A stretch of DNA of 36,780 bases. Source: a virus. The stretch covers positions 1 to 36,780 of IMG/VR virus record IMGVR_UViG_3300027806_001456. One strand, written 5' to 3'. The notes beneath the pieces were generated by a model. The model searched no databases. It was given only the letters and a program-made list of their open reading frames with translations, and had not been told where the DNA came from. Positions 1 to 36,780 of this stretch are shown here, one piece after another. The position numbers were made by a program, and so were the translations under genes. Every line of letters starts with the position of its first letter. The stretch's first letter is position 1.

Positions 1-115
1 CCGATCTGCGTCCATCCGCATGGGCTCCCGGCACGGCGATCCCATTCCCGGCAGCCGGTTCTTCCGGTCGTTCTGCGGTTGCTGCGGGGAGCCCATGCGG
101 ATGGACGCAGATCGG
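1..115. repeat. 29-bp perfect inverted repeat at the window edge
   Basis: Bases 1-29 are the exact reverse complement of bases 87-115, leaving a 57-base spacer. The left arm begins at base 1, so the repeat may be longer outside the window. The right arm lies inside the coding sequence of the first small gene, and that gene's apparent ATG (20) lies in the left arm. A long perfect inverted repeat at the very edge of a sequence is either a real hairpin or a fold-back artefact of amplification or assembly. The sequence cannot tell these apart. Confidence 0.9.
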
Positions 116-241
116 CTGAATGGCGAGGTGCTGTGCGGCGACTGCGACCCGCCCCACATCGGTGTGGGTGGTCCGGCTTCTGCTCTCAACAGCATCGAGA
201 ACGACCCGGATGCCTGGCGGCCGTCTTTCCTAGCTGACTAA
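20..241 (+). CDS. Small zinc-ribbon protein, N-terminus uncertain
   Basis: This is a 73-residue product with two cysteine pairs: CGCCGEP around residues 19-25 and CGDC around residues 39-42. That spacing fits a small zinc ribbon. The gene ends 18 bases before the helicase start and runs the same way, so it is probably the tail end of an early phage operon. The ATG at 20 has no visible Shine-Dalgarno sequence and lies in the left arm of a perfect inverted repeat, so the first residues may be artefactual or the true start may lie outside the window. I recognise no specific family. Small zinc-ribbon proteins are common in phage replication regions, and the role is unknown. Confidence 0.5.
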   Translation: MGSRHGDPIPGSRFFRSFCGCCGEPMRMDADRLNGEVLCGDCDPPHIGVGGPASALNSIENDPDAWRPSFLAD

Positions 242-259
242 CCAATCGGAGCCTGCCTC

Positions 260-1951
260 TTGCAGTTGAGGTCCTACCAATCCGACGCCATCGCCGCCGT
301 GTACGAGCATCTGCGCTCTCGTGACGACAATCCGTGCGTCGTCATTCCGACCGGCGGTGGCAAGACGCCGGTGATTGCGACCATGTGCCGCGACGCGGCC
401 ACGCACTGGAATGGGCGCGTCATCATCCTGGCCCACGTCAAGGAACTGCTCGAGCAGGCGGCTGACAAGCTCCGCACCATCGCGCCCGACGTGCCAATGG
501 GCATCTATTCGGCGGGTCTGAAGCGCAAAGACCTGGGCTACGCCGTCACGGTCGCGGGTATCCAGAGCATCTGGAAGAAGGCGTGTGACCTCGGACCCGT
601 TGATCTGATCATCGTCGATGAGGCGCACATGGTGCCCGCCGAGGACGATGGGATGTATCGGCAGTTCATCGCCGATGCCAAGGTGGTGAACCCGCACGTT
701 CGCATCATCGGGCTCACCGCGACGCCGTACCGCATGAAGTCCGGGTCGATTTGCGCCCCCGAGAACATCCTCAACCACGTCTGCTACGAGGTCGGTGTCC
801 GCGAGCTGATCGTGCAGGGCTTCCTGTCGCCGCTCAAGACCAAGGCGGGCCTTCAGAAGATCAGCACCGACGACCTGCACGTTCGCGCCGGCGAGTTCGT
901 CGCCAGCGAGGTCGAGGACCTCATGGACAAGGAGGGGCTCGTTGAGGGCGCGTGCGCGGAGATCGCGCAGCACACCAACGACCGCAGCGCCACGCTGATC
1001 TTCTCCTCGGGCATCCGCCACGGGCAGCACATCGTCGATGTGCTCAAGACCAAGCACGGCATCGAGTGCGGCTTCGTCACCGGCGACACCCCCGACGGCG
1101 TGCGTGCGGCGATCCTCGGCCGCTTCCGATCGGGCGAGCTCAAGTACCTGTGCAACGTGAACGTGCTGACGACCGGCTTCGATGCCCCGCACATCGACTG
1201 CGTGGCGCTCGTGCGCCCGACCATGTCACCGGGCCTGTACTACCAGATGGTGGGCCGGGGCTTCCGCCTCCACCCGGGCAAGAACGACTGCCTAGTGCTC
1301 GATTTCGGAGGCAACGTGCTGCGCCATGGCCCGGTCGACGCGATCCGGATCGCCACCGACGATCGCGGCGGCGGTGAAGCGCCGGCCAAGGAGTGCCCGA
1401 GCTGCCAGGCCCTGATCGCGGCGGGCTACCAGACATGTCCGGAGTGCGGCCATCAGTTCCCGGAGCCCAATCGGCAACAGCACGAGGCGAAGGCCAGCAC
1501 CGAGGGCATCCTCTCGGGGCAGACCACGCGCGAGGAGCATCGCGTCAGCGAGACGACATACCACGTGCACTACAAGCGCAGCGACCCCTCCGCGCCTCTG
1601 ACGATGCGCGTCGAGTATCGCGTTGGCTTCAACCGCTTCTTCCGCGAGTGGGTCTGTTTCGACCACACGGGTTACGCCCGCACGAAGGCGGAAGCATGGT
1701 GGAGAGCACGCTCCGTCGAGCCGGTCCCCGGTAGCACCGAAGAGGCGGTCGAGATGGCCAAGGCCGGAGCGCTTGCGCCAACGCTCTCGATCACCGTTGA
1801 GAAGAAGGCCGGCGACCAGTTCGAGCGCGTCACGCAGCACCTTCTGGGCCACAAGCCTCCGCGACTGGACAGCGAGGAAGGCCTGCCAGACCGGCCGCCG
1901 GAACCCGCGAGCGTGACGTGCGGCATCCCCGATGAGGAGATCCCGTTCTGA
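260..1951 (+). CDS. Phage SF2 DEAD/DEAH-box helicase with zinc ribbon
   Basis: This 563-residue protein is an ATP-dependent superfamily 2 nucleic-acid helicase, probably acting in phage replication or recombination. Visible motifs are Walker A PTGGGKT (30-36), motif II DEAH (120-123), motif III TATP (153-156) and motif VI QMVGRGFR (329-336). After the helicase core comes a four-cysteine zinc ribbon, CPSC (379-382) and CPEC (393-396), then a C-terminal domain of about 150 residues that I do not recognise. The start is TTG at 260, preceded by GGAG at 248-251; no better start lies nearby. Its stop overlaps the proposed start of the primase gene, so the two are likely translated together. Helicase assignment is secure; the exact pathway is inferred from position. 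Confidence 0.9.
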   Translation: MQLRSYQSDAIAAVYEHLRSRDDNPCVVIPTGGGKTPVIATMCRDAATHWNGRVIILAHVKELLEQAADKLRTIAPDVPMGIYSAGLKRKDLGYAVTVAGIQSIWKKACDLGPVDLIIVDEAHMVPAEDDGMYRQFIADAKVVNPHVRIIGLTATPYRMKSGSICAPENILNHVCYEVGVRELIVQGFLSPLKTKAGLQKISTDDLHVRAGEFVASEVEDLMDKEGLVEGACAEIAQHTNDRSATLIFSSGIRHGQHIVDVLKTKHGIECGFVTGDTPDGVRAAILGRFRSGELKYLCNVNVLTTGFDAPHIDCVALVRPTMSPGLYYQMVGRGFRLHPGKNDCLVLDFGGNVLRHGPVDAIRIATDDRGGGEAPAKECPSCQALIAAGYQTCPECGHQFPEPNRQQHEAKASTEGILSGQTTREEHRVSETTYHVHYKRSDPSAPLTMRVEYRVGFNRFFREWVCFDHTGYARTKAEAWWRARSVEPVPGSTEEAVEMAKAGALAPTLSITVEKKAGDQFERVTQHLLGHKPPRLDSEEGLPDRPPEPASVTCGIPDEEIPF

Positions 1952-4239
1952 ACGCCGCCACGGAAGTCCAACTCGGCTTTGCCGCTGCCGCGTATCTCCG
2001 CGCCCGGCTGTCCGTTCTTCCGGCGGTCAGGCGGGGCGATGAGAAGCGCGTTGCGCTGCCGAAATGGGCGATGTTCCAGCGTCGGCTCCCGACCGACGCT
2101 GAGGTGTCGGCGTGGATGCGCCTCAACCCGGACGCGCTGTGCATCGTTTGCGGCGCGGTGTCGGGCAACCTGGAGATGATCGACTTCGACTGCGCCGGGG
2201 AGGCCTTCGAGGCGTGGCGCTCGATGGTCGAGGAGATCGAGCCGGGTCTGGTTGATCGACTCTACGTGGAAGCTACGCCCTCCGGAGGTCGGCACGTCGT
2301 CTACCGGTGCGAGTCGCCGGTGTGCGGCAACACCAAACTCGCCCAGCGGCGGGACGTCGTTGATGGGGAGGCGGCCGTGGAAGTCGCTGGCAAGACCCTC
2401 ACGCCACGGCGCGGACCGGACGGGACGTGGTCGGTCGCGGTGACGCTGATCGAGACGCGCGGAGAAGGCGGGATGTTTCTGTGCGCCCCGTCGCTCGGCT
2501 ATGAAGCGATCGCAGGCTCGCTCACCGATCCCCCTAAGGTGTCCACCGAGGAACGCGAGGTGCTTCTCGGTTGCGCCTGGCGATTGGACCATGCCGTGCC
2601 GGACGTCGCGGGCGCACCGCCGAGAGCGCCGGGTCCGCACCTCAGGCCCGGGGACGACTACAACGCGCGGGGCGACGCTCGCGAACTGCTGCGGCGGCAC
2701 GGCTGGGAAATGGTCAGGGGCGGCGAGAACGAGCACTGGCGGCGGCCGGGCAAGGCGCGCGGCACGAGCGCGACGCTCAAGGGCGGCGTGTTCTACGTCT
2801 TCTCGAGCAACGCCGCGCCGTTCGAGCCCAACCAGGCCTACGCCCCGTTCGCGGTGTACGCGATGCTTGAGCACAGCGGGGACTTCACGGCCGCAGCCGC
2901 GGAGCTGCGACGGCAGGGATTCGGGACGGACCAGCCCGAGGCCGGGGACGTCGACATCTCGGCGCTGGGCGGCGAGTGCGACGCAGTTGAGCGGGTCGAG
3001 CGGCCGGACGACCCGGGACCGTTCCCGGCGCACCTGCTCACGGTGCCCGGCCTCATCGGCGAAGTTGTCGCGCACAACCTGGCGTACGCGCCGCGCCCAC
3101 AACCGCAGCTCGCCCTTGCCGGAGCGATTTCCCTGCAGGCCGTCCTGGCCGGTCGGAAGGTGTGCGACGAGCGCGCCAACCGCACCAACGTCTACTGCGT
3201 GGGCCTGGCCAAGAGCGGCGCTGGCAAAGACCACGCCCGCAAGCTCACACGCGACATCCTGTTCGCCGCCGGCGCCGATGCTCTCGAGGGCAACGAGGAT
3301 CTCGCCAGCGACGCCGGGCTCTTCACTGCCGTCGAAACACAGCCCGCGATCCTGTTCCAGCTCGACGAGTTCGGCCGCTTCCTGCGGACCATCGGCGATC
3401 CGAAGAAGGCTCCGCACCTGTTCAACGTGCTGACGGCCTTCATGAAGTTCTACAGCTCGGCCGACACCTTCGTGCGGGGCAAGGCTTACGCCGACTCCAA
3501 GAGGAACAAGTCCGTGGACCAGCCGTGCGTCGTGCTCTACGGCACGACGGTGCCGGACAGCTTCTGGGAGTCGATGACCTCTGAGAGCCTGAGCGATGGA
3601 TTCATCGGGCGTTTGCTGGTCTTCGAGAGCCCGGAGCGACCCAAGCGGCAGCGCCGCGCTCGGATCGCCCCGCCGCAGTCGGTAGTAGACCGCGTGCGCT
3701 GGTGGTGGGATTTCGTACCGGGGGGCAACCTCCACAAGGAGCACCCCAGGCCGCTGGTCGTTCCGACCACCCCTGAAGCCTCCGCGCGGTTCGACGCGCT
3801 TGCGGACCACGCCGACGCGGAGATGGAAGCCAAAGGCGAGGGCATCGCGGCCGTCTGGTCCCGAGCCGAGGAGAAGGCCTGCAGACTGGCTCTGATCTAC
3901 GCCTGCTCAGCGAACCCAGAGGAGCCCGTGATCGACGATCGGGCGGCAGCATGGGCGTGCGAGCTGTCGGCATACGTGACGAAGCGGCTCCTCTTCGAGG
4001 CGCACGTCCGCGTGGCCGACGGCCAGTTCGACGCTCGCCAGAAGCGTGTGCTGCGCCTCATCGTCGAGCACGGCGGCACGCAGGGGCTCAGCCACACCCA
4101 GTTGCTGTGGAAGACCCGATGGCTGAGCGTCCGCGAGCGGCAGGAGGTCGTGGAGAACCTGATTGCCACCGGGCAGATCAATGAAGTTCGCGTTGCAACG
4201 AAGGGAAGGAGCGCTACCCGCTATGTTTCCAGGGCTTGA
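1948..4239 (+). CDS. Bifunctional primase-polymerase / DUF3987-type helicase
   Basis: A 763-residue replication protein. The N-terminal third looks like a bifunctional DNA primase-polymerase (Prim-Pol, AEP fold): it has the metal-binding pair DFD (79-81) and the SGGRH motif (112-116). The second half has a P-loop SGAGKD (423-428) and a DEFGRF segment, as in DUF3987-type phage primase-helicases, and ends in a winged-helix-like region. The first ATG in frame is at 2071, but the 41 codons before it read as the conserved Prim-Pol N-terminus (YLRARLSVLP, then ALPKWAMFQ). The frame is closed by a stop at 1933. The only good start is CTG at 1948, eight bases after GAGGAG (1934-1939), overlapping the helicase stop. 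I therefore extend the gene to 1948. It would prime and unwind phage DNA with the helicase upstream. Confidence 0.85.
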   Translation: MNAATEVQLGFAAAAYLRARLSVLPAVRRGDEKRVALPKWAMFQRRLPTDAEVSAWMRLNPDALCIVCGAVSGNLEMIDFDCAGEAFEAWRSMVEEIEPGLVDRLYVEATPSGGRHVVYRCESPVCGNTKLAQRRDVVDGEAAVEVAGKTLTPRRGPDGTWSVAVTLIETRGEGGMFLCAPSLGYEAIAGSLTDPPKVSTEEREVLLGCAWRLDHAVPDVAGAPPRAPGPHLRPGDDYNARGDARELLRRHGWEMVRGGENEHWRRPGKARGTSATLKGGVFYVFSSNAAPFEPNQAYAPFAVYAMLEHSGDFTAAAAELRRQGFGTDQPEAGDVDISALGGECDAVERVERPDDPGPFPAHLLTVPGLIGEVVAHNLAYAPRPQPQLALAGAISLQAVLAGRKVCDERANRTNVYCVGLAKSGAGKDHARKLTRDILFAAGADALEGNEDLASDAGLFTAVETQPAILFQLDEFGRFLRTIGDPKKAPHLFNVLTAFMKFYSSADTFVRGKAYADSKRNKSVDQPCVVLYGTTVPDSFWESMTSESLSDGFIGRLLVFESPERPKRQRRARIAPPQSVVDRVRWWWDFVPGGNLHKEHPRPLVVPTTPEASARFDALADHADAEMEAKGEGIAAVWSRAEEKACRLALIYACSANPEEPVIDDRAAAWACELSAYVTKRLLFEAHVRVADGQFDARQKRVLRLIVEHGGTQGLSHTQLLWKTRWLSVRERQEVVENLIATGQINEVRVATKGRSATRYVSRA

Positions 4240-4280
4240 AGGCGCGTCGCGGTCTTCGCTGCATCTTTGTGGGTCGGCCC

Positions 4281-4312
4281 CGTGTGTGTGCGCGCGCCGC
4301 CGCTCACACACG
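4281..4312. other. 8-bp hairpin downstream of the primase gene
   Basis: CGTGTGTG (4281-4288) pairs with CACACACG (4305-4312) around a 16-base GC-rich loop. It starts 42 bases after the primase stop and is followed by mixed sequence, not a T tract. It is therefore not a standard intrinsic terminator, though it could still block transcription or stabilise the messenger's 3' end. Confidence 0.4.
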
Positions 4313-4569
4313 TGGTATGCAAACAAGCAATCATCTCTCTCTTCAATCACACCCCCTCGTTTTCCGCGTGGGAAACCTCATCTCCGCCTCCGCCACGTTC
4401 CAGCCACCCGAACTTCATTGAAGCGCATGGTGGCAATCCCGGGTGGAAGCCTTACGGGAGGGGAGGCGGATGGCGTTAGGTACTTCCCGGGCGGGGACGC
4501 GAGGCTTGGCCCGCGGGAACAGCCGCGCTTGGCGACAGAGTTTATTTCGGCCGTCCGAGCGCCGGGCGG

Positions 4570-4686
4570 CCCCGTGGCGGGGTCGGTACGCCGCCCCGCC
4601 CAGGACGCGACGTGGGCCAACGTGGGCGGACCCGTGGCCAACGGTCGAGGCCCGTAGCGGGCGGGAATTGGGGCGTTGAGCGCCCC
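4570..4686. other. Cluster of GC hairpins, possible structured RNA
   Basis: Three perfect short hairpins lie in a row: CCCCG-TGG-CGGGG (4570-4582), GCCCG-TAG-CGGGC (4650-4662) and GGGGCG-TTGAG-CGCCCC (4670-4686). A fourth follows at 4752-4771, with stem CCCGCCG/CGGCGGG. Related CCCGT-containing blocks recur between them. In sequence this rich in GC, short hairpins arise easily by chance, so this is only a candidate non-coding structure. Confidence 0.3.
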
Positions 4687-4828
4687 CGGACGGGCCCGTC
4701 AGCCCGAGCGATTCAACCAACCAGCGATCCAGCCATCCCCGCCCCCCCGGACCCGCCGCATGTGCGGCGGGCCATCACGACGCCCCACGCGCTGGCGCTT
4801 GCCGCCGCGCGTCCGAACGGAGATCGCT

Positions 4829-6205
4829 GTGAACATCGAGACGCTCCCCATCGACGCGGTCAAGGAGTACGACCGCAATCCCCGCACCATCAGCGACGCC
4901 GCCATCGACGCGGTCGCCAAGAGCATCGAAGCCTTTGGCTTCAAGATCCCGATCCTGATCGACGCGGACGGCGTGATCATCGCCGGGCACACGCGTCTGC
5001 GCGCGGCGCGGAAGCTCGGGCTCAAGGAGGTGCCGACGATCCGCGCGGACGACCTCACGCCGGACCAGGTCAAGGCGCTGCGCATCGCCGACAACAAGGT
5101 GGCATCGCTCACCTCGTGGGACATGGAACTGCTGCCCATCGAGCTCGCCGACCTCAAGGGCGTCGACTTCGACCTCGCGCTGCTGGGCTTCAGCGCCGAG
5201 GACCTCGCGGCGATCATGGCTCCCGCCGGCACCGACGGTCTCGTCGACCCCGACGACGTGCCCGCGCCGCCCGACGCGGCGACGACGGTGCCCGGCGACG
5301 TCTGGGTGCTCGGCAACCACCGGCTCATGTGCGGGGACAGCAGCAAGCCAGGAGACCTGGACCGGCTGCTCGACGGGCAGCCGATCCACCTGGTCAACAC
5401 CGATCCGCCGTACAACGTGAAGGTCGAGCCGCGGAGCAACAACGCCATCGCGGCCGGGCTGTCGTCGTTCACGATGGCGCAGCGCAAGGACGCCAGCGCC
5501 GGCGACCAGCAATCGGCCGACCTGCACCGCTACCCGGAGAAGTCCAAGCCGACGCACAAGAAGCTCCGGGCCAAGGACCGGCCGCTGGCCAACGACTTCG
5601 TGTCGGACCAGGAGTTCGACCGCCTGCTCGCGGCGTGGTTCGGCAACATCGCCCGCGTGCTCATCCCCGGCGGCGGGTTCTACATCTGGGGCGGCTATGC
5701 CAACTGCGCCAACTACCCGCCGGTGCTCAAGGCGATGGAGTTGTACTTCTCGCAGGCGGTGATCTGGATCAAGGAGCACCCGGTCCTGACGCGCAAGGAC
5801 TTCATGGGGAACCACGAGTGGTGCTTCTACGGCTGGAAGGAGGGCGCGGCGCACCGGTTCTTCGGCCCCAACAACGTGCCCGACACGTGGAGCATCAAGA
5901 AGGTCAATCCGCAGAGCATGGTCCACCTCACGGAGAAGCCGGTGGAGTTGGCCCGCCGCGCCATCGAGTACTCGTCGCGGCCCGGCGAGAACGTCCTCGA
6001 TCTCTTCGGCGGCAGCGGCAGCACGCTCATCGGCGCGGAGATGACGGGGCGGCGGGCGTTCCTGATGGAACTGGATCCGCTGTACTGCGACGTAATCGTG
6101 CAGCGCTGGGAGAAGTTCACGGGCCGCAAGGCGGAGCGCATGGGCTCAAACGCTGTGGCCGAAGAGAAAGCCGCGACGCGGGTCGCGGCTGGGAGCAAGG
6201 CGTGA
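4829..6205 (+). CDS. ParB-domain DNA methyltransferase (N6-adenine/N4-cytosine)
   Basis: A 458-residue fusion. Residues 1-130 form a ParB/sulfiredoxin-like domain with the signature AGHTRLRAA starting at 52. The rest is a DNA methyltransferase with catalytic motif IV DPPY (192-195) followed much later by SAM-binding motif I DLFGGSGS (391-398). Motif IV before motif I fits the beta-type amino-methyltransferases. The start is GTG 4829, six bases after GGAG (4819-4822). The open frame extends upstream, but there is no ribosome site there and that sequence lacks the ParB pattern. Such fusions are common in tailed phages and prophages, where they mark DNA, usually as orphans that protect against host restriction. 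No restriction enzyme lies beside it. It converges with the minus-strand genes eight bases downstream. Confidence 0.9.
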   Translation: MNIETLPIDAVKEYDRNPRTISDAAIDAVAKSIEAFGFKIPILIDADGVIIAGHTRLRAARKLGLKEVPTIRADDLTPDQVKALRIADNKVASLTSWDMELLPIELADLKGVDFDLALLGFSAEDLAAIMAPAGTDGLVDPDDVPAPPDAATTVPGDVWVLGNHRLMCGDSSKPGDLDRLLDGQPIHLVNTDPPYNVKVEPRSNNAIAAGLSSFTMAQRKDASAGDQQSADLHRYPEKSKPTHKKLRAKDRPLANDFVSDQEFDRLLAAWFGNIARVLIPGGGFYIWGGYANCANYPPVLKAMELYFSQAVIWIKEHPVLTRKDFMGNHEWCFYGWKEGAAHRFFGPNNVPDTWSIKKVNPQSMVHLTEKPVELARRAIEYSSRPGENVLDLFGGSGSTLIGAEMTGRRAFLMELDPLYCDVIVQRWEKFTGRKAERMGSNAVAEEKAATRVAAGSKA

Positions 6206-6213
6206 TGTGCGCC

Positions 6214-6471
6214 TCACTCGTCGAGGGTCGGGAGCGGGCCGTCGGTCGCTTCGTCCCATTCAAGGGCGTAACGCTCGGCGATGTCCTCGATGTCGTGCTC
6301 GGTGAGGTAGTCGGCGGTCTTCCGCTCCTGGCACGCGGCGACGGCCCGCGCGAGGTCCGCCCATTCCTCGATGGTGAGCATCTGGTCCTGGCGTGCGCCG
6401 AGCAGGTAGAGCGCGGCTTGGAGGACGGCTTCGAGTTGCGCTTCGCGGTTGGGGGCGGGCGTCGCGGTCAT
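6214..6471 (-). CDS. Small acidic hypothetical protein
   Basis: An 85-residue acidic protein, predicted mostly helical, with no motif I recognise. It is the last gene of a minus-strand block of five and begins three bases after the stop of the HARE-HTH gene, with a GGAG ribosome site inside the end of that gene. The close spacing implies they are translated from one message and may act together. Its end converges with the methyltransferase gene. Function unknown. Confidence 0.65.
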   Translation of the reverse strand: MTATPAPNREAQLEAVLQAALYLLGARQDQMLTIEEWADLARAVAACQERKTADYLTEHDIEDIAERYALEWDEATDGPLPTLDE

Positions 6472-6474
6472 GGC

Positions 6475-7011
6475 TCAGGCTCCCTTCCCGCGTGGGGGGG
6501 CGACAAAGACGCCGCGCTCGTGCTTCTTGAAGCGTGCGGCCGTTCCCTTGGCGGCGATCTCGCGGATGATCGCTGCGTAGAGCGTGGCCTCGGGCGTCTT
6601 GCCGCCCGGCGAGCGCCACAGGCCCTTGGCCTCCATCGCGGCGATCATGTCCTTGGCCCGCATGGGCACCTCGCTCGCGGCGAGCACCTGCGCGGCCGCG
6701 TCGAGCGCGCTGATCCGCTTGGGCTTGGGCTCCTTGGCGGGCTTCGGGGCCTTCTCGACCTTGGGCTTCTTCCCCTTGGCGGCCGCGGCCAAGTTCGCGT
6801 TGTTGGCCACCTCCTTCTCGCTGGGGACCTCGTGGTCCTGCTTCCCGCCCGCGAGGCGGCCGTTCATCTCCGCGAGCGCCGCCTTGCGGAGGCGCTCGGT
6901 GCTGGACGGCTTGCCCTCGGCCCCGCGCTTCTCCGCCGCGCGGGCCTTCCGAGCCTCGCTCATCTCGCGCTGGACCTTGCCCATGTTCTTGATCGTGCCC
7001 TTGCGTGCCAT
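6475..7011 (-). CDS. HARE-HTH winged-helix protein
   Basis: A 178-residue protein. The first half is highly charged and low in complexity, rich in Lys, Ala and Pro, with repeats such as [10 protein letters not shown]. The second half (about 100-172) reads as a HARE-HTH winged helix: a predicted helix starting [10 protein letters not shown], then [10 protein letters not shown], then the TLYAAI segment and a final GVFVAP strand. This domain occurs in DNA-linked proteins such as the RNA polymerase delta subunit and some restriction and modification proteins. The basic tail plus winged helix suggests a DNA-binding or DNA-modification-reading role, which is inference. The start at 7011 has AAGGAG about eight bases upstream. 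It is opposite in direction to the surrounding structural and replication genes, as phage regulatory genes often are. Confidence 0.8.
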
Positions 7012-7039
7012 GTCGAACTCCTTCAGTCTGGTGCGGAAC

Positions 7040-7090
7040 CCCGCCGCACGCTGCGGCGGGAAAGCGTGGTCGTCGCGGTTCCCCGCGACG
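7040..7090. other. Two adjacent GC hairpins between minus-strand genes
   Basis: CCCGCCGCA (7040-7048) pairs with TGCGGCGGG (7052-7060) over a three-base loop. CGTCGCGG (7071-7078) pairs with CCGCGACG (7083-7090) over a TTCC loop. They sit in the 93-base gap between the 94-residue gene and the HARE-HTH gene. There is no T tract, so they are more likely to pause transcription or shape message stability than to be classical terminators. Confidence 0.5.
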
Positions 7091-7104
7091 CCGCGTGGGG
7101 CGGG

Positions 7105-7389
7105 TCAGCAGCCCGCGATGCGGTCGATCTCGTTCAACACGTCGTGGACCATCGAGTTGGTGGCGGCGGGGCGTCCCTGGCGGTCGGTCCCGTACACGCG
7201 CGTGGCAACGATGCAGGCCTTGGCGTACCTGGCCTCACGGCTCTCGTCGCGGTGGAACTCGGCAACGACCTTGTCGAAGCGGCCCTCCGCGCGGCTCATG
7301 CGGACCACGCTCGCGACCGCACCGTCGTCCGTGGCTCGCACCGTGATGTCTTCCTCGTGGCCCTCGATGACGATGTGCTTGATCTTCAT
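7105..7389 (-). CDS. Small hypothetical phage protein
   Basis: A 94-residue protein with an N-terminal beta-strand pattern (MKIKHIVIEG, then ITVRATDDG) and a helical C-terminal half. No catalytic or metal-binding motif is visible. The start at 7389 is preceded by an AAGGAG ribosome site, and the gene follows the 85-residue gene upstream after 21 bases. The context is a minus-strand block of small early or regulatory phage genes. Function unknown. Confidence 0.65.
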   Translation of the reverse strand: MKIKHIVIEGHEEDITVRATDDGAVASVVRMSRAEGRFDKVVAEFHRDESREARYAKACIVATRVYGTDRQGRPAATNSMVHDVLNEIDRIAGC

Positions 7390-7410
7390 GGCGTGTCTCC
7401 TTGGCGGGGG

Positions 7411-7668
7411 TTACTCGGCGTCGTTCAGGAAGGCCTCGACGTGCTCGCGATCCATCCCGCTCATGAACCCGACCAGGTCGATCAGGTCGCTGCGGACCTT
7501 CCCGAGGTCGCCCGTTCGGCCCCAGTTCTTCGGGTCGGCCTTGGCCGCCTCGGCGTGTTTGTCGAGTTCCATCTGCAGGACGTCGATCAGCCGGGCGATG
7601 TCGTTCTGCCGGGCGGCGTAGGTCTTGGCGGCGGTCGGTTCGGGCGTTGTGGTCTTGCGCTTCGTCAT
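7411..7668 (-). CDS. Small helical hypothetical phage protein
   Basis: An 85-residue, mostly helical protein, with a basic Thr-rich N-terminus (MTKRKTTTPE) followed by amphipathic helices. No known family is recognised. The start codon at 7668 has GAGGAG upstream. It lies between an intrinsic-terminator-like hairpin (7708-7730) on its upstream side and the 94-residue gene on its downstream side, so it may begin its own transcript or depend on read-through. Confidence 0.65.
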   Translation of the reverse strand: MTKRKTTTPEPTAAKTYAARQNDIARLIDVLQMELDKHAEAAKADPKNWGRTGDLGKVRSDLIDLVGFMSGMDREHVEAFLNDAE

Positions 7669-7707
7669 GGTCGTACTCCTCGGGGTTGTGGTTCTCTAGT
7701 AAACAGC

Positions 7708-7730
7708 GAAGCCCGCATGACGCGGGCTTC
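7708..7730 (-). terminator. Terminator-like hairpin after the 117-residue gene
   Basis: GAAGCCCGC (7708-7716) and GCGGGCTTC (7722-7730) form a perfect 9-bp stem with a five-base loop. Its upstream edge overlaps the stop codon of the minus-strand gene that ends at 7729. On the minus strand the stem is followed by GCTGTTTAC, a weak T-rich tail. The shape fits a weak intrinsic terminator that could reduce transcription of the next minus-strand genes. Confidence 0.6.
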
Positions 7731-8082
7731 AGGTCGTCGGGCGGTTGTCGCTGGGGCGGTCCCAACTCGTCGTGTCCTTGGGCTGGCCGACCGCCCGGAG
7801 GTAGTCGATCAGTTCGTCGGCGGTCCAGGTATCGCCGTCGATCGCATCGTGCTCGTTCGGGGCGTCCTCGTTCTCGCGGTCGAGCTCGAAGAGGCGGAAG
7901 CCGCCGAGCGACCCGGGCCGCGGGCCCCAAGCGCCCGTCGGGAGGCGTCCGCGTCCGGCGGGGACCGTCGCGATGTTCCAGCAGCGCCCGTCGGGCGTGT
8001 GGATCTCGATCGCCGGAATGCGGAACCCGCTCTTGGCGAGGGTCATGGCGAGGTCGAGCGTGGTCTTCGTGGTCGCGTTCAT
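7729..8082 (-). CDS. Hypothetical protein, first gene of minus-strand block
   Basis: A 117-residue protein of unknown family. After a helical start it shows a beta-type segment (IPAIEIHTPDG), a Gly/Pro-rich middle and an acidic helical end. The frame is open further upstream to 8199, but the ATG at 8082 has GGAG (bases 8092-8095 on the opposite strand) eight bases away, and the upstream reading lacks protein-like character, so I choose 8082. It is the promoter-proximal gene of the leftward block and is divergent from the packaging operon across a 170-base spacer. Function unknown. Confidence 0.6.
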   Translation of the reverse strand: MNATTKTTLDLAMTLAKSGFRIPAIEIHTPDGRCWNIATVPAGRGRLPTGAWGPRPGSLGGFRLFELDRENEDAPNEHDAIDGDTWTADELIDYLRAVGQPKDTTSWDRPSDNRPTT

Positions 8083-8252
8083 GTTCGTGGTCTCCGTCGC
8101 GGGGTTCCGCCCCGCGTTGTGACACATGAAGCCATGACATCCGCGAACAGGCAAGGCAACCGCGCGAGGATTCGCCGTGAATCTGCCCTTTGTGGGCAAC
8201 TACGCGGAACATGTGGGCAAGTGGCGAAACTGCTTCGCGCGGGAGGTCCGCG
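8083..8252. promoter_or_regulatory. Divergent control region with paired 9-bp repeats
   Basis: This 170-base spacer separates the leftward small-gene block from the rightward packaging operon, so it should hold promoters for both. TGTGGGCAA occurs at 8191-8199 and again at 8212-8220, a start-to-start distance of 21 bases. That is two turns of the helix, as expected for tandem binding sites of a regulator. A hairpin CGCGGGG/CCCCGCG (8098-8104 and 8110-8116) lies just upstream of the ribosome site of the leftward gene. I could not assign -10/-35 boxes with confidence. Confidence 0.5.
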
Positions 8253-8492
8253 ATGACTCCCGAACACGCGCCTAGTTCCGAGCATGCACAGGGAATGTCC
8301 CGGCTCAACCCCGCCGCGCTGGGCGTCGCGGACGCCGCCCGCGTGCTGACGCGGATGGGGGGCAAGCCGGTCACCGAGGAGATGCTCCGCGCCGACATCG
8401 ACGCGGGCGCGCTAACCAACGCCAACGGCACCATCAACCTCGTGCACTACGCCGCGTGGCTCGTAAAGGAGATGTCTGCTGGTGGCGATTGA
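8253..8492 (+). CDS. Small HTH-like protein, candidate small terminase subunit
   Basis: A 79-residue protein beginning at ATG 8253, six bases after GGGAGG (8241-8246). The frame is open upstream to 8190, but there is no ribosome site there. Its fold looks like a small helix-turn-helix: a helix NPAALGVADAARVL, then a G-plus-E-x-x-L step, an AG turn and a final INLVHYAAWLV helix. The same pattern recurs at the N-terminus of the next protein, the large terminase. Placement directly before the large terminase and overlap with it by 11 bases suggest the DNA-recognition (small) terminase subunit. That role is inferred from position and pattern and is not proven. Confidence 0.7.
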   Translation: MTPEHAPSSEHAQGMSRLNPAALGVADAARVLTRMGGKPVTEEMLRADIDAGALTNANGTINLVHYAAWLVKEMSAGGD

Positions 8493-10767
8493 CCCGCGTC
8501 AACTCAAGCCCGGTGAGCTCGCGCGGCTGCTCAACAGCACGCCGCTTGGCGAGGTCATCAGCGAGCGGCAGCTCCACCGGCATCGCACGCGCGCGGGGTT
8601 CCGTGTCGCGGCAGACGGCGACGCGGGGAAGCTCGATCTCTTCCGCTACGTAGCGTGGCTGGTGACCACGCGGCACGAGGCGATCGCAGAGGCGGCGCGC
8701 ACGCCCGAGGGGCTCACGGGCTACGAGGCGATGAAGGAGCGGGCCCGGCTCCGCAACGCGATGCTCTCGCTCTCGGGGCGCGACATCGGCGACCTGCCAG
8801 CGGTCGCAGACCCCGCTCGGCGGGCGCGGGCCGCGAAGGACTTCCGGTACTTCTGCGAGACCTACTTCGGGCAGACCTTTCACCTCAAGTGGTCCGACGA
8901 CCACCTGAAGGTCATCGCCAAGATCGAGCAGGCGGTGCTCGAGGGCGGACTGTTTGCGATGGCGATGCCGCGCGGCTCGGGCAAGACCAGCCTGTGCGAG
9001 GTCGCGTGCCTGTGGGCGCTCCTCTACGGGCACCGCGAGTTCGTGGCGCTCATCGGCTCCGACGAAGAGCACGCGGCCGGGATGCTCGAGTCGATCAAGG
9101 CGGAACTGGAGAACAGCGAGATCCTCGGCGCGGACTTCCCGGAGGTCTGCCACCCGATCCGCTCGCTGGAGGGCATCCACCAGCGCGCCTCGGGCCAGCT
9201 CTACCAGGGCAAGCAGACGCACATCGGCTGGACGGCCCGCGAGATCGTGCTGCCGACCATGCCTGGCTCTGCAGCATCCGGGTCCATAATCCGTGTCGCT
9301 GGCATCACCGGCCGTATCCGCGGCATGAAGCACAAGCGAGTCGACGGGGTGAGCGTCCGTCCCTCGCTCGTGCTGATCGACGACCCGCAGACCGATGAGA
9401 GCGCCCGGTCGCCCTCGCAGTGCGCCAACCGCGAACGCATCCTCGCGGGTGCGATTCTCGGGCTTGCTGGACCCGGCAAGAAGATTGCCGGGCTCATGAC
9501 GCTGACGGTGGTCCGCCCCGACGACCTGGCCGATCGCATCCTCGACCGGGACAAGCACCCGCAGTGGCAGGGTGAGCGGACGAAGATGGTGTACTCGTTC
9601 CCGATGGCGGATCGGTTGTGGGCCGAGTACGCCCGTCTGCGGGCCGAAGGGCTCAAGGCTGACCGGGGTGGGGCTGAGGCGACCGCGTTCTACAAGGCGC
9701 ACCGTGCGGAGATGGACGCCGGCGCGGTGATCGCCTGGCCGGAGCGATTCAATCACGACGAACTGTCCGCGGTGCAGCACGCGATGAACCTGCGGCTGCA
9801 GAACGAGGCGGCGTTCTTCGCCGAGTACCAGAACGAGCCGCTCCCCGAGGTCGAAGTCGCTGACGACCTGCTCAGCGCTGACCAGATCGCGTCCAAGGTG
9901 AACGGCCACGCCCGCGGGCTGGTCCCGCTGGGCTGCTCGCACCTGACGATGTTCGTGGACGTGCAGGGCAAGGCCCTGTTCTACCTCGTGGCGGCGTGGG
10001 AGGACGACTTCACGGGGCATGTGATCGACTATGGCACGGAGCCGGACCAGAAGCAGGCGTACTTCACGCTCCGGGACATCAAGCGGACCCTCGGGACGGC
10101 GTCGGCCCGCGCTGGCGTCGAGGGGGCGATCTATGCCGGGCTCGAGCGACTCATCGACACGACCGTCGCCCGCGAGTGGCGGCGCGACGATGGGGCGATG
10201 GTGCGGATCGACCGCTGCCTGATCGATGCCAACTGGGGCTCGTCGACCGACGTCGTGTACCAGTTCTGCCGCCAGAGCCCGCATGCCAGCGTGCTGACCC
10301 CCAGCCACGGTCGGTACGTGGGCGCCAGCAGCCTGCCCTTCAGCGATTACAAGCGCAAGCGCGGCGAGCGGGTCGGGTTGAACTGGCGCGTCCCCGTGGT
10401 GACCGGCAAGCGAGCGGTGCGGCATGTGATCTTCGACACGAACTTCTGGAAATCGTTCGTGCACGCGCGGCTCGCCGTGCCGATGGGCGACCCGGGCGGG
10501 CTCTCCCTCTTCGGTCACAAGCCCGAGCACCACCGACTGCTTTCGGAGCACCTGACCAGCGAGTACCGCGTGCGGACCGAAGGCCGGGGACGCACGGTGG
10601 ACGAGTGGAAGCTCCGGGTCGAAGGGCTTGACAACCACTGGCTGGACGGCCTCGTGGGCTGCGCAGTTGCGGCGTCGATGGAGGGGGCGGTGCTGTTCGG
10701 CACGGACCAGAGACTGGTCGTCCGACCCCGGTTGAAGCTCTCGGCGATCCAAGGAGGGCGTCGCTGA
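8482..10767 (+). CDS. terL: Terminase large subunit with N-terminal HTH-like extension
   Basis: A 761-residue packaging motor that cuts concatemeric DNA and pumps it into the prohead using ATP. The ATPase domain shows Walker A PRGSGKT (163-169) and Walker B LIDDPQ with Asp 300/301. The C-terminal nuclease shows spaced acidic residues suited to the RNase H-like two-metal site: D493 in FVDVQGK, D582 in LIDANWG and D722 in WLDGL. The protein most resembles the gpA/TerL type. The first 60 or so residues are an extra HTH-like module resembling the upstream 79-residue protein. The start is GTG 8482, about ten bases after GGAG. At 761 residues it is long for a TerL, which the extension explains only partly. 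Confidence 0.92.
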   Translation: MAIDPRQLKPGELARLLNSTPLGEVISERQLHRHRTRAGFRVAADGDAGKLDLFRYVAWLVTTRHEAIAEAARTPEGLTGYEAMKERARLRNAMLSLSGRDIGDLPAVADPARRARAAKDFRYFCETYFGQTFHLKWSDDHLKVIAKIEQAVLEGGLFAMAMPRGSGKTSLCEVACLWALLYGHREFVALIGSDEEHAAGMLESIKAELENSEILGADFPEVCHPIRSLEGIHQRASGQLYQGKQTHIGWTAREIVLPTMPGSAASGSIIRVAGITGRIRGMKHKRVDGVSVRPSLVLIDDPQTDESARSPSQCANRERILAGAILGLAGPGKKIAGLMTLTVVRPDDLADRILDRDKHPQWQGERTKMVYSFPMADRLWAEYARLRAEGLKADRGGAEATAFYKAHRAEMDAGAVIAWPERFNHDELSAVQHAMNLRLQNEAAFFAEYQNEPLPEVEVADDLLSADQIASKVNGHARGLVPLGCSHLTMFVDVQGKALFYLVAAWEDDFTGHVIDYGTEPDQKQAYFTLRDIKRTLGTASARAGVEGAIYAGLERLIDTTVAREWRRDDGAMVRIDRCLIDANWGSSTDVVYQFCRQSPHASVLTPSHGRYVGASSLPFSDYKRKRGERVGLNWRVPVVTGKRAVRHVIFDTNFWKSFVHARLAVPMGDPGGLSLFGHKPEHHRLLSEHLTSEYRVRTEGRGRTVDEWKLRVEGLDNHWLDGLVGCAVAASMEGAVLFGTDQRLVVRPRLKLSAIQGGRR

Positions 10768-10979
10768 TGCCTCGCGTGAAGCAGCAAGCACTGTCGCTGG
10801 GGAGTGGCAAGGTCGGCCTCGTCTGCCGAGCCTGTGGTTGCCAGCACTTTCGCGTGGTGTACGTGAAGCATCGCCCCGACGGTGTTGTACTGCGCCGGCG
10901 GGAGTGTCGCCATTGCGGGAAGCGGACGTTGACTCGCGAGACGCAGGTCGGTGGTTTATCTATCAACCGATCCGCTTGA
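10767..10979 (+). CDS. Small zinc-ribbon protein
   Basis: A 70-residue protein with cysteine pairs CRAC (20-23) and CRHC (47-50) flanking a beta-rich core (FRVVYVK), an arrangement like the zinc ribbons of NrdR and the phage Ogr/Delta activators. It starts within the terminase stop (TGATG overlap), so translation is coupled. A DNA- or RNA-binding regulatory role is plausible, for example a late-gene activator or a packaging accessory factor, but the sequence does not settle it. Confidence 0.7.
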   Translation: MPRVKQQALSLGSGKVGLVCRACGCQHFRVVYVKHRPDGVVLRRRECRHCGKRTLTRETQVGGLSINRSA

Positions 10980-11022
10980 GCATTCGCCACTTTTGCTCCG
11001 GTTCGCGTAGATGGCCCTTAGA

Positions 11023-11038
11023 CGCGGCATGCGCCGCG
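11023..11038. other. Short hairpin before the 70-residue head gene
   Basis: CGCGGC (11023-11028) and GCCGCG (11033-11038) form a 6-bp stem over ATGC, in the only real gap (72 bases) of the head operon. GGAG at 11042-11045 serves the next gene. The hairpin may influence translation of that gene; the evidence is slight. Confidence 0.3.
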
Positions 11039-11051
11039 ACTCGGAGCGATC

Positions 11052-11264
11052 ATGCCGGACCCCACCCCCAATCTTGAGCAGGCGATCCGCGACAACGCGG
11101 CTGGTCCAGCCAAGGCAGCGGGTGATTCTGGCAGCGTGGAACAGCATCCGATCCCGCACCAGATCGAGGCGGATCGGTACCTGGCATCGAAGCAGGCGGC
11201 GAAGTCACCGTCGAAGGCGCTGCGCCTGACGCGGCTGATCCCACCTGGCGCGGAGGGCGGATGA
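11052..11264 (+). CDS. Small head protein between terminase and portal
   Basis: A 70-residue, hydrophilic protein rich in Ala, Pro and polar residues, with a central helix (IEADRYLASKQAAK). Position between large terminase and portal matches that of lambda gpW, the head-tail joining protein, but I see no convincing gpW sequence pattern. The start is ATG 11052 with GGAG upstream. Its stop overlaps the portal start (ATGA), so the two are translated together. A role in head assembly is inferred from order only. Confidence 0.7.
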   Translation: MPDPTPNLEQAIRDNAAGPAKAAGDSGSVEQHPIPHQIEADRYLASKQAAKSPSKALRLTRLIPPGAEGG

Positions 11265-12718
11265 TGCTCGGGCTGTTCCGATCCAAGCCGATGCCACCCA
11301 AGCCTCACACCCCCGCGAACGGCGGGCTCATTCGCCGATTGATTCGAGCGGGCTTCGATTCCGCCGTTACGAATGAAGCCAACCGCAAGCACTGGGTCAA
11401 CGCCGACGGTTTGAGTGCGGACGCTGCGGCGTCGCCCGAGGTGCGCCGCACGCTCCGAAACCGTGCGCGATACGAGACCGCAAACAACTCCTTCGCTAAA
11501 GGGATTGTGCTGACCCTCGCCAACGACGTGGTGGGCACAGGCCCGCGGCTGCAACTGCTCACTGAAGACGACGGCGGGAATGAGCGCGTCGAACAGGCGT
11601 TCATGGCGTGGACAAAGGCCGTTGGGCTACCGGAGAAGCTCCGCACCATGCGGGCATCCCGCGCGACCGACGGCGAAGTGTTTGCCGTCCTGAGCAGCAA
11701 TCCGCGCCTCGCAACGCCCGTAAAGCTCGATGTGCGCCTGATCGAAGCCGATCAGGTGTGCACGCCCGACCTGTCGCTCCTGGCTGACAGCGCCGTGGAC
11801 GGCATCGTCTTCGACGAGTTCGGCAACCCAGCCGAGTACCACGTTCTCAAAGGTCATCCCGGCGACACGCGCACCGGGCTCCTGGGGATCGAGTACGACC
11901 GGGTTCCCGCCGAGTCCGTGCTGCACTACTTCCGCGCCGACCGGCCCGGGCAGAGTCGTGGCATACCTGACATCACACCGGCGCTGCCGCTCTTCGCGCA
12001 GCTCCGCCGTTTCACTCTCGCGGTGCTCGGTGCGGCGGAGACCGCCGCCGACTTCGCGGGAATCCTCTACACCGACGCCCCCGCCAACGGAGAGGCCGAG
12101 AGTGTCGAACCGATGGACTCCATCGAGCTCGAGGCTCGATCGCTGCTGACTATGCCGGGCGGCTGGAAGATGGCGCAGGTGCAGGCTGAGCAGCCGAGCA
12201 CGACCTACGCCGAGTTCAAGCGGGAACTTCTCAATGAGATCGCACGGTGTCTGAACATGCCGTTCAACGTCGCGGCGTGCAACTCGTCGGGGTACAACTA
12301 CGCCAGCGGTCGCCTGGACCACCAGGTGTACTTCAAGAGCATCCGTGTCGAGCAGGAGCACCTCGCGTGCACGGTGCTCGACCGCCTTCTGAATGCGTGG
12401 CTCCGCGAGGCGGTGCTGAGTTCCGACCTTCTCCCGCTCGCGGTGCGCACGCTCGTCGCCACCGGGCAGAGCCTGCCGCACCAGTGGTTCTGGGACGGCA
12501 ACGAGCACGTCGATCCCGCCAAGGAGGCGACAGCGCAGGCGACGCGACTGGCGTCGCACACCACAACGTTGGCTGCCGAGTACGCAAAGCAGGGACGCGA
12601 TTGGGAGAACGAGCTCCGCCAGCGAGGCAAGGAGCTGTCGCTGATGAAGGAACTCGGGCTCGCGCAGGAGCAGACCGCTTCGCTCGCGCCCAACGGCAAG
12701 GAGGACGAGGATGCCTGA
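11261..12718 (+). CDS. Portal protein, lambda family
   Basis: A 485-residue protein that forms the dodecameric DNA entry and exit ring at one capsid vertex. The pattern is that of the lambda-type portal family: an early RARYETANNSFAKG segment, then ATDGEVFAVL, then IEADQVCTPD, then the YNYASGRLDHQVYFKSIRVE region late in the protein. Its length is usual for the family. It is preceded by a GGAG ribosome site and overlaps both the gene before it (ATGA) and the protease-capsid gene after it. The assignment is strongly supported by its place between terminase and protease/capsid. Confidence 0.9.
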   Translation: MMLGLFRSKPMPPKPHTPANGGLIRRLIRAGFDSAVTNEANRKHWVNADGLSADAAASPEVRRTLRNRARYETANNSFAKGIVLTLANDVVGTGPRLQLLTEDDGGNERVEQAFMAWTKAVGLPEKLRTMRASRATDGEVFAVLSSNPRLATPVKLDVRLIEADQVCTPDLSLLADSAVDGIVFDEFGNPAEYHVLKGHPGDTRTGLLGIEYDRVPAESVLHYFRADRPGQSRGIPDITPALPLFAQLRRFTLAVLGAAETAADFAGILYTDAPANGEAESVEPMDSIELEARSLLTMPGGWKMAQVQAEQPSTTYAEFKRELLNEIARCLNMPFNVAACNSSGYNYASGRLDHQVYFKSIRVEQEHLACTVLDRLLNAWLREAVLSSDLLPLAVRTLVATGQSLPHQWFWDGNEHVDPAKEATAQATRLASHTTTLAAEYAKQGRDWENELRQRGKELSLMKELGLAQEQTASLAPNGKEDEDA

Positions 12719-14822
12719 CCGCACCCTGAATCTCTGCGCGCCCGTCGAGGGCTGGATCGAGGCCGCGCCCCCGACAGGCGACGGGCAGGCCCCGAGTCTC
12801 CGCCGCTTCTCGATGGTGGCGTACACCGGCGGCCCAATGGTCATCGCCGGATGGCCGCACCCCGTGGTCGTGGATCTCGCGGGGATGCAGGTCGCAGGGG
12901 GCGGGCTCAAGAGCCGCCCGATTCTCAAGGACCACAACCGGTCGCTCATCGTCGGGCATACCGACGCGGTCAGGATTGAGGGTGCGCAGCTTCTGGTCTC
13001 CGGAGTCATCTCCGGAGCGGGCCCGGTGGCACGCGAGATCGTGGACAGCAGCCGCAACGGGTTCCCGTGGCAGGCGTCGCTTGGAGCGGTTGCCGGGCAG
13101 ATGGAGTACGTGCACAAGGGCAAGAAGGCCTCGGCCAACGGCCGCGAGTTCGAGGGTCCGGTGCTCATCGCGCGCAAGAGCACCCTGGGCGAGGTGAGCT
13201 TCGTGGCTCTGGGCGCGGACGACAACACGAGCGCAGCTGTGGCCGCCGGGGCGGTTCCGCCCCGACAACCAGTCAAGGAGGACGGCATGACGTTCGAGCA
13301 GTGGCTTGAGGCCAAGGGCTTTGACCCCGCATCCCTCACCGAAACCCAGAAGATCAGTCTCGAGGCCATGTTCGATGCCGAGCGCACGAGTGGCACGCCT
13401 GCACCCGGCGACGGAGCGGGCGAGAACACGGACGTGATCGCCCGCCTTCGCGCCGAAACCGTGGCCGAGACGAAGCGCATCGCCGAGATCCGGCGCATCT
13501 GCGCGGGCGGGGCGACTGGCGGCAACAAGCACGCCGAGATCGAGGTCCAGGCGATCGCCGAAGGGTGGGATGCTCCAACAACCGAACTCGCGGTGCTCCG
13601 CGCCGAGCGCCCGGCCCTGGCGTTGGGTGGAGTCCGCCGTGACGCGGACCCTGCTCACGCCGGGCGTGCGATGGAGGCGGCGCTCTGCCTGTCGGCGGGC
13701 ATCCCCGAGGAGACCGTCGGCAAGTGGTATGACCAGCGAACCATGAACGCCGCGCTGTCGGGCAGGCTTCGCAACGCTGGCCTGCACAGCCTGCTGTCGT
13801 ACGCCGTTGAGGCCGCGGGCGGTTCTTTCCGCTCGTACCACGTGGACAACGAGTTCATCCAGTCGGCCTTCGAGGCCAACACGGTTCTGCGCCGGCGGGA
13901 GCGGGAGATCCGAGCATCCAGCGGATTCACGACCATCTCGCTGTCGGGCATCCTCTCGAACGTCGCCAACAAGACCATGCTCGCGGCCTACACCGCCGTC
14001 GAGAGTGTCGTGAGCACGTTCTGTGCCGAGACCGATGTGGGTGACTTCAAGGAGGTGACCCGCTACCGGCTCACGGGCACGGGGGTGTTCGAGAAGGTCG
14101 GTCCCGACGGCGAACTCAAGCACGCCGGTCTGTCGGAGCAGGCGTACTCGAACAAGGTCGAGACGTACGGCAAGATGTTCGCGCTGAACCGGCAGATGAT
14201 CATCAACGACGACCTGGGGGCGTTCCTCCAGATCCCGCGCATCATCGGTCGCATGTCTGCGCTCAAGCGCGAAGAGGCGGTGTTCGAGCTGCTCCTGGCG
14301 AACCCCGCGAACTTCTTCAGTGTCGGCAACAAGAACTTCATCTCGGGCGCAGCCACCAACCTGAGCATCGACTCTCTCACGCAGGCCGAGCAGGCGTTCC
14401 TGGATCAGACGGACGCGGACGGCAAGCCCATCCTGCTCATGCCGTCCGTGCTCCTTGTGCCGTCTGCGCTCAAGGTCACCGCGCAAGTGCTGATGACCGA
14501 GACGCGGATCAACGAGACGACCACGGCGGACAAGGGCAAGCCCGCGGTGAACCCGCACGCGGGCAAGTGGAAGCCGGTTGCGAGCCCGTACCTCAATGCT
14601 CAGGGCTTGGCCGGGGGCAGCGCGAAGGCGTGGTACCTGTTTGCCAACCCGGCGGACGTTGCCGCGATCGAGATCGCGTACCTGCGCGGCAAGCGCACGC
14701 CCACCATCGAGAGCGGCGATGCCGACTTCAACCAGCTCGGGATGCAGTGGCGCGGTTACTTCGACTTCGGCGTCGCCATGCAGGACTCCCGTGCTGCCGT
14801 CAAGAGCAAGGGTGAGGCGTAA
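12711..14822 (+). CDS. Prohead protease fused to major capsid protein
   Basis: A 703-residue fusion. Residues 1-190 look like a prohead serine protease: a conserved His in LKDHNRSL (H75), a second His in IVGHTD (H83), and the likely nucleophile Ser123 in PWQASLGAV. Residues 193-290 are charged and helical, like a scaffolding (delta) region. The rest resembles a Mu gpT-like major capsid protein, with segments such as FALNRQMIINDDLGAF and the final MQWRGYFDFGVAM. A near-perfect ribosome site, AAGGAGG at 13275-13281, precedes an in-frame ATG at 13287 (Met193), so the scaffold-capsid part can also be made separately and in excess. The protease would then mature the shell by removing the scaffold segment. 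The fusion is evident in sequence; the two-product model is inference. Confidence 0.88.
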   Translation: MPDRTLNLCAPVEGWIEAAPPTGDGQAPSLRRFSMVAYTGGPMVIAGWPHPVVVDLAGMQVAGGGLKSRPILKDHNRSLIVGHTDAVRIEGAQLLVSGVISGAGPVAREIVDSSRNGFPWQASLGAVAGQMEYVHKGKKASANGREFEGPVLIARKSTLGEVSFVALGADDNTSAAVAAGAVPPRQPVKEDGMTFEQWLEAKGFDPASLTETQKISLEAMFDAERTSGTPAPGDGAGENTDVIARLRAETVAETKRIAEIRRICAGGATGGNKHAEIEVQAIAEGWDAPTTELAVLRAERPALALGGVRRDADPAHAGRAMEAALCLSAGIPEETVGKWYDQRTMNAALSGRLRNAGLHSLLSYAVEAAGGSFRSYHVDNEFIQSAFEANTVLRRREREIRASSGFTTISLSGILSNVANKTMLAAYTAVESVVSTFCAETDVGDFKEVTRYRLTGTGVFEKVGPDGELKHAGLSEQAYSNKVETYGKMFALNRQMIINDDLGAFLQIPRIIGRMSALKREEAVFELLLANPANFFSVGNKNFISGAATNLSIDSLTQAEQAFLDQTDADGKPILLMPSVLLVPSALKVTAQVLMTETRINETTTADKGKPAVNPHAGKWKPVASPYLNAQGLAGGSAKAWYLFANPADVAAIEIAYLRGKRTPTIESGDADFNQLGMQWRGYFDFGVAMQDSRAAVKSKGEA
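13275..13289 (+). promoter_or_regulatory. Internal ribosome site and start for the capsid protein
   Basis: AAGGAGG (13275-13281) stands five bases before ATG 13287, in the same frame as the protease-capsid gene. It begins just where the protease domain ends, so it would yield a 511-residue scaffold-plus-capsid product. This resembles the nested scaffold genes within phage protease genes such as lambda C/Nu3, except that here the capsid protein itself follows in the same frame. Confidence 0.7.
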
Positions 14823-14896
14823 TGCCGGAGCAGGTCGAGTTCGAAGGCGGGATCGGGATCGAGCCAGGCGGAGAGCCCGGCACAGGAGGTTCATTC

Positions 14897-15235
14897 ATGC
14901 CAGCGAAGTTCATTCAGGATGGTGCAGCGCTCGATTACACCCCGGGAGCGGACACGCCCGCGGGCACGATCGTGGTGCAGAGCGAGATGGTCGGCGTCAC
15001 GCGAGTAGACCTCAAGGCGGGCCAACTCGGCTCGCTGGCGGTCACCGGCGTCTTCGAGTTCCCCAAGGCTCTCGGCGCGGGAAGCGCCATTCCCATCGGG
15101 ACTCTGACGTACTGGGACGCGGGGGCCCAGGTTGCCACCAAGAACGCAGCGGCCGGTGCCAACAAGCTGATCGGCAAGTGCATCAAGGCCACCGTCGACG
15201 CGGACACGGTCGTCCGCGTGCGCCTCTCGCAGTGA
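14897..15235 (+). CDS. DUF2190-type capsid decoration protein
   Basis: A 112-residue beta-rich protein with the feel of the DUF2190 family: FIQDGAALDYTPGAD near the start, then GTLTYWDAGAQVATKNAA and a final VRVRLSQ strand. Members of this family sit directly after major capsid genes and stabilise or decorate the shell. The frame opens at an ATG at 14822 that overlaps the capsid stop, but that leader is Gly/Glu-rich and unlike the family. ATG 14897 has a perfect AGGAGGT (14884-14890) six bases upstream, so I prefer it. The upstream ATG may serve coupling or give a longer form. Confidence 0.8.
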   Translation: MPAKFIQDGAALDYTPGADTPAGTIVVQSEMVGVTRVDLKAGQLGSLAVTGVFEFPKALGAGSAIPIGTLTYWDAGAQVATKNAAAGANKLIGKCIKATVDADTVVRVRLSQ

Positions 15236-15247
15236 TCGGAGGCACCC

Positions 15248-15628
15248 ATGGACGACTTGCTCGATCGCGGGGCGGCGTTCCTCGATGCCCAGCGGCACCA
15301 GCACCTCTCCCACCCGGTCCTCTACCGGCGTGGCACGGACGAGAAGGAAGTCCAGGCCACCATCGGCAAGACCGAGTTCGAGCAGGCCGACGACGCCGGG
15401 CTGATCCACCGCGTGGAGTCGCGGGACTTCCTCGTGCGGACGGGGGACCTGGATCTGGGCGCTGGCCCGATCCTTCCTCGGGCGGGCGATCAGTTGCGCG
15501 AGACGGTTGGGTTGAGTGTGTTCGTGTACGAGGTCAACGCCCCCGGTGGACAGCCGCCGTGGCGCTATAGCGACCCGTACCGCAGGGTCCTTCGGATTCA
15601 CACAAAGCACATCGGCACGGAGACGTGA
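15248..15628 (+). CDS. Putative head-completion / connector protein
   Basis: A 126-residue protein with no certain family match. It has a helical start and a beta-rich remainder (SRDFLVRTGDLDLG, then LSVFVYEVNA, then YRRVLRIHTK) ending in a strand, similar in outline to small head-tail connector or stopper proteins. ATG 15248 is preceded by GGAGG. It lies after the decoration protein and before the tail completion genes, where adaptor or stopper proteins are encoded. Its stop overlaps the next start (TGATG). Confidence 0.65.
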   Translation: MDDLLDRGAAFLDAQRHQHLSHPVLYRRGTDEKEVQATIGKTEFEQADDAGLIHRVESRDFLVRTGDLDLGAGPILPRAGDQLRETVGLSVFVYEVNAPGGQPPWRYSDPYRRVLRIHTKHIGTET

Positions 15629-15933
15629 TGGCAGATGCCCACACCAACTCGAACGGACAGAATGGCACCGCACGCTGGGCCGGCGTGGTCGTCACCGTCG
15701 TGCTCGCGGCGGGCGCGATGACCATCCAGTGGGGCGTGGTGACCACCAAGCTCCAGCAGGTGGAGAAGCGGCTCGACGAGTTCATCGGCGAGGCCCGCAG
15801 CATCCGCGCTCAGTACGCCGAGATGGAACGCAAGATCTGGTTCCTTGAGGGCAAACTCTCCGGGCTGACCTCCAACGCGCCTCGCCAGACGATGCCGAGC
15901 ACCGGCTCGCCGCTGATCGGAGGTGGACCGTGA
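15628..15933 (+). CDS. Single-pass membrane protein with coiled coil
   Basis: A 101-residue protein with one predicted membrane segment (WAGVVVTVVLAAGAMTI, about residues 17-35), followed by a helical, coiled-coil-like stretch (LQQVEKRLDEFIGEAR, then AEMERKIWFLEGKL) and a Pro-rich tail. The N-terminus is polar. Topology and size would suit a holin-like or other membrane protein made from a late operon. No endolysin gene is next to it, so a lysis role is unsupported. It starts within the stop of the gene before it and overlaps the next start (GTGA). Confidence 0.65.
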   Translation: MADAHTNSNGQNGTARWAGVVVTVVLAAGAMTIQWGVVTTKLQQVEKRLDEFIGEARSIRAQYAEMERKIWFLEGKLSGLTSNAPRQTMPSTGSPLIGGGP

Positions 15934-16361
15934 GCACGATCGCCGCCCTCGCCGACGCCGTGGCCGCGCACGTGAGCGCGGGATCCTTCGGGCAGCCGGT
16001 CACGGCGGTCCGGATGTTCCAACCCGCGTTCACGCTGGAGGACCTCAAGGACCTCCGCGTGTCGGTCGTGCCGCGCACGGTGCAGAGGACGCCGGTGACC
16101 CGCGACAGTCTAGCCGTCGAGTACGTCATCGACGTGGGCGTGCAGAAGAAGCTTCCCGCCGATGGAGCGGACGCCGCGATCGACGAGCTGCTTTCGCTGG
16201 TCGAGGCGATCGCAGTTCACCTGCGATTCAAACGGCTGGAAGGCTTTCCCGACGCGGCTTGGGTCGGGATCAACAACGAGCCGGTGGTGTCGAGCGAATC
16301 GCTCGAACAGCACCGAGTGTTCACGAGCGTGCTCAGCGTCACCTACCGGGAGCGGACGTAG
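15930..16361 (+). CDS. Putative tail terminator / tail completion protein
   Basis: A 143-residue alpha/beta protein. The layout (an N-terminal helix TIAALADAVAAHV, a strand region containing VSVVPRTV, a helix AAIDELLSLVEAIA, and a final VFTSVLSVTYRER strand) resembles tail terminator or minor tail completion proteins that cap the tail tube. It lies two genes before the tail tube gene, where that function is normally encoded. The start is GTG 15930 with GGAGG upstream. Family assignment is by outline and position. Confidence 0.65.
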   Translation: MSTIAALADAVAAHVSAGSFGQPVTAVRMFQPAFTLEDLKDLRVSVVPRTVQRTPVTRDSLAVEYVIDVGVQKKLPADGADAAIDELLSLVEAIAVHLRFKRLEGFPDAAWVGINNEPVVSSESLEQHRVFTSVLSVTYRERT

Positions 16362-16363
16362 CC

Positions 16364-16621
16364 ATGCGCAACACCATCATCTTCGGCGTGGCGATGACCG
16401 ACGAGCTCAAGCCGCTGGCGACCCAGAAGACCATCGCCACCTTCACGCTCACCGCGTCGCACAAGAACACGCAGGACATGCTGCTCTCGGACGGCAAGAC
16501 CGATCCGATCGAGGTCGCTCCGGGCACGCAGTACCACTTCGAGCGGGTCAACCTGGCGGACATTCTGGTCAAGAGCAAGGGCGGCGAGATGGTCTTCGTG
16601 GTCGGCCACAGCGCCGAGTGA
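16364..16621 (+). CDS. Small beta-rich tail-region protein
   Basis: An 85-residue protein predicted to be mostly beta-strand (ATFTLTASHKN, then EMVFVVGHSAE). It starts at ATG 16364, two bases after the previous stop, with GGGAGCGG upstream. It sits between the tail terminator candidate and the tail tube protein. It has no motif I recognise and could be a small tube or head-tail component. Confidence 0.65.
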   Translation: MRNTIIFGVAMTDELKPLATQKTIATFTLTASHKNTQDMLLSDGKTDPIEVAPGTQYHFERVNLADILVKSKGGEMVFVVGHSAE

Positions 16622-16633
16622 AAGGAGTCAGTG

Positions 16634-17062
16634 ATGGCAATCAGGCTCGGCATGGAGGCCGCCCTCAAGTACAAGACGGGCGGCCAGGCAGGCGCGGGGG
16701 CGTGGACGGCACTCGGCAACACGCGGGATGTGACGCTGAACCTCGAAGCGGGCGAGGCGGACGTGACCACGCGGGCCAACAACGGCTGGCGAGCCACGGT
16801 CGCCACGCTCAAGGAGGCGAGCGTGGAGTTCGAGATGGTCTGGGACACCGGCGACGCCGGGTTCACCGCCATCAAGAACGCCTTCTTCAACAACGACCCG
16901 ATCGGCCTGCAGATCCTCGACGACACAGCGGGTCAGGGCCTGCAGGCGGACTTCTCGATCACCAACTTCAGCCGCAGCGAAGCCCTCGAAGAGGCTATCA
17001 CGGTCTCGGTGACGGCGAAGGTGACGTACTCGACCACGGCGCCCTCATGGATCGGCAGCTAA
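16634..17062 (+). CDS. Major tail tube protein
   Basis: A 142-residue protein resembling the TP901-1 type tail tube family: an early GMEAALKYKTGG, then NTRDVTLNLEAGEADVT, the NNGWRA turn, and a final region FSITNFSRSEALEEAITVSV with a terminal strand. Copies stack as hexameric rings to form the tail. It starts at ATG 16634, six bases after AAAGGAG; the GTG three bases earlier is too close to the ribosome site. The tail-assembly chaperone follows immediately, as in other siphoviruses. No sheath gene is present. Confidence 0.85.
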   Translation: MAIRLGMEAALKYKTGGQAGAGAWTALGNTRDVTLNLEAGEADVTTRANNGWRATVATLKEASVEFEMVWDTGDAGFTAIKNAFFNNDPIGLQILDDTAGQGLQADFSITNFSRSEALEEAITVSVTAKVTYSTTAPSWIGS

Positions 17063-17076
17063 GCACGGAGGCACGG

Positions 17077-17583
17077 ATGCGGCAGTTCAAGGACAACGCG
17101 GGTCGGACCTGGACCGTGGACATCAACGTCGCCACGCTCAAGCGCGTGCGCGGGCTTACGGGCGTCGACCTCATGCAGGTCATCGAGGGGACGCTCATCG
17201 AGAAGCTCATCCGTGACCCGGTGCTGCTGTGCGACGTGGTCTATGCCGTCTGCAAGCCTGAGGCCGACGCGGCGAAGGTCTCGGACGAGGAGTTCGGCAA
17301 GGCGATGGCGGGCGATGCGATCGAGTCCGCCACGCAGGCGGTGCTGGATGAACTCATCAGTTTCTGCCCGAGCCCGAGGGACCGGGCCAACCTCGGGCGG
17401 GTGCTCCAGGCCACCAACCGCGTTCTGGACAAGGCCCGCGACCTGACGGAGAAGCGGATCCAGACGCTGACCAGCGAGAGCGAGTTGGACAGGCTCGTGA
17501 ACCGGATGGTCCCCGAGCCACTGACGCCTGGAAGTTCATCTACCAGTGCGCCGGAGCCCTCGGCCTCGACCCTGGGCCCCTGA
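17077..17583 (+). CDS. Tail assembly chaperone, gpG-like (zero-frame product)
   Basis: A 168-residue protein starting at ATG 17077, five bases after GGAGG. The first 145 residues are coherent: a beta hairpin (WTVDINVATLKRV), then several helices. The last 22 residues, after MVPEP, read as a Ser/Pro-rich tail that looks out of frame, while the -1 frame becomes strongly protein-like from the same point. This fits the G/GT pair of lambda-like phages, in which most ribosomes end here and some slip to make a longer chaperone. It would bind the tape measure protein and tail tube subunits during tail assembly. An in-frame ATG at 17047 overlaps the tube gene and is less likely. Confidence 0.8.
   Translation: MRQFKDNAGRTWTVDINVATLKRVRGLTGVDLMQVIEGTLIEKLIRDPVLLCDVVYAVCKPEADAAKVSDEEFGKAMAGDAIESATQAVLDELISFCPSPRDRANLGRVLQATNRVLDKARDLTEKRIQTLTSESELDRLVNRMVPEPLTPGSSSTSAPEPSASTLGP
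17511..17514 (+). other. Candidate -1 ribosomal frameshift site
   Basis: In the zero frame the codons are ATG GTC CCC GAG. The run of four C bases (17511-17514) lets the CCC tRNA re-pair one base back, after which reading continues CGA GCC ACT GAC into the downstream frame. It is not the textbook XXXYYYZ heptamer of lambda. The exact slip position is therefore inferred from where each frame stops or starts to look coding. Confidence 0.5.
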
Positions 17584-17825
17584 CGCTCCGCGAGCTGGTG
17601 GCCATGCTTGACGGCCGCCAGCGCCACGACTGGTCGATCGCTGCCGCCGTCATGTCCGTGGTGGCCAACACCGCCCGTGATCCCAAGCGATCCCGCCTGC
17701 TCAAGCCATCGGACTTCGACCCATTCAACAAGCCCGCCCGCCCCGTCAGGGTTGACGTGTCGGTGCTCAAGGACGTGTTCATCGACCGCCGCATGCCGGA
17801 GGTCGCCAAGGAGACTCGCGCATGA
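17514..17825 (+). CDS. Tail assembly chaperone extension, gpT-like (-1 frame)
   Basis: A 103-codon open frame, -1 relative to the gene before it, with no good start codon at its true beginning. A GTG at 17598 exists, but the conserved-looking part starts earlier: DAWKFIYQCAGALGLD, LTLRELVAML, then the DWSIAAAVMSVVANTARDPK and PSDFDPF segments. This pattern matches downstream chaperone segments found before tape measure genes. Joined to the first 146 residues of the zero-frame gene it would give a protein of about 249 residues. Its stop overlaps the start of the lipoprotein gene (ATGA). Confidence 0.75.
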   Translation, partial: RATDAWKFIYQCAGALGLDPGPLTLRELVAMLDGRQRHDWSIAAAVMSVVANTARDPKRSRLLKPSDFDPFNKPARPVRVDVSVLKDVFIDRRMPEVAKETRA

Positions 17826-18313
17826 AGAGCCTGTCCACCCGCCACTACGTCTACATCGGTGCCCTGATCCTGCTGGCGCTCGTGCTCGCATCGTGCGCCG
17901 GCCTTGACCTTGGCGATATCGTCAAGGTCAAGACGCCCAACACCATCCAGCAGACCACCGGCCTGCCGTCGACGCTCAGCCTCAACGAGGCGGAGGTCGA
18001 GTACCAGAACTGGTTCAACCTCACGCAGACGACCGGCGCGCAGTGGAAGGGCAACATCGAGAAGGCTGGCGAGATCCGCGGGCTGCTCGGTCAACTCACG
18101 CTCTCGGCCCTCGACACGGTCGGCCCGACCGTCGCGGGCCTGCCCGTGCTCGGGCCCGCGCTGCCGGCGCTCACCGGCATCGTCGGCCTGTTCATCGGGT
18201 CGGGCCGTCTCCGCAAGGAGAAGGAGGCGTCGTTCAACAAGGGCCTGGAGAAGGGCAGCGGCCTAGCCGGCACCGGCGGTGGCAACGGCGGCTCGGCTGG
18301 GAGTGGTGCGTGA
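17822..18313 (+). CDS. Phage-encoded lipoprotein
   Basis: A 163-residue protein with a signal peptide (hydrophobic segment about 10-23) ending in a lipobox LASC, so Cys25 would be lipidated and the mature protein anchored in a membrane. A second hydrophobic stretch (LPVLGPALPALTGIVGLFIG, about 120-140) is followed by a basic-acidic helix and a Gly-rich tail. It starts with an ATGA overlap and lies between the tail chaperone and tape measure genes. Possible roles are superinfection exclusion, a spanin-like lysis function, or a tail-tip protein; none is proven. It could also be released with the signal peptide in the outer membrane of a Gram-negative host. Confidence 0.8.
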   Translation: MKSLSTRHYVYIGALILLALVLASCAGLDLGDIVKVKTPNTIQQTTGLPSTLSLNEAEVEYQNWFNLTQTTGAQWKGNIEKAGEIRGLLGQLTLSALDTVGPTVAGLPVLGPALPALTGIVGLFIGSGRLRKEKEASFNKGLEKGSGLAGTGGGNGGSAGSGA

Positions 18314-18756
18314 TCACCATGCGGATCAAAGACATGTTCTTCGACCGCCACGTCGTCATGGCGGCGGTCGACAACGCCAAGCGTAAGGTGCTCAGCAAGG
18401 CCGGCGCGTTCATCCGCACGGCGGCCAAGACGAGCATCCGCAAACGCAAGGGGTCGGCTCCTCCCGGGGCCCCGCCCCATTCGCACGAGGGCAGCCTGCG
18501 TCGGCTGATCCTCTTCGGGTACGACAAGCCCAACGACTCCGTGGTTGTCGGGCCAGTGGGATTCAAGAAGAGCGAGGCACCGAATGTCCTGGAGTACGGC
18601 GGCGACGCCGTCGTCCTTCGCAGGTTGGGGGGGCGAGGCGGCAAGCTCACATCGCAGAAGGTCAAGATCGCGCCGCGGCCGTACATGGCCCCGGCGCTGG
18701 AGAAGGAGCGGCCAAACCTGCCGCTCTTGTGGCGGAACTCGATCAAGAAAGGGTGA
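18310..18756 (+). CDS. HK97 gp10-like tail/neck protein
   Basis: A 148-residue protein with the typical outline of the HK97 gp10-like minor tail/neck family: basic helices near the start (AFIRTAAKTSIRKRK), a PPGAPPHSH loop, a beta segment (SVVVGPVGF) and a final IAPRPYMAPALEKERPNLP motif. Such proteins complete the head-tail joint. The start is GTG 18310 (GTGA overlap with the lipoprotein stop), seven bases after GGGAG. ATG 18319 is possible but too far from the ribosome site. Confidence 0.8.
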   Translation: MITMRIKDMFFDRHVVMAAVDNAKRKVLSKAGAFIRTAAKTSIRKRKGSAPPGAPPHSHEGSLRRLILFGYDKPNDSVVVGPVGFKKSEAPNVLEYGGDAVVLRRLGGRGGKLTSQKVKIAPRPYMAPALEKERPNLPLLWRNSIKKG

Positions 18757-18762
18757 TTGAAC

Positions 18763-20757
18763 GTGGCCGATACGCGGGGCATCCGAGCCGGGCGAGCCTT
18801 CGTTGAGCTGGGCGTCAGCGACAAGCTGACGGCTGGACTGAAGGCGGCCCAGAAGAAGCTTGAAGCCTTCGGCGCGGGGCTGCGGTCCATCGGCACCAAG
18901 ATGGCGGGCATCGGTGTCGCGGCGATCACCGCGTTGCTCGGCACGGCGAAGGTGTTCAGTGACTCGGGCGACGCGCTCGACAAGATGAGCGCCCGCACGG
19001 GCGTGAGCGTTGAGGCCCTCAGCGAGCTCGGTTATGCGGCTGACCTCTCGGGCACGGACATGGAGACGCTGGAGAACGGTCTGCGCGTCATGCAGAAGAC
19101 GCTGACGGAGGCGTCGCAGGGTTCGAAAGGGGCAAACGAGGCGCTCGCACGGCTTGGGCTGACCGTGCAGGACCTGGCGAAGCTCTCCCCTGACGAGCAG
19201 TTCAAGCTCCTGGCCGATCGGATCTCACAGATCCAAGACCCGGCGCTCCGGGCCGCGATGGCGATGGAGCTCTTCGGCAAGGCGGGGACCAAGCTCCTGC
19301 CGCTCATGGCCGACGGAGCAGCGGGCATCAACGAGATGCAGGAGCAGGCCCGCAAGCTGGGGCTGACCGTGAGCACTGAGACCGCCCGCGACGCCGCGGA
19401 ACTCAACGATGCGCTCGGCACGCTCTGGAAGGTCCTCAAGCAGGGCGTCTTCACCATCGGCGGGGCGCTGGCACCCACCATCAAGGACCTGACCGAGCGG
19501 ATCACCCGCATCGTCGTGAGCGCCACGGCGTGGGTGAAGGCGAACAAGGAAACGGTAGTCTGGGCGCTCAAGGTCGCGGCGGCGGTCGCCGTCGCGGGGA
19601 TTGCCATCGTCGGCCTGGGCTACATCATCTCCGGCATCGGCGCGGCGCTCGGCATCGTGGCCGCCGTCATCGGCGGGATCGGCACGGCGTTCAGCCTGAT
19701 CGGGGCCGCGATCGGTGCGATTCTGACGCCGGTCGGCCTGACCATCGCCGCGATCGTGGCGCTGGGCGGCACATTGCTGGTCGTCACCGGCGCGGGCGGC
19801 GAGGCTCTGTCGTGGCTCGCGGAGAAGTTCACCGAGCTGCGCGACTGGGTCGGCAAAGTGGTCGGCGGCATCTCCGACGCCCTCGCCGCCGGCGACATCG
19901 CGCTCGCAGCCGAGATCCTGTGGCTGTCGCTCAAGGTCATCTGGCAGCAGGGCGTGGCGGCGCTGAACAAGGCGTGGCTGGGCGCGAAGGAGTTCTTTGT
20001 CTCCACGGCGTACTCCATGTGGTACGGGGCGCTCGCCGCCGCGGAGATCGTGTTCCACGCACTCGAGGTCGCGTGGATCGAGACGACCGCCTTCCTGTCA
20101 AAGACATGGACCAACTTCGCCACGGGATTCCAGATGATCTGGGAGGAGGCGTCGAGCTGGGTCGCCAAGCGAATGCTGGAGATCCAGGGGCTGTTTGATG
20201 ACGGGCTCGATGTTGAAGCCGCCAAGAAGGCGGTGGACCAGCAACTCGAATCCCGCCTGGTTGAGTTGGAGAACGCCGCGCAACAGTCCGTGACCGCCCG
20301 CGAGGGGCAGCGGGAGCAGCAGCGCCGCGACGCCGCCGCGATGCACGAAGCGACGCTCGCGGGCATCGGCCAGGACTTTGAGAACGCCCAGGAGGCCCTG
20401 CGCAAGGACACCGAGGCCGGGCTCGCCGAATCGCAGGCGGCGCTCGACGCCGCAAAGCAGAAGCTCGCGGCCGCGATCGAGGAGGCCCGCAAGAAGCGCG
20501 AGGCCGCCGACGCCGAAAAGGGTCCCGGTCGCCCGCAGCGGGATCTGCTGGCCGACTTCGAGGAACGCCTGTCGGGCCTCGGTGCGGCCATCGGCAAGGG
20601 CATCAGCGTCACCGGGACGTTTAGCGCCGCGGCCGTCTCGGGCCTCGGCACGGGTGGCGATGCCGCCGAGCGCACCGCCAGCGCCACCGAGCAGACCGCC
20701 CGCAACACCAAGCGTCTGCTGGATGCCAGCGTGGACAACGGACTGCGGTTCGCCTGA
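18763..20757 (+). CDS. Tail tape measure protein
   Basis: A protein of about 664 residues that sets tail length. It shows the common features of this family: a basic N-terminal segment, long helices, a strongly hydrophobic stretch with several membrane-like segments (about 265-345, Ala/Gly/Ile-rich) and a long charged coiled-coil C-terminal part (about 480-590) rich in Ala, Glu, Gln and Lys. It is by far the longest gene of the tail operon, and it follows the chaperone pair. At about 0.15 nm per residue it predicts a tail near 100 nm. I take GTG 18763, spaced nine bases from AGGGT; a TTG at 18757 is an alternative that adds two residues. Confidence 0.9.
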   Translation: MADTRGIRAGRAFVELGVSDKLTAGLKAAQKKLEAFGAGLRSIGTKMAGIGVAAITALLGTAKVFSDSGDALDKMSARTGVSVEALSELGYAADLSGTDMETLENGLRVMQKTLTEASQGSKGANEALARLGLTVQDLAKLSPDEQFKLLADRISQIQDPALRAAMAMELFGKAGTKLLPLMADGAAGINEMQEQARKLGLTVSTETARDAAELNDALGTLWKVLKQGVFTIGGALAPTIKDLTERITRIVVSATAWVKANKETVVWALKVAAAVAVAGIAIVGLGYIISGIGAALGIVAAVIGGIGTAFSLIGAAIGAILTPVGLTIAAIVALGGTLLVVTGAGGEALSWLAEKFTELRDWVGKVVGGISDALAAGDIALAAEILWLSLKVIWQQGVAALNKAWLGAKEFFVSTAYSMWYGALAAAEIVFHALEVAWIETTAFLSKTWTNFATGFQMIWEEASSWVAKRMLEIQGLFDDGLDVEAAKKAVDQQLESRLVELENAAQQSVTAREGQREQQRRDAAAMHEATLAGIGQDFENAQEALRKDTEAGLAESQAALDAAKQKLAAAIEEARKKREAADAEKGPGRPQRDLLADFEERLSGLGAAIGKGISVTGTFSAAAVSGLGTGGDAAERTASATEQTARNTKRLLDASVDNGLRFA

Positions 20758-20787
20758 GGCATTCACACAGAAAGGAGTTGATCGCTC

Positions 20788-21606
20788 GTGCCGGTCGAGG
20801 TGTTTGAGAAGTTCGAGAGCCGCCGCTCCACCAAGGCGAACCAAGCCTCGCAGTCCTCTGCCGAGCTCGGCTACATCGTGCGCGGCACGGCCGACGACCT
20901 CGCGGCCCGCACCGCAGCGCAGGCGGCCTCGCCCGCGACCTACGACACACTCCCTCGCCAGACCATCCAGATCGAGCCCATCGGCCCGCAGCTGTGGGAC
21001 GTCACCGTCCGCTACAGCCAGAACGCGTCCACCGGCACGAGCACACCGAGCGAGTCGTCCTTCACCTTCGAGACCGGCGGCGGCACCCAGCACATCACCC
21101 AAAGCCTGCAGACGATGCAGCGCCGCCCGGCCCCGGGCACCACCGCGCCCGACTTCGGCGGCGCGATCGGCGTCACCGCCGACGGCGTCGAGGGCGTGGA
21201 GATCACGGTCCCCGTCTACCAGTTCTCCGAGACCCACTACTTCACCGATGCCCAGGTCACCGCGTCGTACAAGGGCGCGATCTTCTCGTGCACCGGCAAG
21301 ACCAACGCGGGTTCGTTCCGTGGGTTTGCGGCGGGCGAGGTGCTGTTCCTGGGCGCGACAGGATCCAAGCGCGGAGACGGTCCCGACGACGACTGGGAGA
21401 TCACGTTCCGGTTCGCCGCGAGCCCCAACCAGACCAACCTGACCGTCGGCCCCGTCACCGGGATCAACAAGAAGGGGTGGGAGTACCTGTGGGTCCGCTA
21501 TGCCGACGCGGAGGACTCGGGCTCCGGCGCGATCATCAAGAAACCCATCGCCGCGTACGTCGAGCGTGTGTACGACCAGGCCAACTTCGGAGCACTCGGA
21601 ATCTGA
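20788..21606 (+). CDS. Distal tail protein, unknown family
   Basis: A 272-residue, beta-rich protein following the tape measure gene, where distal tail and baseplate components are encoded. It shows a polar N-terminus, a repeated strand pattern (VEITVPVYQFSETHYF, then WEITFRFAASPNQT) and a C-terminal VRYADAEDSG region. I recognise no named family. The start is GTG 20788, ten bases after AAAGGAG. A structural tail role is inferred from position and fold type. Confidence 0.75.
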   Translation: MPVEVFEKFESRRSTKANQASQSSAELGYIVRGTADDLAARTAAQAASPATYDTLPRQTIQIEPIGPQLWDVTVRYSQNASTGTSTPSESSFTFETGGGTQHITQSLQTMQRRPAPGTTAPDFGGAIGVTADGVEGVEITVPVYQFSETHYFTDAQVTASYKGAIFSCTGKTNAGSFRGFAAGEVLFLGATGSKRGDGPDDDWEITFRFAASPNQTNLTVGPVTGINKKGWEYLWVRYADAEDSGSGAIIKKPIAAYVERVYDQANFGALGI

Positions 21607-21618
21607 CTTCCCCTCAAC

Positions 21619-22659
21619 ATGCCCGACGACCTCCGTAAAGTCCGATCCGGCCAGCCGCTCCGCATCCCCGCGGGCGCGTACAACGCGTTCGTCGATGCGG
21701 CGGTCGATCTGCGCTCGCGTCAGGGTCGCGGCCAGGCCGTCGCGGGCCCGCTCGTCGAGTCGGCTCAGCGCGGCATCGGCGTGGTGCTGGTCCGCAACGA
21801 TTCGGGCGAGCTGATCGAGCCGCACCATGCGCTGGCGATCACGGGCGTGCTGGTCGAGCCGGGCGAGGACGACCAGGAGCGGACCTTCCACAGCCGCACG
21901 CCGCTGACGGGTGATGTGGCAACTGAGGAGTCCGACACGCTCGCGTTCGCGGTGGCGCTCCAGCCCATCAAGCCCAACGCCCTCGGCCCCTGCGTGCTCA
22001 CCGGCGTCACGACCGCCCGCCTTTACATCACCAACGAGACGGATACCACCTGCGAGCTCGCGGCCGAGGAGACGGTCCTGGCCAGCACGCCGATGGGCGG
22101 CATCCCAATCCTGTGGAAGGAGGATGGCACCGGCGAGAAGTGGGCGGTGATCGAACTCGGCCGCCCGTCGCCGGGTCGCATCACCGCGATCCTCGGCGCG
22201 GCCCAGCCGATCCCCACCGAGCGCAACCGCTGGCGCTACCCGTGGGTGGAGGCCCAGATCGACGGCAACCCCGGCAGCCCGGACTACCTGCGGTACGTGC
22301 CGGTGGAGAACGGCCTGACCTCGCAGGCCCCCAGCGGGGGCGAGGACCCCACGCGACTGGCGATCAACCGCTTCGAGGCCCACCACATGAACGACTCCGA
22401 GCCCGGCTCCGGGTTCGGCGGCCTGCTCGGGCTGGGGCCGGTGTGCGAGCTCCCGGGCGTGCTCCCCAAGTGCCCGCCCGCGCGATCGCTCAAGCCCAAG
22501 CTGGTGCCGATCCCCGAGGGCGTGTGCGTGCAGATGACCTGTGAGCGCAACAGCCGGGGCAAGCCCGTGTGGGTCTTCGAGGCCATGAGCCTGATCGAGA
22601 TCGCCGACCCCGCCGACGAGGACCGCAAGTTCAACCTCTACATCGGAGGTGCGGAATGA
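21619..22659 (+). CDS. Putative tail appendage protein, unknown family
   Basis: A 346-residue protein with a beta-rich, Pro/Gly-containing sequence and several cysteines (for example VCELPGVLPKCPP). The N-terminal part (RKVRSGQPLRIPAGAYNAF) reads like a structural protein that binds another virion part. No enzymatic motif is visible. It starts 12 bases after the preceding stop with no strong ribosome site, and its stop overlaps the start of the methyltransferase gene, so it is tied translationally to the glycosylation cassette. It may be a tail-tip or fibre-base protein. Confidence 0.75.
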   Translation: MPDDLRKVRSGQPLRIPAGAYNAFVDAAVDLRSRQGRGQAVAGPLVESAQRGIGVVLVRNDSGELIEPHHALAITGVLVEPGEDDQERTFHSRTPLTGDVATEESDTLAFAVALQPIKPNALGPCVLTGVTTARLYITNETDTTCELAAEETVLASTPMGGIPILWKEDGTGEKWAVIELGRPSPGRITAILGAAQPIPTERNRWRYPWVEAQIDGNPGSPDYLRYVPVENGLTSQAPSGGEDPTRLAINRFEAHHMNDSEPGSGFGGLLGLGPVCELPGVLPKCPPARSLKPKLVPIPEGVCVQMTCERNSRGKPVWVFEAMSLIEIADPADEDRKFNLYIGGAE

Positions 22660-23264
22660 TGACCACTCCGCCCACCACGACCACACCCGCGGCGGCGACG
22701 CCGCTGGATGCCAAACGGGCCAGGGAGCGGGCCAAGTACCTGACGCTGGCGAGCAAGCCCGGCTCGACGTACGGCTCGTCCAACCACGGACGGGCTGCGA
22801 TCCCGCTCATCCAGGAGGGCAAGCCGAGGTTCGTGGTGGACTTCGGCTGCGGCCGCAACGACCTTGTGCGCGAGCTGCGGCGTCTTGGCATCGACGGACT
22901 GGGCGTCGACTTCGCGTTCCACGAGGCGGACCTCGTGCGACCCATGCACGCGACCGCCCTGCAGGCGGGCATCGCCGACGTGGTGACGAGCTTCGACGCT
23001 CTCGAGCACCTCCTGCCCGAGGACGTGGACCTCACGCTGGCGGAGATGCGCCGCGTCGCGGTGCCGCGCGGGCGGTTCATCTTCTCGATCTGCACGCGGC
23101 CGAGCACGACCACGGTCGCCGGCGAAGGTCTGCACCCGACGGTGCGTCCGCTGGACTGGTGGCTCGAGCGCATCGCCCGCGTGGGCGTCGCGAGCAGGCC
23201 CAAGGCGGGCTCCCGCTACATCGTCGGGCGCTTCAAGAGTGATGGGGGGTGCTGCGGTGCGTGA
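22656..23264 (+). CDS. Class I SAM-dependent methyltransferase (small molecule type)
   Basis: A 202-residue methyltransferase of the type-11 kind. The SAM-binding motif I is VVDFGCG (D62, G64, G66), followed by LGVDFAFH (motif II) and a DVVTSFDALEHL segment (motif III/IV). There is no DPPY or other nucleic-acid target motif, so the substrate is probably a sugar, lipid or small molecule. A Thr/Pro/Ala-rich tail of about 18 residues precedes the domain. The start is ATG 22656, six bases after GGAGG. It is the first gene of a cluster with three glycosyltransferases, which suggests O-methylation of a glycan. Confidence 0.85.
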   Translation: MMTTPPTTTTPAAATPLDAKRARERAKYLTLASKPGSTYGSSNHGRAAIPLIQEGKPRFVVDFGCGRNDLVRELRRLGIDGLGVDFAFHEADLVRPMHATALQAGIADVVTSFDALEHLLPEDVDLTLAEMRRVAVPRGRFIFSICTRPSTTTVAGEGLHPTVRPLDWWLERIARVGVASRPKAGSRYIVGRFKSDGGCCGA

Positions 23265-24171
23265 GAACCAATCCGACATCGCGGCGCTGCAGGCTGGGCT
23301 CAAGGCGCGCAAGCCCGCGCGTGATGGCCTGCGCCTCTACACCGCCCCGCCGACGTTCGAGTCGGTGTCCCTCAGCGGGTTCTACCGGAACCGGTCCGCG
23401 TTCCTCGTGCTCTCCGGGCCGTCGCTCAAGCAGATCGATCTGTCACTGCTGGACGCCCGCGGCATCGTCACGATGGCCGTCAACAACGCGTGGTCGGTGC
23501 GGCGTCCGACGCTCTGGACCTGCGTGGACGACCCCGGGCGGTTCATCGATGTGGGCTGGAAGGACCCGGGCATCCTGAAGTTCGTGCCGACCTGCATGTG
23601 GGACAAGCGGCTGAAGGTGATGAACCCCGACGGCACGCTCCGCAGCAGCGCCTTCAAGGTCCACCAGATGCCGGGCGTGCTGTTCTTCCGCCGCAGCGAT
23701 CACTTCGACCACGAGCGATTCCTCACCGGGGACACGGTCTCATGGGGCAACGACGCGAAGAACCCCGACTCGCTGGGCATCACCGGCAAGCGCTCGGTCA
23801 TGCTCGTCGCCCTGCGTTTGCTGCACTACCTCGGGTTCTCGACGGTGTACCTGCTCGGCTGCGACTTCAAGATGGACGCGGAGCGGAAGTACGCCTTCGA
23901 CGAGCACCGGGCGCAGAACGCGATTCGGCACAACAACGTGCTGTATGACTCGCTGGCGCGGCGGTTCGAGGCCCTCAAGCCGCACTTCGAGAAGCACCGC
24001 TTCCGCGTGGTGAACTGCTCGCCGGACAGCGCCCTGGAGGTCTTCGAGAAGATGGCCTTCGAGGACGCGGTAAGGGCGGCGTCGTCCGAGTGCGGCAAGC
24101 CGATCCGCACCGACGGCTGGTACGAGCCGAATCCCAAGACGAGCGCCCCGCAGCAGGAGGCCGCACGATGA
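23242..24171 (+). CDS. GT42 (CST-I-like) / DUF115-type glycosyltransferase
   Basis: A 309-residue protein resembling the fold shared by GT42 sialyltransferases (Campylobacter CST-I type) and the DUF115/Maf family. Visible landmarks are a nucleotide-binding-like LSGPSLKQID (G59-P60-S61), a NNAW segment (N81-N82), a CVDDPGRF segment, and a C-terminal YLLGCDFKMD followed by a YAFDEH motif and RVVNCSPDSAL. CST-I has equivalent GPSLKEID and YLSGIDF elements. DUF115 enzymes of the Maf type attach sugars to Ser/Thr of flagellin. Which donor or acceptor applies here is unknown. Start choices are ATG 23242 or GTG 23257; the latter is seven bases after a GGGGGGT stretch. The stop overlaps the HINT gene (ATGA). 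Confidence 0.7.
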   Translation: MGGAAVRENQSDIAALQAGLKARKPARDGLRLYTAPPTFESVSLSGFYRNRSAFLVLSGPSLKQIDLSLLDARGIVTMAVNNAWSVRRPTLWTCVDDPGRFIDVGWKDPGILKFVPTCMWDKRLKVMNPDGTLRSSAFKVHQMPGVLFFRRSDHFDHERFLTGDTVSWGNDAKNPDSLGITGKRSVMLVALRLLHYLGFSTVYLLGCDFKMDAERKYAFDEHRAQNAIRHNNVLYDSLARRFEALKPHFEKHRFRVVNCSPDSALEVFEKMAFEDAVRAASSECGKPIRTDGWYEPNPKTSAPQQEAAR

Positions 24172-25685
24172 GCGACGGCCCCACACGGTACTACCTCTAC
24201 ATCCCGGTCTGGGCAACGGGACGTGCTCCGCAGGGCGGCGGATCGAGCAACTACTCGACGCCGTCGGGCTCGACCCCGGAGAGCACGTACTCGACGCCGA
24301 CGAGCACGCCGAGCATGCCGCCAAGCTACTCGACGACCGGTGACGTGATCTACACGACCGGCCCGGGCGGCACGCCGACGCTGACGTTCTACACCACCGG
24401 CGCGTTCACGAGCAACACGCCGGGGACGACGCACACGCCCTCGAGCAGCGGCCCAATGTCGTCGAGCGGGATGACGACGAACTCCTCGCAGACGCCGACG
24501 AGTTCGCAAACGCCATCGAGCACAGGCTCGTCTGGCATGAGCAGCTCGGGCATGAGCAGTTCCGGCGGCGGGAGCTCGTCCGGCGCGTCGAGCGGGATGT
24601 CATCCGGGGCGAGTTCGGGCGCATCGTCGGGCATGTCCTCCGGTGGCAGTTCCGGTATGTCCTCGGGCGGGTCATCCGGAGGTTCGTCGGGCGGCGGCTC
24701 GTCCGGAGGCGGGTCTTCGGGTGGCGGCGGATCGAGCGGTGGTGGCAGCGGCCCCGGTGGATCTGGCCCCGGCGGCTCCGGGCCTGGCGGCTCGGGGCCG
24801 GGTGGTTCTGGCCCGGGTGGCAGCGGTCCCGGTGGCTCCGGCCCCGGCTCCAACTGCGTGCTCGCGGGCACGCCCGTGGTGCTGGCGGACGGATCGATCA
24901 AGCCGGTCGAGGCGCTCCAGCCGGGCGACCGCGTTGCGGCGCTCGACGTGGCGGGCCTGGATCGCGACGTGCCGTGGCGTGCGCAGTATCAGTGGCTCCG
25001 ACCCTGGGCCGAGGCGGCGCTCACGCCCGTCACCGGCACCGTCGGAAGCGTGAAGCTCGGCACACACGAAGGCTTCATCGCCATCAACGGCCGTCTGCGA
25101 CTCACGCCGGAGCACCCGGTGCTCTTGAAGCGCAACGAGGAGATCGGCTTCGCGTCGGCGGAGTTCGTACAGGTCGGCGATTGCCTCGTGCGGCAGGACC
25201 TGAGCGAGGAGCTGGTCGAGACGGTCGAGCGGTCAGGCATGCGCGTCACCACGGTCGCGGTGCATGTGCCGGGCCTGAACGTGTTCCTGGCGGGCGGCGT
25301 GTGGATCCACAACGACATGCCCGCGACGCAGCAGAGCAGCTCGGGCTCATCGTCGGGATCGGGCTCGAGTTCCGGTTCTGGCTCCGGCTCGTCGAGCGGC
25401 AGTGGCTCCGGCAGCGGCAAGTCCAGCGGCTCGTCGATGTCGAGTTCTGGATCCAGTTCCGGATCGAGCTCCGGCAGTTCGTCAGGCTCTTCGAGCGGCA
25501 GCGACAGCGGCTCGGGCCCGCCCGGTTCCGGCTCGGGCTCCGGCAGCGCCCAGCAGTCGGTGGCGCTCGGCGCGGGCGCATCGTCCTTCATTGAGGGCGG
25601 CATGGAGGGTGTGCCGCCTGCGAAGTGGCAGCAGAGCGGCGTGGGCAGTCTCAGTAGCGGCATCGAAGAGGAGGCAAAGGCGTGA
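24168..25685 (+). CDS. Ser/Thr/Gly-rich repeat protein with intein-like HINT domain
   Basis: A 505-residue protein in three parts. Residues 1-229 are low in complexity: first Ser/Thr/Pro-rich (mucin-like), then Ser/Gly-rich, then six tandem GPGGS units (195-224). Residues 230-382 form a HINT domain: block A starts at Cys230 (CVLAGTPVVLADGS), the TPEH motif is at 313-316, and the end is GGVWIHN with H381 and N382. The next residue is Asp383, not the Cys/Ser/Thr of a true intein, which points to a bacterial intein-like (BIL) or pretoxin-type HINT. Residues 383-505 are again Ser/Gly-rich, with no toxin domain visible. No signal peptide is seen. The start is ATG 24168 (ATGA overlap). It is probably a surface or appendage protein, possibly self-cleaved and O-glycosylated by its neighbours; both are inference. 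Confidence 0.85.
   Translation: MSDGPTRYYLYIPVWATGRAPQGGGSSNYSTPSGSTPESTYSTPTSTPSMPPSYSTTGDVIYTTGPGGTPTLTFYTTGAFTSNTPGTTHTPSSSGPMSSSGMTTNSSQTPTSSQTPSSTGSSGMSSSGMSSSGGGSSSGASSGMSSGASSGASSGMSSGGSSGMSSGGSSGGSSGGGSSGGGSSGGGGSSGGGSGPGGSGPGGSGPGGSGPGGSGPGGSGPGGSGPGSNCVLAGTPVVLADGSIKPVEALQPGDRVAALDVAGLDRDVPWRAQYQWLRPWAEAALTPVTGTVGSVKLGTHEGFIAINGRLRLTPEHPVLLKRNEEIGFASAEFVQVGDCLVRQDLSEELVETVERSGMRVTTVAVHVPGLNVFLAGGVWIHNDMPATQQSSSGSSSGSGSSSGSGSGSSSGSGSGSGKSSGSSMSSSGSSSGSSSGSSSGSSSGSDSGSGPPGSGSGSGSAQQSVALGAGASSFIEGGMEGVPPAKWQQSGVGSLSSGIEEEAKA
24750..24839 (+). repeat. Six tandem 15-bp units encoding GPGGS
   Basis: Units start at 24750, 24765, 24780, 24795, 24810 and 24825, with a partial seventh (GPGS) after them. 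Each encodes Gly-Pro-Gly-Gly-Ser, but the codons differ between units (for example TCT, TCC, TCG and AGC for Ser). The amino-acid repeat is therefore perfect while the DNA repeat is degenerate, which suggests selection on the protein rather than recent duplication. Confidence 0.95.
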
Positions 25686-26305
25686 TCCCGAAGGTCATCT
25701 ACACGGCGGACCTCAGCGAGGCTCCCGACAAGGAGCGGCTCACGGCGTGGCGGCACGCGTGGCAGACCACGCACCCCGAGTGGGACGTGGTGACGCTCAC
25801 GCTCGACACCAAGCCGCCGATCCTCAACTACGACCAGTGGCTGCAGACCTTCGGACTCGCCGAGCCCGCGGCGTCAGCCGCGCGGCTGAACCTGCTGCGC
25901 TACGAGCTGCTGGCCCGCGAAGGCGGAGTCTTCGTCGATCCCGACCGTCTGCCGCTGCGCCCGCTCGATGAACTCGTCGCCGGCGTCGGTGCATTCTGCT
26001 CGTCGATCGCCAGCCACGGCGCGAGCAGGCCACACATGCTCTCGCCGTCGGTGCTTGGGGCGACTCGGAACCACCCGATGCTGTGGCACGCGATCCGCGA
26101 TCTACCGCACTCGGTGCTGGTGTATCGCGGCGTGTGGGACCAGAGCGGGCCGGGGTTCCTGACCCGCGTGGTCCGCGACCACGGGCACTTCCGCGACGTG
26201 GTGCCGTTCCACTGGGCGCTCTTCGAGCAGGGCGAGGAGGCCGCCAAGGCTCACGGCGCGGCGTTCGTGTTCGTCCAGGCCACACCTGCGGAGGTGGTGG
26301 CGTGA
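25682..26305 (+). CDS. DXD-type glycosyltransferase, variant
   Basis: A 207-residue protein similar in outline to the glycosyltransferase sugar-binding region family containing the DXD motif. The N-terminus MIPKVIYTADL and the region ARLNLLRYELLAREGG lead into FVDPDRLPLRPLD, where D86-P87-D88 is the likely metal/nucleotide-sugar motif. The usual family form is YLDTD, so this is a variant. It starts at GTG 25682 within the stop of the HINT gene (GTGA). It lies next to a closely related second copy, probably an old tandem duplication. Confidence 0.75.
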   Translation: MIPKVIYTADLSEAPDKERLTAWRHAWQTTHPEWDVVTLTLDTKPPILNYDQWLQTFGLAEPAASAARLNLLRYELLAREGGVFVDPDRLPLRPLDELVAGVGAFCSSIASHGASRPHMLSPSVLGATRNHPMLWHAIRDLPHSVLVYRGVWDQSGPGFLTRVVRDHGHFRDVVPFHWALFEQGEEAAKAHGAAFVFVQATPAEVVA

Positions 26306-26976
26306 GCACGACCGCACGCACCACCTCGATCCCGCGGGTCCTGCACCAGATCTGGCTGGGCAAGGGCGAGATGCCGCTGAACCAGCGACGCTGGCGTCGC
26401 CGCTTCGCCGAGATGAACCCCCACTGGGAGATGCGGCTGTGGACCGACGACACCCTCCCGCCGATCCTCAACCGAAACGCCTGGAACGCCTGCGGCAACG
26501 TCGGCGGCACGCCCGGCTGCGTGATGCGCTCGGACATCCTGCGGCTTGAGATCTTGGCCCGCTTCGGCGGCGTCTATCTGGACACGGACGTGAAGCCCGT
26601 GCGGCCGCTGGACGACATGTGCCCGCCCGAGGTGGTGGCATGGGCGGCGTGCGAGCAGCTCGACATCGTGACCAACGCCGCAATGGGCTTCCCGCCCAAC
26701 CACCCGGCGATGTGGCACGCGGTGGCGATGATCGAGGAGTCGTTCTTCGAGCGGCGGTACGTCGGTGATCAGGCGGGGCCAGGGCTGATTGCCCGGGTCG
26801 TGACGCAGTACGACGATGTGGCGCTCTATCCGCCGGCGTACTTCCACCCGATGGTTGGAGAGGTGAAGTCCAACCCGGAAGCGGCGTCGCATCTCAAAGC
26901 TGCGCATCTGTTCGCGGGCACGTGGGTGGAGGACAACCGTCCTCGGCACCGCGGGTTGTGGGCGGCGAACGCCTAA
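26302..26976 (+). CDS. DXD-type glycosyltransferase (Gly_transf_sug family)
   Basis: A 224-residue glycosyltransferase with the canonical features of this family (OCH1/capsular type): IPRVLHQIWLG near residue 10, WTDDTLPPIL, then RSDILRLEILARFGGVYLD ending in the DXD motif D94-T95-D96, and LDTDV followed by KPVRPLD. The last part has a LFAGTWVED segment. It transfers a sugar from a nucleotide-sugar using a metal ion at the DXD site. The start is GTG 26302, overlapping the stop of the neighbouring glycosyltransferase. It is the last gene of the five-gene cassette. Confidence 0.9.
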   Translation: MSTTARTTSIPRVLHQIWLGKGEMPLNQRRWRRRFAEMNPHWEMRLWTDDTLPPILNRNAWNACGNVGGTPGCVMRSDILRLEILARFGGVYLDTDVKPVRPLDDMCPPEVVAWAACEQLDIVTNAAMGFPPNHPAMWHAVAMIEESFFERRYVGDQAGPGLIARVVTQYDDVALYPPAYFHPMVGEVKSNPEAASHLKAAHLFAGTWVEDNRPRHRGLWAANA

Positions 26977-27013
26977 TCCCTCATCCGGTACTCCACGAAC
27001 GGCCAACAACGGA

Positions 27014-27019
27014 TACACT
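27014..27019 (+). promoter_or_regulatory. Candidate -10 box of a leaderless promoter
   Basis: TACACT lies seven bases before the ATG of the HTH gene. A -10 element at this distance would place the transcript start at or near the start codon, giving a leaderless message, and no Shine-Dalgarno sequence is visible. I cannot point to a clear -35 box. The 49-base gap from the last glycosyltransferase gene is otherwise featureless. Confidence 0.35.
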
Positions 27020-27025
27020 GGCCGC

Positions 27026-27247
27026 ATGGCTCGAACCCCCCGAGCGCCCGGTCGTGCTGCGCCTCCGCCTGAGGTCATGACCATCTCTGACCTCGCGGAG
27101 TACCTCCAGGTGTCTAAGTCGTCCCTCTACAAGCTGGTGCAGCAGGGCAAAGTGCCGGGCCAGAAGGTGGGAAAGCACTGGCGGTTCCGTAGGCACTCAA
27201 TCGATGCGTGGCTCGATCTACATCAAGGTAAGGGCACCGGGTCTTAG
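27026..27247 (+). CDS. Excisionase-type HTH DNA-binding regulator
   Basis: A 73-residue protein: a basic Pro/Arg-rich N-terminus, then a MerR/excisionase-type HTH (residues 18-62) with the signature MTISDLAEYLQVSKSSLYK, then a VGKHWRF beta hairpin and the final RRHSIDAWLD helix. Proteins of this kind are common as small regulators ahead of phage-defence operons and as phage excisionases. It lies 66 bases before the helicase gene and is probably its transcriptional regulator. Start could also be ATG 27077 (Met18), but with only a weak ribosome site. Confidence 0.85.
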   Translation: MARTPRAPGRAAPPPEVMTISDLAEYLQVSKSSLYKLVQQGKVPGQKVGKHWRFRRHSIDAWLDLHQGKGTGS

Positions 27248-27251
27248 AACT

Positions 27252-27272
27252 CGGCACCTGCGATCAGTGCCG
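27252..27272 (+). promoter_or_regulatory. 6-bp hairpin between regulator and helicase
   Basis: CGGCAC (27252-27257) pairs with GTGCCG (27267-27272) over a nine-base loop, in the only gap of the defence operon. It could be an operator or attenuator. It is short and could be chance. Confidence 0.3.
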
Positions 27273-27313
27273 TGAGGCGAATCGGAGGCTCGCTGGGGAA
27301 CACAGGAAAGTGC

Positions 27314-30300
27314 ATGAAGCTGACCGACATCAAGCCTGGCGTCTCGTTGGTGGGCCTCGAGCCCGCAGTGGTCTGCACGGTCGTCGCTACCACCCCGCTC
27401 TCCGCCGACGCTGTGCAGGTCTACTACAGGCTTCCCGACGGGACGCTGAAAGAGCGGCTGCTCGGCCCCGCCGACGAAGCTGCTGTCAGCCCGGCGGTTG
27501 TCGAACGGCCATGGGCGCTCGACGGTGATGGTGCAGCCTTCCAGTTGGCGTGTGAAGCCAAACGCATCGACCTCGCGTTCCTCTTCGACCCCATGATGGC
27601 GGTCCACACGTCCAATGTCGATCCGCTCCCACACCAGATCACGGCAGTGTACGAATCACTCCTGCCCCGGCAGCCTCTTCGCTACGTGTTGGCGGACGAC
27701 CCGGGAGCAGGCAAGACGATCATGGCTGGCCTCTACATCCGCGAACTAGTCATGCGTGCGGACGCCCGCCGCGTGCTCATCATCGCTCCGGGGAGTCTGG
27801 TCGATCAGTGGCGCGACGAACTGTTCGAGAAGTTCGGTCTGGAGTTCAAGGTGTACTCCGGTGCCCTCGATGACGGCTCGCCGAGCGGTAATCCGTTCGA
27901 AGACCACAACCAGTTGATTGTCCGCCTCGATCAGCTTTCTCGCGACGAGGACACACAAAGCTCGGAAGACCGAAAGCCCGGACCGCTTCAGTCAAAGCTG
28001 CTCACCGCGGGCTGGGATCTGGTTGTCTTCGACGAGGCCCACAAACTCGCCGCGCACTTCTACGGCTCCAAACTCGAAAAGACCGCTCGCTTCCGCCTCG
28101 CTGAGCGGGTCGGCAAGGAAACCCGCCATCTGCTGCTGATGACCGCGACGCCGCACAACGGCAAAGAGGAAGACTTCCAGCTCTTCCTGTCCCTGCTCGA
28201 TTCAGATCGGTTCTACGGCAAGTTCCGCGATGGCGTGCACAAGGTCGATACCTCCGACCTGATGCGGCGAATGGTCAAGGAGGAACTCGTGAAGTTCGAC
28301 GGCACGCCGCTCTTCCCGGAGCGCAAGGCGTACACCGTCAACTACACCCTCTCCGATCCGGAAGCGGCGCTCTACGAGGCCGTGACGCAGTACGTTCAGA
28401 CCGAAATGGGGAAGGCCGACCAACTGGAAGGCAACCGGAAAGGGTCGGTCGGGTTCGCGCTTACCGCACTGCAGCGGCGGCTCGCGTCGAGCCCGGAGGC
28501 CATCTACCAGTCCCTCCGTCGTCGTCGCGAGCGACTCTCCGATCGGATTCGCGAGGAACGACTGGGAATCCGCGGCCGCCAGGTCCTCGCGGAGACCGTG
28601 CCGTCGGTTCCGGAGGACGATGATGATCTGAACGCCGACGAGCAGGAAACGCTCGAAGAGAAGCTGGTCGACCAGGCGTCCGCCGCCCGCACCGTGGCGG
28701 AGCTTGAGGCCGAGATCCTGATCCTGACATCTCTGGAAGCCCAAGCGAAGGCCGTGGTCGCGTCGGGTCAGGACCGCAAATGGGACGAGCTGTCCAAGCT
28801 TCTCCAGAACACGCCGGAGATGCACGACGCCGACGGTCGCCAGCGCAAGATCATCATCTTCAGCGAGCACCGCGACACGCTGAACTACCTGCACGCGAAG
28901 ATCGCCGGCGTTCTCGGCAACTCCGACGCCATCGTCACCATCCACGGCGGCACGCATCGCGATGAGCGCAAGAAGGCGCAGGCGCTCTTCCGCTCCGATA
29001 AGGATGTGCGCGTGCTTGTCGCCACCGATGCTGCAGGCGAAGGCGTCAACCTGCAGTGTGCCAGCTTGATGGTCAACTACGACCTGCCGTGGAACCCAAA
29101 CCGCCTGGAGCAGCGGTTTGGTCGCATCCACCGCATCGGTCAGACCGAGGTGTGTCACCTCTGGAGCCTTGTGGCCAAGGAAACGCGCGAGGGCGCTGTG
29201 TGGCACCGACTGCTGGACAAGCTCGCGACCGAGTGTGAAGCCCTGAAGGGGAAGGTGTTCAACATTCTCGGCGACGTGTTCGAGGAGAAGAGCCTCAAGG
29301 ATCTGATGATCGAGGCGATCCGATACGGCGATCAGCCCGACGTCCGCGCCCGCCTCACGCAGCGCATCGACCACGCCTTCAACCACGACCACCTCCGCAG
29401 CCTGCTCAACCGCAACGCACTCGCCGAGCAGACGATGTCGCCGGACCGCCTGTTCAAGGTCAAGGAGGAGATGGAGAAGGCCGAAGCACGGCGACTCCAG
29501 CCATTCTTCGTGCGGTCATTCTTCATGAAGGCGTTCACGGCGCTCGGCGGCACGATCCATCGGCGTGAACCCGAGCGCTACGAGATCACCCATGTCCCCC
29601 TCGAGATCCGCGAGCGGGATCGTCGCATCACCGGGCGCAACCGTCGCGAAAGTGAGCCGGTCCTCAAGCGGTACGACCGCGTCTGCTTCGAGCGCTCCGC
29701 CATCCAGCCGAACGACAAGCCGGGCCTGCCACGTGCGGTACTGATGCACCCGGGCCACCCGCTCATGCTTTCCGTCACCGACCTTGTCCTCGAGCAGAAT
29801 GCCAATCTGCTCCGCCAGGGCTCGGTCCTTGTCGATCCGACCGATGAGGGTGACACCCCCTGGCTGCTGTTCTTGCTCACCCACGAGGTCAAGTCCGGCG
29901 ACGGAACCGTGCTCAGCAAGCGGATGCAGTTCATCCGCGTCACACCCGAGGGCAACGCGTCGTTTGCCGGCTGGGCTCCCCACCTGGATCTGGAGCCGCT
30001 CGCCGCCGCCGATCGTCCACGCATCGCGTCCATCCTGAGCGCCCCGTGGCTCCGCTCGGACATGGAGCAGCGGGCGGTAGCCCTCGCGGCCACCTCGTTG
30101 GTGCCCGAACACTTCCGCGAGGTGGCCACCCGCCGCGTCGAGCACGTCGATCGCACCCTTGCCGCAGTGCACGAGCGACTGACCAAAGAGATCGACTTCT
30201 GGACCGACCGCGAGATCAAACTCCGCGACGATCGCGCCGCCGGTCGAGATGTTCGCCTCAACTTGGAGAACGCGACGCGCACGCTCAAGGACCTGCAGTA

Positions 30301-30847
30301 CCGCCTGGAGAGCCGCAAGAAGGAACTCCAGACGATGCGCCACGTGCAGAACGGCACGCCCGTGGTGCTCGGCGGAGCGCTGGTCGTACCTGCGGGCCTC
30401 ATCCGGCAACTCCGCGGCGAAGGGCCTGCCCTGAGTGCCGCCGACGCAGCCGCACGCCAGAAGATCGAGCGATTGGCGATGGATGCTGTCATGGCTGCGG
30501 AACGCGCCAAGGGTCACACGGTCGTCGATGTCTCTGCCGACAAGTGCGGCTGGGATGTTTCCAGCTACCCGCCTGCTGCGGAAGGCAAGCAGCCGGAGCC
30601 CATCCATATCGAGGTCAAGGGCCGCGTTGCGGGCGCTGACACGATCACCGTCACCCGTAACGAGATCATCTACGCCGTCAACCAGTCGGAGAAGTTCCGC
30701 CTCGCGATTGTGTTCGTGAACCCCGACGACTCCGTCGATGGCCCGCATTACGTTCCCAACCCGTTTCAGCGTGAGCCCGATTGGGGTGCGGCGAGCGTGA
30801 ACTACACGATCAGCGATCTGCTTGCACGTGCCCGGAGTCTGACATGA
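27314..30847 (+). CDS. SNF2-type helicase with DUF3883-like end (Hma/DISARM-type)
   Basis: A 1177-residue SF2 helicase. Motifs seen: Walker A PGAGKT (130-135), DEAH (240-243), TATP (277-280), a [11 protein letters not shown] segment and motif [13 protein letters not shown] (600-610). A long coiled-coil insertion lies about 390-520. Near the C-terminus is a DUF3883-like segment with EVKG at 1100-1103 and a following RNEI, resembling a restriction-nuclease fold. This combination occurs in the DISARM protein DrmD and in related defence helicases. I take ATG 27314, preceded by AGGAAAG; the frame is open to 27272 with no ribosome site. It starts a three-gene operon with a methylase and an ATPase and overlaps the methylase start (ATGA). 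It probably recognises or translocates along invading DNA. Confidence 0.9.
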
Positions 30848-33504
30848 GCATTGTTGAGCGCCCTATTGTGTCACCGAAGCGCCTCATCGAAGTCGCCATC
30901 CCGCTGGATTCGATCAGCGCTGGCTGTGAGCAGGAAAAGAACCCGTTTCTGAAGGGCCACCCAAGGGCGATACATCTCTGGTGGGCCCGACGACCGATCT
31001 CTGCTGCACGGGCCGTCTTGTTCGCACAGTTGGTGTACGACCCCGAAGACTTGTGGCGGTGCCAGAATCCCGGCGTAGAGCCGAACAAGCAGCACCGCGG
31101 ACATTGGACCCGCGAGCGGAGTCGGCTGTTCAAGATCATCGAGGATCTTGTGCAATGGGAGAACACAACAAACGCAGCAGTAATCGACGCCGCGCGAGTT
31201 GAGATCCGTCGGTCGTGGCAGGCAGCATGCGAACTCAATCGTAAGCATCCAGAAGCTGCCGACATGTTCAATCCCGATCGGATGCCAGGACTCCACGATC
31301 CATTCGCAGGCGGCGGCGCGATTCCGCTTGAGGCTCAGCGACTTGGTCTGGATGCCTACGCCAGCGATCTGAATCCAGTCGCAGTACTCATCAACAAGGC
31401 AATGATCGAGATTCCGCCGAAGTTCTCAAACCGTCCGCCGGTGCATCCAGACGCACGAGCGGGAAAGGCCCTTTTCAACAAACAGTGGAAGGGTGCCGAC
31501 GGTCTATCAGAGGATGTGCGCCGATACGGTCAGTGGATCCGTGATGTCGCCGCGACCCGGATTGGGCATTTGTATCCAAAGGTGATGGTCACGAAAGAGA
31601 TGGCCAAGGATCGTCCGGACCTGAAGGACTATCTCGGTCAAGAACTGCCGGTAATCGCATGGCTGTGGGCTCGCACCGTCAAGAGCCCGAATCCCGCTTT
31701 CTCCCATGTTGATGTGCCGTTGGCTAGCACCTTCATCCTGTCTAACAAGCAGGGCAAGGAAGCCTACGTGAGCCCCGTGCTCCGCAAGGACGGGTATGAG
31801 TTCGCGGTGAAGCTGGGCACTCCACCGTCCGAGGCTGCCGCTGGTACCACAGCCGGTAAGCGACAGGCGTTTCGATGCTTGATGTCGGATGTGGCGATGG
31901 GCTACGACTACATCCGAAATGAAGGCAAGGCTGGTCGGATGGGCCAGCGATTGCTGGCGATTGTTGCAGAAGGATCGCGAGGCCGAATCTACTTGCCTCC
32001 GACCGATGAACACGAAACGGCCGCTCTTGCCGCCGTTCCTACCTGGCGTCCAGATTGCGAGATGCCCAAGAAGCACCGTAATTTTCAGCCGCCGGTATAC
32101 GGCATGGACAGTCTTGGCGATATCTTCACCGATCGTCAGCTGGTTGCTTTATCAACTTTCTGCGATCTGGTCGTCGAGGCGAAGCAGCGGATAGAAAAGG
32201 ATGTGATCGATGCTTGGATGGATCGCGTAGAGGCCAAAGGTGCTTTAGCTGAGGAGGCGGCGGCGTACGCTGAGTCGGTGTGCGCATACCTGGCATGCGG
32301 AGTTGGGCATCTCTCTCGCTACTCATGTACGATTTGTGGGTGGAATAAGACAAACCAGAACGTTGCACAGGCGTTCGGTCGTCAGGCGATTCCGATGACG
32401 TGGGACTTTGCTGAGGCAAACCCACTCGTCGGAGCTCTTAGCATCGAGACTGCGATTGGATGGCCCGCATCTGCCATCCCATCTTTGGGTCCCTGCCGTG
32501 GATCTGCGATTCAGTCGGACGCGCAGTCACAGGAGTTGTCGAGACAGAAAATCGTCTGCACAGATCCGCCATATTACGACAATATTGCCTACGCAGAGCT
32601 GTCTGATTTCTTCTACGTGTGGCTTCGGCGTGCCCTTCGAGGCATGTTCACAGACCTCTTTGCGACGATCGCTACCCCGAAGGTGGAAGAGTTGATCGCC
32701 TCAGCTACTCGGTTCCCCGACAAACGTGACGCTGAGGCCTTCTTCCTGGCGGGGATGACTACCGCAATGACTCGGCTTGCAAGTCTTTCACATCCTGGGT
32801 TTCCCGTTTGCATCTACTACGCCTTTAAGCAGTCTGAGACGGATTCTGAGGCTGGAACTAGTAGCACGGGATGGGAGGTGTTTCTTGACGCGGTGCTTCG
32901 AGCTGGGTTCTCAATCACGGGCACCTGGCCAATGCGCACCGAGCGGACGTTTGGCCTCAAAGGCGACGTGAATGCACTTGCGTCCTCCATCGTGCTGGCG
33001 TGTCGGCCGAGGTCGATGCACGCAGGTACCATCTCGCGTCGCCAGTTTGTTCGGATGCTGAATGAGTCGCTTCCCGCGGCGCTTGACGCGATGACACGGG
33101 AGAGTGAGGGGCTTCACTCCCCCGTCGCACCAGTAGATCTTTCTCAGGCCATCATCGGTCCGGGCATGGCGATTTTCAGCCGTTACGAGGCAGTGCTTGA
33201 AGCTGATGGCACGCGCATGACTGTCAAGACGGCTCTCCAGCTCATCAATCGGTTCCTTGCCGAGGATGACTTCGATGCGGACACCTTCACTGGTTTGAGC
33301 AGTATGGATGGGATACCGGCAAGTTCGGCGACGCAGATACGCTTGCCCGCGCCAAAGGCACGAGCGTCGATGGTGTCAAGCAATCCGGCGTCGTCGAGGC
33401 CGGGAGCGGCAACGTTCGGCTGCTCCGCTGGAAGGAGTATCCCGCCGACTGGGACGCTCGATCCGATAGCCGCCTTCCGGTCTGGGAGGCCCTGCACCAA
33501 CTGA
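30844..33504 (+). CDS. DUF1156 adenine-specific DNA methyltransferase, frameshifted
   Basis: As written it encodes 886 residues. The N-terminus has the DUF1156 signature ([21 protein letters not shown], then [13 protein letters not shown]). SAM-binding motif I is [10 protein letters not shown] from residue 152. Catalytic motif IV is DPPYYD (574-579). A CTICGW cysteine pair suggests a metal site. After about residue 813 the reading becomes unlike protein, while the -1 frame from 33285 gives a clean continuation that ends at 33752 and overlaps the ATPase start by ATGA. A deletion of one base, or of ten, near 33283-33285 would explain this. The protein likely lacks its last 155 residues unless this is a sequencing error. 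The gene body is about 52-55% GC in two samples, against about 66-71% in its neighbours. Confidence 0.88.
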
Positions 33505-33752
33505 TCCGTGCCTATCAGACCGAAGGCGACGCCGGCGCGTCCAAAGTGCTGGCCGCAGTCGCTAGCAAAGCCGAAACGTCGCGGCAGCTCGCCTATCGGC
33601 TCTACACACTCTGCGAGCGCAAGGGGTGGGCCGACGATGCGCGTGCGTACAACGAGGTCGTGACCGGTTGGAGCTCGATCGAAACCGCCGCGGCAAAGAT
33701 TCCCGGGCCGAGCCAGGGCATTCTGTTTGATTCCACGAAGGAGACGCCATGA
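33285..33752 (+). pseudogene. Out-of-frame C-terminal part of the DUF1156 methyltransferase
   Basis: This -1 frame encodes a coherent tail of 155 residues with no start codon of its own at the join: it begins [20 protein letters not shown], continues through [13 protein letters not shown] and ends with RQLAYRLYTLCERKGWADDA and a final FDSTKETP. The order and character match the end of DUF1156 methyltransferases. It ends in a 4-base ATGA overlap with the ATPase gene, as the intact operon would. It is thus the lost end of the preceding gene, restored only by a frameshift or by correction of a sequence error. Confidence 0.85.
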
Positions 33753-36592
33753 AGCCTTGGCGCGAGATCGCCATCCCACATACCGATGTGCTCAAGGGCA
33801 CGTTCCTCCAGTCCGAGTTCGCGGCGGACATCACCGCTGTGCACACTGGCAAGGCGACCAAGGAGTACCAGGACGCCCCTGCGTTCTTCGAGCGCACGTA
33901 CATCACCGAGGGGATGCGCCTGCTCCTGACGCAGGTGGCCCAGCGACTGGCGGGCAAGGGCGGCGAGCCCGTCATCCAACTGCAGACCGCCTTCGGCGGC
34001 GGCAAGACCCACACGATGCTGGCCGTGCTGCACTTGGCGACGCGGAACTGCTCGTTGTCGGATCTCCCCGGTATTCCCTCGCTGGTCGAGCGAGCCGGTC
34101 TGATGGACGTGCCCAAGGCCAACGTGGCCGTGCTGGACGGCACGGCCCACGCCCCCGGGCAGCCGTGGAAGCAGGGGAAGATCACGATCCGCACGCTGTG
34201 GGGGGAACTGGCGTGGCAGCTCGGCAAGGCGGACGGATACGCGCTTGTGGCCGAAGCGGATGCCAGCGGCACATCCCCCGGCAAGGAACTGCTGCGTCAA
34301 CTGCTGGAGCGATGCGCGCCCTGCGTCGTGCTGATGGACGAGCTCGTCGCGTACATCCGTCAGTTCCCCGACGGCACTGCCCTTAGCGGCGGCACGTTCG
34401 AGAGCAATATCTCCTTCGTCCAAGCACTCACGGAGGCGGCCAAGCTGGTGCCGACGGCGGTGATCCTCGCCTCGCTGCCGGAGAGCGTGTCCAACCAGTC
34501 CAACACGAACGTTCAGGTCGGCGGCGCTCGCGGGCTGGCGGCGCTCTTGGCACTGGAGAGCGTCTTCGGCCGCGTCCAGGCGTTGTGGAAGCCCGTGGCG
34601 ACGGAGGAGGCCTTCGAGATCGTCCGCCGCCGCCTGTTCGAGCCTCTGAAGGACGAAAAGGCTCGCGACGCGATCTGCCGTGCGTTCGTGGATGGGTACG
34701 AAGCCGAGGGGGCCAAGCTGCCGAGCGAGACTCACGAGGCGCGGTACTTCGAGCGCCTGTGCAAGGCGTACCCGATACACCCCGAGGTCTTCGACCGGCT
34801 GTATGAGGACTGGACCACCATCGACGGCTTCCAGCGAACCCGCGGCGTTCTCAAGCTCATGGCCAAGGTCATCAGCCGACTCTGGAAGGACAACAACCAA
34901 GACCTGATGATCATGCCCGGCAGCCTACCGCTGGCCGACGGCGATGTCCGCAACGAGCTGACGTACCTGCTGCCGCCCGGCTGGGACCCGGTCATCGAGC
35001 GCGACATCGACGGCGATCGTGCTGAAACCACCGAACTCGAGGGGCGCGAGCCCCGCCTGGGACAGGTGAACGCGGCGCGACGTGTGGGGCGGACGCTCTT
35101 CCTCGGCACCGCGCCATCGAGCGCGGCCACAAAGCCCGGCATTCGTGGTCTCGATCGCGGCCGCGTCCTGCTCGGCTGCATACAGCCAGGCCAGACCTCC
35201 GCTGTCTATCTCGATGCGCTCAGCCGTCTGGCCGACCGACTGCACTACCTGAACAGTTCCGGCGACAAGACCGCCGACAGCACGAGGTTCTGGTTCGATA
35301 CGCGTGCGAACCTCCGGCGGGAGATGGAGGACCGCAAGCGCAGGTTCGACGACAACACCGATGTGCGCAAGCGCATCGAGGAAGTCGCCAAGAAGCTGTT
35401 CTCGAACGTCTCCATGTTCGAGGGCGTGCATGTCTTCACCGCGCACGCCGATGTGCCCGACGACAGCGCCCTGCGGCTGGTCGTCCTGCCATTGGAGGCG
35501 AGCTACGCGAAGGACAACACCCGCCTCGCCGAGGAGCAGGTGCAAACCTTCCTGCGCTCGCACGGCGGACAACCGCGTCACCGCGCCAACCGCCTGGTGT
35601 TCGTCGCCGCGGATCAGGCCGTGCTGGGCCGCTTGCGGGATGTCACGAGGACGGCCTTGGCGTGGGCGAGCATTGTGGACGACGTCGAATCGAACCGCCT
35701 GAACATCGACAAAGCACAGCACACTCAGGCCAAGAAAGAGGCAGCCGCCGCCGCCGAGGTCGTGCCCCGCGCGGCCCGCGAGTGCTTCAAATGGCTGCTG
35801 TGCCCGGCACAGGACGATCCAACTGCGACAAAGGCCACCGTTGAGGCGTTCCCGTTCAACACCAGCAGTGGCACCGCCGGCGGGGAACTGGAACGCGTCT
35901 GTAAGGAGAACGAGCTGGTGATCGACGCATGGTCGCCGATCCACCTGCGCGCCAAGCTGAAGGAGTTCTATTGGAAGCCCGACCGGGCGCACGTCGACGC
36001 AAAGGTCTTCTGGGAGGACTCCCTGAAGTACCTCTATCTGCCGCGCCTTCGCTCGCACGAGGTGCTGGCATCGGCGATCCGGGCGGGTGCCGGCAGCCGA
36101 GACTTCTTCGCGACCGCCTTCGGATACGCCGACGGGAAGTATGAAGGCTTCCAGTTTGGCCGGGGCGGGGCTGCGCTCAGTGATTCAGTGCTACTCATCG
36201 CGCCTGAAGCGGCCGCGCACTACGAGAGCACGCTGCCACCTCCAACGACACCGACCACGTCGGGCACGGCTCCGGTTTCCGGCGCGGGAAGTGGCACCGC
36301 GGCAATCGGCGGCGGGAAGGCCATCCCTCTGAACCCGGCGGGGGATGCCAAACAGCCTGCTCGCCCAAAGAACTTCCGTGGAGCCGCCGACATTCCGGCG
36401 ACCCTCGCCAAGTCTCGGCTGAACACGATCGCCGAGGAGGTGATCGCCCTCCTGGCGTCCGACCCAAACGCGGCGGTCCGCATCACGCTGGAGATCGATG
36501 CGAGCTTCCCGGACGGAGCCAGCGATTCGATTCGCCGGGGCGTGAGCGAGAACGCCAACAACCTCGGGTTCAACGCCAAGGATTGGGAGTGA
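33749..36592 (+). CDS. DUF499 P-loop ATPase of Hma-type defence operon
   Basis: A 947-residue ATPase of the DUF499 family. Walker A is FGGGKTHT with G83, K86 and T87; Walker B is VVLMDEL with D197-E198. A long helical middle part is followed by a Pro/Thr/Gly-rich linker (about 825-870) and a compact C-terminal domain with a [13 protein letters not shown] strand region. DUF499 proteins regularly accompany DUF1156 methyltransferases and SNF2-type helicases in phage-defence operons, the layout named Hma for helicase, methylase, ATPase. The start is ATG 33749, overlapping the end of the methyltransferase tail. Unlike the methylase it appears intact. It ends 121 bases before a strong terminator. 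Confidence 0.9.
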
Positions 36593-36713
36593 GGTTGCGA
36601 GCGTCTGCATCGTGGATCGATTTTGCCCTGTTAACCCGAGAATCGCCCGCCGGAACGCCCCTGGCGGCCCGGATTCGACGGTTTGAACCCGTTCCGATCG
36701 GGGAGCTTCCTTC

Positions 36714-36737
36714 CGACCCCGCCTCACGGCGGGGTCG
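36714..36737 (+). terminator. Intrinsic terminator of the defence operon
   Basis: CGACCCCGCC (36714-36723) and GGCGGGGTCG (36728-36737) form a perfect 10-bp GC stem over a TCAC loop, followed by TTTGGTTT. It lies 121 bases after the ATPase stop and is the likely end of the defence transcript. The 188 bases after the ATPase (36593-36780) hold no other gene that I can see. Confidence 0.8.
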
Positions 36738-36780
36738 TTTGGTTTACAGGCGGCCCGTTTTGCCCTTCGCGGCAGGTTGG

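Follow-up and report, generated by a model that had tools for sequence, protein, structure and literature searches.

An internal start codon at the protease-scaffold join of phage protease-capsid fusion genes, conserved across lineages and predicted to give a separate capsid protein

Here, we report that a protease-capsid fusion gene in a virus record of 36,780 bases (the window) carries an in-frame start codon with a Shine-Dalgarno (SD) sequence where its protease part joins its scaffold-like part, at a position conserved family-wide. The gene is very likely dual-coding in one frame, specifying both a protease-scaffold-capsid chimera and the scaffold-capsid protein alone; the two products would co-assemble, and the protease would cut the linker and scaffold. 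The features of the locus are as follows (window coordinates and strand).

11261..12718, +, portal gene (phrog_21, 208 bits)
12698..12704, +, SD sequence AAGGAGG of the full-length start, 6 nt ahead of ATG 12711, in the end of the portal gene
12711..14822, +, full-length protease-scaffold-capsid open reading frame, 703 aa (open frame; best NCBIfam match, NF045541)
12783..13259, +, protease domain, residues 25 to 183 (T4 gp21/herpesvirus protease fold match; phrog_3244; invariant His75 and Ser123)
13254..13286, +, linker, variable and disordered, holding the internal SD (pLDDT below 50 at residues 182 to 191; alignment)
13275..13281, +, internal SD AAGGAGG, 5 nt ahead of ATG 13287
13287..13289, +, internal start codon ATG, codon 193
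13287..14822, +, predicted second product, scaffold plus major capsid protein, 511 aa (phrog_4523 and phrog_133 over the capsid part)
13293..13910, +, scaffold-like, helix-rich region, about residues 195 to 400 (AlphaFold model)
13917..14813, +, HK97-fold capsid domain, about residues 403 to 701 (PF25209; capsid fold matches)
14822..15235, +, head decoration protein gene, next in the operon (phrog_122, 60 bits)

The portal stop codon (12716-12718) overlaps the fusion-gene start at 12711. Phycisphaerales genome contigs are among the window's nearest relatives, and the 16S rRNA genes of two Phycisphaerales genomes have the 3' end GGATCACCTCCTTT, an intact anti-SD. An Rfam scan of the window returned no RNA elements. 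Elsewhere in the window, a complete Hma defence system adjoins the phage genes (27272-36592, +; PADLOC models HmaA, 1983 bits; HmaB, 1265 bits; HmaC, 1392 bits), and a 1214-aa open frame in the primase-terminase interval (4612-8256, +) is without a PHROG or Pfam match. Past the tail genes (24090-25685, +) lies a weak match, below cut-off (E 0.0006), to a Hint domain, which is of self-splicing or autoprocessing type.

A sequence-only reading of this DNA had proposed that one frame spans protease, scaffold-like and capsid parts, and domain searches and structure predictions agree. The NCBIfam profile NF045541 (prohead protease/major capsid protein fusion protein) matched residues 34 to 701 (profile positions 9 to 633 of 634) at 293.6 bits, short of its curated cut-off of 525 bits; judged by sequence, the protein is a distant relative of that family and, by the cut-off, not a member. 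PHROG 4523 (major head and protease protein) covered both protease and capsid (E 1e-76, residues 70 to 701), and Pfam PF25209 (capsid) matched residues 403 to 699 (152.5 bits). An AlphaFold model of the whole protein (68 relatives; mean pLDDT 84) showed a beta-rich N domain, helices from residue 195 and an HK97-fold capsid. The capsid part is an HK97-fold major capsid protein, its model matching phage capsids with Z up to 15.8 in fold comparison. Modelled alone (pLDDT 89), the N domain resembled the T4 capsid protease gp21 (Z 11.1, rmsd 2.8 over 125) and herpesvirus proteases (Z 8-10); with His75 and Ser123 invariant in 56 sequences, it is, as modelled, probably an S78/herpes-like prohead protease with conserved His and Ser. 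PF04586 gave no match in the 703-aa protein at E 0.001 and was present in 7 of 68 relatives; among solved structures, there was no close sequence match to the fusion. Residues of about 195 to 400 are scaffold-like, a role assigned by analogy with HK97-type capsids that have an N-terminal scaffold domain; in HK97 and T5, the scaffold is fused to the capsid N terminus (PMC10275583).

The internal ATG had been described as preceded by AAGGAGG and placed exactly at the join, and both points hold: it is codon 193, its SD (13275-13281) stands at 5-nt spacing, and in the AlphaFold models the last protease strand (174-177) is followed by a low-confidence stretch (182-191) and the first scaffold helix (195). 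ATG 13287 thus falls on the first residues after the linker, and its 511-residue product would equal a complete scaffold-capsid protein.

Met193 is located in a linker that varies in sequence and length, and the start is kept. Among 96 relatives reaching the join (first set; identity down to about 35%), an ATG lay no more than 10 codons from it in 93, and 91 had an ATG with an SD of at least 4 nt at proper spacing, against 95 of 2591 control windows (3.7%) in the same genes, the SD scoring being simple and ad hoc and the counted loci related. Other downstream in-frame ATGs of these relatives had an SD in 97 of 929 cases (10%). After thinning to less than 60% identity, ATG and SD were present at the join in 40 of 43 relatives; there the SD core was written through 23 different dipeptides and occurred in each of the three codon phases, so that nucleotides, not residues, look like the conserved thing. 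A second set of 74 relatives, chosen by portal patterns, had ATG and SD at the join in 56 cases, against 48 of 1809 control windows; GTG replaced ATG in the same column in three (L204, L241 and L269) and stood two codons ahead of the conserved ATG column in three more. By this sequence evidence, the gene is a candidate nested in-frame head gene like lambda C/Nu3, with a conserved internal start and ribosome-binding site.

Codon-level analyses were less decisive. An SD of at least 4 nt was seen in 98% of cases versus 76% expected given the amino acids, and the combined synonymous-shuffle test was not significant, with ties counted against and a partly circular control. An apparently extreme codon constraint at Val188-Lys189-Glu190, where same-residue pairs all share a codon, was downgraded to weak support because AAG makes up 95% of Lys codons and GAG 84% of Glu codons in these genes. 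mRNA structure around the start was weak in the relatives (on average, 7% of random same-gene sites were easier to unfold), and the window's own start region at 13287 was moderately open (28% easier).

It has been suggested that ribosomes slow down on SD-like stretches, and the site could on that basis be a pause or handover point letting the protease fold ahead of scaffold synthesis, with no initiation; a pause would require neither a start codon (ATG or GTG) at a set spacing nor an mRNA that is weakly structured around that codon, and we regard this as very improbable.

Three further groups of fusions had the same arrangement. Among Rhodobacter-type fusions (RcKemmy, other isolates and about 80 contigs), ATG and SD occurred at the join in 29 of the 30 sequences left after thinning at 80%; among control windows, the figure was 65 of 779. 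In RcKemmy, this ATG is codon 215. ClpP-type fusions (Pseudomonas F10, Escherichia coli LLS, Fels-1 and 80 contigs) have an unrelated protease (PF00574) and a homologous capsid; here, ATG and SD were found at F10 residue 220 in all 83 sequences (20 of 20 after thinning, against 33 of 541 control windows). Pseudomonas phage JBD68 and E. coli phages mEp043 and LLS have the counterpart of F10 codon 220. An AAGGAGG ahead of F10 Met185 was set aside, as it falls within the ClpP domain and only some of the relatives retain it; the conserved site is Met220. Small actinophages (n = 12) had ATG or GTG with an SD past the protease in nearly all cases, Berka being an exception and the join judged by eye. 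In Arthrobacter phage Decurro, the internal start is placed at codon 160. Distant single cases with an internal start were Paenibacillus Pd_22F, Synechococcus MinM1 and Bordetella PBb002. In the database records examined, the gene is annotated from the protease start only. By sequence comparison, the internal start is thus common to most of the protease-capsid fusions examined and not peculiar to this phage.

In five or so relatives, portal and fusion share one stop-free frame of about 1190 to 1250 codons, some ending at a contig edge.

L195:1495-5052 (= L093), triple-fusion frame
L196:1495-4023, triple-fusion frame
L106:864-4463 (close to L200), triple-fusion frame
L197:1381-5046 (= L110), triple-fusion frame
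L199:1375-5127, triple-fusion frame
L200:1498-3690, triple-fusion frame

On these assembled contigs, an SD-preceded ATG stands at both joins in L195, L196 and L106/L200 and at the protease-scaffold join only in L197 and L199. As the portal is needed in 12 copies and the capsid in hundreds, separate starts would be hard to dispense with in triple fusions.

The internal start can be lost, it seems, since in two relatives of the first set (L054 and L074) the linker is short and the join lacks a start, and ten of the second set (L217, L219, L230, L232, L236, L254, L258, L260, L263 and L272) have no evident start there. Such lineages seem either to assemble from the fused form alone or to initiate elsewhere, and are useful natural controls. 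In two other relatives, Methanoculleus virus L4768 (L112) and Streptomyces phage Frankenweenie (L280), protease and capsid are separate genes with a small gene between them.

These start-less lineages, in which all-fused assembly seems possible, speak for the reading that the 703-residue protein is the only product. On that reading, the protease of every copy cuts itself off as the particle matures, and neither Met193 nor the SD-like stretch is more than incidental or conserved for the protein. Lys-Glu and Glu-Glu codons do give SD-like letters, but a near-universal ATG and SD written through so many dipeptides and every phase, the GTG replacements in the start column, and recurrence with the unrelated ClpP protease and at portal joins make a single product improbable. 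Because this start persists in distant relatives whose proteases differ, such "fusion genes" very probably yield free capsid protein as well as capsid protein joined to the protease, and the separate capsid product anticipated from 13287 is well supported, as a prediction, by modelled structure and deep conservation.

On the reading we favour, dual coding, initiation at 12711 would give the chimera, and initiation at 13287 a free scaffold-capsid protein corresponding to HK97 gp5. This short product should be enough for a shell, as HK97 procapsids form from portal and capsid genes alone (PMC10275583). Through their common scaffold-capsid part, chimera and short product would co-assemble, the chimera bringing protease into the procapsid; each procapsid would thereby come with copies of the protease already built in and need no separate targeting signal. 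Once the particle is assembled, the protease would cleave linker and scaffold. What the analysis establishes is the reading frame, its domains and the start site with its conservation; start use, co-assembly, cleavage and product ratio are what we infer. The internal start is most likely the capsid gene's original one, retained when the stop codon that separated the protease gene from the capsid gene disappeared.

The sequence-only reading had further suggested that protease-linked copies are few and capsid copies many. On the predictions above, two products are very likely; the skew did not find the same backing, as the same AAGGAGG precedes ATG 12711 (at 6 nt, versus 5 nt for ATG 13287) and the internal SD is therefore not the stronger. 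Over 87 relatives, mean SD match was 5.1 nt upstream and 5.6 nt internally, and a search for an internal SD clearly stronger than the upstream one was negative. An output low in protease-linked and high in capsid copies is still plausible. The internal start may instead be used to give both products in similar amounts, the arrangement being a by-product of gene fusion and no device for keeping protease low. The equal motifs, the similar mean SD strengths and the easier opening of the upstream start in the window (11.8 versus 14.2 kcal/mol) agree with this; against them, the extra capsid product seems to matter, given how long the internal start has been maintained, and ribosomes arriving from upstream may add to the use of 13287. 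We consider similar amounts possible but rather unlikely.

Nested in-frame head genes are known from lambda, Mu and herpesviruses, and the likeness drawn earlier to lambda C/Nu3, with direct fusion to the capsid added, is apt. Lambda C/Nu3 and Mu I/Z likewise have a shorter in-frame product beginning inside the protease gene; in those phages, the inner start yields scaffold alone and the capsid has a gene of its own, whereas here the inner product includes the capsid. HK97 gp5 has the scaffold-capsid plan of the product from 13287, but HK97 encodes protease (gp4) and capsid (gp5) separately. Herpesvirus UL26/UL26.5 shares the protease fold and a nested in-frame shorter product; unlike the inner product here, UL26.5 is made from its own transcript and excludes the capsid protein. 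The protein's best matches, the fusions of NF045541/NF045540 and PHROG 4523/133, have the same domain order and a homologous capsid and are described as a single fused protein, the internal start being unmentioned in their names or in the related papers found.

Protease-capsid fusion itself is of a known kind, named by NCBIfam and SEA-PHAGES, and the internal start looks new: in the open-licence literature, we found no report of a nested start releasing the capsid itself in such fusions, across unrelated proteases. We lean toward the broader view that tailed-phage protease-capsid "fusion proteins" are generally dual-coding, in that fusion to an S78-like or ClpP-like protease, or even to the portal, would be tolerated only as the downstream parts keep their own starts; the main capsid precursor would then be shorter than annotated and the protease a minority chimera in the shell. 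Recent papers remarking on capsid and protease in one gene (PMC13313380) leave unasked how a shell forms with a protease on every subunit, to which a conserved internal start would be an answer. For many phages, such a start would mean a corrected annotation of the capsid precursor, and cultured phages of Pseudomonas, E. coli K-12, Rhodobacter and Arthrobacter would allow direct tests of protease dosage and targeting.
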